Origin: Fibrobacter sp.
Lineage (GTDB): Bacteria; Fibrobacterota; Fibrobacteria; Fibrobacterales; Fibrobacteraceae
Assembly: GCA_016285835.1 (NCBI GenBank)
Contig: JAEERM010000006.1
Location: forward strand, 1-64,000
DNA: 64,000 nucleotides
Direction: 5' to 3'
A program made the translations under genes and the position numbers. A model generated the notes under the pieces. The model did not search any database. It worked only from the letters and a program-made list of their open reading frames with translations, and was not told the DNA's origin. Of this stretch, positions 1-64,000 are shown piece after piece (the first letter of the stretch is position 1; the number at the start of each line of letters is the position of its first letter).

Positions 1-1049
<1,049 letters not shown>

Positions 1050-1053
1050 GGGA

Positions 1054-1749
1054 TTACTTTTTTTCGATGACGAGGATGTTCCCGTCGTAGGTCATGACCC
1101 CGAGTAGGATGCTGTGGATAAGCCGGAACTTGTCGACTTTGTAATAGGGCCCGTTTGCCATGGGGTTGGTGCAGTCGGGGTCGGCAACTAGGAATTGCTT
1201 TTTCTCGTCGAGGCCGTACAATACCACGAAATGGCCCATCGGATCACCGTGGATATCGTCGAAAACGGACTGGTCTTTATCGTTCGTGTATTCGCGGGGG
1301 CTGCGGTATAGATATGTGGCGCTTAAGCCGCAAAGCACGGGAATACCGCGCTTGAAATATCCTTCGAACATGCTTGCCCGTAAATCGGCCGTTGCGACCG
1401 TACCGCCCAGGTCGATAAACCGGATGTAGGCGTCAATCGCCTTCTTGAGCTTGGGCGCATGTTTTGCCTTGTGAAGCTTCACGAGTTTCTCGCGGAGCTC
1501 GGGCATCTTGAGGTTGCTCCAGGTGGGGTCAAAAAGTTTGAGATTATAAGAATAGATGGTCGCCTTGAACCCGCGCTTGAGCGCGTCGATGCCGAGGAAT
1601 ACGCCGAGCGTGCCGCCTTCTTCCAGGAACTCGATTTCGGAGATGAGCTTTTTAAGGGGTATCTTGTAGCCGAGATGCGAATATACCGCGTGTAGGCTGG
1701 TCGGTCCGCACGTGACATCGTCTGGCTGAGGGAGAATCTTTATTTCCAT
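1054..1749 (-). CDS. C39-like cysteine peptidase family protein (cytoplasmic)
   Basis: 231 residues when started at ATG 1749, which has GAGG seven bases upstream; an earlier in-frame ATG (1815) lacks such a site. The papain-like C39 pattern is complete: Cys14 in DDVTCGPTSLHAVY, His173 in MGHFVVLYGL and Asp190 in LVADPD. There is no signal peptide, transmembrane segment or ABC transporter domain, so it is not a bacteriocin exporter peptidase of the usual kind. It is probably a stand-alone cytosolic peptidase or amidase acting with the downstream amidohydrolase, whose start codon follows after four bases. Substrate cannot be told from sequence. Confidence 0.78.
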   Translation of the reverse strand: MEIKILPQPDDVTCGPTSLHAVYSHLGYKIPLKKLISEIEFLEEGGTLGVFLGIDALKRGFKATIYSYNLKLFDPTWSNLKMPELREKLVKLHKAKHAPKLKKAIDAYIRFIDLGGTVATADLRASMFEGYFKRGIPVLCGLSATYLYRSPREYTNDKDQSVFDDIHGDPMGHFVVLYGLDEKKQFLVADPDCTNPMANGPYYKVDKFRLIHSILLGVMTYDGNILVIEKK

Positions 1750-1895
1750 CGCTTTGCCTCGATTATGACGTGGCGGTTTGATACACAAATCGTCGAACGG
1801 GCGAAAATATAGCAAAAAAATTTAAAAATGCTCAAAAAACCTATAGTTTTTATTCTATCAGTTCCCGAAAAATATTTTCGTTTCTTTTATTGTGT

Positions 1896-1935
1896 TTGAC
1901 ACAAAATGTCATCTGATTTTATTATATTAGTGCAC
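1896..1935 (+). promoter_or_regulatory. radA promoter with start-codon-proximal -10; possible LexA-like palindrome
   Basis: TTGACA at 1896-1901 is followed by TATTAT (1920-1925, 18-base spacer) overlapping TATATT (1923-1928). The latter ends seven bases before the ATG at 1936, and there is no ribosome-binding site, so a leaderless or nearly leaderless mRNA is predicted. GTGC...GCAC at 1930-1945 forms an imperfect palindrome across the start codon that partly matches the Fibrobacter LexA operator as I recall it. Confidence 0.5.
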
Positions 1936-3333
1936 ATGGTAGCACTAAATAAAAACAAGGCAAAAAAAGAGATTGAGTTCCTCTGCACGAGTTGCGGCAA
2001 TACCACGACGAAGTGGGTAGGGAAGTGCCCGTTTTGCGGGGAGTGGAACACGCTCAAAGAACATGTGGTAGAACCGGTTCTGGAAAATTCGGGGCGCGGG
2101 GGCCGTGGCTTGGGTGGCCCTGTCCACCAGGTGGTGGCGCTCAAGGATGTCTCTACCGAAGACACGCGCCGGTTGAGTACGGCGAATACGGAATTCGACC
2201 GCGTGCTAGGCGGAGGCCTGGCACCGGGGTCGCTTGTGCTGATTGGCGGCGACCCGGGCATAGGCAAGTCGACGCTCGTGCTCACGACTCTTGCCACGAT
2301 GACGGCTGCCGGCGTCAAGACGCTTTACGTGAGCGGCGAAGAAAGTGCAAGCCAGGTAAAACTTCGCAGCGAGCGCCTGAACGTTTCCGGGAGCGACATG
2401 CTCCTGCTCTGCGAGACGGGGCTCGAAAAGATTATCGAGAAGGCCAAGGAAATCAAGCCGCAGGTGCTTGTCGTCGACTCTATCCAGACGGTGTACAAGG
2501 GCGACTTGCCGGGAACGCCGGGGTCGGCTTCGCAGTTGCGCGAGTGTACTTTGGACTTGATGGTGTTTGCGAAGAACACGGGGTGCATTACCATCCTTAT
2601 TGGCCATGTGACCAAGGACGGGCAGATTGCCGGCCCGCGCATCTTGGAGCACATGGTCGATACCGTCGTGTATTTCGAGGGGGACCGCAACAACCAGTAC
2701 CGCCTGCTGCGCACTATAAAGAACCGCTTTGGTGCTACCGACGAGATTGGTGTTTTCGAGATGACGAGTCACGGGCTGAATGCCGTGCCGAACCCGAGCC
2801 GCGTGTTTCTGCAAGAGGGCGTTCCGCCGACTCCGGGGAGCGTTGTCTGCTGTACGCTCGAAGGCTCGCGCGCGTTGCTCTTTGAAACTCAGGCGCTTGT
2901 GAACCAGACGAACTTTGCTGTGCCGCAGCGTGTGGCCGCAGGTATCGACCCAAAACGCCTTACCATCATCCTTGCTTTGCTCGAAAAATTCGGTGGCGTA
3001 AGTGTCGGCATGTGCGACGTGTTCGCAAGTATTGCCGGCGGCATCCGCGTGAGCGATACGTCGTCCGACCTAGCCCTCGCGCTCGCTATCGCGAGCAACC
3101 ATCTGGGAATCCCGCTGGGCCGCCAGACCATCGCCATAGGGGAGCTCGGTCTGTCGGGCGAGGTCCGGAACGTGAGCCTCCTGGACCAGCGGCTCAAGGA
3201 GGCCCGTCGTTTGGGGATGACCGTGGCCGTGATTCCTTCGTCCGGTAAACTGCCCGATTCTGTGGGGGGCATGCGCATCGTTCGCGTGGCTGGTCTCAGC
3301 GAGGCCGTGGCCTGGCTCATGGACCAGAAGTAA
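1936..3333 (+). CDS. radA: DNA repair protein RadA/Sms
   Basis: 465 residues when started at ATG 1936. The zinc finger (CTSCG...CPFCGEW, residues about 16-35), Walker A (GGDPGIGKST), the RadA-specific KNRFG motif in TIKNRFGATDEIG, and a Lon-protease-like C-terminal domain appear in the expected order and at normal family length. RadA is a RecA-like hexameric helicase that promotes branch migration of recombination intermediates in the cytoplasm. The first in-frame ATG, ten codons upstream at 1906, is less likely because the -10-like TATATT lies between the two. The gene stands alone, ending at a bidirectional terminator shared with the convergent pentapeptide gene. Confidence 0.96.
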   Translation: MVALNKNKAKKEIEFLCTSCGNTTTKWVGKCPFCGEWNTLKEHVVEPVLENSGRGGRGLGGPVHQVVALKDVSTEDTRRLSTANTEFDRVLGGGLAPGSLVLIGGDPGIGKSTLVLTTLATMTAAGVKTLYVSGEESASQVKLRSERLNVSGSDMLLLCETGLEKIIEKAKEIKPQVLVVDSIQTVYKGDLPGTPGSASQLRECTLDLMVFAKNTGCITILIGHVTKDGQIAGPRILEHMVDTVVYFEGDRNNQYRLLRTIKNRFGATDEIGVFEMTSHGLNAVPNPSRVFLQEGVPPTPGSVVCCTLEGSRALLFETQALVNQTNFAVPQRVAAGIDPKRLTIILALLEKFGGVSVGMCDVFASIAGGIRVSDTSSDLALALAIASNHLGIPLGRQTIAIGELGLSGEVRNVSLLDQRLKEARRLGMTVAVIPSSGKLPDSVGGMRIVRVAGLSEAVAWLMDQK

Positions 3334-3370
3334 TCGATGTGCTGTGAGATTTACTCTCGTCGCAAAAAAT

Positions 3371-3398
3371 AAAGGGCGCCCCGCAGGGCGTCCTTTTT
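3371..3398. terminator. Bidirectional terminator between radA and pentapeptide gene
   Basis: A 10-bp stem (AAAGGGCGCC with GGCGTCCTTT, one G-T pair, loop of six) has T-runs on both strands and lies between convergent genes that end at 3333 and 3420. Confidence 0.85.
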
Positions 3399-3419
3399 AA
3401 ATCCGTTATGTAGGGAAGA

Positions 3420-4853
3420 CTATTCTTCGTCGTCGGAGTGTTTTTTCTTCTTCTTTTTCTTCGGAGCATCATCGTCGTCCGAAGCTTCTTCACGCGGCTT
3501 TCTCTTGCCCGTGCCTTCGACCTTGATGTCGGCAGCCTTTTCACCACGCTTGGTGAAACCGAACTGACGCGGATCGAGACCGCCCGGGAACTTGGTCCTG
3601 TTGTCGTAGATGACCTTCTTGGCGGTGAACTTTTCGATTTTCGCGTTGGTCAGGTCGGCGCCGGAGAAGTCAACGTCTTCCATCTTGGTGTCGGCGTCAA
3701 TCTTCACGCCTTCCATGTTGGCGTTGAGGAAGCTAACCTTGGTCAGCTTGGCACCGGCGAAGCTTGCACCGGAGAGCGTAGCGAGGTTGAAGTCGGTACG
3801 TTCGATGGTGGAGTTGGAGAAGTTGGCCTTGGTGAGGTCAGCCTTGTCGAAGATGTTCTTGCGGATGTAGGCCCCGTCGAAGACAACCTTCATCATTTCA
3901 GCTTCCTTGAACACGACCTTGTTCACGTCGGAGTCGAAGAAGGAGGCCTTGTTGAGCTTGGTGCGTTCGAAGGAGCTCTTGGAAACGCTACCCTTGTCGA
4001 AGACGACGCCGGTCAGGTCCTGGCTGTTGAAGTTCATGTTCTTGAGCGAGGACTGGGCGAACTTGGCCTTCTGGAGCTGCGTCTTGGACAGATCGACGTC
4101 ATTGAAGGAGGTCAGGGAAAGGTCCGCTTCCTGGAGGTTGACGTTCTTGAAGTCGGCGCCGCCGAAGTTGGCCTGAGAAAGACCGGCCTTGGCGAAGTTG
4201 ACGTTCTCGAGGTCGGCGCTGCCGAAGTTGGCGGCAATGAGGTTACAGGCCGTAAAGTCGGTCTTGACCAGTTTTGCCTTCTTGAGGTTCGTGTTAGCCA
4301 TCAAGGAACGGGAGAAGTTCGCGTTCGTCATGTTGGCCTTGCTGAAGTCGGCGTTGGTGAGGTCGACGTCCATGACAGATGCCTGGGTGAAGTCGGCCTT
4401 GCTGAAGTCGGCACCGTCGGAAACCTTCATGGCATCGAGGCGGGCGTTCTTGAAGTTCGCCTGCGGGAATTCGCTGTCCAGGAGGGTGGCACGGTAGAGG
4501 TTTGCGCCTTCGAAGTTTGCGCCCTTGAAGTTGGAGGAGCGGATGTCGGCACCGCTAATCGTTGCCTTCGAGAGGTTCGCGTTCTTGAAGTTGGCGCCAC
4601 TGATCACCGCGTTCTGGAAGGAAACTTCGGGGAGGTTCGCTTCCGTGAACTTTATATTCTCACCAGCTGCGCGCTGGAAGTCCGTCACATGCTTGACAGC
4701 CTTGGCTTTAGAGAAGTTGAATTCATCAATGCGTTTATCGCGGAAAGAAATGTTCAGGTCTTTGCCGGACCAGTCTGTTTGCTGGGCGAATGCCGAAAAC
4801 GTCATTGCGCAGACAAGGCCGATGCCCAACTTGGATACTTTAATCATATTCAT
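3420..4853 (-). CDS. Exported pentapeptide-repeat protein with charged C-terminal tail
   Basis: 477 residues from ATG 4853, which has AAGGGA eight bases upstream. A signal peptide (cleavage after SAFA, about residue 24) precedes roughly 370 residues of A(D/N)(L/F)xx pentapeptide repeats (ANFKN, ADFSK, ANLSK and similar), which in this family fold as a right-handed quadrilateral beta-helix. The tail carries an Asp run, seven consecutive Lys and an acidic end. Most known pentapeptide proteins are cytoplasmic (for example gyrase-protecting DNA mimics), so an exported, unusually long one points to a structural or binding role in the periplasm or at the surface. Function unknown. The strongly periodic coding sequence also leaves a long open antisense frame, which I regard as an artefact. 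Confidence 0.88.
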   Translation of the reverse strand: MNMIKVSKLGIGLVCAMTFSAFAQQTDWSGKDLNISFRDKRIDEFNFSKAKAVKHVTDFQRAAGENIKFTEANLPEVSFQNAVISGANFKNANLSKATISGADIRSSNFKGANFEGANLYRATLLDSEFPQANFKNARLDAMKVSDGADFSKADFTQASVMDVDLTNADFSKANMTNANFSRSLMANTNLKKAKLVKTDFTACNLIAANFGSADLENVNFAKAGLSQANFGGADFKNVNLQEADLSLTSFNDVDLSKTQLQKAKFAQSSLKNMNFNSQDLTGVVFDKGSVSKSSFERTKLNKASFFDSDVNKVVFKEAEMMKVVFDGAYIRKNIFDKADLTKANFSNSTIERTDFNLATLSGASFAGAKLTKVSFLNANMEGVKIDADTKMEDVDFSGADLTNAKIEKFTAKKVIYDNRTKFPGGLDPRQFGFTKRGEKAADIKVEGTGKRKPREEASDDDDAPKKKKKKKHSDDEE

Positions 4854-4972
4854 ATAAAATTCCCTTTGATTATGAACAAATATAACGGATAGCCCTAAAA
4901 TAACTAAAAATTTGGCAAAAGATTCCAAATAAAAAAAAAACATCTAAAAAAATGTTTGGTTTCCTTTACCTT

Positions 4973-4988
4973 GGGCACTTCTTTTGCA
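4973..4988 (+). promoter_or_regulatory. Candidate sigma-54 (-24/-12) promoter
   Basis: GGGCAC, five bases, TTGCA matches TGGCAC-N5-TTGCA at all but the first base, with the essential GG and GC exactly ten bases apart. It would start transcription near 4999, twelve bases before the ATG at 5011. An overlapping extended -10 (TGC TAGTTT, 4994-5002) is an alternative sigma-70-type reading. Confidence 0.4.
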
Positions 4989-5010
4989 AAAATTGCTAGT
5001 TTTGGCGCAA

Positions 5011-6207
5011 ATGCCAGAATTTGAGTCCAAGGAATACGATGTCGTTGTTTGCGGGGCCGGCCCTGCCGGTCTGATGGCTGCCTGTACCTATGGACGGCTG
5101 ACGGGCGGTGCCGGACGGGTTCTCCTTCTCGACAAGAAGGAACCTTGGAAAGAACCCATTTTCTGTGCGGAAGCTGTTTCGACGGGGCGTTTGAACGCTT
5201 TGTGGCCGATTTCCAAGGAATGGGTCCGTGGTAGTATCTCCGGTATATATTTTACATCTCCTGAAGGCTACAGGGCTGAATTCTACAGCAAGGACTGTGG
5301 GTCCATGTTGGACCGTTCCCGTTTCCACCATGCTCTCGCAGATGGTTGCGCTGAGGCGGGTGTCGAATGCCATTTTGATGCTCTGGTTACTAAACTCACC
5401 CGCGACGGGGATTCCTGGTTGGTCCAGTCAATGACCGACGGCGAACTCTCGACCGTTCGGGCCAAGGCCGTAATCGATGCGACGGGGCCGGGATGCCGGT
5501 TGACCCGGAACGTTGATTGCCTCAAGGGTATAGAGTCTGGCGATACGGATTTGGAACCGGCCATTTTCGCAGTAGCCGAAGGCATCAAGCATAGTCGGGA
5601 ACATATAGAACTTTTCTTCGGGAGCGAATTCCCGAACGGCTACGGTTGGATTTTCCCGCGTGATGGCGTGGAAGTCAATATCGGTTTTGTCTTGGGTAAG
5701 GATCACGATTCGGCGGTCCCGCTGCGTCAGAAACTTTTGGAATTTATAAATAGGCGTTATCCGGGGGCGAAGATCAAGGCTGTGTATGGTGGCATGATTG
5801 CCTGTGGCCAGTCCAAGCGCCCGCTTGCGATGCATGGCGTTTTCAAGGCGGGGGATGCAGCGAGCTGCGTGAACCCGATTAGCCGTTCCGGTATCGTGGA
5901 ATCGCTCCGTTGCGGAAAGATTGTCGCTGAATCTGTTGTGGAATGGCTTGCTTGCAGCACCGATGCTGAACGCGCCCGTGTGGAAGCTTCGGTGCTCGAC
6001 CGCTGGATGAAGGCCCAGGGACGCGCCCATTTGCAGATTGCAAATGCGAAGCCCACGTTCGGGAAAATTTCGGATGCGCAGTTTGACCGTGCCGCCAAAA
6101 AGCTCTCCCGGATTCCCCGTGGAAAGGCTTCCCTCTGTCGTATATTCTTCACTGTTTTGAGCGCCTGTCCGTCGTTGATTTGGAAAATGCGCTCTTTCTT
6201 GCGGTAA
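5011..6207 (+). CDS. Geranylgeranyl reductase family FAD-dependent oxidoreductase
   Basis: 398 residues from ATG 5011. The N-terminal FAD-binding motif GAGPAGLMAA, the CAEAVS region, VIDATGPG, the family-typical GYGWIFPRDG, and GDAASCVNPISRSGI near residue 290 match the geranylgeranyl reductase superfamily (para-hydroxybenzoate hydroxylase fold). Members reduce isoprenoid double bonds, in archaeal lipids, chlorophyll side chains or menaquinone tails; in a bacterium with quinone-linked enzymes a menaquinone-tail role is possible but is only inference. It is followed after four bases by sufE, so the two genes are co-transcribed. No ribosome-binding site is visible, and a sigma-54-like and an extended -10 element lie just upstream. 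Confidence 0.8.
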   Translation: MPEFESKEYDVVVCGAGPAGLMAACTYGRLTGGAGRVLLLDKKEPWKEPIFCAEAVSTGRLNALWPISKEWVRGSISGIYFTSPEGYRAEFYSKDCGSMLDRSRFHHALADGCAEAGVECHFDALVTKLTRDGDSWLVQSMTDGELSTVRAKAVIDATGPGCRLTRNVDCLKGIESGDTDLEPAIFAVAEGIKHSREHIELFFGSEFPNGYGWIFPRDGVEVNIGFVLGKDHDSAVPLRQKLLEFINRRYPGAKIKAVYGGMIACGQSKRPLAMHGVFKAGDAASCVNPISRSGIVESLRCGKIVAESVVEWLACSTDAERARVEASVLDRWMKAQGRAHLQIANAKPTFGKISDAQFDRAAKKLSRIPRGKASLCRIFFTVLSACPSLIWKMRSFLR

Positions 6208-6211
6208 TAAA

Positions 6212-6655
6212 ATGTCGGCTATAGAAGAACGGTTGGAAAAAGTTCGCGCGAAGTTCGCTTCGTTTTCGGATCAGGACGACAAGTGGAAATACTTGCTCGA
6301 CTTGGCCCGTGCGCACAAGGGGATGGACGCTTCGCTGAAGGCGGAGAAGTACATCATCCAAGGTTGTGCATCCACGATGTACCTGGTTCCCAAGTTCGAA
6401 TCTGGCGTAATCCATTTCGAGATGGACGTGGAAGGCGGAACGACGAACCCGCTGATTAGCCGCGGATTGGGAGCCCTTGCCCTTTTGGTGTACAACGATA
6501 TGCCTCCGAAGGAAATCCTTTCGGTGAATGCTGCGTTTTTCCAGGAAATCGGCTTGAACGTGGGACTTTCGCCCACGCGCTCCAACGGTTTTGCCAGCTT
6601 GATCAAGCAAATTTATTTATATGCCCGCGTCTTCGACGCAATTTCAAAAACATAG
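6212..6655 (+). CDS. sufE: SufE-like cysteine desulfurase partner
   Basis: 147 residues, normal for SufE. The invariant Cys lies in IIQGCASTMY (residue 52), the site that accepts persulfide from a SufS/CsdA-type desulfurase, and the C-terminal LSPTRSNGFASL block fits the family. It acts in cytoplasmic iron-sulfur cluster assembly. The start follows the flavoprotein stop by four bases, so translation is likely coupled. No sufS or sufBCD gene is in the window. Confidence 0.88.
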   Translation: MSAIEERLEKVRAKFASFSDQDDKWKYLLDLARAHKGMDASLKAEKYIIQGCASTMYLVPKFESGVIHFEMDVEGGTTNPLISRGLGALALLVYNDMPPKEILSVNAAFFQEIGLNVGLSPTRSNGFASLIKQIYLYARVFDAISKT

Positions 6656-6667
6656 GTAGGAGTCAAC

Positions 6668-7243
6668 ATGTCTTTTAGTTTCTTGAGTGGAAAGAGCCCG
6701 TTTGACGAGGCCGAAGAAAAATTGGAAGCCGGTGAGAATCCTTCCGGCAAGCCGAAACTCCCTACACCGACGATGGGTTGGCAGGATGTCGTGTTCCTCA
6801 TCGTGCTCGTGGGCCTGGTTGTTGGCGGCTACTACTATTATCAGTACACAAAGAAGAACAGTGCCGAGGCGTTTGCCAAGTGCGATGTCCTTTATGTGGC
6901 TGCCGAAACGGATCCCTCCAAACTGGTTGAGGCGGAGTCCTGCTACAATGCTACGTGGGACCTCGGTTTCGTGAGCGATTCTATGGAAATCCTCCGCCAG
7001 GACCGCCTGGGTGCTATCGAGGACAAACGCAACCACCTCAAGGATTTGTTCACTGACGTGATGGATGCCATTGCCGACAAGGATTCTGCAAAGGCTTTCG
7101 AAATCGTGAACGGTTACAATGGCCCGATGCTTTTACCGAAGAGCGATCGCGAAACGTGGGAATCCATTGCCAAGGCGGCTTCGCTGAAAGCGGCTGTCGA
7201 AGCGGCTGCGGCTCCGGCTGGCGATTCTGCTGCTGCAAAGTAA
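6668..7243 (+). CDS. Single-pass membrane protein of unknown function
   Basis: 191 residues with AGGAG eight bases before ATG. A 38-residue cytosolic-like N-terminus rich in Glu, Lys and Pro precedes one transmembrane segment (about 39-60, followed by Tyr-rich YYYYQY). A roughly 125-residue helical, soluble C-terminal part follows, ending in an Ala-rich tail. The layout resembles envelope scaffold proteins with a YfgM/TPR-like periplasmic part, but I do not recognise a family. It follows sufE by 12 bases and is probably the last gene of that operon. Confidence 0.7.
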   Translation: MSFSFLSGKSPFDEAEEKLEAGENPSGKPKLPTPTMGWQDVVFLIVLVGLVVGGYYYYQYTKKNSAEAFAKCDVLYVAAETDPSKLVEAESCYNATWDLGFVSDSMEILRQDRLGAIEDKRNHLKDLFTDVMDAIADKDSAKAFEIVNGYNGPMLLPKSDRETWESIAKAASLKAAVEAAAAPAGDSAAAK

Positions 7244-7292
7244 TTTTGCGGTATATATAAATAGGGAAACAGGCTAAGTAATATATATAGTC

Positions 7293-7703
7293 TTAGCGGA
7301 GTTTCTCGACAGTAATTTCCCTCTCGGTTTCCGAGAGGATTTTTATTTGGATGACGTGGGTAATGCCTGCGTCGTTTCCTTCTAGGCGTTCGGGCCATTC
7401 GATAAGGCTGATACCCGATGCCAAGTAGTCCGGGTCCATGCCGACTTCGTACAGGTCGGCGCCACCTTCGAGGCGGTAGAGGTCGAAGTGGAAGATGGGC
7501 GGGTCGTTCGGGTATTCGTGGAGGATGGTGTAGGTGGGGGAGCATACTGTGCCCGTGTAACCGAGCCCCTTGCAGACACCCCGGCTGATGACGGTCTTGC
7601 CCGCGCCCAAATTCCCGTAAAGGGCCACTCGGTCGCCTGGCTGCAGCGACTTCCCGAATTCGGTCGCCCAGTTGAACGTTTCATCTTCGCTTTTGAATAA
7701 CAT
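7293..7703 (-). CDS. tsaE: tRNA threonylcarbamoyladenosine biosynthesis ATPase TsaE
   Basis: 136 residues from ATG 7703 with AGGAAAG upstream; an upstream ATG at 7721 has no such site. The P-loop GNLGAGKTVISRG, SPTYTILHEY, IFHFDLYRLE and LIEWPERL are the conserved blocks of TsaE/YjeE. TsaE is the ATPase that supports TsaB-TsaD in forming t6A at position 37 of ANN-decoding tRNAs. A TsaC/Sua5-like gene for the same pathway lies separately at 58987-59574. The gene converges on the 6668 gene with a 49-base gap. Confidence 0.93.
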   Translation of the reverse strand: MLFKSEDETFNWATEFGKSLQPGDRVALYGNLGAGKTVISRGVCKGLGYTGTVCSPTYTILHEYPNDPPIFHFDLYRLEGGADLYEVGMDPDYLASGISLIEWPERLEGNDAGITHVIQIKILSETEREITVEKLR

Positions 7704-7710
7704 GTCTTTC

Positions 7711-7865
7711 CTAACCACCAACCATTAACCATTTTTTTTAGTGACCAGAGGAGATTGCTTCAGGGCTTCGCCCCTCGCAATGACAACCAAGGCGAATGCC
7801 ATGCCAAAACGCTTGCGTTTCGGCATGGCTGAGCCGACGAGTCATGCGCCTGCGAATGACAACTT
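7711..7865. repeat. Intergenic repeat-like block: TAACCA repeats and a strong hairpin
   Basis: Downstream of nspC and upstream of tsaE lie CTAACCACCAACCATTAACC (7711-7730), a dyad-rich stretch AGGGCTTCGCCCCT (7762-7775), and a 15-bp hairpin with one mismatch and a two-base loop (7798-7829: GCCATGCCAAAACGC TT then its complement). No T-run follows, so it does not look like a plain terminator. It resembles dispersed intergenic repeat elements. Confidence 0.5.
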
Positions 7866-7880
7866 TTTCTTTCGTCAAGA

Positions 7881-9008
7881 TCACAGCTTGTCCTTGAACT
7901 GTTCGTAGGTGAACCTGTGCAGCAGGTGGAATTTCCCGTCCATGTCGAACATGCCGATATCTGGGTGACGGACCCCGTTGAAGAACGTGGTCTTGACCAT
8001 GGTGTAGTGGATCATGTCTTCGAAGATGATGCGGTCCCCGACCTGGAGCGGTGCGTCGAACGAATAGTCGCCAAGCTGGTCACCGGCTAGGCAGGTATTT
8101 CCGGTTATTTTGTATGTAAACTTCTTTTCGCCGGGCAACGCTGCCCCCGTAATGTTCGGCCTGTAGGGCATTTCCAGGCAGTCTGGCATGTGCGCACTGA
8201 TGGACACGTTCAATATGGCGATGTCCATCTTGTTGTGTACGATGTCGGCGACCGTGGCTACCAGTTCGCCCGTTTGCCAGCCGACCGCCTCTCCCGGTTC
8301 CATGACGACCTCGAGGTGTGGATAGCGTTTTTTAAAGTCGTTGAGGAGCTTGACAAGCTCTTCACGGTGGTAATCTTTGCGGGTGATGTGGTGGCCTCCA
8401 CCGAAGTTCACCCATTTCATTTGGGGCAAGTAACGCCCGAATTTCTTCTCGAACGCATTGAGAACGCCTTCGAGCGCGTCAACGTCTTGTTCGCACAGGG
8501 CATGGAAATGCAGCCCTTCGATGCCGTCCAGCAGTTCTGGCTTGAACTCGGCCTCGGTCACGCCGAGCCTGGAGTGGAGCCCGCAGGGGTTGTAAATATC
8601 TGTTTCGACGGTGGAAAATTCCGGGTTCACGCGGATGCCCGCGCTTATTTTACTTGCAATGGTTTTTTCCTTGAACCGCTGCCACTGAGAAAAGCTGTTG
8701 TACGTGATGTGGTCGGCATACTTGAGAATCTCGTCGATTTCCCCGTCTTCGTATGCAGGTGCGAATACATGGACTTCCTTGCCCATTTCTTCTTTGGCGA
8801 GTCGAGCCTCGTTAAGGCTGCTGGCTGTGGCACCGGGGAGATATTCCGCGATAATGGGGAACGATCTCCAAAAACTGTAACCTTTGAGGGCGCAGATAAT
8901 CTTAACGCCTGTCCTTTCTTGAATGTTATTCAATATTTCCATGTTCCGGCGAAGGCGTTTTTCGTCCAGAACGAAACAGGGACTAGTGGCTTGTGTGTAA
9001 TCGGGCAT
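7881..9008 (-). CDS. nspC: Carboxynorspermidine decarboxylase
   Basis: 375 residues, the usual NspC length. The pyridoxal-phosphate lysine is K42 in ALKGYS, and WVNFGGGHHITRKDY, EPGEAVGWQ and the C-terminal cofactor-site segment EDMIHYTMVK match the alanine-racemase-fold decarboxylases. NspC removes CO2 from carboxynorspermidine or carboxyspermidine, the last step of the alternative polyamine route; the partner dehydrogenase gene is not in the window. The start ATG (9008) lies six bases after a TATATT hexamer with no ribosome-binding site. Confidence 0.92.
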   Translation of the reverse strand: MPDYTQATSPCFVLDEKRLRRNMEILNNIQERTGVKIICALKGYSFWRSFPIIAEYLPGATASSLNEARLAKEEMGKEVHVFAPAYEDGEIDEILKYADHITYNSFSQWQRFKEKTIASKISAGIRVNPEFSTVETDIYNPCGLHSRLGVTEAEFKPELLDGIEGLHFHALCEQDVDALEGVLNAFEKKFGRYLPQMKWVNFGGGHHITRKDYHREELVKLLNDFKKRYPHLEVVMEPGEAVGWQTGELVATVADIVHNKMDIAILNVSISAHMPDCLEMPYRPNITGAALPGEKKFTYKITGNTCLAGDQLGDYSFDAPLQVGDRIIFEDMIHYTMVKTTFFNGVRHPDIGMFDMDGKFHLLHRFTYEQFKDKL

Positions 9009-9014
9009 GTGCCA

Positions 9015-9020
9015 AATATA
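9015..9020 (-). promoter_or_regulatory. -10 hexamer TATATT immediately before nspC
   Basis: TATATT on the minus strand ends six bases before the nspC ATG, placing the predicted transcription start at or next to the start codon (leaderless). Confidence 0.5.
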
Positions 9021-9138
9021 GGAAAAGAAGCCAAGGGTGCTTTTTTTGCCTCTTTTTGGGGTTGTTTTGCTAGAAAAAAAGTGTTTTTTTATGATATCTT
9101 CTTGTCTTTTAAAAATTCCTTTAACTAAATTTAAAGCA

Positions 9139-10182
9139 ATGATTTGGTCTTCTTATACTCGAATAATCGCATCTATTTGTACGATAGCTTTTGCCGGGTT
9201 CGCCTTCGCAGCGGATCCTGCTTCGGCTCCTGCTCCTGCTAAGGCTGCACCTGCCGCAACAGCTCCTGCTCCGGCCCCCGCTCCCGCACCTGCTCCGGCT
9301 CCTGCCGCTGCACCTGCTCCCGCTCCTGCTAAGGAAGCTCCTAAGGCTGCTCCCGCTCCTGCCGCTGCCCCTGCTCCGGCTAAGGAAGCCCCGAAGGCTG
9401 CTCCCGCACCCGCTCCGGCCCCCGCAAAGGCGGCCCCTGCTCCGGCCAAGGAAGCCCCGAAGGCTGCTCCTGCCAAGAAGGCCGAACAGAAGGTCGTACC
9501 GAGTGTGCCGGTCAACGTCGCTCCGAGAGGCGCATCTTCTCTTGACGAGATGATTCAGAAGAAGCTCGACTCCCTCAGCAAGATCAAGGTCAGCACTCCG
9601 GTTTCTGGCAGCTCCGATAGCCTCGCCAGGGTCAAGGCGGACAGCGTCCGCAAGATGATCCAGGAAGGCAAGTACGTCCAGCGTGCCAAGTACGACAAGT
9701 CGAACTTCGATTCCTGGAAGATTGACACTGTTTTCCAGAAGAGCATGAAGGAATCCGTTTATGGTATCTGGCGCACTCCGATTGTCGCTCACGGCCACGC
9801 TTTCCGTGACGCCGAACTGCGCTTCGACATGAACGACACGGTTTATGGAACGACCCGCACTTACTCTGATTCGGGCCGCTACCAGATGACTGGTGAATAC
9901 ACCTTCAAGGCTCGCTACCGTTTCGACAACGACACCTCCATGGTCACCCGCGAAGTCTTCGCCGACCGCCAGGTTGTCCGTTGGGACTACATCGCGTTCC
10001 GCAAACTCGAGGACACCTTGACTTACAACCTCAAGAAACTCGAATTCCGCGACATGAACGACAACTGGTTGAATGCCCTGCAGGGCTTCGACAATGTTCC
10101 GCCTGAAGTCTACATCAAGGACGAGAAACTTACCGCCGAGATGAAGAAGACTGCGGAACTCTGGGCGAAGAGAAAAAAATAA
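9139..10182 (+). CDS. Exported Ala-Pro-rich protein with conserved-looking C-terminal domain
   Basis: 347 residues from ATG 9139. A signal peptide (cleavage after GFAFA) is followed by about 90 residues of Ala-Pro repeats with recurring KEAPKAAPAP units, then a soluble domain of about 200 residues rich in charged and aromatic residues (for example YGIWRTPIVAHGHAF). I do not recognise this domain. Ala-Pro stretches of this kind act as extended spacers, as in TonB. The gene is followed after six bases by the ABC permease gene, so it may be an envelope partner of that importer; this is inference. A TAAATT hexamer ends seven bases before the ATG and there is no ribosome-binding site. Confidence 0.72.
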   Translation: MIWSSYTRIIASICTIAFAGFAFAADPASAPAPAKAAPAATAPAPAPAPAPAPAPAAAPAPAPAKEAPKAAPAPAAAPAPAKEAPKAAPAPAPAPAKAAPAPAKEAPKAAPAKKAEQKVVPSVPVNVAPRGASSLDEMIQKKLDSLSKIKVSTPVSGSSDSLARVKADSVRKMIQEGKYVQRAKYDKSNFDSWKIDTVFQKSMKESVYGIWRTPIVAHGHAFRDAELRFDMNDTVYGTTRTYSDSGRYQMTGEYTFKARYRFDNDTSMVTREVFADRQVVRWDYIAFRKLEDTLTYNLKKLEFRDMNDNWLNALQGFDNVPPEVYIKDEKLTAEMKKTAELWAKRKK

Positions 10183-10188
10183 GGGCCG

Positions 10189-11184
10189 ATGAAAAACCGC
10201 ATTTGGTTTTGCTTTGGTTTCCTTTTTCTAGTCGCCGTCTCTCTGAGCTTTTGCACATTGGCTACGGGACCTGTATGGGTTTCGTGGCCTGATTTTTTTT
10301 CGGCCCTTTTCGCCGGACCATCGGCTGAGGTCGGGGCTGATTCCATCACTTCGCAAATCATTTGGCGGCTCCGCGTGCCCAGGATGTGTGCGGCGGTGTT
10401 GGCCGGGACTTCGCTTTCGGTGGCGGGCCTCGCTTTGCAGACTGTCTTTTGTAACCCGCTAGCCGGGCCGTTTGTGTTGGGCATCAGCAGCGGCGCGAGT
10501 CTGGGGGTGGCGCTCTCGTTGCTGGCCGGTTTCAGCTTTGGGAATTTTGGCGTGCTGGGCGCGGCTGCTGTCGGCGCTTCGGCCGTGACGATTATTGTCA
10601 TGTGGGTTTCGGGGCGGTTCCGCAATGTGGGTGTGCTCTTGATCGTGGGGCTTTTGCTCGGGTACTTGATTGACGCTATTGTGAGCGTGCTGATTGCGGG
10701 GAGCGAGGCCGAAGCGCTTCGCGTGTACGTGACGTGGAGCATGGGCAGCTTTGGCCGTATGCTGCTCGACGGCGTGTGGGTCTTTGCGCTCGCCGTGGCC
10801 GCGGGGCTTGGGCTTGTGGTGGTGAGTATGCGCTATTTGAATGCGGCGAGGCTCGGCGACGATTTTGCCCGCGGTCTCGGTGTGCGCGTTGAAGTTTCCA
10901 AGAAGTGCGTGCTGCTCGGTGCGAGTATCCTCGCTGCGGCGTGTACGGCGTTCTGCGGTCCGGTGGCTTTTGTGGGTATCGCCGTCCCGCATTTGGCTTT
11001 TATGTTGTTCAAAACGACCGACCACCGCGTCCTTGTGCCGGGGGCTGCGTTGTGTGGCACGGTGCTTTGCCTCTTGGCGGGGCTGTTCCCAGTGAGCATT
11101 CCACTGAATGCGGTACTTAGTATTGTCGGTGTGCCGGTTGTGTTTTATGTGCTTGTTCGCGGCTCTAGGACGGGGTGGTGGTGA
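10189..11184 (+). CDS. FecCD/BtuC-family ABC transporter permease
   Basis: 331 residues with about ten hydrophobic segments. RLRVPRMCAAVLAGTSLSVAG and NPLAGPFVLGISSGASLG are the standard blocks of iron-siderophore/cobalamin importer permeases, and the C-terminal coupling-helix region CGPVAFVGIAVPHLAF is present. It moves an iron-siderophore, heme or corrinoid across the inner membrane together with the next gene product. Its stop overlaps the ATPase start (TGATG), so the two are translationally coupled. No substrate-binding protein gene is nearby, so the substrate cannot be assigned. Confidence 0.9.
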   Translation: MKNRIWFCFGFLFLVAVSLSFCTLATGPVWVSWPDFFSALFAGPSAEVGADSITSQIIWRLRVPRMCAAVLAGTSLSVAGLALQTVFCNPLAGPFVLGISSGASLGVALSLLAGFSFGNFGVLGAAAVGASAVTIIVMWVSGRFRNVGVLLIVGLLLGYLIDAIVSVLIAGSEAEALRVYVTWSMGSFGRMLLDGVWVFALAVAAGLGLVVVSMRYLNAARLGDDFARGLGVRVEVSKKCVLLGASILAAACTAFCGPVAFVGIAVPHLAFMLFKTTDHRVLVPGAALCGTVLCLLAGLFPVSIPLNAVLSIVGVPVVFYVLVRGSRTGWW

Positions 11185-11939
11185 TGGCTTACGGTGTGCT
11201 GTTGAAGTGCGAGAACCTTTGCGTAGGGTATGGTGCCGTCCGGCCCAAACGGGGCGCCGAGCGTCCTCTGTCCCTTTTTGAACCGTTCTCGTTTGAACTG
11301 CATGCTGGCGAAGTCGTCGCTTTGATGGGCGTGAACGGCTGTGGGAAAAGTACGCTCCTCAAGACGTTTGCAGGCCTTGTTCCCCAGGTTTCGGGGGATG
11401 TGTTTTTGGATGGGGAGCCTTTGCAGGCATGGAACGCTCGCGAGCGGGCTCGTCGTGTCGGACTTGTCCGTATGTCGGGCACGGCACCGGACCGCATGAC
11501 GGTCCGGGAATTCGTGGGGCTTGGCCGCTCGCCGTATTCCGGTTTTCTGGATGGCCGGACCGCGGAAGATGAAAGAATCGTGGACGACGCGATGCAGGCG
11601 ACGGACGTGGCCTGCTTTGCGGAGCGCCCTTTTACGGAACTGAGTGACGGCGAGCGTAGCCGTGTGTTCCTTGCCGAGGCGGTTGCCCAGCAGGTGAACG
11701 TGCTGTTGCTCGACGAACCGAACGCGTTCCTCGATATCCCGAGGAGCCATGCGCTGTTCCGTCTGCTGAAAAAATTTGTGGGAATGCGCGAAATGGGAAT
11801 CATCGTTTCGACCCATTCCATCGAGTATGCCGAAAAGTATTGCGACCGCATCGCCGTCATTGATGGTGGATGTTTCCGTGTGGCTCCTGCTTCCGAAGCA
11901 CGGACGCTTGGGCTTTTAGACTGGGCGAGGGACGAATGA
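11184..11939 (+). CDS. ABC transporter ATP-binding protein (FecE/BtuD type)
   Basis: 251 residues. Walker A GVNGCGKSTLLK, signature LSDGERSR and Walker B VLLLDEPNAFLD are intact. I chose ATG 11184, which shares bases with the permease stop codon; the purine-rich end of the permease gene serves as the ribosome-binding site. It powers the partner permease in cytoplasmic ATP hydrolysis. The stop overlaps the next start (ATGA). Confidence 0.92.
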   Translation: MAYGVLLKCENLCVGYGAVRPKRGAERPLSLFEPFSFELHAGEVVALMGVNGCGKSTLLKTFAGLVPQVSGDVFLDGEPLQAWNARERARRVGLVRMSGTAPDRMTVREFVGLGRSPYSGFLDGRTAEDERIVDDAMQATDVACFAERPFTELSDGERSRVFLAEAVAQQVNVLLLDEPNAFLDIPRSHALFRLLKKFVGMREMGIIVSTHSIEYAEKYCDRIAVIDGGCFRVAPASEARTLGLLDWARDE

Positions 11940-12913
11940 GGGCTAGTTTTGTGATGATTCGCTTGATTTTGCGGTTGATGTGCGTGCTTTTTTCGGGATG
12001 GCTGTTGCTTTCTTGTGCTGGAAATGCCCCGCGCGAAACGGCTGCGCCTGCGCCTCAAAGCGCTTCTACTCCGCAGCATTTTTTCTGGAAGGTCTCTGAC
12101 GCAAATTCCTCTGTATGGATTCTGGGGAGTATTCACTTTGCCGATTCTTCGTTCTACCCGCTCGATTCCGTTATCGAGACCGCCTTTGCGAACGCCGAGG
12201 AACTGGCTGTCGAAATTGATGTGACCGATGATTCCGTGAGTAGCGAAATCGCTTCGGAAAGTATGCAGCGGGGAATGATGCCTGCGGGAAAGCGCTTACA
12301 AGATATTCTGCCCCCGGAAATGTGGAATTCGATTGACAGCATTTGTTCTGCTTGGGGATTCCCGTCGATGACTTTGCAGGTGATGCGCCCGTGGTTTGCC
12401 GCGATGACGCTGAGTGCTTTTGCTATTCAGCGGGCGGGGATTGATCCCACTTTGGGCGTGGACGCTGTGCTGCTTGACCGTGCGGCGCATGATGGTAAAG
12501 CCATCGTGGGGCTTGAAACGGCGAGCGAACAGATTGGTGCCTTGGCCGACACGACGGATTCCGATTCGGCGGGCATTTTCTATCTCAAGTCTACGTTGCG
12601 CGAGGTGTCTGAGCTTGATTCGATGGTGGCGCGAATTGTGCGTGCCTGGAAAACGGGCGATGACGCGCTGTTGCGTGAGACGATGGAAGGCGAGAAAAAG
12701 TACGACGAAGGAACTCGTGAGAAGGAATTCAGTGACAAGCTAGATGAAAAGGTTTATAAGTCCCGCAACGTGAAAATGGCAGAGCGCATTGCAGAATTCC
12801 TCTCCGAAGACAGGAACGTATTTGTCGTAGTCGGGGCTGCGCACTTGGTACTTGACGAAGATAATGTCGTAGATTTGTTGCGCCGTCGTGGGCTTAAAGT
12901 ACAACGTTACTAA
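11936..12913 (+). CDS. TraB/GumN family lipoprotein (TIKI-like metalloprotease fold)
   Basis: 325 residues from ATG 11936, overlapping the ATPase stop by four bases (ATGA). A lipoprotein signal ends in LLLSC (Cys27). The TraB/GumN domain follows, with both GxxH motifs (GSIH at 64-67 and GAAH at 300-303) and a Glu-rich EELAVEID segment between them. In eukaryotic TIKI proteins these residues bind divalent metal and catalyse proteolysis, so an active envelope metalloprotease is possible. Co-transcription with an iron/corrinoid-type importer suggests a metal link, but that is inference. The gene converges on the sigma-54 activator gene and overlaps its last codon. Confidence 0.85.
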   Translation: MRASFVMIRLILRLMCVLFSGWLLLSCAGNAPRETAAPAPQSASTPQHFFWKVSDANSSVWILGSIHFADSSFYPLDSVIETAFANAEELAVEIDVTDDSVSSEIASESMQRGMMPAGKRLQDILPPEMWNSIDSICSAWGFPSMTLQVMRPWFAAMTLSAFAIQRAGIDPTLGVDAVLLDRAAHDGKAIVGLETASEQIGALADTTDSDSAGIFYLKSTLREVSELDSMVARIVRAWKTGDDALLRETMEGEKKYDEGTREKEFSDKLDEKVYKSRNVKMAERIAEFLSEDRNVFVVVGAAHLVLDEDNVVDLLRRRGLKVQRY

Positions 12914-14238
12914 CGGATATCCTTGACATTCAGGCCGAGTCGAGCTAACCTGTTGTATAGTGCCGTGCGGACCATGCCGAGTTTGTCGGCGGCGAGGCTG
13001 ATGGAACCGTTACATTCGAGAATTTTTGCCTTGAGGAATTCCTTTTCCTCGTCCATCTGCATTTCGCGGAATTCGTTGTACGTGGATGCCTTCGCAATCC
13101 CGGTACCCGGTGTTCCGCTCGTAGCGATTCCCATGCTCTCGTCGATCTGCAGGTCTTCGGCGTTTAACATGCCGGGGGCGGTGAAGCACAGGGTGCGCTG
13201 GATGACGTTTTCCAGTTCGCGGATATTGCCGGGCCAGTCGTGGGATTGCAGCTTTTGCAGGGCTTCGGGCGAGAGGGTGTAAGGTTCGCCTTCGGGTGCG
13301 TACTGGCGGATAAAGTAATTGGCGAGATCCTCGATGTCTTCTTTGCGCTCGCGGAGGGGTGAAAGTTGCATCGGGATGACGTTCAAGCGGTAGAAAAGGT
13401 CTTCGCGGAAGCGTTTTTCGCGGATTTCTTCACGGAGGTCGCGGTTGGTGGCCGCAATGATGCGGACATTGATATGGCGCGTCTTGTTTGCGCCGATGGG
13501 CCTGATCTCGTGGTTTTGGATGACGCGAAGCAGTTTGACCTGGGCGTGGAGCGGCATGTCGCCGATTTCGTCGAGGAATATGGCGCCGCCGTTCGCTTCT
13601 TCGAAAAGGCCGATGCGTTCGTTTTGCGCTCCGGTGAAAGCCCCGCGCGTGTGCCCGAACAGTTCGCTTTCGAAAAGGGCTTCGGGGATGGCGCTGCAGT
13701 TCACTGTGACAAACTTGTCGTACACGCAGGCGATGGCGCGCGCGATAAGGTCTTTGCCGACGCCCGATTCGCCTTGGATGAGGACGGAACCTGTGTGCAA
13801 AATCGCCCTTTCGACGGTCTTGCGGAGGTTCTGCATGGCCTCGCTTTTACCGACAAGGTGCGACATTCTTTCGCGGAAGGTTCGCTTCGCGGTGTAGATT
13901 TCCTTGAGGCGCGCAATTTTGCTCATCAGGTGGAGCCGTAGCGCCTCGACAGAAAGGAGAATGTCGTAGAGGTTGTTGGGAATGTCCCTGAACTGGTCCG
14001 GATTCTCGGCGTAGGCGAGAATCATCGTGTCGGGGTTACGGCTACGCAGCTTGGAAAGCGCGCTTTCGCTCTCGTTGGCGAAGGCGTCCAAGTCCCAGAT
14101 GACAAGCGAGGCGCGGTTGTCGGTATTGGCGGCCTGCGCTATAGGGAAGATGTTCACCGGATAATCCACGGAAGAAAGGACGTCCTGGATAAACGAGGAC
14201 GTCGCATTTTCTTTCGTGAAAAAGTCGATGGGTAACAT
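12910..14238 (-). CDS. Sigma-54-dependent transcriptional activator with degenerate receiver domain
   Basis: 442 residues. The first 110 residues look like a receiver fold (LVIWDLD in the phospho-acceptor region, ILAYAE at the switch) but lack the usual acidic pair and the conserved Lys, so phosphorylation is doubtful. The AAA+ domain (about 125-370) has Walker A GESGVGKD, the sigma-54-contacting GAFTGA loop, Walker B IFLDEIGD and the arginine region FREDLFYRLNV. A Fis-type helix-turn-helix ends the protein. It should bind DNA and open sigma-54 promoters. It is third in the rho-proC operon, 24 bases after proC, with no sensor kinase nearby. A candidate sigma-54 site lies at 4973. Confidence 0.93.
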   Translation of the reverse strand: MLPIDFFTKENATSSFIQDVLSSVDYPVNIFPIAQAANTDNRASLVIWDLDAFANESESALSKLRSRNPDTMILAYAENPDQFRDIPNNLYDILLSVEALRLHLMSKIARLKEIYTAKRTFRERMSHLVGKSEAMQNLRKTVERAILHTGSVLIQGESGVGKDLIARAIACVYDKFVTVNCSAIPEALFESELFGHTRGAFTGAQNERIGLFEEANGGAIFLDEIGDMPLHAQVKLLRVIQNHEIRPIGANKTRHINVRIIAATNRDLREEIREKRFREDLFYRLNVIPMQLSPLRERKEDIEDLANYFIRQYAPEGEPYTLSPEALQKLQSHDWPGNIRELENVIQRTLCFTAPGMLNAEDLQIDESMGIATSGTPGTGIAKASTYNEFREMQMDEEKEFLKAKILECNGSISLAADKLGMVRTALYNRLARLGLNVKDIR

Positions 14239-14262
14239 CTTTCGCGTTTAGCGGGGCGTGTT

Positions 14263-15069
14263 TTACTTGCCCAGCTCTTTGGAACGTTCGGTCCCGGCGA
14301 CGACAGCCTTGATGAGCGTGCTGCGGAAAGCGCCTTCTTCGAGGGCGCTCACGCCTGCAATCGTCGTCCCGGCGGGGGAGCAGACCATGGCGCACAAGTC
14401 GCTCGGGCTCTTGCCGGATTGCTTGACGAGCTCGACGCTGCCTTCGATAGTGCCGAGGGCGAGCTTGAGCGCGACATCGCGGGTGAGGCCGGCCTTGACA
14501 CCACCGCGGGTGAGACCTTCGATGAACTCGAATACGTACGCAGGGGCACTACCGGAAAGTCCGGTGACGGCGTCCATCAGGGATTCAGAAACGCGGCAAG
14601 TGACGCCCACGGTGCCGAAAATCTTTTCGGCGGTGGAAAGAGTTTTTTCGTTGACGCCGTCAGTGGCGAGAGCCACTGTGCCCCTGCCCACGGTGAGCGG
14701 GAGGTTCGGCATCACGCGGAGCACCTGGTTCTTTTCGCCCAGGACTTCGAGCAGGTTCTTGCGGGCGACGCCCGCCATGATGCTGATGAATGTCTTTTCG
14801 GACTTGAGTGTTTCTGCGGCCGCTTTCCATTCGGCGGAGACTACCTTGAAAATCTGCGGCTTTACACACAGGAACGTGACATCGGCAGATTCGGCGCCTT
14901 CGGCGAAACTGCCAACGCGGATGCAGCCGAGTGCGACGACGGCTTCGGCCGCCTTGTCGCTCGGGTCAAAGAAGAGGATGTCTTTGGGATTGGTGCCGGT
15001 GTTCAGGAGGCCGCGGAGAATCGCTCCTCCCATGTTGCCGGTGCCTGCGAAGAAAATTTTTTCACTCAT
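14263..15069 (-). CDS. proC: Pyrroline-5-carboxylate reductase
   Basis: 268 residues. The N-terminal Rossmann motif FAGTGNMGGAILRG and the C-terminal LSGSAPAYVFEFIEGL and RDVALKLALGT blocks are those of ProC. It reduces pyrroline-5-carboxylate to proline with NAD(P)H in the cytoplasm. It starts nine bases after the rho stop and is followed by the sigma-54 activator gene, so the three share a transcript. No proA or proB is seen here. Confidence 0.95.
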   Translation of the reverse strand: MSEKIFFAGTGNMGGAILRGLLNTGTNPKDILFFDPSDKAAEAVVALGCIRVGSFAEGAESADVTFLCVKPQIFKVVSAEWKAAAETLKSEKTFISIMAGVARKNLLEVLGEKNQVLRVMPNLPLTVGRGTVALATDGVNEKTLSTAEKIFGTVGVTCRVSESLMDAVTGLSGSAPAYVFEFIEGLTRGGVKAGLTRDVALKLALGTIEGSVELVKQSGKSPSDLCAMVCSPAGTTIAGVSALEEGAFRSTLIKAVVAGTERSKELGK

Positions 15070-15078
15070 GGCTTTACC

Positions 15079-16935
15079 TTACTTGTTCATAGAGTTGAGG
15101 AACGTTTCGTTGTCCTCGTAGAGTTTCATCTTGCTGATCATGAAGTCCATGATTTCGGTGGAGGTCATGTCTTGCAGGTAGCGACGGAGAATCCAAACGC
15201 GCTGGAGTTCGTCTTCGGTGAGCAGGAGTTCTTCCTTACGCGTACCCGACTTGAAAATGTCGATGGCGGGCCAGATGCGCTTTTCGGAAAGGCGGCGGTC
15301 TAGCACGAGTTCCATGTTACCGGTACCCTTGAATTCTTCGAAGATCACTTCGTCCATGCGGCTGCCGGTTTCGATAAGCGCCGTGCCCATGATGGTGAGC
15401 GAACCGCCGTTCTCGATTTTACGTGCCGCACCGAAGAAACGCTTGGGGCGTTGCATGGCGTTCGCGTCCACACCGCCAGAAAGAATCTTGCCGGAGTGGG
15501 GAATGACAACGTTGTTCGCACGGGCAAAACGCGTGATGGAGTCAAGCAAAATAACCACGTCGTTGCCGTTTTCCACGAGGCGTTTTGCCTTCTCGATGAC
15601 GATGTCGGCGACGCGGGTATGGTGCTCGGGCGGCTCGTCGAACGTGGAGGCGATGACTTCACCCTTCACGTGGCGGCGCATGTCCGTCACTTCTTCGGGG
15701 CGTTCGTCAATCAAGAGCACGATGAGCTTGACTTCGGGATGGTTCTGCGTGATGGCGTTCGCGATGTTCTGCAGGAGCACAGTCTTACCGGTACGCGGGG
15801 GAGCGAGGATAATGCCGCGCTGGCCCTTGCCGATCGGTGTGAACAAATTCATGACGCGCGTGCTGAACTCGTCTTTTTTCCATTCCAGATTGAGTTTTTG
15901 GTTCGGGTGGATCGGTGTGAGGTATTCGAACGCGACGCGGCGTTTTGTCTTTTCGGGGGAATCGAAGTTCACCGTGTCGATGCGCATCAGGGCGAAATAC
16001 TTTTCCTGGTCTCTCGGCTGGCGGACCTGTCCCGTGATGGTGTCGCCCATCTTCAAGTCGAAGCGGCGAATCCAGTTCTGGCTGATGTAGATGTCGTCCG
16101 GACCGGCCTGGTAGTTGTGGTCGGGATTGCGGAGGAACCCGTATCCTTCGGGCATGATTTCGAGAACGCCTTCGGCGTAAATCGGAGTGTCTTCGCCGTT
16201 GGTGGCGCTGAGGATGCGGTAAATCAGAGCCTGCTTGCGCATCTTCTTGAAGTCGGGGATGTTCAGTTCCATCGCCTGGCGCTGGAGTTCGAACATCGGG
16301 AGCCCGCGCAGTTCTTTCCACTTGGCGCGGGAGGCGGCCACCTTCTCGGGATCGGGTGGCGGCAGCTGCACGGAATCGTCAAGAATATCGTCTTGCGGCA
16401 AGAAACGGTTGCGGCGGTTCTTGAACTTGTTGAACTTATTGAATTTGTTGAACTTGTTGTTGCCGTTGTTCCCGTTATTGCCATTATTGTTGTTGAACTG
16501 TTGGCGCTGCTGGTTGCCGTCTTGGTTTTGCGGGTTGGCGTTCTGCTGGCCGTTCTCACCGGCCTGTGCCGGAGCTCCTTCGGGAGCCTGTGCCGCACCT
16601 TCCTGGTTGGGTGCCTTCTGTTCGTTTGTCTCTATTCCGAGTTCGCGGGCCTGCTTGCGTTCGGCAGCTTCGATGGCATCGACAACAGGTGCATTCTGCG
16701 CATGTTCATAAGCGGGCGTGAATTCCTGTTCAAAAACGGGCACTTCTTTTTTCTTGGGAGCGGGGGCTTCTTGCTGGGGCTGTACTTCCTTGCTTTCTGC
16801 TTTTTCTGCCTCGACCTGGGCCTTCGGCTTCCTGCCGCGGCGCTTGGGCTGCTGGGCAGCTTCGCCTTCGGGCTTAGGTGCAGTTTCAAGTTCTAAAGCA
16901 TTGTCTTGTTCTTGAATTTTCTTTGTTCTAGGCAC
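15079..16935 (-). CDS. rho: Transcription termination factor Rho with long disordered N-terminus
   Basis: 618 residues, about 200 more than E. coli Rho. The start is GTG at 16935 with AGAAGGA upstream. The RNA-binding domain ([14 protein letters not shown]), P-loop (PPRTGKT), and Walker [12 protein letters not shown] follow a low-complexity first 190 residues: acidic/Ala/Gln-rich, then Asn/Gly-rich (NNNNGNNGNNGNN) and KFN repeats at about 147-172. Rho is the hexameric RNA helicase that ends transcription. Comparable inserts occur in Bacteroidota Rho, where one has been linked to phase separation. Its promoter lies about 140 bases upstream, leaving a long leader, consistent with the autoregulation usual for rho. 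Confidence 0.96.
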
Positions 16936-17074
16936 TGTAACGTCCTTCTGTAGATTAGATTAAAAATTTTTCGTGGATGAATGATGAAGAATGGAACAAC
17001 AGCTTGGCTTGCAAGTCAGTGATTTCCGAAAATTTGATTGGAATAAATAAAATGTTCTACATGAGAACAGCCAT

Positions 17075-17103
17075 AAGATACATAAAATTATCGGCTTTGT
17101 CAT
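17075..17103 (-). promoter_or_regulatory. Probable rho promoter
   Basis: On the minus strand ATGACA (17098-17103) and TATCTT (17075-17080) are separated by 17 bases. Transcription would start near 17068, leaving a leader of about 130 bases before the rho GTG, with no obvious terminator hairpin in it. Confidence 0.5.
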
Positions 17104-17196
17104 AGAAAAATCCAAAAAAATGGAAAAAAATTTTTTTTGGTCAATAAATCCGAAGTATTTCACTTTTTTGCGCATTTCGAGCACTTTTGGAATAAT

Positions 17197-17202
17197 TATA
17201 TT
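17197..17202 (+). promoter_or_regulatory. -10 hexamer TATATT immediately before folK
   Basis: TATATT ends six bases before the GTG start at 17209. No ribosome-binding site lies between, so a leaderless transcript starting at the GTG is predicted. Confidence 0.5.
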
Positions 17203-17208
17203 AGTGCC

Positions 17209-17718
17209 GTGGATTCTTTAGAAAGAGTTTTTGTCGCCCTGGGCAGCAATGTGCCTCCTCGATGGGTGAACCTTTTTTCCGGCAGGGACATGCTCCGTCG
17301 TATCTCTTCGGGCGGCTGGATGGAAAGCCCTGTGTACGAGACTCCTCCGGTAGGCCCGGCGGGTCAGGGTCCTTATTTCAACCAGGTCGTGAGCTTCATG
17401 TATTCCGGGACTCCCAAGCGCTTGCTCAATTACCTCAAAGGCGCAGAAATCTTATTGGGACGCAAGGACCGTGGGCATTGGAATTCTCGCGAAATCGACT
17501 TGGACTTGTTGTATTATGGAAAGTTTGTCCAGGCGGGGCGCCCCTGCATCCCGCATCCAGAATTAGACAGAAGGCAGTTTGTCTTGGTTCCCTTGAACGA
17601 CATCGCTCCGGACTGGGTGGATTCGTTGAGCGGATGTACCGTGAACTCCCTGCTGCAGTCTCTCCTCGCACGGGAAGAGAAAATCCCGTTCCGCAAGATA
17701 ACAGAGGTGGAACCCTAA
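17209..17718 (+). CDS. folK: 2-amino-4-hydroxy-6-hydroxymethyldihydropteridine pyrophosphokinase
   Basis: 169 residues from GTG 17209. The open frame extends further upstream, but the TATATT promoter element and loss of homology argue for this start. RVFVALGSN, YFNQVV, and the substrate/ATP motif RGHWNSREIDLDLLYYG, followed by PHPELDRRQFVLVPL, are the HPPK signature blocks. It transfers pyrophosphate from ATP to the pterin in folate synthesis. It is first gene of an operon with a deoxynucleoside kinase (two-base gap) and panC. Confidence 0.93.
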   Translation: MDSLERVFVALGSNVPPRWVNLFSGRDMLRRISSGGWMESPVYETPPVGPAGQGPYFNQVVSFMYSGTPKRLLNYLKGAEILLGRKDRGHWNSREIDLDLLYYGKFVQAGRPCIPHPELDRRQFVLVPLNDIAPDWVDSLSGCTVNSLLQSLLAREEKIPFRKITEVEP

Positions 17719-17719
17719 T

Positions 17720-18373
17720 ATGATAAAAGAAAGCGGAATCCATTTTATCGCCATCGAGGGCGTCATCGGGGTAGGGAAGACGACGCTTGCCCAGATTATC
17801 GCCCAACGTTGGAACGCAATGTGCATCGAGGAAAACTACGACAAGAATCCGTTCCTTGAAAAGTTTTACGAGAATCCTGAAGCGTACGCATTCCAGACAC
17901 AACTTTTCTTTTTGCTGGACCGCCACAAACAGTTGCAGAACTCGGCTCTCCAGAGCGACCTTTTCCACGATTTGTTAGTCAGCGATTACACGTACGACAA
18001 AGACCAGATTTTTGCTTCGCAGAACCTGTCCGACAGCGAATACGCCATGTACGAAACTATCGCGCGCTCCTTGGACAAGGACATTCCCAAGCCGGACCTC
18101 GTGGTCTACTTGCAGGCGAGCGTGCCTATTTTGTTGGAACGCATCCGCAGCCGTGGCCGCGCAATGGAAAAAGCCATCGAAGGGAATTACCTCAAGGATT
18201 TGCAGGAACGCTACGACCACCATTTTTGGCACTACACCAGTGCACCAGTCTTAATCATCAACACGGACAACATTGATTTCGTCCACAACGAGAACCATTT
18301 GAATTTGATCCTTGACGCAATCAGTGCGTGCCCGACCCAAACGACATATTTTGTACCACAAGGAAGTCTATAA
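17720..18373 (+). CDS. Deoxynucleoside kinase
   Basis: 217 residues. P-loop IEGVIGVGKTTLA, the EENYDKNPFL segment, SDYTYDKDQIF and the Arg-rich lid RIRSRGRAME match the dNK/dGK family, which phosphorylates deoxynucleosides for salvage in the cytoplasm. Base specificity cannot be read from the sequence. It starts two bases after folK and its TAA overlaps the panC ATG by one base. Confidence 0.9.
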   Translation: MIKESGIHFIAIEGVIGVGKTTLAQIIAQRWNAMCIEENYDKNPFLEKFYENPEAYAFQTQLFFLLDRHKQLQNSALQSDLFHDLLVSDYTYDKDQIFASQNLSDSEYAMYETIARSLDKDIPKPDLVVYLQASVPILLERIRSRGRAMEKAIEGNYLKDLQERYDHHFWHYTSAPVLIINTDNIDFVHNENHLNLILDAISACPTQTTYFVPQGSL

Positions 18374-19221
18374 TGCTTTTAGTCAAGACGATTGACGAAC
18401 TTCGCGAACAGTTGAAACCTCTCGCTAGACAAGGAAAAAAGATCGGGTTCGTGCCCACAATGGGTGCGCTCCACAACGGGCATGGTGCGCTCATCAAGGC
18501 ATCTGCCGCGGAATGTGACGTGACCGTGGTGAGTGTTTTCTTGAACCCGATTCAGTTTGGCAAGAACGAAGACCTCGGAAAGTATCCCGTGCGTCTCGAA
18601 GCCGACGTGAAACTCGCCGAGTCCATGGGTGCCGATTATGTATTCGCTCCGTCTGTCGCCGAAATGTATCCCGATGGTTCGCCGATGACGACGGTCCGCG
18701 ACGAAAAACTCGAGGAAATGTATTGTGGCGCTTACCGCCCCGGCCATTTCCGTGGCGTGCTTACCGTGGTTTCCAAGTTGTTCAATATTTCGGGCGCGGA
18801 TGTCGCTTACTTTGGTGAGAAGGATTACCAGCAGGTGTTCATGATCGAGAAGATGGTGCGCGACCTGAATTTCGACATCAAGATTGTGCGCGTTCCCATT
18901 GTGCGTGAGGAATCGGGCCTTGCCCTTTCTAGCCGCAACGAATACCTCTCTTCGGACGAAAAATACAAGGCGCTCGGCATCCACGAAGGGCTCAAGAAGG
19001 CAAAGATTGCCTACAGTTCGGGTGAACGCGGCGTTGCCAAGCTCCGAGACCTTGTGCTGAAATCGATTCTCGGCAACCGCGGCATCGTGCAGTACGTGGA
19101 AATTGTCGACCGCAGGACGCTCCAGCGCTGCAATGGACTCCTTCCGGACGATATCCCGGTGACAATCCTTGTCGCTGCGTTCTTCGGGAAGACTCGCCTG
19201 ATCGACAATATCGAGCTGTAG
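18373..19221 (+). CDS. panC: Pantothenate synthetase (pantoate-beta-alanine ligase)
   Basis: 282 residues from ATG 18373, which shares a base with the preceding stop (TAATG). FVPTMGALHNGHGALI carries the HIGH-like nucleotide motif; FLNPIQF, YFGEKDYQQ and SSRNEYLS are standard PanC blocks. It joins pantoate and beta-alanine with ATP to give pantothenate. It is last gene of the folK operon, ending at a strong terminator. Confidence 0.96.
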   Translation: MLLVKTIDELREQLKPLARQGKKIGFVPTMGALHNGHGALIKASAAECDVTVVSVFLNPIQFGKNEDLGKYPVRLEADVKLAESMGADYVFAPSVAEMYPDGSPMTTVRDEKLEEMYCGAYRPGHFRGVLTVVSKLFNISGADVAYFGEKDYQQVFMIEKMVRDLNFDIKIVRVPIVREESGLALSSRNEYLSSDEKYKALGIHEGLKKAKIAYSSGERGVAKLRDLVLKSILGNRGIVQYVEIVDRRTLQRCNGLLPDDIPVTILVAAFFGKTRLIDNIEL

Positions 19222-19244
19222 TTTTTAGATAAACGATTTAATTG

Positions 19245-19274
19245 AAAAAGTCCCGTTGAAAAACGGGACTTTTT
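19245..19274. terminator. Bidirectional terminator panC/argH
   Basis: A perfect 11-bp stem (AAAAAGTCCCG / CGGGACTTTTT, 8-base loop) has A and T runs on both sides and lies between the convergent panC and argH genes. Confidence 0.92.
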
Positions 19275-19320
19275 CTTGAAATATGTTCAAGATGCGCTAT
19301 CTTGGTTCTTGAGCGTTTGG

Positions 19321-20745
19321 TTACTTTTTGAACTTCTTCAAGATTGCATCAGCCTTGCTGAACTGCTGCTTCACGGACTTGGGACCGGTACCACCTTCAA
19401 TGTTGCGGCGGGACACGCTGTATTCGAACGTGAGCGTCTTCTTCATCTGTTTCACGTTCGGGACGCCGGCGGCTTCCCAGGCCTCGTCGGAGAGGTCCGT
19501 GAATTCGAGGCCTTGGCGGGCGGCTTCGCCGACCAGGCTACCGACCACGTGGTGGGCATCGCGGAACGGCACGCCGGATTCGACGAGAAGATCGGCGAGG
19601 TCGGTAGCCAGCAGCGCCGGCAGCATCTTCGCGTGCATCTTGTCGAAATTGAAACGTGCGCTTTCCAGGGCTTCTTTCATGACGCGGAGGATCACCTTCA
19701 CGTTATGGACGGAGTCGAATACCGGTTCCTTGTCTTCTTGCAGGTCGCGGCTGTAGCTGAGCGGTGCCCCCTTTACCAGCGTGTAGAGGGCGCTGAAGTT
19801 GCCGAGCATGCGGCCGGACTTTCCGCGGATGAGTTCCATGGAATCCGGGTTCTTCTTCTGCGGCATCATCGAGGAACCGCTGGAGAAGGCGTCGTGCAGG
19901 GTGAGGTAGCCGAATTCGCTGGTGCTCCAGTTCACAAAATCTTCGGCATAGCGGCTCATCGTGTTTGCGATAATGGCGAGGTCCGCTTCGAATTCGAGCA
20001 TCATGTCGCGGTGGCTCACGGCGTCGATGCTGTTCGGGCTCACGCCATTAAAACCGAGTTCCTTTGCAACGAGGGCGCGGTGGTACGGGAATGCAGACCC
20101 TGCCATGGCACCGCTACCGAGCGGGAGTTCGCTGTGCAGCTCCAGGAAGTTGTCGAGGCGCTTCACGTCGCGGCTCACGGCAAAGAACATGCTCATCAGG
20201 TAATGGCTGAAGTAGATGGGCTGTGCCTGCTGCAGGTGAGTGTAGCCCGGCATCATCTTGCCGAAGTATTTCTTGGCGAGGTCGAGAACCGTTTCCATGA
20301 GAGAAACTTCGAGGGCGCGGATTTCGGCGGCGCGGTGGCGCATGTAGAGTTTGAAGTCCGTGCAGACCTGGTCGTTACGGCTGCGGCCCGTATGGATCTT
20401 CTTGCCAAGCGCGCCGATGCGTTCGGTGAGCACGCGTTCCACGGCCATGTGGATATCTTCGTCGGATTCCTTCCACAGGTTCTTGCCGGCCTTGTAGTCC
20501 TTGAGGATGCTGGCGAGGCCATCGCAAATCTTCTTGTAGTCGGCCTTGCTGAGTACGCCCGATTCCACTAGGCCCTTGCCATGGCCGATGCTGCCTTCGA
20601 TGTCTTCTTCGATGAGTTCAGCGTCGAATTGCAGGCTGAAGCTCAGGTCCACCATGCTCTGCGCCATGCCGCTAGCAAAACGGCCGGTCCACATGTTGGT
20701 CTGGGTGCCTTTCTTTTCAGTTTTCTTTGCGCTTGTCTTTGCCAT
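19321..20745 (-). CDS. argH: Argininosuccinate lyase
   Basis: 474 residues. The superfamily signature GSSMMPQKKNPD, HTGRSRNDQV and TDLADLLV are intact. The Lys-rich first 15 residues are an extension. It cleaves argininosuccinate to arginine and fumarate. The ATG has AAAGGA upstream, and a TATATT -10 (20774-20779, minus strand) lies about 30 bases upstream of the start, so unlike several neighbours it has a short leader. It ends at a shared terminator. Confidence 0.96.
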   Translation of the reverse strand: MAKTSAKKTEKKGTQTNMWTGRFASGMAQSMVDLSFSLQFDAELIEEDIEGSIGHGKGLVESGVLSKADYKKICDGLASILKDYKAGKNLWKESDEDIHMAVERVLTERIGALGKKIHTGRSRNDQVCTDFKLYMRHRAAEIRALEVSLMETVLDLAKKYFGKMMPGYTHLQQAQPIYFSHYLMSMFFAVSRDVKRLDNFLELHSELPLGSGAMAGSAFPYHRALVAKELGFNGVSPNSIDAVSHRDMMLEFEADLAIIANTMSRYAEDFVNWSTSEFGYLTLHDAFSSGSSMMPQKKNPDSMELIRGKSGRMLGNFSALYTLVKGAPLSYSRDLQEDKEPVFDSVHNVKVILRVMKEALESARFNFDKMHAKMLPALLATDLADLLVESGVPFRDAHHVVGSLVGEAARQGLEFTDLSDEAWEAAGVPNVKQMKKTLTFEYSVSRRNIEGGTGPKSVKQQFSKADAILKKFKK

Positions 20746-20797
20746 TTTAAAATCCTTTTGTTTTACGCGAGCAAATATAGAAAGTTAATGCGCTTTC

Positions 20798-21322
20798 TTA
20801 GTGTCCGGGGAATCTCGTAAGCGTCTCGATGTTGTAGCCTTTCAAAACATCGCGACCGTGCAGGTCGAATAGCTCAATGACGAACAGCAGCAGTTCAACC
20901 TTGCCTCCCAGTTTTTCAATGAGATGCGCTGCGGCCCTGGCCGTACCGCCTGTCGCAAGCAGGTCGTCGATGATGACCACCTTCTGGCCGGGTTTTATGG
21001 CGTCCTTGTGGACTTCTATGCTTGCCTGCCCGTATTCCAGGTCGTAGGTGACGCCGACGGTTTCGCGGGGGAGCTTGCCCTTCTTGCGCACGGGCACGAA
21101 CGGCTTGTGGAAATGCTCGGCGAGCGAGACCCCGAACAAGAAACCGCGCGCCTCCAGCCCGGCGACCAAGTCAAATTCCACGTTCTCTAGCGCCTTGTAG
21201 AGGGCGTCGAGCGTGAGCTTGAGGCCGTCGGCATCGTTCAGGATTCCCGTGATGTCGCGGAACAGGATTCCCGGCTGCGGAAAATCCGGAACAGAAATGA
21301 TGTAGTCTTCGATACGTTTCAT
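20798..21322 (-). CDS. apt: Adenine phosphoribosyltransferase
   Basis: 174 residues, normal length. The PRPP-binding motif VVIIDDLLATGGTA, the family-specific GLEARGFLFG and the N-terminal DFPQPGILFRDI match Apt. It salvages adenine to AMP in the cytoplasm. The gene lies 50 bases after the radical SAM gene on the same strand, across a repeat-like spacer. Confidence 0.96.
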   Translation of the reverse strand: MKRIEDYIISVPDFPQPGILFRDITGILNDADGLKLTLDALYKALENVEFDLVAGLEARGFLFGVSLAEHFHKPFVPVRKKGKLPRETVGVTYDLEYGQASIEVHKDAIKPGQKVVIIDDLLATGGTARAAAHLIEKLGGKVELLLFVIELFDLHGRDVLKGYNIETLTRFPGH

Positions 21323-21329
21323 TTGCTCC

Positions 21330-21380
21330 CCTAATCTTTAGATTCTTCTCCCTAGCCTCTAGATCCTAGATTCTAATCCC
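21330..21380. repeat. CTAGATTCT-type intergenic repeat
   Basis: The spacer between apt and the radical SAM gene is built from imperfect copies of CTAGATTCT / CTAATCTTTAGATTCT / CTCTAGATCCTAGATTCTAA. The repeat runs into the last codons of the radical SAM gene. No family assigned. Confidence 0.5.
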
Positions 21381-22257
21381 TACCCAAAATCTCCTCCACC
21401 TTCGCAATAATCCTGTCCCTTTCCCCACACCAGTTCGGGGCGAGGAGCATATCGCTCGGGCTTTCTCCGCTGAATCGCTCGATAGCGGTATCTGGCCCGA
21501 TAATCTTGATCATTTCGGCGACGGCGGCGCAGTATTCTTCAAAATCCAGCAGCTTGATTTCGCCGGCGGAAAAGTCCTGCGCCATCACGGTGCCCGCGAC
21601 AATGTGCAGCGGGTGAATTTTCACGGCGGCAAGTTTCAAATCGCGAACTACTTCGGCGGTGCGTTTGAAATCCTTCATGGTTTCGCCAGGGAGCCCGACA
21701 ATCACGTGCGTGGTGACGGTGAGGTTTGCCGCTTGGCAGCGCTTGACCGCATCTTCGAATTCGGCGAGGGTATGCCTGCGGTTGATGGCGGCAAGCGTAA
21801 GGTCGTTGGCGGTCTGGAGCCCGATTTCCACGATAATCGGCTTTATGCGGTTCATCTCCGCGAGGTATGCGATTTTCTCGTCTTCGAGGCTGTCCGGGCG
21901 CGTACCGATGGCAAGTCCGGCGATTTCCTCGTGCTTTATAATTGGGTCGATAATCCCTTTCAGGTGCTCAAGCGGTGCGTGCGTGTTCGTGTACGGCTGC
22001 AAGTAGGCGAGGATGCCTGCGTGCGGGTACTTTTCGCGGAGCCTCGGCACGAATGTATCGAGCTGCTCCTGGATGGAAACCTTCGCCTGGTCGAACACCG
22101 GGCTGAAACTGCGGTTGTTGCAGTAGCTGCAACCCGAGAATCCCTTGGTGCCGTCGAGGTTCGGGCAACTCATGCCTCCGTTTAGCGGGAGCTTGCGTAC
22201 CTTGAGGTAGTTCGGGAAAATCTTGAGCAGCAAATCGCGGTAGGGAGTGTAGTGCAT
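21373..22257 (-). CDS. Radical SAM protein, YhcC/TIGR01212 type
   Basis: 294 residues. The cluster cysteines are C31, C43 and C46 in CPNLDGTKGFSGCSYC, the unusual long-spaced pattern of the YhcC family. GLQTANDLTLAAINRRHT and THVIVGLPGET are also family blocks. Members bind a [4Fe-4S] cluster and S-adenosylmethionine; the reaction is not established for most. The gene precedes apt in the same direction. Confidence 0.88.
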   Translation of the reverse strand: MHYTPYRDLLLKIFPNYLKVRKLPLNGGMSCPNLDGTKGFSGCSYCNNRSFSPVFDQAKVSIQEQLDTFVPRLREKYPHAGILAYLQPYTNTHAPLEHLKGIIDPIIKHEEIAGLAIGTRPDSLEDEKIAYLAEMNRIKPIIVEIGLQTANDLTLAAINRRHTLAEFEDAVKRCQAANLTVTTHVIVGLPGETMKDFKRTAEVVRDLKLAAVKIHPLHIVAGTVMAQDFSAGEIKLLDFEEYCAAVAEMIKIIGPDTAIERFSGESPSDMLLAPNWCGERDRIIAKVEEILGRD

Positions 22258-22261
22258 AATG

Positions 22262-22312
22262 AGAAAGATAGTTATAGACGATAGGCGAGAGACGAAAGAC
22301 GAGAGGGAAAAT
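22262..22312. repeat. GACGAAAGACGAGAG-type short tandem repeat
   Basis: AGACGATAGGCGAGAGACGAAAGACGAGAG-like purine-rich units are repeated imperfectly upstream of the divergent radical SAM and TM2 genes. They have no coding potential that I can support and do not resemble a promoter. Confidence 0.45.
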
Positions 22313-22373
22313 AAGCGATACTTTGTGCTTTTATGCTGCTTTTTTGCTATTTTACAAGAAAAGAGGATTTTTC

Positions 22374-22709
22374 ATGCCTTATTGTCAGAAATGCGGGACT
22401 GAGCTTGCCGAGGATGGACGCTTCTGCCCGAAATGTGGCTTGGCTCGGTCAATGAATTCCGAGTCTTATACGGACATTCGTTTGGAAGAGTTTCACACCG
22501 GTAAAAGGGTGAACCAAGTTGCCTATGTACTCATGGCCGCCCTCCTGGGCTGTTTCGGCATCCACAAGTTTTATGCTGGGAAAATCGGGATGGGAATCTT
22601 GTATCTTTTGTTCTGCTGGACGTTTATTCCTGGGGTGCTGGGTATTATCGAGGCTATTCTTGGCGCTACCCGGAAGGCGGATGCGAACGGTTACATTTAT
22701 TTTGACTAG
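22374..22709 (+). CDS. Zinc-ribbon TM2-domain protein
   Basis: 111 residues from ATG 22374 with AGAGGA upstream. A zinc ribbon (C4, C7, C18, C21 in CQKCG...CPKCG) precedes a TM2 domain with two transmembrane helices and the typical GCFGIHKFYAGKIGMGILYL segment. TM2 proteins are small inner-membrane proteins of unknown role. It is monocistronic, upstream of the xylanase gene. Confidence 0.88.
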   Translation: MPYCQKCGTELAEDGRFCPKCGLARSMNSESYTDIRLEEFHTGKRVNQVAYVLMAALLGCFGIHKFYAGKIGMGILYLLFCWTFIPGVLGIIEAILGATRKADANGYIYFD

Positions 22710-22837
22710 CGTGTTCGTTGCGCTGTCCCGACATTGATACAATTGATACACTTTGGTCAAGAATGAGAAATGCATTCTTCCCGTTTGGCTCAGTTTTATT
22801 TATTATCCATGTAGAATGAAATTAAAATGGGACGCCT

Positions 22838-24499
22838 ATGAAAACGAAACTTTCAAAATTGATTGTCTTAGCTTTAGCCTTGGTCGCTGCCCCGCTGTTG
22901 GCGCAGAACCTCTTGACCAACGGTGACTTGTCGTACGGTGACGGGGGTTGGTACCTTTGGAACAATCCTGCCGGCCCGGCCGAGGTGCAGACCAAGATAG
23001 GGGAGATGGGCCTCGGTGTCGATGCTTCCGAAGGCGCGAAAGTGGTCGTGACGAAACTTCCCAAGGACTGGTGGGGGCTGCAACTCCAGCCGCCCAAGTG
23101 GCTTGCTCCCGATACCGGCTACTATACGCTCACCTTCAAGGCGAAGGGCAACATGCCCATCAACGCCGTGGTGCAGGGCGGGCCTCCCGATTATCGCCAA
23201 AAAGAGAGCGGCAGTTTCCAGCTGACCGACAAGTGGAAGACTTTCTCGATGACGTTCCTTGCCGACCAGAAAGGGTATGGTTTGAATAACGTAACGTTCC
23301 ATGTCGGGCTCCAGAAGGGCTGGATGCAGATTGACGACGTGGAAATCGAAAAGGCCGAGTCCATGGATTCCGAATGGTATTCCAAGGCAAATTCCCGTAT
23401 TGAGTGGCTGCGCAAGCAGGACTTTACTGTGGAGGCCAAGCCGGGCGAGAAGGTCAGCGTGAAGCTTGTTCGCCATGCGTTCCCGTTCGGCACCGCGCTC
23501 AACATCCATACCGACAACCCGCGCGACAGTATCGAGAACTGGTACAAGGCCGAGGCCAAGAAGCTCTTCTGGTACGCCGTGAGCGAGAACCAGTTCAAGT
23601 GGCCCGAGTACGAGCCCAAGAAGGGCAAGCTCCGCAAGGACGAAATGTACCGCTACGTGAAGTTCACCCAGGCGAACGGCTGGAAGTTGCGCGGCCACGC
23701 CATCATGTGGGCGCACCAGGGCTACGATTACGACAAACATTACTCTAACCCCAAATCGGCCAAGCAGTGCGGCGACCTCGCGAAGTACCTCAAGGCCCGC
23801 ATCGAGCGCGACCTGACGGAATACAAGGGCAAGATTACGGAATACGACGTGTGGAACGAGCCGCTCCACGAGGCCTACGCCTTCAACACGTGCGGTTGGG
23901 GCATTCTCGACAGCGCGTTCATCTGGGCGCACCGCGTCGATCCTACGGCCAAACTCTATATCAACGACTACAACGTCGTCGCGGCGGGGGAGACCGACCG
24001 CTACGTGGACTTGGTCAAGGGGATGCTTGACCGCAAGGTGCCCGTCCACGGCATCGGCGTGCAGTGCCATTTCGGGCTGCGTCCCGTGGTGCCTGGCCTC
24101 ATCAAGGAACGTTTGGACAAACTTGCTACGCTCGGACTGCCCATCAAGGTGACGGAGTTCGACGTGGGTGACTGGCAGGTGGGTATGAACGAGTCCGAGG
24201 AAGTGCAGGCCGAGAAGTTCGAAACCTTTATTCGCACAGCGTTCAGCCACCCGGCAGTGCACGGCATTGTGCTGTGGGGCTTCTGGGATAACCGCCACTG
24301 GGTCAAGAACGGTGGCATCGTTGCCGCTGATGGCCGCGAAAAGCCCGCCGCGAAGCGCGTTTACGACCTGTGGCACAAGGAATGGACGACGGACACTACC
24401 GCCACGGCTGGTCCGGACGGCATGGCGAAGTTCCACGGGTTCAAGGGTCGCTACAAGGTAACGGTCGGCGACAAGAGCTTCGACAAGGATGTCTGGTAG
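22838..24499 (+). CDS. GH10 endo-1,4-beta-xylanase with N-terminal carbohydrate-binding domain
   Basis: 553 residues. The signal peptide (to about residue 22, ending LLAQ) precedes a beta-sandwich domain of the CBM4/9 type (NLLTNGDLSYGDGGW..., about 23-170) and a GH10 barrel. The barrel has RGHAIMWAH, the acid/base Glu341 in DVWNEPLHE and nucleophile Glu440 in KVTEFDV. A short beta-rich tail (DGMAKFHGFKG...) common in GH10 proteins ends it; it does not look like a type IX sorting domain. The enzyme hydrolyses xylan backbones outside the cytoplasm, consistent with a fibre-degrading bacterium. Spacing to neighbours suggests a single-gene unit. Confidence 0.95.
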   Translation: MKTKLSKLIVLALALVAAPLLAQNLLTNGDLSYGDGGWYLWNNPAGPAEVQTKIGEMGLGVDASEGAKVVVTKLPKDWWGLQLQPPKWLAPDTGYYTLTFKAKGNMPINAVVQGGPPDYRQKESGSFQLTDKWKTFSMTFLADQKGYGLNNVTFHVGLQKGWMQIDDVEIEKAESMDSEWYSKANSRIEWLRKQDFTVEAKPGEKVSVKLVRHAFPFGTALNIHTDNPRDSIENWYKAEAKKLFWYAVSENQFKWPEYEPKKGKLRKDEMYRYVKFTQANGWKLRGHAIMWAHQGYDYDKHYSNPKSAKQCGDLAKYLKARIERDLTEYKGKITEYDVWNEPLHEAYAFNTCGWGILDSAFIWAHRVDPTAKLYINDYNVVAAGETDRYVDLVKGMLDRKVPVHGIGVQCHFGLRPVVPGLIKERLDKLATLGLPIKVTEFDVGDWQVGMNESEEVQAEKFETFIRTAFSHPAVHGIVLWGFWDNRHWVKNGGIVAADGREKPAAKRVYDLWHKEWTTDTTATAGPDGMAKFHGFKGRYKVTVGDKSFDKDVW

Positions 24500-24524
24500 G
24501 CGTTGTTTTGCTAATTTCTATTGC

Positions 24525-24746
24525 ATGAAACAACTCCCCGGAATCCTTTTCATTCTCGCGGCGCCGCTGTCTGTATGGCTCTATATCAAGGTGCAGGCGG
24601 TGTCCGGTTCCGAGATTCTCGCTTTGCTTGCTGCGGTCGCACTTTATGTGTTGGCTGCGGTCTGCATCGGAATTGTGTTTTCGCGTCGGTCCGACCGGAA
24701 TGGGCGGTCCAGTCAAAAATGTGACAAAAAACACACTGAATCGTGA
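24525..24746 (+). CDS. Small two-helix membrane protein
   Basis: 73 residues from ATG 24525, with two transmembrane segments (about 5-22 and 29-49) and a basic, Cys-containing C-terminal tail. No family recognised. An extended -10 (TGC TAATTT, 24509-24517) ends seven bases before the ATG with no ribosome-binding site, which supports this start and a separate transcript from the xylanase gene 25 bases upstream. Confidence 0.6.
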   Translation: MKQLPGILFILAAPLSVWLYIKVQAVSGSEILALLAAVALYVLAAVCIGIVFSRRSDRNGRSSQKCDKKHTES

Positions 24747-24795
24747 CGAAAGACATCTCTCTATGTTTTTTTGTTTAACTTAATCTTACACGGCT

Positions 24796-25122
24796 ATGTC
24801 TATCGAAGAACGCTCCTCCCTAGTTTTTGTTTCCGGCGTTGGCCGTATCAAAGAAGAAAAGCCCAAGGCCGAACGCCCCCAAGGTGACGGAATTGTCCGT
24901 ATCATGTTGAAGCGCCTTGGCGGTGGTAAAATGGCGAGTATTGTTTCGGGAGTCCCTTTGGACGAACCCGAGTTGAAGGATTTGGCTCGTACCCTGAAAC
25001 AGAAATGTGGTGTCGGTGGAGCTGTAAAAGATTTCAATATTGAAATCCAGGGCGACAAGCGTGCCGTCCTCAAGGCCGAACTCGAAAAACGCGGCTTCAC
25101 CGTCAAAATTTCGGGTGGTTAG
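24796..25122 (+). CDS. yciH: SUI1/YciH-family translation initiation factor-like protein
   Basis: 108 residues. The second half matches the SUI1 (eIF1) fold: GDGIVRIMLKRLGGGKMASIVSG, LARTLKQKCGVGGAVKD, IEIQGDKRAVL. Eukaryotic eIF1 controls start-codon choice; bacterial YciH discriminates against non-canonical initiation in some assays. A TAATCT hexamer ends nine bases before the ATG. Given the many start-proximal promoters here, a role in initiation on short-leader mRNAs is an attractive but untested idea. Confidence 0.92.
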   Translation: MSIEERSSLVFVSGVGRIKEEKPKAERPQGDGIVRIMLKRLGGGKMASIVSGVPLDEPELKDLARTLKQKCGVGGAVKDFNIEIQGDKRAVLKAELEKRGFTVKISGG

Positions 25123-25259
25123 ACCCCAAAAAGTTGATGTAAATCATACTCCGCGCCTTTTTTCTCCAAAAGGTGTGTTTTAGCTTACTTTTCAAAAACG
25201 CTAAATGAAAAGTTTACATAGATTACTATTATTGGTTCATTACTCAGTCAGGGGTATAT

Positions 25260-26837
25260 ATGTTTAAAAAGTCTCTTTGCGTGGCCTTTTTGGGATTCCT
25301 TCTGGTTCCCACTATGGCTTTTTCTGATTCCACTGCAGGTAAAGTCCGTTCCAAGCTGGGCGATGTCAATCGCCAGAAGGAAAATCAACAAACATGGAAG
25401 CCTCTCTCTGTCGGGGCAAGCGTATTCATGTCCGATCGCGTGCGTACGGGGACAGAGTCCGAAGTTGTCTTCGGCCTGCCGGACGGGAGTGTCGTTAGCA
25501 TTGCCGAAAATGCCGAAATGGTGATTGCTGACCTTTTTGAAAAGGATGGCGTTTTCAGGGCAAAACTGGATATCAAAAAGGGCCATGTCGGTTTCGATGT
25601 CAAGAAACTTTCGGATAAGTCCTCTTTCGAGTTCAAGACTGGTACGGCGACCGCTGCGATTCGCGGTACGAAGGGCTTTATCGGTGGCGAAAAGGGCTTT
25701 GTCGGTAGCTTGAAGGAAGGTAAGCTTGAGATTACCTCGACGAAGAGCGGCCGGAAATTCTCCATCGGCGCAGGCGAAACGGCCTTGGGTCGCGATTCCC
25801 TCGTAGTGCTCAAACTCGCGACTTCCGGTAGCCCCTCTCTGGCTAAGGCTTTGGCCAAGGTAACCGAAGACTCGACGCTTACAATTGACCAGATTGTCGA
25901 GGCCGCCAAGGTGGCCGATTCTACTGTCGCATCAAAGGAAAATGCTCCGCTTGACGAAGAATCCATGAAGGTCACTTCCGTTTCGTCGGAAGTTTGTTCG
26001 GGCGGCCTCAAGATTGAAGGTTCCTACCGTACTGCAGTTTCTACAGCTTCCCTCGTTGTGAAGGCCGGAACGTATGTTTCCGAGAACCTCGCCACTTCGA
26101 CTGACGGGAAAACTCATACGTTCTCTGTCAGTGTTCCTGTTACCGATGAAAACAAACTCTGGACGCTTACTTCTGCCGACGTTGTCCTGACTGCCGGCGA
26201 AAAGGTTGTCTCCGAGACGGTTTCCTATACGGCCGATAAGAGCTGTGCCGAGGTAAATACCCGCCCCGCGCAAATCCGCTTCAGCAACTATGATTCCCTC
26301 CGCTGCGTTGCGAATGTCGCCATTTCCGGCCTTGAGGACGATGCCGCCATATTCTCCGTGGATGTGGACGGAACGCCGAAAACGCATGAATCTTTGACCC
26401 GTAACGCCTTGAAACGCGCCAAACTCTCCGAAGGTGTGCACGATTATGTGTTCTCGGTGGTCGACATGGCGAAAAACAGGGCCGAATTGAAGAAAAAACT
26501 GGGCTGCTTCCCGCCGCGGAAGTTCAATGTCCAAATTCTCGGCAAAAAAAGCGAAGTTGTACCGAATCCTCCTGGGACTCCGAATGGGTATGACAAGATT
26601 GTAAAGACGGTTCAGTTTACCGTCCGTGTGCCGGGAGGCGATCCGAGTGTTCTTTACAAGGTTGTTGTGAAGCAGAATAGCCGCATCATCTTGGAGGAAT
26701 CTTTGAACCAGATTCAGACTTTGGATTACCAGGTCCCCGTGGAACTGGTTCGCAAAGGAGTCAACAAAATAGAAGTCGAAGTCACTCATAAGAGTGGTTA
26801 CATTGTAAAAGCTCAGAAGGTATACGAGGTCTTTTAA
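25260..26837 (+). CDS. Periplasmic FecR-domain protein
   Basis: 525 residues; AGGGG lies before the ATG. A signal peptide (ending TMAFS) is followed by a FecR domain (about 25-165) with the typical DRVRTGTESEVVFGLPDGS and AAIRGT motifs. The remaining 350 residues contain beta-rich, Ig-like or bandage modules ending in a domain with VQFTVRVPGG. Classical FecR proteins are inner-membrane anti-sigma regulators, but this one has no transmembrane or sigma-binding part, so it is more likely a structural periplasmic protein. It ends exactly where the beta-helix/barrel gene starts (TAA then ATG), indicating an operon. Confidence 0.82.
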   Translation: MFKKSLCVAFLGFLLVPTMAFSDSTAGKVRSKLGDVNRQKENQQTWKPLSVGASVFMSDRVRTGTESEVVFGLPDGSVVSIAENAEMVIADLFEKDGVFRAKLDIKKGHVGFDVKKLSDKSSFEFKTGTATAAIRGTKGFIGGEKGFVGSLKEGKLEITSTKSGRKFSIGAGETALGRDSLVVLKLATSGSPSLAKALAKVTEDSTLTIDQIVEAAKVADSTVASKENAPLDEESMKVTSVSSEVCSGGLKIEGSYRTAVSTASLVVKAGTYVSENLATSTDGKTHTFSVSVPVTDENKLWTLTSADVVLTAGEKVVSETVSYTADKSCAEVNTRPAQIRFSNYDSLRCVANVAISGLEDDAAIFSVDVDGTPKTHESLTRNALKRAKLSEGVHDYVFSVVDMAKNRAELKKKLGCFPPRKFNVQILGKKSEVVPNPPGTPNGYDKIVKTVQFTVRVPGGDPSVLYKVVVKQNSRIILEESLNQIQTLDYQVPVELVRKGVNKIEVEVTHKSGYIVKAQKVYEVF

Positions 26838-29800
26838 ATGAATTTTCTATATCGAATTCTCCCGCTAGTTCTCATTGTCACCCCTCTATCGTTTGCTGCA
26901 GGAGAAACCTCGCAGGCTTCGTCAGAAGCTAGCGCGCCAGCCCCGGCTGCAACTCCGGCTCCGGCACCTGCTCCCGTTCCGGCTCCTGCCCCGGCCCCAG
27001 CGCCTGCTCCAGCCCCAGCTCCGGCACCTGCTCAATCAGCAACTCCGGCACCGGTACCGGCACCAGCCCCTGCTGCGGCCCCGGCTCCCGCTCCGGCAGC
27101 GGAAAATGTGGCAACGAAGGTGAACGACGAAGAACCGGTTGACGATATAGATGCTCTTTCTGGCGATACGCTCCCAGTCGTGAACGGAACACCGCTTTCT
27201 GGCTCTGTTTCTGGCTTCTTGAGCAAAGACAAGTCCCCGTATCTCATTAGCGATTCCTTGATTGTGGGCGAAGGCCAGGCACTCGTCATCCAGCCGGGTG
27301 TCATTATTGCATTCAAACCGGGAGCTATCCTCGATATTCGTGGAGGCTCCCTTGCTGTTGCTGGTGAAGAAAAGTCTCCGGTGATTTTCCGCCCGTTCAA
27401 CAAGATGGGCCACTGGGGCGGTATCCGCATTGCGGGCCCCATGCAGGCCGACTTCAAGAATGTGTTTATCCGTAATGCCGTTAACGCCGTGTCTGTGGAA
27501 AACGGAACCCTCACGGTCCAAAACGCCTTTATCGACAAACCTCTTGAAACGGGTGTCTACGCCCGCGCTGCAAAGGTGACTCTCCAGAATTCCATCATGA
27601 CGAACTCCTTGGGTGTTGGCTTCTGGGCTGCCGACAAGGCGACTCTCCGCTTGGACAACGTCCGTGTCAACAACAACAAGGTCGGCCTCGTTTCAGAAGC
27701 GAATGCCGAAGTTAGGCTTAATTCAACAACGTTCGGTTCCAACGATGTGGCTGTCTTGAATATGGGCGACAACAATGTCACCGAGACGGGTTCTACCATA
27801 ACGGGGAACAAGTTGGGTGTCGTTTCCACCGAATTCCCGGTGAAGTTCAAGAATGCCATCAGCTATAACGACGAAGATGCTGCTTCCAATGCAAGGAAAC
27901 TCCATTCTACATTGCCCAAGGAGCCGAAAAACCCCAATGCGGGTGGCTATAGCGGCAATGTGCCTGTCCTTGATGATATCGACCCCAATGCTCGCTGGAA
28001 AATGTCCGGTAACGTGGTTTCCGATGTGGGCTACCACCTCGTGCGTACCCGCCACAACCATACAGGTAAGGATTTCTACAGTGGCGTAAGCGATACTGTC
28101 AAGAAAGGCGACCGTTACGTCAACTATTTCCAGACTCCTGGATTCTTTACGAATTTGAATGCCTACATGTTGATGGAATCTCCGTGGGGCAGCTCCTTGG
28201 AACTGACCGTTGACCTTTCCAGTGATACTTGGAACAGCCTCAATCCCCATACCTTGCAGGCGATTTATACGGACCCGTTCCAGAGATTGGCCTTGGGTAA
28301 TATATACCTCTCCGGCGGGAACACCTACCTTGAAGGGATCGACGTGCTCGGTGGTTCTTATGACTTGAAGATTTTGCACAACCGCGCCGGTGACCCACTC
28401 TTTGTCGTGACCGGCTTTGCGGGTGAAACCCGTAACCCGTTGAAAGAAGGCGATAGGAATCCGGATATTTACAAGGATTATATCGAGGTGGGCGAGGCCG
28501 AATCCCAGGAAATGGTTGCAGGCGGTATGGTCCGCTGGAACATGCATCCGCAATTCTCCGGGCTCCTTGGCTTTATGGGCAGCAAGGACTATATTGAAGA
28601 CCCGTTCCTCCGCGATGGCATGAGCGAGAATACAATTCTTGCCACACCGCGCCGCAGTTCGCAGACCGCCTTTGCCGAGGGTAGCTGGATCGCCTACCCG
28701 GGCAACATTGAATTCCACGGCAACCTCGCTATCGGTGCTGCCGATACGTCGAACGCTCGTTCTATGCGCGCCGTGAACCAGGTGTTCTCCAATGCGGGCG
28801 TAAGCGCCTCCAACTATAACCTGCTTAACCGCCTGATGAAGAATCCGAGCGAAGTTTCCCGCATGAGCGAAAAGGAACTCGTGTCCATCTTTGGTGACAA
28901 CACGATGATGACCACCTCCCAGATGAGGGCTGAATTGAAGCGCTTGCTCGAAGAGGCGAAGAAGGTTCGCAATCAGTATGCCTCGAATGGTTACGAAAAC
29001 GACCGCTTGTCGGACTGGAACGGCAAAAATGCCGCATTTGGTGCTGATTTCCGCTGGACATTCTACAAGTCCGAATTGAGCGCCTACCTCCGTGCCGTCG
29101 GTCCGGAATTCTACAGTGCCGGTTCTCCGGACCAGATTCAGAATTTCCGTGAATTCGGAGCGTTCTTCAAGCAGGGATTCTCTGACTTCTGGACTTTGAC
29201 GATGACTTATGACGTGGATGTTGAAAATGCGGGTAACGGCAACCAGTACAATGCCTTCGGCTTCAACGAAGGTACGACATGGGGCTTGTTCAACGAGGCT
29301 CCGGACAGCTGGCTTGAAGAACATCAGATGGACGAAAACCGCGCCATCAACACACAGGATGCAAGCGCCAAGAACCTCATCAATATCGGCCCCTATGTGG
29401 ACTTGACTCTTGGTTATGCTTTGAATTACAGAAGCCATCACCGCCCGACACGCCTCTATGCCGATTTCGACAAGGCTTCGGGTGTTTACGAGGATAGTTG
29501 GTTCAAGCCGAGAGGAAAATCTACTCTCAAGGTCAACGATTCCCTAGAAATCGATTCCGCCCGCTGGGCTCAATACTATTCACATGTCCAGGACATGTAT
29601 TTGGCTGCGGACTTTACCGAAAAATTGCTGAAACAGTCCGTCCAGGTGAATGTTGATGTCAAGGTGCCGTATAACGTGCTGAGCCTTGGCTGGATTCTCA
29701 CGTTCCGTAACGATCTCTCCGAATTTGCCGATGACGATGGCATTAGTGATTTTGACTTTAGCGACGAGACTTACGGCCTCCTTGGTTATTATTTCCATGG

Positions 29801-30206
29801 TGGTGATTATGTGGAACATCGCTTCCCGACCAGTTTGACGACTACGGTGGGCGATATCACGAACGTCATCTCGTTTACGCCGCGCTACAAGGTGTTCAAC
29901 CGCAACGACATGACCGATTTCGAATGGTTCCTTTCCGACAACTTCACTTGGGGCATCTCCAAGAACTTCCTCGAGCTGACTCTTACAGGGGCGCTTCGCA
30001 GCGAACTGCTGGAATACACCGACGAGGGTGAGGATTATTCCGAAAAGGAAATGGACGTAGATGGTTCTGTCATGTTCCGCGTGTACTTCACGAAGACCTT
30101 CTTTACGGACTGGACTTTGGGCGCCGTGTACGATTATCGCCCAGACAGCCGGTCTGACGAATACAAGGACTTCTACGGTATTCTTTCGTTGAATTATGCT
30201 TTCTAG
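26838..30206 (+). CDS. Outer-membrane protein: parallel beta-helix plus C-terminal beta-barrel
   Basis: 1122 residues. The signal peptide (ending LSFAAG) precedes an Ala-Pro-rich spacer (about 30-95), then a right-handed beta-helix region (about 115-350) with repeated short rungs such as LVIQPGVIIAFKPGAILDIRGG and VTLQNSIMTNS-like turns. The rest has alternating aromatic strands and ends FYGILSLNYAF, a C-terminal Phe typical of outer-membrane barrels. It starts directly after the FecR gene stop. I infer a surface-exposed or periplasmic helix attached to a barrel. Transport, anchoring or adhesion are all possible, and I know no characterised homologue. Confidence 0.75.
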   Translation: MNFLYRILPLVLIVTPLSFAAGETSQASSEASAPAPAATPAPAPAPVPAPAPAPAPAPAPAPAPAQSATPAPVPAPAPAAAPAPAPAAENVATKVNDEEPVDDIDALSGDTLPVVNGTPLSGSVSGFLSKDKSPYLISDSLIVGEGQALVIQPGVIIAFKPGAILDIRGGSLAVAGEEKSPVIFRPFNKMGHWGGIRIAGPMQADFKNVFIRNAVNAVSVENGTLTVQNAFIDKPLETGVYARAAKVTLQNSIMTNSLGVGFWAADKATLRLDNVRVNNNKVGLVSEANAEVRLNSTTFGSNDVAVLNMGDNNVTETGSTITGNKLGVVSTEFPVKFKNAISYNDEDAASNARKLHSTLPKEPKNPNAGGYSGNVPVLDDIDPNARWKMSGNVVSDVGYHLVRTRHNHTGKDFYSGVSDTVKKGDRYVNYFQTPGFFTNLNAYMLMESPWGSSLELTVDLSSDTWNSLNPHTLQAIYTDPFQRLALGNIYLSGGNTYLEGIDVLGGSYDLKILHNRAGDPLFVVTGFAGETRNPLKEGDRNPDIYKDYIEVGEAESQEMVAGGMVRWNMHPQFSGLLGFMGSKDYIEDPFLRDGMSENTILATPRRSSQTAFAEGSWIAYPGNIEFHGNLAIGAADTSNARSMRAVNQVFSNAGVSASNYNLLNRLMKNPSEVSRMSEKELVSIFGDNTMMTTSQMRAELKRLLEEAKKVRNQYASNGYENDRLSDWNGKNAAFGADFRWTFYKSELSAYLRAVGPEFYSAGSPDQIQNFREFGAFFKQGFSDFWTLTMTYDVDVENAGNGNQYNAFGFNEGTTWGLFNEAPDSWLEEHQMDENRAINTQDASAKNLINIGPYVDLTLGYALNYRSHHRPTRLYADFDKASGVYEDSWFKPRGKSTLKVNDSLEIDSARWAQYYSHVQDMYLAADFTEKLLKQSVQVNVDVKVPYNVLSLGWILTFRNDLSEFADDDGISDFDFSDETYGLLGYYFHGGDYVEHRFPTSLTTTVGDITNVISFTPRYKVFNRNDMTDFEWFLSDNFTWGISKNFLELTLTGALRSELLEYTDEGEDYSEKEMDVDGSVMFRVYFTKTFFTDWTLGAVYDYRPDSRSDEYKDFYGILSLNYAF

Positions 30207-30225
30207 GCAAGTGGGGAGGTGAAAG

Positions 30226-33200
30226 ATGAAAAATTTTAATAAAGACAACAGTATGAAAAAGTTTAAGTGCGTTCTTGGAATGGCCGCTTTGGCTTTGTCC
30301 ATGGTTAGCAACGCCATTGCAGCTCAACCGACGTTGCCCACTGTGCCGAACGATGCTCGCATTATAACCGTTACCTCGGTAAGTGAATGGGAAGGCATTC
30401 AGGAAAAGATCAATCAACTTTCTGCGAGTGAAAAAAACTTGGTTATTCGGGTGAAAGGCAATATCAAATTCTCCAACAATATTGGTATGCCTTGGTCCGG
30501 AGTTCCAGCCAATTTGAGTGGCTCGATTGACTTTGGCAAAAGAAACGTCTATGTCGTCGGTGACAAGAGTTCTTCATCGAATTCCCTTTCGGGTATTCTT
30601 TTGAAGGGCGCTGGAGTATCCCTTTTCAAGAATGTTGATACAGTCTATATTGAAAATGTCGACTTCAAGAATTGCTACTTGTTGGCAAAATCGGATGACA
30701 GCCATAACTCTGCGGCGTTCCTAGCGGACAATCCTAAGGGTGTCTACCTGAATGAAGTTACGCTTGAAAATGTCGGCGTGAAGGGTGTCCCGGGTAGCGA
30801 TGGAAAACAGCCTGTTTTTTCGACAGTCGGCTTTCTTGCCGATACATCGAGTTGCAATGGATCTAGCTGCGGTTCGTTCATCTTCCAGAATGCTTCCGTT
30901 GATGGCCTGACCATTGATTCCTTGCTGTCCATAAGAACGGGCGGATTTTTTGGATATGCTTCCGGCAGCGGTTTAATAATGTCGTCTCGTTTAAAGAATA
31001 TTTCGGTAGGTTTCTCTACGGACTCGCCTAGTTGGACTTCCACGACTATCTATTTGGGGGGAGTTGTCGCTGCAGTGTCATCGGTGTCTAGTCTCTATAT
31101 GATAAATTCGTCGTTGGAATTGGCTCCGTTGAAATTTGAAGCGGTTGACTTTTCGAAACATTTTGTCCATATCGGAGGCTTTGCCGCTGAGGTTGAAGCG
31201 GGGACGATTGAATTAGAATGGTCTACAATCTCCGGAAATATTGATGTTGTCAATAATTTTGATACAGTTATGGACGAAAAACCGATGACGTTAAGAGTGG
31301 GGAGTGTCCTTGGCTATTGGATGCCGAAGAGTTCCACGCCAGTCTTAAAACTGCACATGAATGGTTGCGTCTCCACGGTGAATATTTCGGTGAATCTTGA
31401 TGCGCCTCATGTAAATACGGCTTCGAATACAGAAGCTCTTGATTTCGCTTATTTATCCGCTGCTGGGGGCTTCTTTGGCTCCATGGCTCCGGGGGTGAAA
31501 GTTGTGAGTGGCTCTATCGAAGGTTCCTCTTATTCTGGCTCGATTGTCTATAGATCGAAGGATGAATCGCTTCCGAGCATTGGCGGATTTATGGGTGTAT
31601 GGGGAAATGGACCGATTACGTTCAGTGACAACGTCGTGAGCGGTTCGGCCATAAGCTACTGGGGCCCTTATGCAAACATTGGCGCCCTTGTAGGTGCTGT
31701 AAAGAATTCGAAAGACAGTGTTTACGTGAACAAACTTAAAGTTGAAAAAGGAATCGAGGCTTCGCTTTCTCCTGTGGAAGGTGCTTCTATAGGTGGCGTA
31801 TTCGGTATTGTGAATAGTTCTCCTGTGGTATTAAACGAGGTCTCGATTAAGAGCGATATCGCTGTCAATGATATTGAATCCTTCGATCCGGCCCTGACGC
31901 GCTCGATTGATTTGTCTATGGGCGGAGCTATCGGTTGTATCGGAAACTCGAAGTCTGACCTTAAAATGAGGACTGTTAGCTACGAAGGTAGCCTTACGGC
32001 TCAGCGTTACTATGCCGACGATAACAAGGAGCAGTACGTTGGCGGCCTTGTTGGTAGGCTCAAGAATACTAAAAATGTCTCTATCGAAAAGGCTAGTGTT
32101 GTAGGTAAAGATGGCTCTTTGATGTCTGTAAAGTTTGATGGGGGGGCAAGCTCCGATAGATTTGAACCGATCTATATGGGTGGCCTTATTGGCAATTCTC
32201 CGTTCGAAACCGAAGGTGGCCGTCCGTCGCTGACGATAAGCGAGTCTTTTGTATCAGGCGATATTGTTGTATCGGACATGAAAAATTCCGATACCTCTTA
32301 TATTTCTGGGCTTGTTGGGCATTATGACGTTGCAGACAATGTCGAAATTTTCGATTCCTATTACAAAGGCGGCCTTACGATTGACATGAAAGTGCCTTCG
32401 CCAAATAAAGTTTCTGGGCTTATGACCCTTTCTGTGGATGCAAATGATTTCTCCGTGAAAAACAGCTACGTTTATGATGCGAAAGCATCTGCTAGTAGTC
32501 TTGTCATAGGGCAGACGGATCTGTCTGCGGCGAATACGTATATGTTCAGTTCGCTGGATGAGTCTATAGAAGGGTATACGGTGGGTTTCTCTTCGCCTGC
32601 ATTTGCATACCTTCTGAATGAAGGTGAAAAAACTCCTCGTTGGGGTTTCGATGCGAACGGAAACGATGGCCTTCCGCAACTGGTTTTCAGCTTGGGTAAC
32701 AAAGTCGAACCCATCAAGAGAGTGATTTTGCGTGGCTTCGATGAAAGCGGGGCATCTCCGGAAGATGTCGAAATCTATACCGATGCCGAAGGCAAGTGGG
32801 AACTCAAGGTCGATGGCAAACGCTTTGACAGCGACGAACTGGATGTTGCCAGCTACGATGCCAAATCGAAAAAGTTCGTACTTTGGAAACAGAAGAATGG
32901 CGACCTCGTGTGGAATGGCCTGGAAAAAACGGCAAGTGCGCTTGTCGATGGCATGGAATTTGAAAAGCAGGTCGTTGGTGTTCCCAAGGTAGTATTTGAT
33001 GTGGATACCACTCTTGAAACAGGAAATCGTGTCTTGTTCTGGGACAATTCCGAGTACGACATTGTTAAAGACGAAAATCTGCCCGAAGCGGTATTTGTTG
33101 TCCTCGATAATAATAGTAATGGTACGTTCTATAAGGGTTCTTTCTGGAAGATTGCCGGAACATCCGATATCGTGACTTCTTCGGCAGAATTGATTAACTA

Positions 33201-35277
33201 TGTTTCGCAGAATCCGACTTCTGAAGTGACGCTCCAATTTGCAACGGATTTGTTGTATGATTACGTTGTTGCCCAGCCTAGGGGAAGAACCCTGAACGAG
33301 CGGGAAAGTGCTCTGCTTGAAATGTTGAAGCAGGATGAAATCGAAACAACGTCCTTGATGCTTTCGAATTCTTCGGGAATTAAAATCCGCTATACGTGCA
33401 TGGGACATGAAAGAATCGTTGTCTTCAAAGGAAATGATCGCCTTTTGCCGAAGGTGGACAAGTTCTCTATTGTCGATGTCCTGAGTGCGGATTCCTCTAA
33501 GATTTCGTTTGTGGTCAGTAAGACCGGTGGTGTCGTTGTCCGCGCCGATTATCTCTTCGGAGAAGAATTGGATCTTTCTTCGATTCTCGCAAGTGGTGAA
33601 GAATTGATGATTTACCAGACGGAGCGCACCATTCGTATCCCGACAGGTCCGGGTTCCACGATTGTTGTTGATTCTACAGGTAAACCCTCTATCGTAACGG
33701 TGGATTCTTCTGGAAATACGATTATCGTGCCAATTGGACCGACGGACGACGAACCGAGCGATTCTGTTGATGATTTCGGGTGTGCCGACAGCGTCATCAT
33801 TTCCGATGCCGGTGTTCTCAAGTCCGGTACGGCCGCATTGTTCTCCTTCAAACTGGATGCCCCGAGCTTCTGCGACACGATTCTGAAGCCGCGTGTGATT
33901 GTTTCGGCGGCTAATGGCTTTATGAAGGATACGGCGTTTGCGTTTAGCCGCAAGACTCGTGAGTTCGTGTTCTATCCGCTTGATCCGGGTAAGTACTCCT
34001 TCAATATCAAGGCATCTTCGAAGAAGAGCAAGGTTATCAAGCAGGAATTCTCTGCCGATATCGAAATCCGTGGCCGCGTGTGGAACATGGTGGCTTACGG
34101 TTCTTGGCCCAAGAACGCTCTGAAGAACGCCAAGCCGACGATTTATTCATGGAACGAATCGAATGCGATTGGCGACTACTGGCAGTACGAAGCCTTGCCC
34201 AAGAACTCCAAGGCTGTCGAGGCTGCTGGTTACTGGGTCCGCACCGAATCCAACGTGAAATTCAGCCTGGATTTGCCGCTCAAGAAGGCTGAATCGGATT
34301 CCCTGAAATGGACGGTCGACAAAAAGTTCAGTGGCTGGAATATGCTTGCTAACCCGTATTCCTGGAACCTTTATGCAGGTTCTATTGCAGGCTTCAAGTC
34401 TGCCGAAAACGGCGACACTCCGCTATGGCGTCGGAATACTGTTACTGCCCAGTACGAAGTGGCCGATACTTTGTTCGCGGGCGAGGCCTTCTGGATCAAT
34501 GTTGACAAGAAGCGCACTATCCGTATTAGCACGAAGCCGGTGTTCCCGTCGGTCAAGACTAAGTCTGCTGCTAAGAAGTCTGCACTCCTCAAGAGTGCAA
34601 CGAAGGATTCCTGGAGCATGGTCCTCGTGGCGAGCACGGAAGATGGCTTCGTCGATTCCTGGAACGTACTCGGTGTGGGTTCCAACAATATCGCTATTGC
34701 CGAACCGCCTGCCGGTATGGAAAGTTCTGTGGGCGTATCGTTCGTGGGTGAAGACAATGCCTTGCTCGCCAAGCGCATCTTGGCCAAGGCTTCCGCTAAC
34801 GAATACTCTTGGAAGGTCCAGCTGAATGCGTCCAAGAACGGGAAGGTGAATCTTGCGCTCGAAGGCCTGGACGAAGTTCGGGCCATGGGCTACGACGTTG
34901 CTCTCGTCATGGACGGCAAGACTTACGAATGGAACGACAATTCCTCGATGGACGTGAATGTTTCGGGTTCCAAGACGGCTGAATTGAAGGTCGTTCCGGC
35001 GGGCACGAAGATTGCCGCTGTCAAGGGAATTGGCAATGTGCACTTTGATGCGGTTGCTGGTGGAATTGCCGTGCAGTTTGACGTGTCGGCCGGAATGGCC
35101 GGCCAGAAGGCTTCTGTGCGCCTGCTCGACGTGAACGGCAACGTGGTCTCGACGGTCTACGGGAATGCCCGTTTCGGCACGAACGACTTCCGCTTGGCCA
35201 CCCCGGCCCGTAGCGGCGTGTATGTCTTGCAGGTCCGCGTGGGCCACGAGTCCCGTGTGGCTCGTCTGTCTCTCTAA
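30226..35277 (+). CDS. Very large surface protein with beta-helix region and type IX-like C-terminal sorting domain
   Basis: 1683 residues. I chose ATG 30226 because GGAGGTG lies five to ten bases upstream; a second ATG (30253) has none. After a signal peptide (ending NAIAA) the first 850 residues are Gly/Ser/Val-rich repeats of beta-helix character with recurring IGGF, LGG and GGL turns (GLUG-like). Mixed beta domains follow. The last 80 residues include [13 protein letters not shown] and SGVYVLQVR ... RVARLSL, matching the style of type IX secretion sorting domains. It is third gene of the FecR operon. The 5' half uses visibly more AT-rich codons than the 3' third. Confidence 0.78.
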
Positions 35278-35288
35278 CCGTTGGCTTA

Positions 35289-36116
35289 ATGTACATCGGT
35301 TGTCATCTATCTTCAATGAAGGGCTTCCTTGCGATGGGCAAGGATGCCCTTTCTATTGGCGCGAACGTATTCCAGTTCTTTACCCGTAATCCTCGCGGCG
35401 GAGCGGCGAAGCCTTTTGACAAGGCCGATGCTTTGGCTCTTGTGGATTTGATGCAGGCGAACGGGTTCGGCCCGGCGCTTGCGCACGCTCCCTATACGCT
35501 CAATCCGTGCTCTGCTGATCCAGGGCTTCGCGACTATGCCCGCGATGTGATGAAGGACGATTTGTGGCGCATGGACCATTTTCCGGGAGCGATGTACAAT
35601 TTCCACCCAGGGAGCCATGTGAAGCAGGGTGCCGAGCGCGGAATTGAATTGATTGTCGACCACCTGAACGCCATTTTGCACCCGGACTTGAAGACGGTCG
35701 TGCTCCTCGAGACAATGGCGGGGAAGGGGAGCGAGGTTGGCCGTACCTTCGAGGAACTGCGTGCGATTATCGACCGCGTGGAACTGGCGGATAAGGTCGG
35801 GGTATGCCTCGATACTTGTCATGTGCACGACGGTGGCTACGACATTGTGAACCACCTCGATTGGGTGCTGGAGCAGTTCGACAAGATTATCGGGTTAAAG
35901 CGGCTGCGCGCGATTCATTTGAACGACAGCAAGAATCCGCTGGCAAGCCATAAGGATAGGCACGAGGTTATCGGTGCGGGATTTATTGGGTTGGAGGCGC
36001 TTGTGCGCGTGGTGAATCACCCTGCACTCCGCAATTTGCCGTTCTACTTGGAAACCCCGAACGAACTCCCCGGCTATGCCGCCGAAATTGCGCTTATGCG
36101 TAAGCATGCAAAGTAG
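35289..36116 (+). CDS. nfo: Endonuclease IV (AP endonuclease)
   Basis: 275 residues. [58 protein letters not shown] and [17 protein letters not shown] include the metal-binding His, Glu and Asp residues of the Nfo TIM barrel. It cuts DNA 5' to abasic sites in base-excision repair. It starts 11 bases after the giant surface gene, though the two functions are unrelated. An AT-rich region with weak dyads follows before the tRNA promoter. Confidence 0.96.
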
Positions 36117-36209
36117 CTTTGCCCGCGTCGGCCAGGGAAGGGTCTCCTCCCGTATTTTAGAAAAAAAGCTTTTTTCTTTAATTTTTTTGATTTTTTCAAA
36201 AAAATCCCC

Positions 36210-36237
36210 TTGACAAAGTTTTTTCTTTATCTATATT
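36210..36237 (+). promoter_or_regulatory. Promoter of tRNA-Asn
   Basis: TTGACA (36210-36215), 16-base spacer, TATATT (36232-36237). The start site would be near 36244, 14 bases before the mature tRNA end. It is the clearest -35/-10 pair in the window and shows that TATATT is used as a -10 element here. Confidence 0.85.
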
Positions 36238-36257
36238 TGGGGTCGTCTAACAGACGA

Positions 36258-36330
36258 TGCTTCATAGCTCAGTTGGTAGAGCCCGCGACTGTTAATCGCG
36301 TTGTCCTTGGTTCGAGTCCAAGTGAAGCAG
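36258..36330 (+). tRNA. tRNA-Asn (anticodon GTT)
   Basis: 73 nucleotides. The acceptor stem is TGCTTCA/TGAAGCA with discriminator G. The D arm is GCTC/GAGC. The anticodon stem is CGCGA/TCGCG with loop CTGTTAA (anticodon 36291-36293). The T arm is CTTGG TTCGAGT CCAAG. No CCA is encoded. As an ANN-decoding tRNA it should carry t6A, the product of the pathway that includes tsaE and the tsaC-like gene of this window. Confidence 0.96.
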
Positions 36331-36333
36331 CTT

Positions 36334-36363
36334 AGAACCCCGTTCGAAAGAGCGGGGTTCTTT
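36334..36363 (+). terminator. Terminator after tRNA-Asn
   Basis: A 9-bp perfect stem AGAACCCCG/CGGGGTTCT with a 10-base loop, followed by TTTATAT, begins four bases after the tRNA. Confidence 0.85.
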
Positions 36364-36389
36364 ATATATGGATTTTCCGGATAATTTGT

Positions 36390-36395
36390 TATATT
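36390..36395 (+). promoter_or_regulatory. -10 hexamer of the major-paralogous-domain lipoprotein gene
   Basis: TATATT with a predicted start near 36402. It is followed by GGAG nine bases before the ATG at 36425, so this transcript has a conventional short leader. No clear -35 is seen. Confidence 0.45.
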
Positions 36396-36424
36396 TCGCG
36401 AACCCAAAAATGTGGAGTTTTTTT

Positions 36425-37486
36425 ATGCACAAATTTATTTTACCGACAATCCTGTTGTCTGCCATGTTTATCCTGAGTGCCTGTGGCGATTCGGATGCAA
36501 CGTCTTCGAATTCATCAGTAAAGCAACCGAAATCCGGTGATGTCGAGACAATCAAGAAGGTTAAAAGCATTTATGACCTTGGTGAATGTACCGACAGTCG
36601 TGAAGGTGAATTGGTTCTTGTGCAAAAGAACAATTTATACTATCAATGTAATGACGAGGATTGGTTCCAGATGGAGATGTCTTCTATAGAAGAATCGTCA
36701 TCTTCTAAAAAGGTCTCTAGTTCTTCCAAGGCAAAATCGTCTTCTTCTAAGGCAAAGTCTTCATCTTCCAAGGTTAAGTCTTCGTCTTCCAAGAAATCCA
36801 GCTCTTTGAAGGAATCCAGTTCTTCAAAGGCAAAGTCTTCTTCTTCGGTGTCTAGTAGCTCCCACATGGACCTGTCTGTGGATTATGACTGCTCTGAATA
36901 CAAGTGTGTGACAACGGAGTATTTGAATCAGGATCTGCTTGATTCCGGCATGTATGGCCAGTTCCTCGATGTTCGTGATAGCCAGGTCTATCGCACGATA
37001 GAGATTGGTTCGCAGATTTGGATGGCTCAAAATTTGAATTTCGAAACCGAGGAAAGTGCTTGCTATGATAATCAAGATTCAAATTGCGTAATCTACGGGC
37101 GCCTTTATTATCAAACAGAAGCTTTGACGGCTTGCCCTCCAGGTTGGCATTTGCCCAGTAACGAAGAGTGGAATGCTTTGGATTCTATTGTTCATAGTTT
37201 AAAGGTTGGCAATGATGGCAATGGAAATTACTTGAAATCCCTTAGTACATGGACTGGCGAAACAGGAAACGACCAATTTGGTTTTTCGGGCCTTGCTAGT
37301 CTCTATTTTGGAGATGTCCATGTTTGTGGTGGATATCATGGTGTATACTGGACTTCGGATACATACCGGTATCGTTGCTTGCTGAATGATAAATCAAGCC
37401 TTTATGCCTATTATGAAATTTATGCTAAGGACTGGGGCATGGCTGTCCGCTGCCTTTTAGGTGATGTCGAGACCTCTTCGGATTGA
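36425..37486 (+). CDS. Lipoprotein with Fibrobacter succinogenes major paralogous domain
   Basis: 353 residues from ATG 36425 (GGAG upstream; earlier in-frame ATGs lie ahead of the promoter). The lipobox is LSAC (Cys19). A Ser/Lys-rich linker of SSSSKxK units (about 100-155) leads to the C-terminal domain. Its features are RTIEIGSQIWMAQNLNF, GRLYYQTEALTACPPGWHLPSNEEWNAL and a final AVRCL, the hallmarks of the Fibrobacter major paralogous domain (TIGR02145). Domain function is unknown; it occurs in many secreted or surface proteins of the genus. It is the first gene after tRNA-Asn. Confidence 0.93.
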   Translation: MHKFILPTILLSAMFILSACGDSDATSSNSSVKQPKSGDVETIKKVKSIYDLGECTDSREGELVLVQKNNLYYQCNDEDWFQMEMSSIEESSSSKKVSSSSKAKSSSSKAKSSSSKVKSSSSKKSSSLKESSSSKAKSSSSVSSSSHMDLSVDYDCSEYKCVTTEYLNQDLLDSGMYGQFLDVRDSQVYRTIEIGSQIWMAQNLNFETEESACYDNQDSNCVIYGRLYYQTEALTACPPGWHLPSNEEWNALDSIVHSLKVGNDGNGNYLKSLSTWTGETGNDQFGFSGLASLYFGDVHVCGGYHGVYWTSDTYRYRCLLNDKSSLYAYYEIYAKDWGMAVRCLLGDVETSSD

Positions 37487-37507
37487 TTATTTTTACAGTA
37501 TAATTCG

Positions 37508-37538
37508 AAACCCACCTATCGGTGGGTTTCTTTTTTTT
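37508..37538 (+). terminator. Terminator after the major-paralogous-domain gene
   Basis: A 9-bp stem AAACCCACC/GGTGGGTTT with loop TATC is followed by C and eight T. The next gene's -10-like TAAATT begins three bases later. Confidence 0.93.
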
Positions 37539-37553
37539 GTTAAATTTTCAAAT

Positions 37554-38081
37554 ATGGACAAGCTAATAAATTTATTTGGAATGCTTTTCGTCTTGATGGC
37601 GGCGCTCTCCTTGAATGGGTGCTCGGCCTATTTTGACGAGGATGGCTTGTCTATATCGCCGGAAGATTTTTCAGAAGAAGATATTCGAGGCTGTTACTAT
37701 TATGTCTTTAGCAGGCATTATTCTGAAGATCGTGATTTGACCAGATTATATTATATAAAATGTGAAAAAATATGTATAGAAGATAGTGTGGCGTTTTTCT
37801 ATGAAACGAAAATTTTTACAGATGAAAGTTATTCGAAAGCGGACTTAGCATTTCTACCGGAATTCGGAGAGAGGGTGGAACCAGTACACTTGCTTCACCC
37901 AGCGGAGCATAATGGTTCTTTTCTTTATAATTTGCAAATAGGAAGTGCTCGTTACGTATTCGAAAAAGATAACGACAAATCTATTTATTCAGAGTATAAA
38001 ACCAATAAAGATAGAAGGTTGATGTTTTCCGATGATACGGAGAAAGTGGGGGACAGCGTATGCGTAGATTTTTGGCGATAG
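37554..38081 (+). CDS. Lipoprotein of unknown function
   Basis: 175 residues from ATG 37554. The signal ends in LNGC (Cys23). The mature part is rich in Tyr, Asp and Glu, with four Cys after the lipid-attached one (C47, C70, C74, C171), possibly disulfide-paired. No family recognised. TAAATT (37541-37546) ends seven bases before the ATG, right after the preceding terminator, so a leaderless transcript is predicted. Codons are clearly more AT-rich than in the housekeeping genes. The last 22 bases overlap the next gene. Confidence 0.7.
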   Translation: MDKLINLFGMLFVLMAALSLNGCSAYFDEDGLSISPEDFSEEDIRGCYYYVFSRHYSEDRDLTRLYYIKCEKICIEDSVAFFYETKIFTDESYSKADLAFLPEFGERVEPVHLLHPAEHNGSFLYNLQIGSARYVFEKDNDKSIYSEYKTNKDRRLMFSDDTEKVGDSVCVDFWR

Positions 38082-38629
38082 TCCTGTTCCTTGTCATTCA
38101 TTCGAATGCCTTTTTTGTTGCCGGCGGGATTGGCGATAGTCGTATGCAAGTCAAAAATCAGATTTACAAACCGGCAGGAATTGTTGGACTTTCTTTAGAA
38201 ACTGGCGCATTTGATGAACCGCAAAACATTTCGGATTTCTCGATGTCGCTTGAATTGAGGCGCTTTGGATATTCCCATCACGATGGTGAACAAAGTGTAG
38301 CGTTCTGGTCTTTGGGCGCTAAGCCTCTTTTATGGACTCTGAGAATATGGAGAATTTATTTCCGAAGCTATTTCTCGGTTATGTATGTCTTTGCGAGTGA
38401 TGATTTAGGCGAAGGCATTGAAGATATAGACAATGAATCTATTCATGGACCTCCTTTCGTGAGTCTTGCTATGGGTGCTGGAATTGGTTATAAATTGGAT
38501 GAAAAATGGCAAGTGGGCCTTTTTTATGACATGAGGTATATTGGTTTGCGTGAAAAAGAAACTTTTAATTCTGCTGAGGCTTATACTTTTGGTGGTTTAG
38601 GTATTTCGGTACAATACCATATTTTTTAA
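38060..38629 (+). CDS. Putative small outer-membrane beta-barrel protein
   Basis: 189 residues. The signal peptide (ending SNAFF or FVAGG) is followed by alternating beta-strand patterns with Tyr/Phe/Trp, for example AMGAGIGYKLDEKWQVGLFYDMRY, and a C-terminal VQYHIF with final Phe, as in outer-membrane barrels of eight strands or so. It overlaps the preceding lipoprotein gene by 22 bases, so the two probably act together at the outer membrane. Codons are AT-rich like its neighbour. Confidence 0.68.
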   Translation: MRRFLAIVLFLVIHSNAFFVAGGIGDSRMQVKNQIYKPAGIVGLSLETGAFDEPQNISDFSMSLELRRFGYSHHDGEQSVAFWSLGAKPLLWTLRIWRIYFRSYFSVMYVFASDDLGEGIEDIDNESIHGPPFVSLAMGAGIGYKLDEKWQVGLFYDMRYIGLREKETFNSAEAYTFGGLGISVQYHIF

Positions 38630-38643
38630 AAGAGTAAATTTTT

Positions 38644-38649
38644 TATATT
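38644..38649 (+). promoter_or_regulatory. -10 hexamer TATATT immediately before the 38656 gene
   Basis: TATATT ends six bases before the ATG at 38656, with no ribosome-binding site between, so a leaderless transcript is predicted. Confidence 0.5.
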
Positions 38650-38655
38650 TCGCAT

Positions 38656-39057
38656 ATGCTCAAGAAACTTTTTTTCGCTATTCTCGCTGCTGCGGCTTTC
38701 ACGCTCGCGGCTGATCCCATCACTGTCGAAGCCCGCCTGACCGAAATCCCGGGCAAGATGCCGAGTAACGACCTGTACAGCTACGTGTACGTGTTCAAGT
38801 ACAAGGTACAGAAGGTCGTCTCTGGCAAGCTCGATGCCAAGGAAATCCTGGTGGGCGTGTACAACCCGCTCATCGCCCGTGGCAAGGTCAAGGACAAAAT
38901 GGCCGACAAGAGCAAGGGCAACGTGGGCGAGTTCAAGGCGAAGGCCAAGCATACGCTCAAGATTGTGCCGCTCGAGGGCAACTGGGACGGAGCCGTCGAA
39001 GACGAATACTTTGACGACGAATCCCCGCGCTATCTGGCCGTGGAGGTGAATGAGTGA
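38656..39057 (+). CDS. Small exported protein of unknown function
   Basis: 133 residues. The signal peptide (ending FTLAA) is followed by a Lys/Val-rich, beta-predicted domain of about 110 residues (VEARLTEIPGKMPSND, YVYVFKYKVQKVVSGK). I do not recognise a family; the pattern is reminiscent of small periplasmic proteins encoded beside polysaccharide O-acetylation genes, and the next gene is an MBOAT acyltransferase, but 145 bases of repeat-like spacer separate them. High-GC, codon-biased gene unlike the AT-rich cassette before it. Confidence 0.7.
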   Translation: MLKKLFFAILAAAAFTLAADPITVEARLTEIPGKMPSNDLYSYVYVFKYKVQKVVSGKLDAKEILVGVYNPLIARGKVKDKMADKSKGNVGEFKAKAKHTLKIVPLEGNWDGAVEDEYFDDESPRYLAVEVNE

Positions 39058-39059
39058 TC

Positions 39060-39195
39060 AGGTCGCTCGTTTCACTCGCTTTGAGTGGCGAGGTCGGTCG
39101 CCAAAGGCTCCCTTTGAGGGAATCTGTGGTTGGTTTTGACTTCTTCATCATGGTCTCATACCTCAAAGGGGCTTTAGCCCCGCGCTCATAGCTCA
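39060..39195. repeat. Intergenic hairpin cluster with flanking direct repeats
   Basis: Three hairpins follow one another: CACTC/GAGTG (39073-39087), TCCCT TTG AGGGA (39109-39121) and GGGGCT TT AGCCCC (39168-39181). The last is flanked by direct repeats CTCATACCTCA (39155-39165) and CTCATAGCTCA (39185-39195). It resembles REP/BIME-like or small non-autonomous elements. No open frame or T-run. Confidence 0.5.
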
Positions 39196-39202
39196 ATCCT
39201 CT

Positions 39203-40621
39203 ATGGTTTTTTCTTCCCAGATTTTCCTGTTCTACTTTCTGCCGACGTTCCTGGTTGGCTACTTTGTGTTGTTCCGTGCCGGGGTCAAGCATTCCGGCCT
39301 GAACTTCTTCATCACTGTTTTCAGTTACATCTTTTACGGCTGGCTCGAACCGTGGCTCGTATTCCTGATGTTCGGCTCGACACTCGTGGTGTACGTGAGC
39401 GGGCGGTTCATCTCTGCGCCTGGCGCGAGCAAGCGGCAACGTAACCTGGCTCTCCTCGCGGCGATTGTCGTGAACCTCGGTGCGCTAGGATTCTTCAAGT
39501 ACTACATGTTCGGCATGGGCGTCATCAACGACGTGGTGGCCAAGCTCGGCTGCGAGCCGTTCTCCGTGATGACTGTGCTTTTGCCGGTGGGTATTTCATT
39601 CTATACGTTCCAGTCCATGAGCTATGCGATTGACGTGTGGCGCGGTACGGCTCCTCCGGTCAAGGACTTCGTAACGTTCGCCTGCTATGTGGCGCTATTC
39701 CCGCAACTTGTCGCGGGCCCGATCGTGCGTTACAATACGGTGGCCGAGGAACTCGCAACCCGCACGCATACGCTCGAGAACTTCGTTCGCGGCATCATGT
39801 TCTTCAGTTTCGGTTTTGCGGAGAAGATTTTCCTTGCGAACCAGGTGGGCATCATCGCCGACCGCGTGTTTGCGGCGGACGCTCCCGGCGTGTTGAACTG
39901 CTGGTGGGGTAGCCTTGCCTACATGTTCCAGATTTACTTTGACTTCTCGGCGTACAGCAACATGGCGATTGGCCTTGGCCTGATGCTCGGGTTCCATTTC
40001 CCGCGCAACTTCAACGGTCCGTACCGCTCGGGGAGCATTACTGAATTTTGGAAACGCTGGCATATTTCGCTCACGAGCTGGTTCCGCGATTACCTCTACA
40101 TCGCCCTCGGTGGAAACCGCGTCGGCAAGAAACGCCTGTACTTTAATTTGTTCATGGTTATGTTCTTGAGCGGTGTGTGGCACGGCGCGAACTGGACGTT
40201 TGTTTGCTGGGGCCTTTACCATGCCTTCTTCATGATTCTCGAACGTGCGAACAACAAGAACGCGCTCTACTACAAGGCGCCCCGCGTGGTGCAGATTCTC
40301 ATTACGCAGGTGCTCGTGCTGTTTGGCTGGGTGTTGTTCCGTGCCGATAGCATTGGTGAGGCGTGGCGCATGTGGAAGGCGATGCTCGGGCTTATGCCGG
40401 TGAGCAGCGCCGATGCTATCCTTACGGCCGAAATCTTCACGCCGACGTGCGTGGTGTTCATGGCCGTGGCGGCACTGCTTTCGTTCTGGAAATTCCGTAG
40501 CTTTGACTGGTGTAACGAGGTGAAATTCTGGAAGGCGGTGGTCGCCCTCGGGCTTTTTGTGTTGGCGACACTTGCGCTGTTTACCCAGAGCTACAACCCG
40601 TTCCTTTATTTCCAGTTCTAG
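39203..40621 (+). CDS. MBOAT-family O-acyltransferase (AlgI/DltB type)
   Basis: 472 residues with about ten transmembrane helices. FSSQIFLFYFLP, LPVGISFYTFQSMSYAIDVWRG, FWKRWHISLTSWFRDYLYIALGG-like segments and the catalytic His327 in SGVWHGANW are typical of alginate/peptidoglycan/cellulose O-acetylation transferases. It moves acyl groups across the inner membrane to an exported polysaccharide or teichoic-type acceptor. The usual partner (an AlgJ/AlgX/PatB-like SGNH protein) is not adjacent, so the acceptor is unknown. The start is not backed by a ribosome-binding site. Confidence 0.92.
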   Translation: MVFSSQIFLFYFLPTFLVGYFVLFRAGVKHSGLNFFITVFSYIFYGWLEPWLVFLMFGSTLVVYVSGRFISAPGASKRQRNLALLAAIVVNLGALGFFKYYMFGMGVINDVVAKLGCEPFSVMTVLLPVGISFYTFQSMSYAIDVWRGTAPPVKDFVTFACYVALFPQLVAGPIVRYNTVAEELATRTHTLENFVRGIMFFSFGFAEKIFLANQVGIIADRVFAADAPGVLNCWWGSLAYMFQIYFDFSAYSNMAIGLGLMLGFHFPRNFNGPYRSGSITEFWKRWHISLTSWFRDYLYIALGGNRVGKKRLYFNLFMVMFLSGVWHGANWTFVCWGLYHAFFMILERANNKNALYYKAPRVVQILITQVLVLFGWVLFRADSIGEAWRMWKAMLGLMPVSSADAILTAEIFTPTCVVFMAVAALLSFWKFRSFDWCNEVKFWKAVVALGLFVLATLALFTQSYNPFLYFQF

Positions 40622-40654
40622 GATGTTTTAAAAATTTTTTTATAAATTATGGTC

Positions 40655-41899
40655 ATGTTGATGCGAAAAATTTTTGGACGTGCTCTCTGCTTGCTCTCGC
40701 TTGCGACGGGCCTCGCCCTTGCCGATGCTATCCCTGCCGGGGCGCTTTCGACAGGTGCTTCGCAGACGCGTGACCAGCAACTCCGCGAAATTCGCGATGT
40801 GATGCGCGGTGGACGCGGCGGATTCCTGGATGTGGGTTTTAACTATCTGCCCCTTCCGAGCCAGACTCCGCTGGAGAGCCCATATGGTGAACACGACGGT
40901 TTTGCCTTCAGGCATCATTTCGCCGGTTTCGGTAGTGGCGCGGTCGCTAGGAACAGCCAACTTGGCGCATTGCTGTGGTTCGAACGTTCTGGCTGGGATG
41001 GCGAGGACTTCTTTTTCTTCCCGCAGTATAACGATTTCTCGCATGTGTCTTCCATGACAACTTGGGGTCTTACTTTTTCTCAGATAAAGTACGACTTGAC
41101 ATTTGCCGGTGGTATGCAACATTATAATGTGGAGCGTGTCGGCATTGTGTACCCCGAAGAAGACGATTCCCTGTATTACTCCTGGGCGCATTTGCGTTGG
41201 AATCATTTTAGCCTGCAAGGGAACTTCTACCGTTCTAACGTGCGCTTTTTGCGGCTGTCGATGGATTTGGAATCACGTGTTGTCTATGGCGGGCAATCCC
41301 ACGGCATTCTTACCTATTTGCCCAATGTCGATTTCACTGTGTACAACCGCTCTGTGGATAGGTTTAGCGCCGACAATTACCGCATGAACTGGGAACAGAA
41401 TTTGTACGGACAAGTTCTTTATGCAGAACTGTCTTACGATTTCCCCGACGACGGGTTCCATTCGGCGGCACTCAAATATTACCCGGATCCTTCGCGCATG
41501 GTGGCCTTCGAGGCGACTTGCATTCGCCGGAACAAGGATATTGACGGTACGGACGATCTCCTTTGGGGCGGTGCGATAGAGTTCCCGTTTGTCCGTTTTG
41601 CCTATAATTCTTCCTACGAGTACGAAAACTTTTTCCACGCAAAGGGCACGTTTATTGTTGAGTTCCAGTTCAACATGACCGCCTTTGACGGGTTCCTGTT
41701 TGCCCGTGGTGGTACGCGTTCGGCACCTCTCGAAACAATTAATATTGAAAGGAAGAACAAGGACAAGCCGCCTGAGGGCGATGGCCTGATTCATCTGAAT
41801 CCGTCGGAATTGTCGACTTCGAACAGCAACAAACCCAAGACTCTCGAAGCGACGGGAATCCGTTACGAAAAATCGGGCGGGAACGAGGGAGGTAAGTAA
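40655..41899 (+). CDS. Exported protein of unknown function, beta-rich
   Basis: 414 residues from ATG 40655. In-frame ATGs at 40649 and 40661 are alternatives; 40655 lies six bases after TAAATT (40643-40648), like other leaderless starts here. The signal peptide (ending LALA) is followed by a Tyr/Trp/Phe-rich protein with alternating strands (VGFNYLPLP, LRWNHFSLQGNFYR, LYAELSYDFPDD), suggesting an outer-membrane barrel or surface beta protein, and a hydrophilic tail of about 50 residues. No family recognised. The stop overlaps the next start (TAATG). Confidence 0.65.
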   Translation: MLMRKIFGRALCLLSLATGLALADAIPAGALSTGASQTRDQQLREIRDVMRGGRGGFLDVGFNYLPLPSQTPLESPYGEHDGFAFRHHFAGFGSGAVARNSQLGALLWFERSGWDGEDFFFFPQYNDFSHVSSMTTWGLTFSQIKYDLTFAGGMQHYNVERVGIVYPEEDDSLYYSWAHLRWNHFSLQGNFYRSNVRFLRLSMDLESRVVYGGQSHGILTYLPNVDFTVYNRSVDRFSADNYRMNWEQNLYGQVLYAELSYDFPDDGFHSAALKYYPDPSRMVAFEATCIRRNKDIDGTDDLLWGGAIEFPFVRFAYNSSYEYENFFHAKGTFIVEFQFNMTAFDGFLFARGGTRSAPLETINIERKNKDKPPEGDGLIHLNPSELSTSNSNKPKTLEATGIRYEKSGGNEGGK

Positions 41900-42309
41900 T
41901 GATTCGGTCTATCTTGATGCGTCGCATGCGTACGATGGCCTTCCTGCTTGGGCTTTTCGCGATACCTTTGATGCTTACCGGTTGCCTGAGTCATTGGTTT
42001 ATCGAATCCGAGACTCGCCTCCAGGTGGAAAATGCGACTGCGAAATACTCCATCCTCTCGTTGGATGTTGTTTCGCTTGATGGCAGTATTTATTCTTCGT
42101 GGATTGACGAAACGATTCTGCCGGGTGAGCGTAGCCGTGTCGTGTCGGCCGACTGGGTGGGTGAATTCAAAATCCGCCTGAAATACACCAAAAGCGCGGA
42201 CGCGAGCGGCGATACGCTCGTAGATTACCGGATGCTGGACTTTGATGGCGGAAGCATGTTCCTGAAGATTTCCGCCGAGAAGGGCTCGCTGAAATACAAG
42301 TTCCGCTAG
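41899..42309 (+). CDS. Small lipoprotein of unknown function
   Basis: 136 residues. After a basic start, the lipoprotein signal ends MLTGC (Cys29). The mature domain is about 108 residues, beta-rich (LQVENATAKYSILSLDVVS, RVVSADWVGEFKIRL). No family recognised. Its ATG overlaps the stop of the upstream exported-protein gene, so the pair is translated together and the lipoprotein may assist or anchor its partner. Confidence 0.7.
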   Translation: MIRSILMRRMRTMAFLLGLFAIPLMLTGCLSHWFIESETRLQVENATAKYSILSLDVVSLDGSIYSSWIDETILPGERSRVVSADWVGEFKIRLKYTKSADASGDTLVDYRMLDFDGGSMFLKISAEKGSLKYKFR

Positions 42310-42312
42310 ATG

Positions 42313-42340
42313 CCGTTATTTTACTAAAACGGTTCTTTTT
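42313..42340 (+). terminator. Probable terminator after the 41899 gene
   Basis: CCGTT/AACGG with a 10-base AT loop is followed by TTCTTTTT. An alternative long-range stem ATGCCGTT with AACGGCAT (ending near 42356) competes with it. Weak stem, so only moderately sure. Confidence 0.45.
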
Positions 42341-42483
42341 CCCAAAAAAAACGGCATGAAAGCCTCTATTTAACGTGTTTCTTGTGCCGTTTCTTGTTGT
42401 AGGCATTACAACATTTTTTGTTTTTTCTCCTCGATAAAGCCTGCTTTTGAGTCTATCTTATTCCATAGAATGAGGAGTAAAAA

Positions 42484-44211
42484 ATGAAGAGTATTGCATT
42501 ATCTGCAATTTCATTTGCATTGTTATGCGCTGTCGCTGTTAGTGCAGCTGATTCAAAAATCTATACAGGCCCCTTCTTCGACGAATCGGGATCCTATTAT
42601 GGTCCAGATTGTGAAAAGGATGGCTCGCAGTCGACTGGTGCCTATTACACCGGCGATTACACTAGCCCGTTCAAAACCTTACTGGGCAAGACCGACCAGG
42701 ACATCCAGGACAAGATTGACGAACTCTGGAACCACTACTTTGGCGGCCAGAACGACAAGACCGTGTATTACGAAGATAACGACGGTGGCTACATCGTCGA
42801 CATCAACAATAACGACATCCGTTCCGAAGGCATGAGCTACGGCATGATGATTTCGGTGCAGACCGACCACAAGGAACAATTCGGCAAACTTTGGAACTGG
42901 GCCAAAAAGCACATGTGGAAGGACCCCGCCACGGGTGGCTCCGGCTATTTCGCTTGGCAGGCAAACCGCGATGGCTCTGTACGAGACTGGGGTAATGCTC
43001 CCGATGGCGAAATCTACTTTATGATGTCGCTCCTGTTTGCGGCCCACCGCTGGAACGACGAAGGTTATATGAAGGATGCGCAGTCCATCTTGAAAGCTTG
43101 TTGGAAGGGCAACGGCCAGTCCCTGTATAGCGAACAGTCTTACATTGCCACGTTCCAGCCGAGCGACGGCAACAACACCTGGGGCGATGCTTCTTACAGC
43201 TTGCCCGCATTCGTAGACCTGTTCTCGCGCTGGTCGACGACCAACACCGACAAATGGTTGAAGGCTACAAAAGCTACTCGCGACCACATTTACAACTCGG
43301 CAAACCCGCAATCGGGCCTGTGCAGCGATTACAGCAACTTTGACGGGACGCCGCACCACGCATTCAGCGACAATTCTACCAAGTACGCTTTTGACGCCAT
43401 CCGTTGCCCTATGAACTACGGCATGGACAGCTACCTGTTCGGCGTGGATATGGAACGCCAAACGAAGATTGCGAAGGTGATTACCGACTTCTTCGAGAGG
43501 GACGGCTACCAGCACGGGCACTTCAACTGGGACGGCACTAGCGGCTACGGCGACTTCACCATCGGACAGGCAGGCGCGAACGCCGTGGCGACTTACGCAT
43601 TGCTTCAAGAAGATGATTACAAGGATTTGGTCAAGAAAGTTTTGCAGAAGGCTTGGGATTCAAAGCCGATTGTCGGTAGCCAGCGTTACTACGATGGTCT
43701 GGTCCATTTCCTCGCCATGCTCCACCTGACCGGCAACTTCAAGATTTGGAAGGAGAAACCCACGGCTGAGCCCAAAACGATTAATGCGACTGAATACAAC
43801 GGAGTCACCTACGACACGGAAACCACTATCGACGCATTTGAAGGCTGCAAGCTTTACAAGCTGACCATTAAGCCTGAAGGTGTTGCAAAGCCGGAATCCA
43901 GTTCCGATGCTTCGGGCAGCAGCAGCTCCGGTGCGCCCGCTTCCAGCGATGCGGCTCTTTCTTCTTCTAGCGCTATTGCTTCCGCTGAGAGTAGCAGTTC
44001 TGCTCCGGATGCCCTCCCGGCAATGGTAAAGTCCTTCGTGATGGCAGGCAAGGCCCAAGTGTTCGATATGCAGGGCAAGTTCCTTGGCTCGGTTGAACTG
44101 AAGTCCGGTGCCCCGCTCAAGGAAATTGTCGCAGACAAGTTCCAGCGTTCTGGAAGGTACCTGCTCAGGCAGGGAGCCGCCGTCAAGGTCATCTCCGTAG
44201 AAAAACGCTGA
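42484..44211 (+). CDS. GH8 glycoside hydrolase (endoglucanase/xylanase) with Ser-rich linker and sorting domain
   Basis: 575 residues; GAGGAG lies before the ATG. The signal peptide (ending AVSAA) precedes a GH8 (alpha/alpha)6 domain with the proposed acid Glu115 in RSEGMSYGM and DGEIYFMMSLLFAA. Substrate (cellulose, xylan or reducing-end xylo-oligosaccharides) cannot be decided from motifs. Residues about 480-515 are a Ser/Ala-rich linker (SSSDASGSSSSG). The last 65 residues (AQVFDMQGKFLGSVEL ... RSGRYLLRQGAAVKVI) match type IX-like C-terminal sorting domains, so it is probably exported through the outer membrane and kept at or released from the surface. Confidence 0.92.
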   Translation: MKSIALSAISFALLCAVAVSAADSKIYTGPFFDESGSYYGPDCEKDGSQSTGAYYTGDYTSPFKTLLGKTDQDIQDKIDELWNHYFGGQNDKTVYYEDNDGGYIVDINNNDIRSEGMSYGMMISVQTDHKEQFGKLWNWAKKHMWKDPATGGSGYFAWQANRDGSVRDWGNAPDGEIYFMMSLLFAAHRWNDEGYMKDAQSILKACWKGNGQSLYSEQSYIATFQPSDGNNTWGDASYSLPAFVDLFSRWSTTNTDKWLKATKATRDHIYNSANPQSGLCSDYSNFDGTPHHAFSDNSTKYAFDAIRCPMNYGMDSYLFGVDMERQTKIAKVITDFFERDGYQHGHFNWDGTSGYGDFTIGQAGANAVATYALLQEDDYKDLVKKVLQKAWDSKPIVGSQRYYDGLVHFLAMLHLTGNFKIWKEKPTAEPKTINATEYNGVTYDTETTIDAFEGCKLYKLTIKPEGVAKPESSSDASGSSSSGAPASSDAALSSSSAIASAESSSSAPDALPAMVKSFVMAGKAQVFDMQGKFLGSVELKSGAPLKEIVADKFQRSGRYLLRQGAAVKVISVEKR

Positions 44212-44229
44212 TTTAAGATTACCGAGTAA

Positions 44230-44265
44230 AAAGACCCGTTTCCGAATGGAGACGGGTCTTTCTTT
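44230..44265 (+). terminator. Strong terminator after GH8 gene
   Basis: A 14-bp stem with one G-T pair (44230-44243 with 44248-44261, loop GAAT) is followed by CTTTAT. It sits between the convergent GH8 and ung genes and has an A-run on its other side, so it may work both ways. Confidence 0.9.
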
Positions 44266-44299
44266 ATCTGAATTGTTTTGTCTGCCTTGTCGTATGGCG

Positions 44300-44977
44300 T
44301 TACTTTATTTGCCAGTCGATAGGTTGGATTCCTTTGCTTGCGAGGAAGGCGTTCGCCTTGCTGAAGTGCTTGCAGCCGAAGAACCCACGATATGCCGAAA
44401 GCGGGCTCGGGTGGGGGGCGGTGAGGATGAGGTGCCCGCGGCCGGGGGCAATCAGGGACTGCTTCTTGATGGCGAAACTGCCCCAGAGCATGAACACGAG
44501 GTTTTCGCGGACTTGCGAGAGCCGCTGGATAATGGTGTCGGTGAACTGCTGCCAACCGATGCCGGCGTGGCTTGCGGCCATGTGGGCGCGCACAGTGAGC
44601 GATGCGTTCAAAAGCAAGATTCCCTGTTGGGCCCAGCTTTCAAGGTTGCCGTGCGGCGGCGGGTTGATGCCGAGATCGTCATGAATTTCTTGGAAAATGT
44701 TGATGAGCGAGGGCGGGGGATCGATTCCGTTGGGTACGGAGAAACAGAGACCGTGTGCCTGGCCTGGGTTGTGGTAAGGGTCCTGGCCGAGGATGACCAC
44801 TTTCACCTTGTCTACGGGGCAAAAATCAAGCGCTGCGAAAATCTTGGAGCCGGGCGGGTAGACGATGTGGTGCTCCGCCTTTTCTTGCAGGAGGACTTCC
44901 TTGATTTTTTTGAAGTAGGGCTGCTCGAATTGGTCGGCGAGCAGGTTAAGCCAGGATTGTTCAAGTTTGACGGGCAT
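44300..44977 (-). CDS. ung: Uracil-DNA glycosylase (family 1)
   Basis: 225 residues. The catalytic water-activating motif GQDPYH (Asp66), the uracil-pocket segment GLCFSVP, LLNASLTVR and the DNA-intercalation loop HPSPLSAYRGF are all intact. It removes uracil from DNA in base-excision repair. It lies 26 bases after the THUMP-like methyltransferase gene on the same strand; the spacer is made of GTGGTTAGTGGTTA-type repeats and offers only a weak ribosome-binding site. Confidence 0.97.
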   Translation of the reverse strand: MPVKLEQSWLNLLADQFEQPYFKKIKEVLLQEKAEHHIVYPPGSKIFAALDFCPVDKVKVVILGQDPYHNPGQAHGLCFSVPNGIDPPPSLINIFQEIHDDLGINPPPHGNLESWAQQGILLLNASLTVRAHMAASHAGIGWQQFTDTIIQRLSQVRENLVFMLWGSFAIKKQSLIAPGRGHLILTAPHPSPLSAYRGFFGCKHFSKANAFLASKGIQPIDWQIK

Positions 44978-44986
44978 GGGGAATAG

Positions 44987-45021
44987 TGGTTGGTAAACAG
45001 TGGTTAGTGGTTAGGGGTTGG
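44987..45021. repeat. TAACCA/TGGTTA repeat between methyltransferase and ung
   Basis: TGGTTGGTAAACAGTGGTTA followed by GTGGTTAGGGGTTGG is an imperfect tandem array. It reads into the final codons of the methyltransferase gene (PPTPNH end). The same simple unit appears at 7711-7731. Confidence 0.5.
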
Positions 45022-46305
45022 AGGCTCGGGCCTTGCCAGTATTGCGATTTTTTCACCGTAGGCGCGGGTGTAGAAGAGTATGGCGGATTCTTTGCCCTTG
45101 GGCTTGAGTCGCGCGATTTCGGCGTCGGGGTCGAGTTTGACTCCGCGGAGCTTTATCGTGAGGCGGCCTACATTATGCGCCCTGAGCATGTTGCGGACAG
45201 CGCTGGTGGAAATGTCGGTGCGGTCGACGACCTCGTAGCAGGAAAATCCGGGCGAGGGGAGGGGCGTGTCGCTAGATACGTAGGCGATGCCTTCGGAGAT
45301 GAGGTGGGCTACGGGGTCGTGGGCCAGCGCCGCAAGGCCGAAAAGGCGGCTGCGCACGAGGACCGCGGCGGGTTCCGAAATGTACTTGGAAAGTTCACCG
45401 AGAGGAAGGTCCGATTGGCTGCTTGCGGTGCGGTAGACTCTGTCGCGGCCTTCCATTTGCAGGTTCTCGTCAAAATGGCGCTGTTCGGCTTCGTCGCGGG
45501 TCTCGCGTGCAGCGTCGCGGGGGGCTTCCCATTGGGCGATGGCGTTGCCCTCTTTGTCGACGATGACGGCGCGGACGGTGCCCGGGGCACGGGCGAGTTC
45601 ACCGAAGAGGACGAGGCATTCGCGGCAGTCGGAATGCTTGCCGATATAGAGAATCTCGGTGTCGTGGGGAATTTCGCCAACGGGGTAGCCGGGCGGGAGT
45701 TTCGCCATGCCGCCCTTGTAGTGTTTCGCGATGTCGAGGACTTCGGCAAAGGTGGGCGAGAGGTTGTTCAGGTCGCGCTGGTTGTCGCCCTCGTCCGTGC
45801 GCCGGGCCGGGTCGATGGTGAAGTAGTCTGCGGGGGATTTGGCAAAGGCTTCCTTGACGTCGGCCAGGACGGCTTCGCCGTCGCCGCGTATCACGCATGC
45901 GTTATGGCTGTACATGGCGATGCGGTCTTCGTCCAGGTCTACTCCGGTGACTTTGAGTTCGCGCGGCAGGAAAAAGCTGTCCCCGCCCATGCCACAGCAT
46001 AGGTCGTGTACGCTTTTTCCTCTGGCCTCTTCGCCGTTTGGCCAGAGAGTCGCCTTGTAGCGGCCGATGTCTTGGGCCGTGCTCTGCTCCAGGGCGAGCT
46101 TGTCGCACAGGAGGAACGCTTTGCTTGCCCCGAACTTTTCGCGGAATTTGGGCACGAGCGCCATGTAGTCCATGATGGCGGCGCGCTCGTCGAAACTGTA
46201 TTTTTTGGCGAGTGCGCTTGATACCTGCAGCTCGTCCATTTTTTTCGCGAGGGCGCCTTGGATGAACTCCTGCACGGCTGTCGATGTCAGCAAATCCTTT
46301 AGCAT
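45004..46305 (-). CDS. SAM-dependent methyltransferase with THUMP-like domain
   Basis: 433 residues. SAM motif I is DLCCGMGGDSFFLP (about 115-128), and TIDPARR (the DPARR signature of a family seen mainly in Bacteroidota and relatives) follows at about 170. The C-terminal third carries a THUMP-like RNA-binding domain. Likely an RNA methyltransferase acting in the cytoplasm; target unknown. TAAATT (46317-46322, minus strand) ends 11 bases before the ATG with no ribosome-binding site. The last six codons lie in a simple repeat, suggesting recent change of the C-terminus. Confidence 0.82.
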   Translation of the reverse strand: MLKDLLTSTAVQEFIQGALAKKMDELQVSSALAKKYSFDERAAIMDYMALVPKFREKFGASKAFLLCDKLALEQSTAQDIGRYKATLWPNGEEARGKSVHDLCCGMGGDSFFLPRELKVTGVDLDEDRIAMYSHNACVIRGDGEAVLADVKEAFAKSPADYFTIDPARRTDEGDNQRDLNNLSPTFAEVLDIAKHYKGGMAKLPPGYPVGEIPHDTEILYIGKHSDCRECLVLFGELARAPGTVRAVIVDKEGNAIAQWEAPRDAARETRDEAEQRHFDENLQMEGRDRVYRTASSQSDLPLGELSKYISEPAAVLVRSRLFGLAALAHDPVAHLISEGIAYVSSDTPLPSPGFSCYEVVDRTDISTSAVRNMLRAHNVGRLTIKLRGVKLDPDAEIARLKPKGKESAILFYTRAYGEKIAILARPEPPTPNH

Positions 46306-46572
46306 GATGCAAAAGCAATTTAGCTTTTTAACCTACTGCGGCGCTAGCTGGGCGCATGCAAAAAAGAGGTGCGAAGCAGGATGAATGAGTGTGTATCGTC
46401 GTTATTGTTAGATCGGTTGAATGTAGTGTAAAAATTCCGTAACATGGACGGACGCCACTTTTTACTTTATGCAATTAGTTCTTTTTTTTGACACCGAACA
46501 TTTAATATATTTCGTTGCAGACTTTGGGCCGGCATGTCCGGTCTGACCTATGTTCATTAATAAAGGAAAAAT

Positions 46573-47307
46573 ATGAAACACATCTCTATTGTCGCTATGG
46601 CATTTCTCGTTGTCGGTTTGGTCGGATGCAACCAGGCCTCTGCCGGCGGGTCGTTCAACCAGCAGGCTCGCCTGGACAGCCTTGAAAAGGATTTTAAGAT
46701 CGTCAAGGAAGAATTCGAAATCATCAAGTACGCTCTCGACAAGCGCGGCATTTCTCTCGAACAGGCCCGCGCCGAGATGGAAGCCGACAACAAGGTTTGG
46801 GACATCCCGGACGAAGACAGCCCGGTTTTCGGCAACACCAAGGATCCGAAGCTCACCATCGTCGAGTTCACCGAATTCCAGTGCCCGTACTGCTCTCGTA
46901 TCGCTCCCACGATGAAGGAACTCAACCAGAAGTACCCGGACAAGATCAAGTTCGTCTACAAGCACTTCCCGCTCAGCTTCCATGCTAACGCCCAGGCCGC
47001 TGCTGCAGCTTCCATCGCAGCCCACAAGCAGGGCAAGTTCTGGGAATTCCGCTATGCGCTTGCTCCGCACAGCCGCGAACTCAGCGATTCCATGTACATC
47101 GCCGTGGCTAAGGAAGTTGGCCTCGATGTCGAAAAGTTCAAGAAGGACATGGTGCTCGACTCTGCCATGATGGCCCGCATCGACAAGGACTTCCAACTGG
47201 GTGTCAAGGTCGGCGTTCAGGGTACCCCGAACTTCTACATCAACGGCAAGCGCCAGGACCGCTTCTCTCCGGATCTGGTCGAAAAGCTCCTGAAGGAAGC
47301 CAAGTAA
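46573..47307 (+). CDS. DsbA-like thiol-disulfide oxidoreductase lipoprotein
   Basis: 244 residues; AAAGGA lies before the ATG. The lipobox is LVGC (Cys19), followed by a short coiled-coil-like region (SLEKDFKIVKEEFEIIKYAL) and a DsbA/thioredoxin domain with active site FQCPYC (C104 and C107) and the cis-Pro loop VQGTPNF (Pro219). It should oxidise or isomerise disulfides in envelope proteins, such as the Cys-containing lipoproteins of this window. Upstream AT-rich sequence has TTGACA (46488) and TATATT (46506) but only 12 bases apart, so the promoter is uncertain. Followed by a terminator. Confidence 0.9.
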   Translation: MKHISIVAMAFLVVGLVGCNQASAGGSFNQQARLDSLEKDFKIVKEEFEIIKYALDKRGISLEQARAEMEADNKVWDIPDEDSPVFGNTKDPKLTIVEFTEFQCPYCSRIAPTMKELNQKYPDKIKFVYKHFPLSFHANAQAAAAASIAAHKQGKFWEFRYALAPHSRELSDSMYIAVAKEVGLDVEKFKKDMVLDSAMMARIDKDFQLGVKVGVQGTPNFYINGKRQDRFSPDLVEKLLKEAK

Positions 47308-47320
47308 CGTTTACAACTGT

Positions 47321-47353
47321 AACCGGCGGATATTCCGTCGGTTGCGTTTTTTT
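47321..47353 (+). terminator. Terminator after the DsbA-like gene
   Basis: A 10-bp stem AACCGGCGGA/TCCGTCGGTT (one G-T pair, loop TAT) is followed by GCG and seven T. Confidence 0.85.
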
Positions 47354-47411
47354 GATTTGAGAAACTTATATTCTTGAAAGATTTTAAAACACAAACCAAA
47401 GGATGCTAATC

Positions 47412-50400
47412 ATGATGAAGCAAACTATGAAGGTCGCCGCTATTGCCGCAATGGGCATGGCCGTGGCCGTAATGGCGCAGCCGAAGCAGCCGAAGACGGT
47501 CGTCTACAAGTTCTTCGACGAACAGTATCGTCAGGGCGGGTTCGACTATTCTTACGGTGGCTCGAGCAAGGGCGTCACGATTACCAAGGACGGCGGTTAC
47601 AAGTCCAAGGCTGCCCTGAACATCAAGCTGGACCCGAAGGAATATTCCGGTGCCTCCATCTGCTTGTACAACGAGTTCTTCGACTTGAACAAGTTCATGC
47701 TCGATTCCAAGGTCGAGTTCATGATCAAGGGCAAGAACGGCGGCGAGAACGTCAAGATTGGCCTCCTCGACGAAGAAGTCAGCGACGGCAAGAAGACGCA
47801 GGTCGTGCTCCCGATGAACAAGTACATCCAGGGTGGTGCTGTGACGAAGGACTGGAAGAAGGTTTCCATCCCTCTCGTGGACTTCCCGGACCGTGGCCTT
47901 TACTGGGACAACACCCGCAAGTCTGAATTCCCGGCCCGCATCGACTGGGACAAGATTGCAGAAATCCGCTTCTCCATCGACAAGAGCGGTGCCTCCGAAT
48001 TTGAAATCTGGGTAGACAACATTGAAATCGTGAAGGGCAACAAGAAGGCCCCGCCGAAGAAGAAGGTTGTTTATTGGGATGAAAACAACGACGTTATCGA
48101 TGGCCCGAAGAACCCCGAAAAGCTCGACGGCAAGGCCAAGAAACTCGCTACGTTCTACGACAACCAGCTCAAGGGCTTCAGCTATAGCTACGGTGGTCTC
48201 ACTGCCCAGCGCGAAGCCAAGTCCAAGACTCAGGGCAACCCGAACGTGCTTGCTATGTACATCGACAACAACGACTGGTCCGGCGTGACCTACTCGCTGG
48301 GCGAAGGCAAGTTCATCGACCTTTCCAAGGTCCGCAACAAGGGCGGTCTCTACTTCTGGATCAAGGGTAAGCTCGGCGGCGAAAAGCTGTACGTGGGTAT
48401 CCTCGACAACCAGGGCAACGACGTGAAGAGCCAGACCAAGGTCGGCCTCAACGACTGGATCAAGGTCAGCAAGGATTGGCAGCTCGTCAAGATTCCTCTG
48501 AAGCGTTTCATGGACAAGGGCAAGGCTTGGGATGCTAACAAGCAGGCCGAAGTCGCCAAGGACATGAAGTGGAACAAGATTCAGGAAATCCGCTTCTCTG
48601 TGGGCAAGGGCGAAAACCAGGGCGAACCGGGCAAGCCGGCTCCTGTGACCGTCTTCGTCGACCAGATCACCTTCACCGAAAATATCGACTGGGTTGACCC
48701 GGACCTCAAGTGGGACAACTTCAAGTCCACTGCTAAGGATCTCGTGATTTCTGACTTCGAAGGCAAGTACGGTAGCGAAGTTTGGGAACCGGCATTCGGT
48801 CCGAAGTCCCAGCTCAAGTTCAATATTGAAAACTGCCCCGAATTCAAGAGCAACTGCTTGAACATCGAACACTACCTCCTCGCCGACTGGGTCGACGTCG
48901 TGCTCGACATGAACAAGCGCGGCCGTCCGGCTGCTGACCGCGACTGGACCAAGCACTGGGGCATCATGTTCGACGTGTACTCCGAAAAGGCTTGGCAGTC
49001 CATCACCGTGCAGGTGCAGGATGCCGGCAACGAAATCTTCGTTTCCAACGTCGGTGCTCCGAAGGGCAAGACCACTCTGCTCGTGCCGTTCCGCACCTTC
49101 GGCAAGTTCCCGTACTACCAGCCGCCTAACGCTGTCGAAAACGGCATCTTCGACCTGAAGGGTGTCGTTGCTCTCGACTTCAAGCCGAGTGGCGAAGGTA
49201 CTGCCGGTGGCTTCAAGATTGACAACATCAGGCTCACCAACCAGCGCGAAGTCAAGGCCAAGGAACGTCCGGCCGTCATCAAGGTGGCCATCAAGGGCTC
49301 TAGCGACGTGCTCAACCCGGAAATCTCCGGCGGCCTCTTCGGCATCAACGCCGCCCTCTGGGATGGCGACATGCTCGACAACAAGAGCTTCAAGGTTCAG
49401 ACTCGCGACTTCGTGAAGCGCATCAACCACGGTATCGTCCGTTATCCGGGTGGTCTCCGTGCTGATGACGACCACTGGAAGGAAATCCTCGACAACCACG
49501 ACTGGATGGTCGACACCGACGAATTCCTCGAATGGTTGAAGAAGACTGGCTCCAACGCTATGTTCACCGTGAACTTCGGTTCCGGCACCGAACAGGAAGC
49601 TGCTGCTTGGGTGAAGCACACCAACATCGACAAGAAGGCTGGCATCCTCTACTGGGAAATCGGTAACGAAGTCTATGGTAACTGGCACCCGTACTACGAA
49701 AAGTATGGTAAGGACGGCGGTACCATCTATGGTAAGCGCGCCCGTAAGTTCATCGAAGCTATGAAGAAAGTCGACCCGACCATCAAGGTGGCTGTGCTCG
49801 GCGTTCTCGAAGGCGACTGGAACGAAAAGGTGCTCAAGGAAACCGGTGACATCGCTGACGGTCTTATCGTCCACCATTATCCGCAGCACTTCGGCGAAGA
49901 AAACGATTTCGCTCTCCTCTCTGCCCCGCAGACTCTCACCGCTATCTACGAACGCCTGCACAAGGTCGTGGACAAGTGGACTGCTCACTTCAACAAGGAC
50001 AAGAAGATTGAGCTCTGGCTCACCGAATGGAACTCTGTCGACTTCAACCCGGGCCCGCAGACTCTCTCTGTCGAGAACGGCTTGTTCGTCGCCGACTACC
50101 TCGGTATGCTCGCCACCGAAAACGTGGATAACGCCCAGTACTGGGATATCCACAACGACATCACTCCGGAAGGCGGTGACTACGGTTACCTGACCCGTTC
50201 CGGTGAAAACTGCATGAACTGCCCGCGTCCGAGCTACTGGGCCTTCCAGATGGCTTCTGACGCTCTCCGCGGCAAGCTCATGAAGACGACGATTACCGGT
50301 GACGAAGATGCCCTCCTCACTGCCTACTACACTGTGAAGGGCAAGAAGAAGCAGCTGTTGCTCGTGAACAAGAGCCCCTACAGCGACTTCGACATCAAGC

Positions 50401-50570
50401 TCGACATCGACGGCTTCAAGGGTAAGGCCAAGGTCCAGACTCTGGACAAGACCTCCGAAAAGCTGAAGGAAGGCTGGGCCAACGACCCGTCCAAGAAGTC
50501 GAAGACTGTCGATATCTCCAAGGGTATCAAGGTTGGCAAGCGTACGCTGACCCTCATCACGATCGACTAA
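47412..50570 (+). CDS. GH51 endoglucanase with tandem N-terminal carbohydrate-binding domains (Cel51A/EGF-like)
   Basis: 1052 residues (about 118 kDa) from ATG 47412, eight bases after AAAGGA; ATG 47403 overlaps that site. The signal peptide ends VAVMA. Three CBM11/CBM30-like jelly-roll modules follow (about 30-210, 250-430 and 440-620), each ending in a ...WVDNIEIV-, FVDQITF- or KIDNIRL-type strand. The GH51 barrel has acid/base Glu753 in EIGNEVYGNW and nucleophile Glu872 in WLTEWNS, 119 residues apart as usual. Size and layout match the cellulose-binding endoglucanase F (Cel51A) known from F. succinogenes. There is no sorting domain. Codon use is extremely biased, indicating very high expression. 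Confidence 0.92.
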   Translation: MMKQTMKVAAIAAMGMAVAVMAQPKQPKTVVYKFFDEQYRQGGFDYSYGGSSKGVTITKDGGYKSKAALNIKLDPKEYSGASICLYNEFFDLNKFMLDSKVEFMIKGKNGGENVKIGLLDEEVSDGKKTQVVLPMNKYIQGGAVTKDWKKVSIPLVDFPDRGLYWDNTRKSEFPARIDWDKIAEIRFSIDKSGASEFEIWVDNIEIVKGNKKAPPKKKVVYWDENNDVIDGPKNPEKLDGKAKKLATFYDNQLKGFSYSYGGLTAQREAKSKTQGNPNVLAMYIDNNDWSGVTYSLGEGKFIDLSKVRNKGGLYFWIKGKLGGEKLYVGILDNQGNDVKSQTKVGLNDWIKVSKDWQLVKIPLKRFMDKGKAWDANKQAEVAKDMKWNKIQEIRFSVGKGENQGEPGKPAPVTVFVDQITFTENIDWVDPDLKWDNFKSTAKDLVISDFEGKYGSEVWEPAFGPKSQLKFNIENCPEFKSNCLNIEHYLLADWVDVVLDMNKRGRPAADRDWTKHWGIMFDVYSEKAWQSITVQVQDAGNEIFVSNVGAPKGKTTLLVPFRTFGKFPYYQPPNAVENGIFDLKGVVALDFKPSGEGTAGGFKIDNIRLTNQREVKAKERPAVIKVAIKGSSDVLNPEISGGLFGINAALWDGDMLDNKSFKVQTRDFVKRINHGIVRYPGGLRADDDHWKEILDNHDWMVDTDEFLEWLKKTGSNAMFTVNFGSGTEQEAAAWVKHTNIDKKAGILYWEIGNEVYGNWHPYYEKYGKDGGTIYGKRARKFIEAMKKVDPTIKVAVLGVLEGDWNEKVLKETGDIADGLIVHHYPQHFGEENDFALLSAPQTLTAIYERLHKVVDKWTAHFNKDKKIELWLTEWNSVDFNPGPQTLSVENGLFVADYLGMLATENVDNAQYWDIHNDITPEGGDYGYLTRSGENCMNCPRPSYWAFQMASDALRGKLMKTTITGDEDALLTAYYTVKGKKKQLLLVNKSPYSDFDIKLDIDGFKGKAKVQTLDKTSEKLKEGWANDPSKKSKTVDISKGIKVGKRTLTLITID

Positions 50571-50574
50571 GGAT

Positions 50575-50612
50575 TGACATCCACAAGGATGTCATCCCCG
50601 CGAAGGCGGGGA
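50575..50612. repeat. Double-hairpin intergenic repeat
   Basis: Two perfect dyads stand back to back: TGACATCC ACAA GGATGTCA (50575-50594) and CCCCGC GAAG GCGGGG (50596-50611). The second is of a widely dispersed intergenic type. They lie between the GH51 stop and its terminator. Confidence 0.6.
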
Positions 50613-50634
50613 TCTCCTTGAAAAAAAAAGAATT

Positions 50635-50663
50635 GCCCCGGCTTCTTTGAAGCTGGGGCTTTT
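50635..50663 (+). terminator. Terminator of the GH51 gene
   Basis: An 11-bp stem GCCCCGGCTTC/GAAGCTGGGGC (one G-T pair, loop TTT) is followed by TTTTCGTTT, with an A-run on the other side. Confidence 0.9.
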
Positions 50664-50785
50664 CGTTTGTTAAAAAACAATAGAATTGGATTATTTAGTA
50701 AGGCCGATACTTGATTTTTTTCTGATATGAGTATAATTTTATATTACTTGTAAAAGCGCAAGTTGTTGTTTAGAAAGGGTGAAAT

Positions 50786-51256
50786 ATGAAAGTTCTACGA
50801 TACATGTTGGCTTTATTCTTTTTCGTACTTGTTTCGGGATGCGCACATACCTATGGCTTGTCAGAAAACTGGGTTGATGAAGACGATTTGCAACAAATTC
50901 TTAAAACCCCTGAAATTCAAAAAACGGCAAGGAACTTGGGTACGCCAGTATTTACGGAATATCGCGGTGATACTGTAGAATTTGTTTATAACTATAAACC
51001 TCATTTATATAAAACTGAGAAAGATGGTCGTCTTTTCAAACCTAATGATTCGGATAGGTTAGACTTATGGAGCGAACGTACCGAATTTGTAGGGTTGCTT
51101 GTCGTTGGAAATAGAGTTGTTGGTATTCGTCCACGACCTGATTACCAGACTGTGCAAAATGCAGCACAAGCGAAGACTTCAAATGCTTTGTGGGTAATAA
51201 TGCTTGGCTTGGTTCTATTGGCGGGTGTTGTGGTGACGGTATCTTTAGTTGAGTAA
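50786..51256 (+). CDS. Small lipoprotein with C-terminal transmembrane segment
   Basis: 156 residues; AAAGGG lies before the ATG. The lipobox is VSGC (Cys19). A soluble part of about 110 residues with two Tyr-rich strands (YRGDTVEFVYNYKPHLY) follows, then one transmembrane helix at the very end (about 133-154). A lipid anchor plus a C-terminal helix is an unusual topology and suggests inner-membrane retention. No family recognised. TATAAT (50732) with TTGATT (50711) is a plausible promoter. AT-rich codons. Followed 25 bases later by a gene of matching layout. Confidence 0.68.
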   Translation: MKVLRYMLALFFFVLVSGCAHTYGLSENWVDEDDLQQILKTPEIQKTARNLGTPVFTEYRGDTVEFVYNYKPHLYKTEKDGRLFKPNDSDRLDLWSERTEFVGLLVVGNRVVGIRPRPDYQTVQNAAQAKTSNALWVIMLGLVLLAGVVVTVSLVE

Positions 51257-51281
51257 TTTATATCATGCGTGAATAAAGATT

Positions 51282-51731
51282 ATGAAAATGAATGAATATA
51301 AACAAATTGCGTTTTTGATTCTTTTTGCTGCGATTTTTTCAATGGCAGCAGATGATATGAGTAATCAATATGAAAATATTCCAATTGATGATTCGGTTTC
51401 GGTACTTCAAGATATTTCTGCTAATCAACATATTTCGAATGCTCAAAAAGCCTCGAATTCTCGTGTTTCTTCGGCTAATCAAAATGTCGCTACCTCCACA
51501 ACATCTTCTATTACTAATGTAGATTTTTCTCCAGTTCAATCAAATCCACAAAAAAATCGAGGCGCAATTATTAATGTTGATTTTGGCGCCAAAGGTGATG
51601 CTGAATACACTGCAGTCAAGACGGGCGAAAACTCATACAAGGTAGAGAACAAAAGTAAAAGTATTATTGTTGCAATAGGAGCAATATTAGTCTCAGTAAT
51701 GGCGATAGTGCTTATTTTGTCTGTGGATTGA
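51282..51731 (+). CDS. Small exported protein with C-terminal transmembrane segment
   Basis: 149 residues. The signal peptide (ending SMAAD) precedes a Ser/Asn/Gln-rich, low-complexity middle of about 95 residues, then one C-terminal transmembrane helix (about 125-147) ending ...LSVD, strikingly like the ...VSLVE end of the preceding gene product. The two genes are 25 bases apart and probably co-transcribed. Function unknown. AT-rich codons. Confidence 0.65.
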   Translation: MKMNEYKQIAFLILFAAIFSMAADDMSNQYENIPIDDSVSVLQDISANQHISNAQKASNSRVSSANQNVATSTTSSITNVDFSPVQSNPQKNRGAIINVDFGAKGDAEYTAVKTGENSYKVENKSKSIIVAIGAILVSVMAIVLILSVD

Positions 51732-51755
51732 TAAAATGATTTAATGTCCTTATGA

Positions 51756-51795
51756 AAAAAGGAAAGGATGACCTTGGGCCATCCTTTCCTTTTTC
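51756..51795. terminator. Bidirectional terminator before glgB end
   Basis: A perfect 14-bp stem AAAAAGGAAAGGAT/ATCCTTTCCTTTTT with an 11-base loop has flanking A and T runs and lies between the convergent 51282 and glgB genes. Confidence 0.93.
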
Positions 51796-51808
51796 TATTT
51801 AAAGAAAA

Positions 51809-54025
51809 TTACCTTTCCAGCCTGAAGAACACGGCTGCAAGCGGCGGAAGCTTGATGTTCAGGCTGCAATCGCGGTTCTGCCAGGGGACATCCTGTGTCC
51901 AGACTTCGCCGAAGTTGCCGACGTTAGAACCACCGAACATTTCGGAATCCGTGTTGAAGATTTCCTTCCACTTGCCGCGCGTGGGCGCGCCCAAGCGGTA
52001 GTTGTAGCGGACCACCGGCGTGAAGTTGAACACGCACAGGATTTGGTTCCCGTGGTCGTCTTTACGGACAAACGAAACAATGGAGTTGTCAGCATCGTCG
52101 CACCAGATCCACTCGAAACCGGTGTAGTAGTGGTCGATTTCCCAGAACGGTGCGTTTTCCTTGTACAGGTGGTTCAGCACCTTCATCATCTGCAGGAGTT
52201 TTCCGTGGCTGTCCCAGCTGACCAGGTGCCAGTCGAGTGACTGTTTCTCGTTCCATTCGCGGAACTGCCCGAATTCGTTGCCCATGAAGTTGAGCTTCTT
52301 GCCCGGGTGCGCGTACTGGAACGCGTAGGTGAGGCGGAGGTTCGCGAACTTCTGCCAGTTGTCGCCGGGCATCTTGCCGAACATGGAACCCTTGCCGTGT
52401 ACCACCTCGTCGTGGCTGAACACCTGGATGAAGTTTTCGCTGTAGGCGTAAACCATGCTGAAGGTGAGCTGGTTGTGGTGGTACTTGCGGTGGACGGGCT
52501 CGTGCTCGATGTAGCTCAGGAAGTCGTTCATCCAGCCCATGTTCCACTTGTAGTGGAAGCCGAGACCGCCCTGCTCCGGCGGGCGCGTGATGCTCGGAAA
52601 ACTTGTGGATTCCTCGGCAATGAGGATGGCGTGTGGCGTGAGGCGGCCCATGATGCTGTTCAGGTGCTTCAGGAACTCGATGGTGTCGTAGTTGATGTTG
52701 CCGCCGTCCTTGTTCGGGACCCACTGGCCGGGGCCCTTGCCGTAGTCGAGGTAGAGCATGGAGGCGACCGCGTCTACGCGGAGGCCGTCGCAGTGGAATT
52801 CCTTGAGCCAGTACATCGCGTTCGCGATGAGGAAGTTCTTGACTTCGTTGCGGCCCAGGTTGAAGATGTAGGTGCCCCAGTGCGGGTGCTCGCCCTGGCG
52901 CGGGTCGGCATGCTCATAGCAGGCGGTGCCGTCGAAGCGGCCGAGCGCATGGGCGTCCTTGGGGAAGTGCGCGGGAACCCAGTCGAGGATCACGCCGATT
53001 TCGGCCTGGTGGCACAGGTCCACGAAATGCCTGAATTGGTCGGGGGTGCCGTAGCGGCTCGTGGGGGAGTAGTAGCCCGTCACCTGGTAGCCCCAGGACT
53101 CGTCGAGCGGGTGTTCGGCGAGCGGCAGGAATTCCACGTGGGTGTAGCCCATTTCCTTGAGGTAGGGGATGAGTCTTTCGGAGAGTTCGTCCCAGTCGAG
53201 GAAACGGTCGGGGTTGGCCGGGTCGCGGCGCCAGGAACCGGCGTGGACTTCGTAGATGTTCATGGGCGAGCCGAAAACCTTGGTTGCCCAGTGCGTCTTC
53301 ATGTAAAGGTCGTCGCCCCATTCGTAGCCGTCGAGGTGCGTGGTGATGGAGGCCGTGGCCGGGCGCACTTCGCTGAGTTTCGCGAGCGGGTCCACTTTCA
53401 CGTGGAGGTTGCCATCGGCGCCGTGGACTTCGAAACGGTAGAGTTCGCCTTCACCGAGGTTCGGGATGAAGATTTCCCAGATGCCGGAACTGCCGAGCAT
53501 GCGCATCTGGTGGCGGCGTCCGTCCCAGCTGTTGAAACTGCCAACAACAGAAACGGCTTTGGCGTTGGGGGCCCATACGGCGAACTGCACGCCTTTGAAA
53601 CCCTGGTGTTCCACGAGGTTTGCACCGAGCTTGCGGTAGAGTTCGTAGTGCGTGCCCGTGGCGATGAGGTGTCTGTCGAATTCGGAGAGAACCGGCTGGA
53701 ATGCGTACGGGTCGGTGAGTTTGTATTCATTGCCGTCGTCCTGCTTGATGACAAGGTTGTAGAAGAACGGCTTGAATTCGGTGTCAAGAATGGCCTCGAA
53801 GAAGCCTGTGTCACCGAGCTTGACGAAATCGAACTCAACTTCTCCGTCGATGGATTCACCGCGGACGAATCTCGCTTGCGGCTGGTACGTGCGTATGGCG
53901 GTCTTGATGCCACGATCCGTCTCGAGCGGGTGAATACCCAGTACGTCGAACGGGTCCTTGCAGTAAAAGTCCCAGATGGGGAGCATCTGCTCCCTAGTCA
54001 AGCTTGTAAAATCGGTCCATTCCAT
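51809..54025 (-). CDS. glgB: 1,4-alpha-glucan branching enzyme
   Basis: 738 residues from ATG 54025, with a GAGAGAGAG purine run upstream; the open frame continues 72 codons further but across an AT-rich promoter region. N-terminal and CBM48 domains precede a GH13 barrel with EVHAGSW, LRVDAVASMLYLDYG (nucleophile Asp), AEESTSFP (acid Glu) and FSHDEVVHGKGSM. It introduces alpha-1,6 branches into glycogen, the known storage polymer of Fibrobacter. No other glg gene is near. It diverges from the cytochrome cluster across 79 bases. Confidence 0.96.
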   Translation of the reverse strand: MEWTDFTSLTREQMLPIWDFYCKDPFDVLGIHPLETDRGIKTAIRTYQPQARFVRGESIDGEVEFDFVKLGDTGFFEAILDTEFKPFFYNLVIKQDDGNEYKLTDPYAFQPVLSEFDRHLIATGTHYELYRKLGANLVEHQGFKGVQFAVWAPNAKAVSVVGSFNSWDGRRHQMRMLGSSGIWEIFIPNLGEGELYRFEVHGADGNLHVKVDPLAKLSEVRPATASITTHLDGYEWGDDLYMKTHWATKVFGSPMNIYEVHAGSWRRDPANPDRFLDWDELSERLIPYLKEMGYTHVEFLPLAEHPLDESWGYQVTGYYSPTSRYGTPDQFRHFVDLCHQAEIGVILDWVPAHFPKDAHALGRFDGTACYEHADPRQGEHPHWGTYIFNLGRNEVKNFLIANAMYWLKEFHCDGLRVDAVASMLYLDYGKGPGQWVPNKDGGNINYDTIEFLKHLNSIMGRLTPHAILIAEESTSFPSITRPPEQGGLGFHYKWNMGWMNDFLSYIEHEPVHRKYHHNQLTFSMVYAYSENFIQVFSHDEVVHGKGSMFGKMPGDNWQKFANLRLTYAFQYAHPGKKLNFMGNEFGQFREWNEKQSLDWHLVSWDSHGKLLQMMKVLNHLYKENAPFWEIDHYYTGFEWIWCDDADNSIVSFVRKDDHGNQILCVFNFTPVVRYNYRLGAPTRGKWKEIFNTDSEMFGGSNVGNFGEVWTQDVPWQNRDCSLNIKLPPLAAVFFRLER

Positions 54026-54104
54026 ACAGCTCTCTCTCTTGTGTGTTTCTTTGTAGAAAATATAAATATATTTACATAGTATCTGAGTTTTCAAGGGAAT
54101 TTCT

Positions 54105-54476
54105 TTGACAAAGGTATCGAGAACATACTGGCTGGTACTCCTGCTCGCCTGCGGGATTTTTGCCGTAGACGTGTTCGTGCTGCCCGACGTGACGCCGGAA
54201 CTCAAGTCCAGCGCATCCGAGTTCTTCAATAACGAGTGCAAGGGGTGTCACCGGTGGGCGCGCAAGTTCGCGGCCCCGCCTATGCGCGATAACGTGCAGC
54301 ACTATGCTAGCGACCCCGCCGCGATGGTCGAATACCTTAAACACCCGACTCCGCAGCATCCGGACGAATGGCCCGCGATGGAAATTACCCCGCTGACGGA
54401 GGAGCAGGCGAAGATGATGACCGCCTGGCTTTTGTATATCCTCAAGAACCCGGACGATCCGGGGAGGCCAAAATAG
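54105..54476 (+). CDS. Membrane-anchored mono-heme cytochrome c
   Basis: 123 residues starting with TTG at 54105, eight bases after AAGGGA. One N-terminal transmembrane segment (about 9-25) is followed by a small cytochrome c domain with heme motif CKGCH (45-49) and a likely distal Met92 in AMEITPLT. It is first gene of a five-gene cluster (54105-58092) and resembles the mono-heme subunit (ActE-like) of Alternative Complex III or a small Qrc-type cytochrome. It faces the periplasm. Confidence 0.82.
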   Translation: MTKVSRTYWLVLLLACGIFAVDVFVLPDVTPELKSSASEFFNNECKGCHRWARKFAAPPMRDNVQHYASDPAAMVEYLKHPTPQHPDEWPAMEITPLTEEQAKMMTAWLLYILKNPDDPGRPK

Positions 54477-54486
54477 GGATGGCGCC

Positions 54487-55011
54487 ATGAAGTGGTCCCT
54501 TGTTGCCCTCGTTGCGCTGCTGTGCGCCTTTTTCCTTGCGGATTTGCTGATGAACCGCGTCGCGGAACCGACGCGTCGCGGTGACGGTTCCGCCGTACCT
54601 TTTATGCACGCGATGCACGGGGATTCCATCGGGCTCTCGTGCAGCGCCTGCCATACGGGCGCTTATGCCACTGCCAAGGCTTATCTGCCCTCCAAGGCGG
54701 AATGTATGGACTGCCACCGGTTGCCGCTTACCGAGGGCGCCGGTATCGAGGCGCTTGATTCGGCCTTGGCGAAGGCCCCTGAATATCCTTGGTCACGGAA
54801 GTCCTCATTGCCCGAACACGTGGTGTTCCACCACGGTGTCCACCATAGCGCCGGTGTGGCCTGTGCAGATTGCCACGGCACCGGCTATGGGGCGGACGTT
54901 TACGGGGGAGAGCGCTTTGACATGCGGACCTGCTTGGACTGCCACCGCGGAAAGACTTTCAAGGACAAGAATTTCAAGGCTGCGGTGTATTGCGCGGCGT
55001 GTCATCGGTAG
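54487..55011 (+). CDS. Membrane-anchored penta-heme cytochrome c (ActA/QrcA-like)
   Basis: 174 residues. One N-terminal hydrophobic segment (4-21) acts as signal or anchor. Five CxxCH motifs follow: 52-56, 73-77, 126-130, 149-153 and 169-173, with several extra His (HAMH, FHHGVHH) that can serve as distal ligands, as in cytochrome c7/c3-type folds. Five hemes, small size and gene order match ActA of Alternative Complex III and relate it to QrcA. It starts ten bases after the mono-heme gene and five bases before the iron-sulfur gene. Confidence 0.88.
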   Translation: MKWSLVALVALLCAFFLADLLMNRVAEPTRRGDGSAVPFMHAMHGDSIGLSCSACHTGAYATAKAYLPSKAECMDCHRLPLTEGAGIEALDSALAKAPEYPWSRKSSLPEHVVFHHGVHHSAGVACADCHGTGYGADVYGGERFDMRTCLDCHRGKTFKDKNFKAAVYCAACHR

Positions 55012-55016
55012 GGATT

Positions 55017-55892
55017 ATGGGAATGGATCGGCGTGAATTTATCAAGTGGTGTTCCTTGCTGGCCGTGGGCTCGATGCTCGGCGGTTGCCGCAAGCTGCCC
55101 TTTATGGGCGATGCCGCGAAGAAGGACCTGCCCTCGCTCAAGATGTTCGAGGCCGAGGTCCGGCGCGCCATGTCGAAACCTTCGCACAGGATGGAACTGG
55201 TGCGCGTCCCGATGCCCGGCCGCCTGAAAACTCTGGGTGCGTCGTTAGAAAACCGATTTGGGATGGCTATTGACCTTGATGCCTGCGACGGATGCGGCAA
55301 GTGCATTCTGGCTTGCATCCAAGAAAACAACATCCCGCTAGTGACCGAAGACGAGGCCGCGAAGGGACGGTTCATGCACTGGATAGAGATGCGCGGCGGA
55401 GTGCCGTTCATGTGTGCCCATTGCGGGAATGCCCCTTGTGAACGGGCTTGCCCGACGGGGGCGGCGAACCATACGCCCGACGGCTTGAGTGCCATGATGT
55501 ACAAGCGCTGCACCGGGAGCCGTTACTGTGGCGCGAACTGCCCGGAGCATGCGCGCAAGTTCAATTTTAACGATGCTGTGCAGCAGGGACTTTCGCTGAA
55601 GTTCAACGACAAGGTACCCGTTCGCAGTAAGGGCGTCATGGAAAAATGTTCGCTCTGCTTGCACAGGTTGCAAGACGACCGCTTGGAAGTCAAGACTGCC
55701 GGCGGTGTCTGGCGTGGCCGTGGCGTGAATACGGCTTGTGCCGAGGCCTGCCCCAAGAAAGCTATCGTATTTGGCAACTGGCTCGACCCAGATTCTCCAC
55801 TCGTGAAGGTGGCGCGCCGCCGCGACTTGTACGCTCCGGCAGACCTCGCTGGCCTTGATCCCTCAATTGTCTACATGATGGGGGGTAAGTAG
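55017..55892 (+). CDS. Tat-exported iron-sulfur lipoprotein (ActB C-terminal/QrcC-like)
   Basis: 291 residues from ATG 55017 (AGGG upstream; ATG 55023 is an alternative). A twin-arginine signal MDRREFIKW runs into a lipobox-like LGGC (Cys24). Four cluster motifs follow: C90-93-96-100, C133-136-141-145, C165-171-175 and C211-214-241-245. The third has Ser instead of the second Cys (CTGSRYCGANCPE), the same kind of change as in ActB/QrcC-type proteins that hold a [3Fe-4S] cluster. It lacks the large molybdopterin-like domain of ActB. Its stop overlaps the NrfD gene GTG (TAGTG). Confidence 0.88.
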   Translation: MGMDRREFIKWCSLLAVGSMLGGCRKLPFMGDAAKKDLPSLKMFEAEVRRAMSKPSHRMELVRVPMPGRLKTLGASLENRFGMAIDLDACDGCGKCILACIQENNIPLVTEDEAAKGRFMHWIEMRGGVPFMCAHCGNAPCERACPTGAANHTPDGLSAMMYKRCTGSRYCGANCPEHARKFNFNDAVQQGLSLKFNDKVPVRSKGVMEKCSLCLHRLQDDRLEVKTAGGVWRGRGVNTACAEACPKKAIVFGNWLDPDSPLVKVARRRDLYAPADLAGLDPSIVYMMGGK

Positions 55893-57649
55893 TGGTCCGC
55901 ATCCTCTTTATCGTCTTCCTCTGCCTGCTTGTCCCGGGGCTTGCGTCCATGGGATATTCGCTGTGGCAGGGGCCCGCGGCATGGTCCGTGGACACGGGAG
56001 TGTTCTGGGGGCTGCCCATAAGCCTGTTCGTGTTCTGGATTGGCCTTGCCCACGCGGGAACGCTGATTTCGGCGATTTTCCTCGTTCTCGATGTCAAGAT
56101 GGAACGCCGCACATCCATTCTCGCCGAACTTGCGACGCTGTGCGCTCTTGTCGTGGCAGTCATCTTCCCGTTGATGCACCTCGGCGTCATCCAGAATTTT
56201 TACATGGTCGCCCCGTACATGGAATCCCGCGGGAGCATGGCCAACGTATGCTCCCCGCTGGTATGGGATTTCTGCTGCATCTTGGCTTACGGGCTCTTAT
56301 CCGTTGTCTATCTAGTAGTCCATGTGCTTGCGGACAAGTCGGCTGTAGCGGCCTCGATTCACCGTCCCCTGGCCTGGCTCCTTTTCCCCATGGTTCTCTG
56401 GGTGCATACGATTGTGAGCCTTGATTTTGCGGCAACGTTTGTCCCGGCGTGGCGCGGTGCATTTTTCCCCATTTACTTTATCGTAGGGGCCGTGTTCTCG
56501 GGGCTTGCGATGGTGAACATCATGCTCTGTGCCGAGGGCTACCGGATGCGCCAACTGGAAAAACTCATGCTGGTGGGTTCGTGGTTCTTGGGCGCGTTCC
56601 TGTTGTGGGACTTTGCTTTGAAGGGCAACTTGAGCGTCACGGTGCTTGTATTCGCGGTCTTGCTCCCGCAACTCATGTTCGTTTCTGCCGTTCGCGAGTC
56701 GACGTTGGGCCGTGTTTTGGTCTCGTCTTCTATCATTGTCGGGTTGCTCCTTGAACGCGTTTTCCTCGTCTTCCCGTCGGGCGTGGTGGGGTTCGGTTGG
56801 GTCGACCTAGGGTTGATTTGTTTTGGCTTCGGCCTGTTCGGTGTGATTTTCTTGGTGGCGCGTCTCAAGCTTTCCCGCGTCATTGAGGGCGAAGAAGTCC
56901 TGATGGGCGAGGTGGAAGAAACCGTGCCGAAACGCCCTGCGACGGGCCGGTTCTCCTACTTTGCTCCGCTGACAACTCCCGAATTCAGAATGTTGCGGTT
57001 CCCGCTCTTGCTGGGGATTATCGCATGTACATTGTTCTTGGTTTGGGTCGTCGGTTGCTTGGAAGAAAATGGTATCGCATTCTCGGATGCGAATCTTGTT
57101 CCGCTGACATGCCCCATCATTACGACCGTGGCCGGAATCGTACTTTGCCTGCGTCCGCTGGTGATGCACATTGGCAAAGTCGGCGGTGTCGTGATGGTTG
57201 CGTTGGCAGCCCTCTTGGGCGTTTTAGCTGGAATGGTTTACGGGGGCGTAACGTCGGTTCCGTCGGGTGCTGTGGTCAGCAGTACGGGGGATATGCTCGA
57301 TGTTGGAACTTTGCCCGATTCTACATCTACGTTGGATTCTGTGGCCATAATCCGCACGAAGGCTGTGTTTGAGGCGCGTTGCGCCGGGTGCCATGGTGCC
57401 GATGGACGCCTGAACGAGAAGTTTGTCCGTGAATACTATCCGGTCCCACAGAACTTGGACATTTCTCGCATGGATGCCCTCGGGGAAGATTCTTTGGTGA
57501 ATGTTATCCTAAATGGCAGGACGAACATGAATCCCTATGCGGGGCGAATCAGCCCGCAGATGGCCCGTGGCTTGGTCCGTTACATGCGCCTGCTTGCGGA
57601 AACTCCCGCAGCAGACAATGCTGCACGGAACGAGGGAGGTGACGAATGA
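55892..57649 (+). CDS. NrfD/ActC-like quinone-binding membrane protein fused to cytochrome c
   Basis: 585 residues from GTG 55892, overlapping the upstream stop by one base. The first 345 residues are an NrfD-type membrane domain with FWIGLAHAGTLISAIFL and FPLMHLG, the blocks shared by ActC/QrcD subunits that bind menaquinol. After a charged loop there are about three more helices (365-460) and then a periplasmic cytochrome c domain with CAGCH (497-501) and a likely distal Met546. ActC and QrcD normally have no heme domain, so this looks like a fusion with a cytochrome subunit. It overlaps the next gene by four bases. Confidence 0.87.
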   Translation: MVRILFIVFLCLLVPGLASMGYSLWQGPAAWSVDTGVFWGLPISLFVFWIGLAHAGTLISAIFLVLDVKMERRTSILAELATLCALVVAVIFPLMHLGVIQNFYMVAPYMESRGSMANVCSPLVWDFCCILAYGLLSVVYLVVHVLADKSAVAASIHRPLAWLLFPMVLWVHTIVSLDFAATFVPAWRGAFFPIYFIVGAVFSGLAMVNIMLCAEGYRMRQLEKLMLVGSWFLGAFLLWDFALKGNLSVTVLVFAVLLPQLMFVSAVRESTLGRVLVSSSIIVGLLLERVFLVFPSGVVGFGWVDLGLICFGFGLFGVIFLVARLKLSRVIEGEEVLMGEVEETVPKRPATGRFSYFAPLTTPEFRMLRFPLLLGIIACTLFLVWVVGCLEENGIAFSDANLVPLTCPIITTVAGIVLCLRPLVMHIGKVGGVVMVALAALLGVLAGMVYGGVTSVPSGAVVSSTGDMLDVGTLPDSTSTLDSVAIIRTKAVFEARCAGCHGADGRLNEKFVREYYPVPQNLDISRMDALGEDSLVNVILNGRTNMNPYAGRISPQMARGLVRYMRLLAETPAADNAARNEGGDE

Positions 57650-58092
57650 CTCCGTTGATGTCTTCCCTTGCGTGTGTGATGGCCTTGGCCCAAGCGTTTT
57701 TCCTGTGGCGCGGAAAAATGCACATTCTTAAAGAAGGCCTGTTGCTGTTCGGGTTCTTCTGCATATCGTGTGTGTTTACTTTGCTCGTTGGTTCACCGGA
57801 CGACCCGCAGATTGAACATTATCCGCTTCGTATGCTTGCTCTGTGTCTGTGTTTCTCGACCACGTCGCTGCCGCGCTATCGCAGACGTTACCTGGTGATG
57901 GCGCAAGCTTTCTGGCTTTGGGTGGAACTATTCGGCGGCATTGCGCTTGCTTACCGCGGTATCGAATTTGCGTGGGCCCGCTCGCTGGCTATATTCCTGC
58001 TATGCTGTAGCAGTACGCTGCTTTCCAGAATTTCGAAAGAAATGGAATTCTGCCTGATGGTATTCTGGATTGCCATCTGGATATTGTTCTAA
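57646..58092 (+). CDS. Small polytopic membrane protein of the cytochrome cluster
   Basis: 148 residues, about five transmembrane helices, no cofactor motif. The ATG overlaps the preceding stop (ATGA), so it is translationally coupled to the NrfD-cytochrome gene and is probably an accessory membrane subunit or assembly factor. I do not recognise the family; it does not resemble ActD or ActF closely. The cluster ends here with no clear terminator. Confidence 0.7.
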   Translation: MTPLMSSLACVMALAQAFFLWRGKMHILKEGLLLFGFFCISCVFTLLVGSPDDPQIEHYPLRMLALCLCFSTTSLPRYRRRYLVMAQAFWLWVELFGGIALAYRGIEFAWARSLAIFLLCCSSTLLSRISKEMEFCLMVFWIAIWILF

Positions 58093-58121
58093 ACTTAGGT
58101 GAGTTTTTTAATTAATCATAA

Positions 58122-58304
58122 GAAACCCTAATTTTTTGGACGTTCCAAACGGAATTGTTCAAGTACTTGACGGAAAGTTCAAAAGTGTCTAAATTCAGTA
58201 AAGAAGAATTCGAGGCTTACCAGAAAGTGTATCACGAAAAATGGGACCATAACGTCATGGTGAAGGTTTTCGGCTTCTCCATAGAAGAAATCGCTAAACT
58301 TTAG
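58122..58304 (+). pseudogene. Degenerate coding remnant
   Basis: A stop-free stretch of 60 codons without a good start encodes ...FWTFQTELFKYLTE... SKEEFEAYQKVYHEKWDHN ... FSIEEIAKL and ends in TAG. Its composition and EEFEAYQK-type helices look like the C-terminal end of a PD-(D/E)XK (Rpn-type) transposase-associated nuclease, many of which occur in such genomes. The assignment is tentative. It appears to be the 3' end of a deleted gene. Confidence 0.4.
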
Positions 58305-58345
58305 CCCTAAATGTGTACAAATGTACGCTTTCTAGCAATTTTGTA

Positions 58346-58351
58346 TATATT
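58346..58351 (+). promoter_or_regulatory. -10 hexamer TATATT immediately before the 58357 gene
   Basis: TATATT ends five bases before ATG 58357 and eight before ATG 58360. No ribosome-binding site is present, so leaderless transcription is predicted. Confidence 0.5.
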
Positions 58352-58356
58352 ATGAC

Positions 58357-58959
58357 ATGATGGGAAATCTTTTGATAAAAAAAAGGATATTTCTGCTATG
58401 TGCAATTTTGCTCCTTTCGGGGTGTTTTTTCCCTTGTTTAAATAGAAGTTTTGTTGCGGATGAAGGGGATAGACGGACTCCGGTCATCGATAATTGGGTG
58501 GTATCTTTTGGGATCCATAGTAAGGATTATTGTTCAAGATCGGATTCAGCCTCTTGTGAAGTTATGCTCGTGATAGATGGAAAGTATCTGGATGAAGATT
58601 CTTTAAAAAATGTAGCGGTACATTTTGATTCGTTATACTTGGAGTTCGGGGAACGTGTGTATAAGCGTATAAACGAAGATAGTAGCTTTAGTCATGCTGA
58701 AAAACCAATTTGGAGATATAAACACCCGCCTCCTAAACATCATGATGCCAAATATTTTTCCATAGTTAATTCTAAATCTCGAGAAACAATGCGGTGGCCA
58801 TTAATTCCCAAAGAGGTCAAGGCTGTTGACGTAACGCTTTTCGTGTCGTTTATGTATCCTAATGATGGCCATATTGAATCGGTAATGGTAAGAAAGAGAC
58901 TATACGAGAGAAAAGTCTTAGTCTTTGCATCCTATGATAACTGGAAAGACCTTGAATAA
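58357..58959 (+). CDS. Lipoprotein of unknown function
   Basis: 200 residues (ATG 58357 or 58360). The signal ends LLSGC (Cys23), followed by further Cys (C27, C59 and C67). The mature part is mixed alpha/beta, rich in Ser, Lys and Tyr. No family recognised. Codons are AT-rich, as in the other orphan lipoproteins of the window (37554, 50786), and the gene sits beside a decayed gene remnant, in keeping with an accessory insertion between core genes. It converges on the tsaC-like gene with a 27-base gap. Confidence 0.68.
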   Translation: MMGNLLIKKRIFLLCAILLLSGCFFPCLNRSFVADEGDRRTPVIDNWVVSFGIHSKDYCSRSDSASCEVMLVIDGKYLDEDSLKNVAVHFDSLYLEFGERVYKRINEDSSFSHAEKPIWRYKHPPPKHHDAKYFSIVNSKSRETMRWPLIPKEVKAVDVTLFVSFMYPNDGHIESVMVRKRLYERKVLVFASYDNWKDLE

Positions 58960-58986
58960 GAAAACGGGGCAACCACGAAAGAGTTT

Positions 58987-59574
58987 TTATTGCAGTTCTC
59001 CGCGGAGCACTTCGATGTCGCCGTTGACGAGACTCACGATATTCGTCGGGTTGATTTCGATATTGCCGCAGTCCACCATCATGTCGACGGAATGTTGGAA
59101 CGTTTTCCAGAGTTCGTCCACCTCGTAGATGTCTTCTTCGCTTAGCTTTGCTGCTGTGCTCAGGATGGGCTTGTCAAAGTGCTGGAACAGTTCCTTGAAA
59201 AAGGGGTGCGTGGGCATACGGATGCCGATTTCGGGGCGCTTGACGTCGAGCCGCCTTGCAATGTGAGGCGCTGCGGGCAAGATAAACGTGTACGGGCCCG
59301 GGACGCGGGGCTTCATGATGTTGAATGCGAAGTTGTCGATGCGGGCGTAGTCCGTCGCTGCACGGATGTCGGGGACGATGAGCGCCATGAAGAACTTCTT
59401 CATCGGCTTTTTGAGGGCATAAAGCTTGTGGATTGCCTTCGGGGATTCCGCGCTGCACCCAATGGCGTAGCCAGACTCGGTCGGGTAGAGGACAAGGGCA
59501 TCGTCTTCGAGCGCTGCTGCGGCAAGCTTGACGATGCGGGCTTGCGGGTTGTCTGGATGTACTTCAAATCGCAT
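58987..59574 (-). CDS. L-threonylcarbamoyladenylate synthase family (YrdC/Sua5/TsaC-like)
   Basis: 195 residues. LVLYPTESGYAIGCSAES, KLYALKKPMKKFF, PGPYTFILPA and IGIRMPTHP match the YrdC fold and its ATP/threonine site; the Lys-rich KKPMKK segment is typical of the YciO/YrdC side of the family. It should make threonylcarbamoyl-AMP for t6A. YciO-like paralogues without that role exist, so the exact function is likely but not certain. The ATG (59574) lies six bases after an extended -10 (TGC TACATT). Confidence 0.88.
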   Translation of the reverse strand: MRFEVHPDNPQARIVKLAAAALEDDALVLYPTESGYAIGCSAESPKAIHKLYALKKPMKKFFMALIVPDIRAATDYARIDNFAFNIMKPRVPGPYTFILPAAPHIARRLDVKRPEIGIRMPTHPFFKELFQHFDKPILSTAAKLSEEDIYEVDELWKTFQHSVDMMVDCGNIEINPTNIVSLVNGDIEVLRGELQ

Positions 59575-59580
59575 GCCGAA

Positions 59581-59589
59581 AATGTAGCA
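59581..59589 (-). promoter_or_regulatory. Extended -10 immediately before the tsaC-like gene
   Basis: On the minus strand TGC TACATT ends six bases before the ATG at 59574, again without a ribosome-binding site (leaderless prediction). Confidence 0.45.
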
Positions 59590-59619
59590 AAAAGATGGTA
59601 AAAACCCTAGGGTTCGCCA

Positions 59620-60069
59620 CTAGCACCTCGGGATGACTTGCGAGCATTCGAATGCGTTTTTGAAGTGTTCGAACTGCAATGGTCGATGGTAGGCTCTCGT
59701 GCTCAAGACATCGAAGCGGCAGGGCTGATCGAATCCTTTGGGGGCGACGTCTTTGCGCGTGTACAAAAAATGACATGCCGTCTGCCATATTTTGTATTGC
59801 TTCTTGGCGTTCACTCTCGCTGCTGGGTTCCCTTGCTGGTTGTTCCAGACGGATTTTACCTCCACGAAGACGATTGTTTCCCCTTCGCGGGCAACGATGT
59901 CGAGCTCTCCGCCACGGTAGGCGTAGTTGCGGGCGAGGATTTCGTAGCCTTCGCGCTTCAGGTGTTCTGCAGCAAGCGTTTCGATGTAATTGCCTTTGGG
60001 CTTGTTCTGCTGCTTGCCTGTTGTTGTCCCGTTTGCGCCATATTGTGCGCTGTACGTTGAGTAGTTCAT
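59620..60069 (-). CDS. yraN: YraN family putative endonuclease (UPF0102)
   Basis: 149 residues; AAAAAGGAGG lies before the ATG. The RecB-like nuclease core is visible: GGELDIVAREGETIVFVEVKS has the conserved Asp, Glu and Lys. A Gln/Asn/Thr-rich extension of about 28 residues precedes the usual domain. Often encoded near ribosomal or RNase H genes elsewhere; the biological role is still unclear. It follows the kinase terminator on the same strand. Confidence 0.9.
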   Translation of the reverse strand: MNYSTYSAQYGANGTTTGKQQNKPKGNYIETLAAEHLKREGYEILARNYAYRGGELDIVAREGETIVFVEVKSVWNNQQGNPAARVNAKKQYKIWQTACHFLYTRKDVAPKGFDQPCRFDVLSTRAYHRPLQFEHFKNAFECSQVIPRC

Positions 60070-60082
60070 GTGTCCTCCTTTT

Positions 60083-60117
60083 TAAAAAGAAGGAACGTGC
60101 GGATTTCGCACGTTCCT
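60083..60117 (-). terminator. Terminator of the kinase gene
   Basis: A perfect 11-bp stem AGGAACGTGCG/CGCACGTTCCT with a five-base loop is followed on the minus strand by TCTTTTT. It lies between the kinase gene end and the yraN ribosome-binding site. Confidence 0.88.
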
Positions 60118-60155
60118 CAATAAGATTGTCGTGAGCGCTTTGCGCCCGGTTTACA

Positions 60156-61658
60156 TTACAGTTCCATGCCGAACAGCCGGATCTCCGAGATAGCGAAGTC
60201 GTTGCTTTCGGCTTCGAATACGTCATCGAGATAGACCTTGATTTCGCTTGTCTCTATAGCCTGAATGTTCGGGTATTGCACGCCTTTGATATTTTCAAGT
60301 TTGATTTTCTGTTTGAATCCGTTGTTTGTTTCGATGGTGAGCGTTCTGGGTTTTTTGAATATGCGGAAGCGGTCGCCGTACGGGTCGTCGACGGATTTCT
60401 GGTAACCGGTTGCGATGCCGAAATGGGTGACGAGTACGGGGCTGTCAAAGAACAGCGTGAGAATCGGGTTTTGCGGTTTTTGTGGCATGGTGTAGAGCCA
60501 TGCGGTGCGCAGGTCGCCGTCTTCTAAGTTCGAAAGCGGGTAACCTTTGGTCTCGTCGCCTTCCATGCTAGTTTGCTCGAAGTTGCCGAGAGCCTCCGAC
60601 CATTCGAGTTGCTGCATCATGTTGCTTGGCTTGTGCGTGAACATGAGCAGCACAAGGAGGATGATGATAAGCGGGAACAGCGAGAGCGCAATCGCAGTGA
60701 GTTTGAGGCGAATCTTGTTCGCCTGCGAAGGGAATCTCGTGGCCGCGTCGGCGAATGAACGCTTGCCGAAGCGTAAAAGTGACTGTTTTTTCGGGAATGT
60801 GGATGTGGAACCGTCTTTTTGCGGGAATACCAAATCGCAGGCATCCAGGAATTCCTGCATGTCGTGGAAACGTTCATTGAGCTTTTTCTTGAGGCACTTG
60901 AGGATGAGTTCGGCGAGTCCCGGCGGCATGTCGGGTCGGAACTGTCGCGGGTCGGGGGGCAGTTCCTGCACGTGCTTGAGCGCGATTTCGATGGGGCGAT
61001 TCCCATTGAAGGGCAACTTGCCACATGTCATTTCGTACAAGATAACGCCCATGCTGTAGATGTCGGACTGGATGGTGACTTCGTCGCCGTGGCACTGCTC
61101 TGGGCTCATGTACTCCGGCGTTCCCATCGTCATGCCCGTCTTGGTGAGGTGCTCCTTTTCCATCTCCTGGATGTACGAGATGCCGAAATCCATGATGTAC
61201 ACGCGGTTGTCGTGCGTAATCATGATGTTCGAGGGTTTCACGTCGCGGTGGATGATGTTCTTGGAGTGCGCGTAGAGCAGGCCTCTTGCAATCTGCTTGA
61301 TGATGATTTCGATGGCTTCAAACGGGAGCTTGTTCTGCTTTTCGAGAATGTCGGCGAGCGAAATTCCCTTGACGTAGGTCATTGCGATGAACAACTGTCC
61401 GTTCTGTTCTCCGAAATCGAACACATGGACGACGTTCTGGTGGTCCATCTCCTTCATGGCCTGGGCTTCGAGGTAGAAGCGCTGGATGGCTTCGTTGTCG
61501 GAGGACTTGTCCAAAACCTTGAGCGCGACTTCGCGTTTCAGCTTTTTGTCGAGCGCCTTGTAGACGCAGCCCATGCCGCCCTTGCCGAGCGTGTCGAGGA
61601 TGTCGTAGTTCTCGTTGAACGGACGGGGTGCTTTTCCGTCCTGTGCAGATGCTTTCAT
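60156..61658 (-). CDS. Transmembrane Ser/Thr protein kinase with extracytoplasmic beta-sandwich domain
   Basis: 500 residues. A PknB-type kinase domain (about 17-285) has GKGGMG, VALK (K47), HRDVKPSN (catalytic D139), DFG (D157) and the activation segment TGMTMGTPEYMSPEQ. One transmembrane helix (318-340) leads to a C-terminal beta-sandwich (about 350-500) resembling NADase-type glycan-binding/discoidin-like domains (ending AISEIRLFGMEL), so it could sense an envelope ligand. Its ATG overlaps the stop of the upstream FHA-ABC gene by four bases. FHA domains bind phosphothreonine, so that transporter is a likely partner or substrate. Confidence 0.92.
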   Translation of the reverse strand: MKASAQDGKAPRPFNENYDILDTLGKGGMGCVYKALDKKLKREVALKVLDKSSDNEAIQRFYLEAQAMKEMDHQNVVHVFDFGEQNGQLFIAMTYVKGISLADILEKQNKLPFEAIEIIIKQIARGLLYAHSKNIIHRDVKPSNIMITHDNRVYIMDFGISYIQEMEKEHLTKTGMTMGTPEYMSPEQCHGDEVTIQSDIYSMGVILYEMTCGKLPFNGNRPIEIALKHVQELPPDPRQFRPDMPPGLAELILKCLKKKLNERFHDMQEFLDACDLVFPQKDGSTSTFPKKQSLLRFGKRSFADAATRFPSQANKIRLKLTAIALSLFPLIIILLVLLMFTHKPSNMMQQLEWSEALGNFEQTSMEGDETKGYPLSNLEDGDLRTAWLYTMPQKPQNPILTLFFDSPVLVTHFGIATGYQKSVDDPYGDRFRIFKKPRTLTIETNNGFKQKIKLENIKGVQYPNIQAIETSEIKVYLDDVFEAESNDFAISEIRLFGMEL

Positions 61659-63730
61659 TTCGCTCTCTTAGAGTAAGTGAGAATCAGTATGGCTATAATA
61701 TAAAAACCCGCGGCCAAGGCGAGTGGCGCGACGATGTTCAGGATGTCGTCTTTGCGTTCGAGAAACACGTTGAGTAGGGATGCCTGGTTGTAGCGCGACC
61801 AGATGATTGCCGAAAGTGCCCTGCCGATTTGTTGCATTTGGTCGAGAGGGACGAGTGCTCCGGCGAGTGCCACTTGCGGAATGATGAGAAGGGGGAGAAA
61901 AGCGTTCGCTTGCCCCGCGTTTTTGGCGAGGGAACTCACCATGATGCCGATGGCGACCGCAGGGGCGACGGTACAAGCGAATGCGGCGGCCACGAGTGCT
62001 ATGGAGGGTTGCGTTGCGAGCCGGAATGCACAACATGCGTAGGTTATGCCGATTTGCAGGAGTGCTGCGATAAAAGGGAGCCCCATCTTGGCAGAAACGA
62101 CTGCGAAAATGCCGGAACCTTTGCGGAATTCACTGGCAAGAATCTTCTTTTCTTGGACAATTTCGCGGATGGAAAGCGAGAGCGCGAACCAGTTGGCGCA
62201 AAGAATGAGCGCGAAGGCGGCTATCCCGAGCGGGGTCTGCTTGGAGAAAATTTGCGAAAGCAGGAACCCGATGATGACCGGTTGCAAGAGCAGTGCCGCG
62301 AGTTTTCCCTTGTCGCGGGCCCACTGCTTGGCGGAAAGCCCGAGCGTGTAGAAGAATGAGGCGGGACGTTTGGTGCGCGGGAAGTAGTAATGCGAGTAGT
62401 GCGTGGCTTCTGCGCTTGAAAGTTTTGTCCCGGATTTTTCCCAGCGGTCGTTTGTTTCATCGTCTAGGTTGTTCAAAATTTCTTCGGCATCGTTTGTCTT
62501 GAAATATTGGAAAGCGCCTTGCGTGGTGCCAAAGAATCCTTGACGGCCCTTGTGCAAAAGTAGGACCTTGTTCGCGATGCGCAACGCCTCGTAGCTGTGT
62601 GTCGTGAGGATGACTGTGTGGCCGAGGAACGCGAGTTGCTTGAGGTGGTTGCAGAGAATCTTGGAGTTGTAGGGATCAAGGCCGGAAAGCGGCTCGTCGA
62701 GCAGGATAAGCCCCGGGGTTCCCATGAGTTCCTGGGCGAGGGCGGCGCGGCGGGCCTCGCCGCCGCTGAGCGTCGCGACACGGTTATCGAGTCGCGCGCT
62801 CAGCCCGAAAAGTTCCGCGAACTTTTCGAGCCGCCCTTGGGCCTTTTCGCGGAAATCCTTCTTGTCCATCGAAACGCGTCCCCCGTTCGCGAGCGTCTCA
62901 CGGACGGTCAGGTCTTTGCGGAGTTCCGGGTCTTGCGGGAGAATCGCAATCCTCTGCCTTACGTCTTTATTCCTATAATCAATCCCGCCGATGCGTACTT
63001 CCGAGCCCTTTTGCGCCCGATGCAAGCCTTCGAGCAGGCGGAGCAGTGTTGACTTCCCTTGTCCGGATTGCCCGATGATGGCGAGAATTTCACCAGCGGG
63101 TAAATCGAAGTTGATATCCTTGAGCAGTGTCTTTTTGCCGGCACGGACTTCGAGGTCCTTCACGTGAACATCGTAGCCGACAGGAGCCTTCTGCGAATAA
63201 AGTATTCCGTCCCTGTACGAGATGTCGCTCCAGGGAAATCTTACGTGCTCGCCGTTCTTGAGCGTAATGCGCTTGAGCCTTTTTCCTGTCTCGTCGGTGA
63301 CGGAATGGGGCAGGAGGAGTTCCCCTTCGCCGTTTGCGACGCGTACCTTCGTCTTTTCAAAACGGTTCTCGCTTTCACCGAGAGGGACCGTTTCCCAATT
63401 TTCCGAGAGTTGTGCTTGCAGCGGAATGTCGTTCAGTTCCAGCACGATGAGCGAAAGACGCCCGTCCTTCATGATGGCGCGGAGCTGGTGCGGCCCGATG
63501 TGGATGACGTCGCCGTCGTTGATTTCGGCCTCGTCAATCGGGGCGTCGTTCAGTTCGGTGATGCTGTTCTGCGTGAGGTTCTTGAGGAACCATTTGCCTT
63601 CGCGGTATTCAATGACGGCATGCTGGCGCGAGACGAGCATATCCTGGATGCACAGGGAATTTTCCTGCTTGCGCCCGATGGTGAACGGGACTTCCGGATC
63701 CGGGTATGCAATCTGGAACGCTTCGGTCAT
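61655..63730 (-). CDS. FHA-domain ABC transporter (ATPase and permease in one chain)
   Basis: 691 residues. An N-terminal FHA domain (about 1-95: FTIGRKQENS, SRQHAVIEY, LNDGDVIHIG-like) is followed by a second FHA-like or linker region. The ABC ATPase (about 190-400) has Walker A GQSGQGKSTLL, signature LSGGEARRAAL and Walker B LILLDEPLSGLD. An ABC-2/ABCG-type membrane domain with six helices (about 470-690) completes it. The order ATPase then permease is that of half-transporters. The four-base overlap with the kinase gene links the FHA domain to phosphorylation control. Transported substrate unknown. Confidence 0.92.
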   Translation of the reverse strand: MTEAFQIAYPDPEVPFTIGRKQENSLCIQDMLVSRQHAVIEYREGKWFLKNLTQNSITELNDAPIDEAEINDGDVIHIGPHQLRAIMKDGRLSLIVLELNDIPLQAQLSENWETVPLGESENRFEKTKVRVANGEGELLLPHSVTDETGKRLKRITLKNGEHVRFPWSDISYRDGILYSQKAPVGYDVHVKDLEVRAGKKTLLKDINFDLPAGEILAIIGQSGQGKSTLLRLLEGLHRAQKGSEVRIGGIDYRNKDVRQRIAILPQDPELRKDLTVRETLANGGRVSMDKKDFREKAQGRLEKFAELFGLSARLDNRVATLSGGEARRAALAQELMGTPGLILLDEPLSGLDPYNSKILCNHLKQLAFLGHTVILTTHSYEALRIANKVLLLHKGRQGFFGTTQGAFQYFKTNDAEEILNNLDDETNDRWEKSGTKLSSAEATHYSHYYFPRTKRPASFFYTLGLSAKQWARDKGKLAALLLQPVIIGFLLSQIFSKQTPLGIAAFALILCANWFALSLSIREIVQEKKILASEFRKGSGIFAVVSAKMGLPFIAALLQIGITYACCAFRLATQPSIALVAAAFACTVAPAVAIGIMVSSLAKNAGQANAFLPLLIIPQVALAGALVPLDQMQQIGRALSAIIWSRYNQASLLNVFLERKDDILNIVAPLALAAGFYIIAILILTYSKRAK

Positions 63731-63742
63731 GTGCGCCCCGTG

Positions 63743-64000
63743 CTATTTCAGGGATTGCAGTCCGCGCTTGAATCTTTCGCAAGCCTGTTGCAGCGCCTTG
63801 TCGCTGGCCGCATAGGAGAAACGGACGCAGTTGTCGTCGCCGAATGCGGCTCCCGGCACGATGGCGAGTCCCTCGGATTCGAGGAGGTAAGAGCAGAGTT
63901 CGACGGAACCGCCGATAACCTTGCCGCTCGGCGTAGACTTGCCGTAGAACGCGCTCACGGGGGCGAACAGGTAGAACGCTCCTTCGGGGGCACGCACGGG
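63743..64000 (-). CDS. Class I/II aminotransferase, C-terminal part
   Basis: The last 85 codons of a minus-strand gene that continues beyond the right edge. PEGAFYLFAPVSAFYG, LLESEGLAIVPGAAFG and CVRFSYAASDKALQQA are the C-terminal blocks of aspartate-aminotransferase-like (AspC, fold type I) enzymes, including the substrate-carboxylate Arg in VRFSYA. The Schiff-base lysine lies outside the window, so substrate cannot be judged. It ends 12 bases before the FHA-ABC gene start and may share its transcript. Confidence 0.9.
   Translation of the reverse strand, partial: PVRAPEGAFYLFAPVSAFYGKSTPSGKVIGGSVELCSYLLESEGLAIVPGAAFGDDNCVRFSYAASDKALQQACERFKRGLQSLK

Follow-up and report, generated by a model that had tools for sequence, protein, structure and literature searches.

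Alternative complex III (ACIII) and quinol modules lacking a molybdopterin subunit are already known, and both serve here as points of comparison. ACIII is described as having six subunits (ActA to ActF) that are conserved from species to species (PMC5928083), and the complexes solved from R. marinus (6f0k), F. johnsoniae (6btm), Chloroflexus (8k9e), and Roseiflexus (6lod) are our reference structures. Qrc (QrcABCD), the menaquinone reductase of sulfate reducers, resembles the locus studied here in having periplasmic-side multiheme cytochrome c, Fe-S, and NrfD modules, but differs from it in having a molybdopterin-like subunit, QrcB, and an aspartate at the key quinone position. The NrfBCD, DsrJOP, and Nhc modules likewise combine a periplasmic cytochrome c with Fe-S and NrfD proteins and have no molybdopterin subunit; however, they belong to other sequence families, and since the Fibrobacter state was reached by reduction of an ACIII, the likeness is one of functional analogy only. 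The genomes of Fibrobacteraceae, for their part, have been said to lack major electron-transport components or a respiratory chain (PMC4704652), and the open-access part of the literature, to which our search was confined, yielded no description of ACIII in Fibrobacter or of ACIII without ActB1. We analysed a window of 64,000 nucleotides (contig G000:C7) from a Fibrobacter MAG of 3.5 Mb that is 86% complete, in which five adjoining genes had been annotated as a reduced ACIII-like complex.

Gene content and kinship with ACIII

The five genes are tightly packed (Table 1), with 10-11 bases between the first three and overlaps of 1-4 bases between the last three. The products given to them in the first-pass annotation are confirmed by the open reading frames, the heme motifs, the Tat motif, and the NrfD and cytochrome c domains, and so is the count of seven hemes (1 + 5 + 1 motifs). 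Scans with Pfam and NCBIfam returned a cytochrome c, a multiheme cytochrome c7, a four-cluster Fe-S protein, an NrfD protein with a cytochrome c domain, and a six-helix protein without match in either collection. The open reading frame of the Fe-S protein is listed from a TTG at 54990 and runs into the preceding gene; the position of the Tat signal (DRREFIK) places the start at the ATG at 55023. Its lipobox cysteine (Cys33) is present in 41/41 relatives, and its 15 cluster cysteines are conserved in 41/41 relatives and in 9/9 ActB proteins, which implies the same set of clusters as in ActB. The gene set, its order, and its motifs are repeated in about 60 Fibrobacter genomes and in three further genera of Fibrobacteraceae, so the cluster is not a product of chance. 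A locus 99% identical to that of the window comes from an "uncultured Fibrobacter sp.". The closest solved structures to cytM are of the c551/c555 type; the gene is kept in Fibrobacter and in genera g5 and g10, and none was found in the loci of genus g6. Upstream in the window, positions 47403-50570 encode a secreted protein of 1055 aa; by eye, it has carbohydrate-binding-like modules in several copies and, in its C-terminal half, a likeness to glycoside hydrolases.

Table 1. The five genes of the cluster, with positions in the window.
Product	Position	Strand	Motif or domain
cytM, membrane-anchored monoheme cytochrome c, 123 aa	54105..54476	+	PF00034 (E 4.7e-5)
ActA homologue, pentaheme cytochrome c with N-terminal TM helix, 174 aa	54487..55011	+	5 CxxCH
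Fe-S protein (ActB2), Tat-exported lipoprotein, predicted 3 [4Fe-4S] + 1 [3Fe-4S]	~55023..55892	+	
ActC-cytochrome c fusion	55892..57649	+	NrfD PF03916, cytochrome c PF13442
Six-helix membrane protein, 148 aa	57646..58092	+	no known family

Three of the proteins have clear homologues in ACIII. First, the ActA homologue matches the R. marinus subunit (6f0k_A, phmmer E 1.1e-18) and those of the three other ACIII structures. Second, the Fe-S protein matches residues 795-1008 of 6f0k_B (E 1.2e-47) and aligns to positions 790-1004 of a local ActB HMM (E 1.4e-69); judged by these alignments, it corresponds to the B2 domain at the C-terminal end of ActB and lacks B1. Third, the fusion protein matches 6f0k_C (phmmer E 4.2e-32) and begins with an ActC part of 10 TM helices (residues 1-345), which a spacer of three further TM helices (363-451) connects to an ActE-like cytochrome c domain (about 485-575). 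Its AlphaFold model (mean pLDDT 72.9) shows the same 10 + 3 helices followed by the cytochrome domain. This model retrieves 6btm_C with Foldseek (E 6e-11), and its structure comparison (VIA) gives Z 34 to four ActC chains, 27.6 to ActF, and 17.6 to PsrC. Profile comparison of the NrfD part points in the same direction (E 1.3e-44 for ActC vs 2.6e-4 for ActF), and on both grounds the NrfD protein is an ActC, as had been proposed. The fused cytochrome domain has weak matches to ActE (E 8e-4 with a local ActE, 0.012 with 6lod_E), which suggest a refinement of the initial reading, otherwise largely right: ActE would not be missing but fused to ActC. The homology of three proteins to four solved ACIII complexes, with its structural support, indicates that the cluster derives from ACIII rather than from Qrc.

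Compared with ACIII, the cluster has in common the pentaheme ActA, the four-cluster ActB2 domain, the quinol site and proton gate of ActC, and probably an ActE-like cytochrome c. It differs in 1) the lack of ActB1 and ActD, and of ActF in the window's genome; 2) the fusion of the ActE-like domain to ActC through the 3-TM spacer; 3) the Tat and lipobox signal that the Fe-S protein carries of its own; 4) the addition of the six-helix subunit and of an extra monoheme cytochrome; and 5) the lack of an oxidase gene next to it.

Subunits lost and residues retained

The absence of the molybdopterin-like protein, first noted in the window, extends to the whole family: a 780-aa probe for the ActB1 domain found it in 0/111 Fibrobacteraceae genomes, and the same probe recovered all of the canonical ACIII loci in other families (9/9), down to 26% identity. 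Within Fibrobacterota, the ActC homologues of families f3, f4, f5, and f7 adjoin a full ActB (965-1280 aa); where these loci are better resolved, ActD, ActE, ActF, and oxidase-like genes are present as well. ActD had also been reported missing, and a search of 168 genomes of the phylum with PF11821 found it in 13, all outside Fibrobacteraceae, and in none of the family. The same holds for ActF in the window's genome (86% complete), where PF03916 has a single match and the one NrfD protein is the ActC. In R. marinus ACIII, B1 has no cofactor and the wire leads from quinol through FeS1 and ActA to ActE (PMC5928083), so the lost parts lie off the electron path. The ligands of FeS2-4, which form a second wire in ACIII, are all retained here despite the loss of B1. 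Because the proposed coupling elements of ACIII (ActD Glu122 and ActF) are absent, proton pumping is uncertain, and any energy coupling would depend on ActC, which might translocate protons alone. A natural complex of this kind would directly test why the cofactor-free molybdopterin-like domain and the second NrfD subunit persist in ACIII.

The functional residues of ActC, whose identities were taken from PMC8076601 and PMC5928083, are retained in the fused, long-type proteins of Fibrobacter and the other genera. The quinol residues H96, S121, D126, and D178, which correspond to ActC His139, Ser164, Asp169, and Asp253 and are nearly invariant in nine ActC proteins, are invariant in 44/44 long-type proteins, and the equivalents of the gate residues Glu394 and Arg395 are also retained in 44/44. 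The half-channel residues that were checked are kept, except for Arg119 (R. marinus numbering), which is replaced by a hydrophobic residue.

The six-helix protein is modelled by AlphaFold with confidence (pLDDT 87.4, pTM 0.81, six helices) and adjoins ActC in the long loci that could be read through. We considered it as a remnant of ActF or ActC, for which we obtained no support: profile comparisons were null, Foldseek gave no match below E 2, and the structure comparison (VIA) with PsrC, with Z 8.9 over 142 residues, falls in the range of unrelated helical bundles.

Proposed electron path, direction of flow, and partners

We give roughly two chances in three to the reading of the cluster as a minimal menaquinol:cytochrome c oxidoreductase, i.e., a reduced ACIII. 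The reading draws on homology, on gene order, on the conserved cofactor and quinol ligands, on the co-occurrence of the cluster with a cytochrome c synthase and a soluble cytochrome, and on the disappearance of all these together in one clade. The gene products would assemble into one complex. In it, the ActC part would oxidise menaquinol at its periplasmic site, and the lipid-anchored Fe-S protein would take up the electrons on its [3Fe-4S] cluster. From there they could cross the five hemes of ActA and reach the fused ActE-like domain, cytM, or both; the next carrier would be a separate soluble monoheme cytochrome, described below, and the last a periplasmic partner. A prenyltransferase of the UbiA family, the type needed for menaquinone, is encoded in 80/80 Fibrobacter genomes, which makes prenylquinone synthesis plausible.

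The search for an acceptor, whose outcome speaks against this reading, covered the same number of Fibrobacter genomes. Heme-copper oxidases or NO reductases were found in 0/80, CCP/MauG di-heme peroxidases in 0/80, and NrfA had no match above the cut-off in the 80 genomes; four weak NrfA matches lie in the loci of the ActA homologue and are not genuine NrfA. Among multiheme cytochromes of the PF14522 type, the ActA homologue was the only one above the cut-off, and inspection of the genes around the soluble cytochrome in several genomes of the long type revealed no recognisable reductase. In other genera of the family, the loci L106 (genome G044) and L107 (G146) encode a heme-copper oxidase (PF00115) and gave no match to the ActC fusion.

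The Fibrobacter lineage is fermentative and forms succinate. This background and the lack of a detected oxidising acceptor (CCP/MauG, NrfA, or heme-copper oxidase in the 80 genomes) would both fit the main rival explanation, in which electrons flow in reverse, as in a Qrc-like menaquinone reductase: from a periplasmic donor through the soluble cytochrome and the complex to menaquinone, and then to the fumarate reductase that makes succinate. The QrcA and QrcC HMMs do match the ActA and Fe-S proteins, but with scores far under the cut-offs (50.7 vs 180 bits for QrcA, 146.9 vs 400 for QrcC), and bona fide ActB matches the QrcC model too, so that this match does not discriminate. In addition, the quinone residue is a histidine in 44/44 proteins, as in ActC, whereas QrcD has Asp120 (PMC8076601). 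We thus regard reverse flow as unlikely, and of the twofold resemblance to ACIII and Qrc suggested by the first-pass annotation, only the ACIII side stands, on the matches to ActC, ActB2, and ActA.

A second rival takes the cluster as an NrfBCD-type feeder of one periplasmic reductase, having converged on the donor module of nitrite reductase. Its modules (a pentaheme cytochrome c, an Fe-S protein, an NrfD protein, and no Mo subunit) do parallel those of E. coli NrfBCD, as a functional analogy, yet sequence and fold are those of ActC, ActB2, and ActA rather than of NrfD, NrfC, and NrfB, the NrfC HMM scores 73 bits against a cut-off of 377, and, as said, the NrfA that such a module would serve in E. 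coli is above the cut-off in 0/80 genomes. We consider the feeder slightly less probable than reverse flow, and the oxidation of menaquinol by a reduced ACIII is the reading that we retain.

Long and short forms across the genus

The locus takes its long form in 60 of the 80 Fibrobacter genomes and a short form in 17; the remaining three, with neither, are 62-71% complete. The short loci contain the ActC part (410-419 aa, without cytochrome) and, in all 17, the six-helix protein next to it, with no cytochrome or Fe-S gene adjoining the ActC part. This difference extends to the rest of the cytochrome c system. The first-pass annotation had made its reading depend on cytochrome c maturation genes, and these are present: the window's genome encodes a synthase of the fused ResB-CcsA type (712 aa, L052:5578-7716) that tracks the long-type cluster genus-wide, in 58/60 long genomes (the two others are 85% and 71% complete) and 0/17 short ones. 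All long genomes (60/60) encode cytochromes of PF13442, and no short one does (0/17). Nearly every long genome has two of them, the fusion and a conserved monoheme cytochrome whose gene lies apart from the cluster (G000:C89:26492 in the window's genome, L093:8175-8744); the latter is absent from all short-type genomes and is a possible soluble partner of the complex.

The short proteins form a single clade (support 100/100) that has a long stem and branches from within the long-form proteins, which indicates that the redox parts were lost in one event; the 17 short genomes are not independent, their co-loss of cluster and cytochromes counts as one evolutionary event, and Fisher p-values for it overstate independence. 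The equivalents of ActC His97, Thr100, His139, Tyr176, His247, Glu394, and Arg395, all invariant in the 44/44 proteins of the long form and other genera, are lost in 17/17 members of this clade, the Glu-Arg pair of the gate having become Lys-Cys in 16/17. Despite this, dN/dS in short pairs is low (0.07-0.09 for ActC, 0.05-0.14 for the six-helix protein), a sign of purifying selection, which suggests that the two proteins are still selected for something else.

The loss of all redox parts in this sister clade, like that of ActB1, ActD, and ActF, could be taken to mean that the cluster is degenerating and no longer serves respiration in the window's species. We consider this very improbable: the ligand residues are strictly conserved across the genus and three other genera, the dN/dS of the fused protein is 0.08-0.18, and a dedicated cytochrome c synthase is retained. 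A broader proposal, to which we give even odds, is that the long form is the smallest functional ACIII, with ActB1, ActD, and ActF dispensable for quinol-cytochrome c transfer, and that ActC and its small partner were re-purposed in the short clade as a non-redox pair after the loss of the cytochrome c system. Neither an ActE-ActC-fused reduced ACIII, nor the six-helix subunit, nor the redox-less form was found in the literature that is openly accessible.

If our reading is correct, a branch dedicated to quinol-cytochrome c transfer is retained in most Fibrobacter genomes, which would correct the view of Fibrobacteraceae as devoid of a respiratory chain (PMC4704652) and would be relevant to electron disposal by fibre digesters in the rumen and hindgut. 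The system offers built-in controls, with full-complex relatives in the phylum and a clade without the complex in the genus.

The short loci are L033-L037 and L069-L080 (e.g., L033:6105-7804, with the redox-less ActC and the six-helix protein). In L033, a GGDEF/EAL protein and a PF07670 (Gate) membrane protein adjoin the pair, and genes of equal size are found in all five mapped loci. A scan of contigs with the fused protein gave matches confined to close relatives. The MAG Kiritimatiellae RGIG6720 from sheep rumen contains two diverged versions of the Fibrobacter locus (L057, L059), which probably reflect binning contamination.
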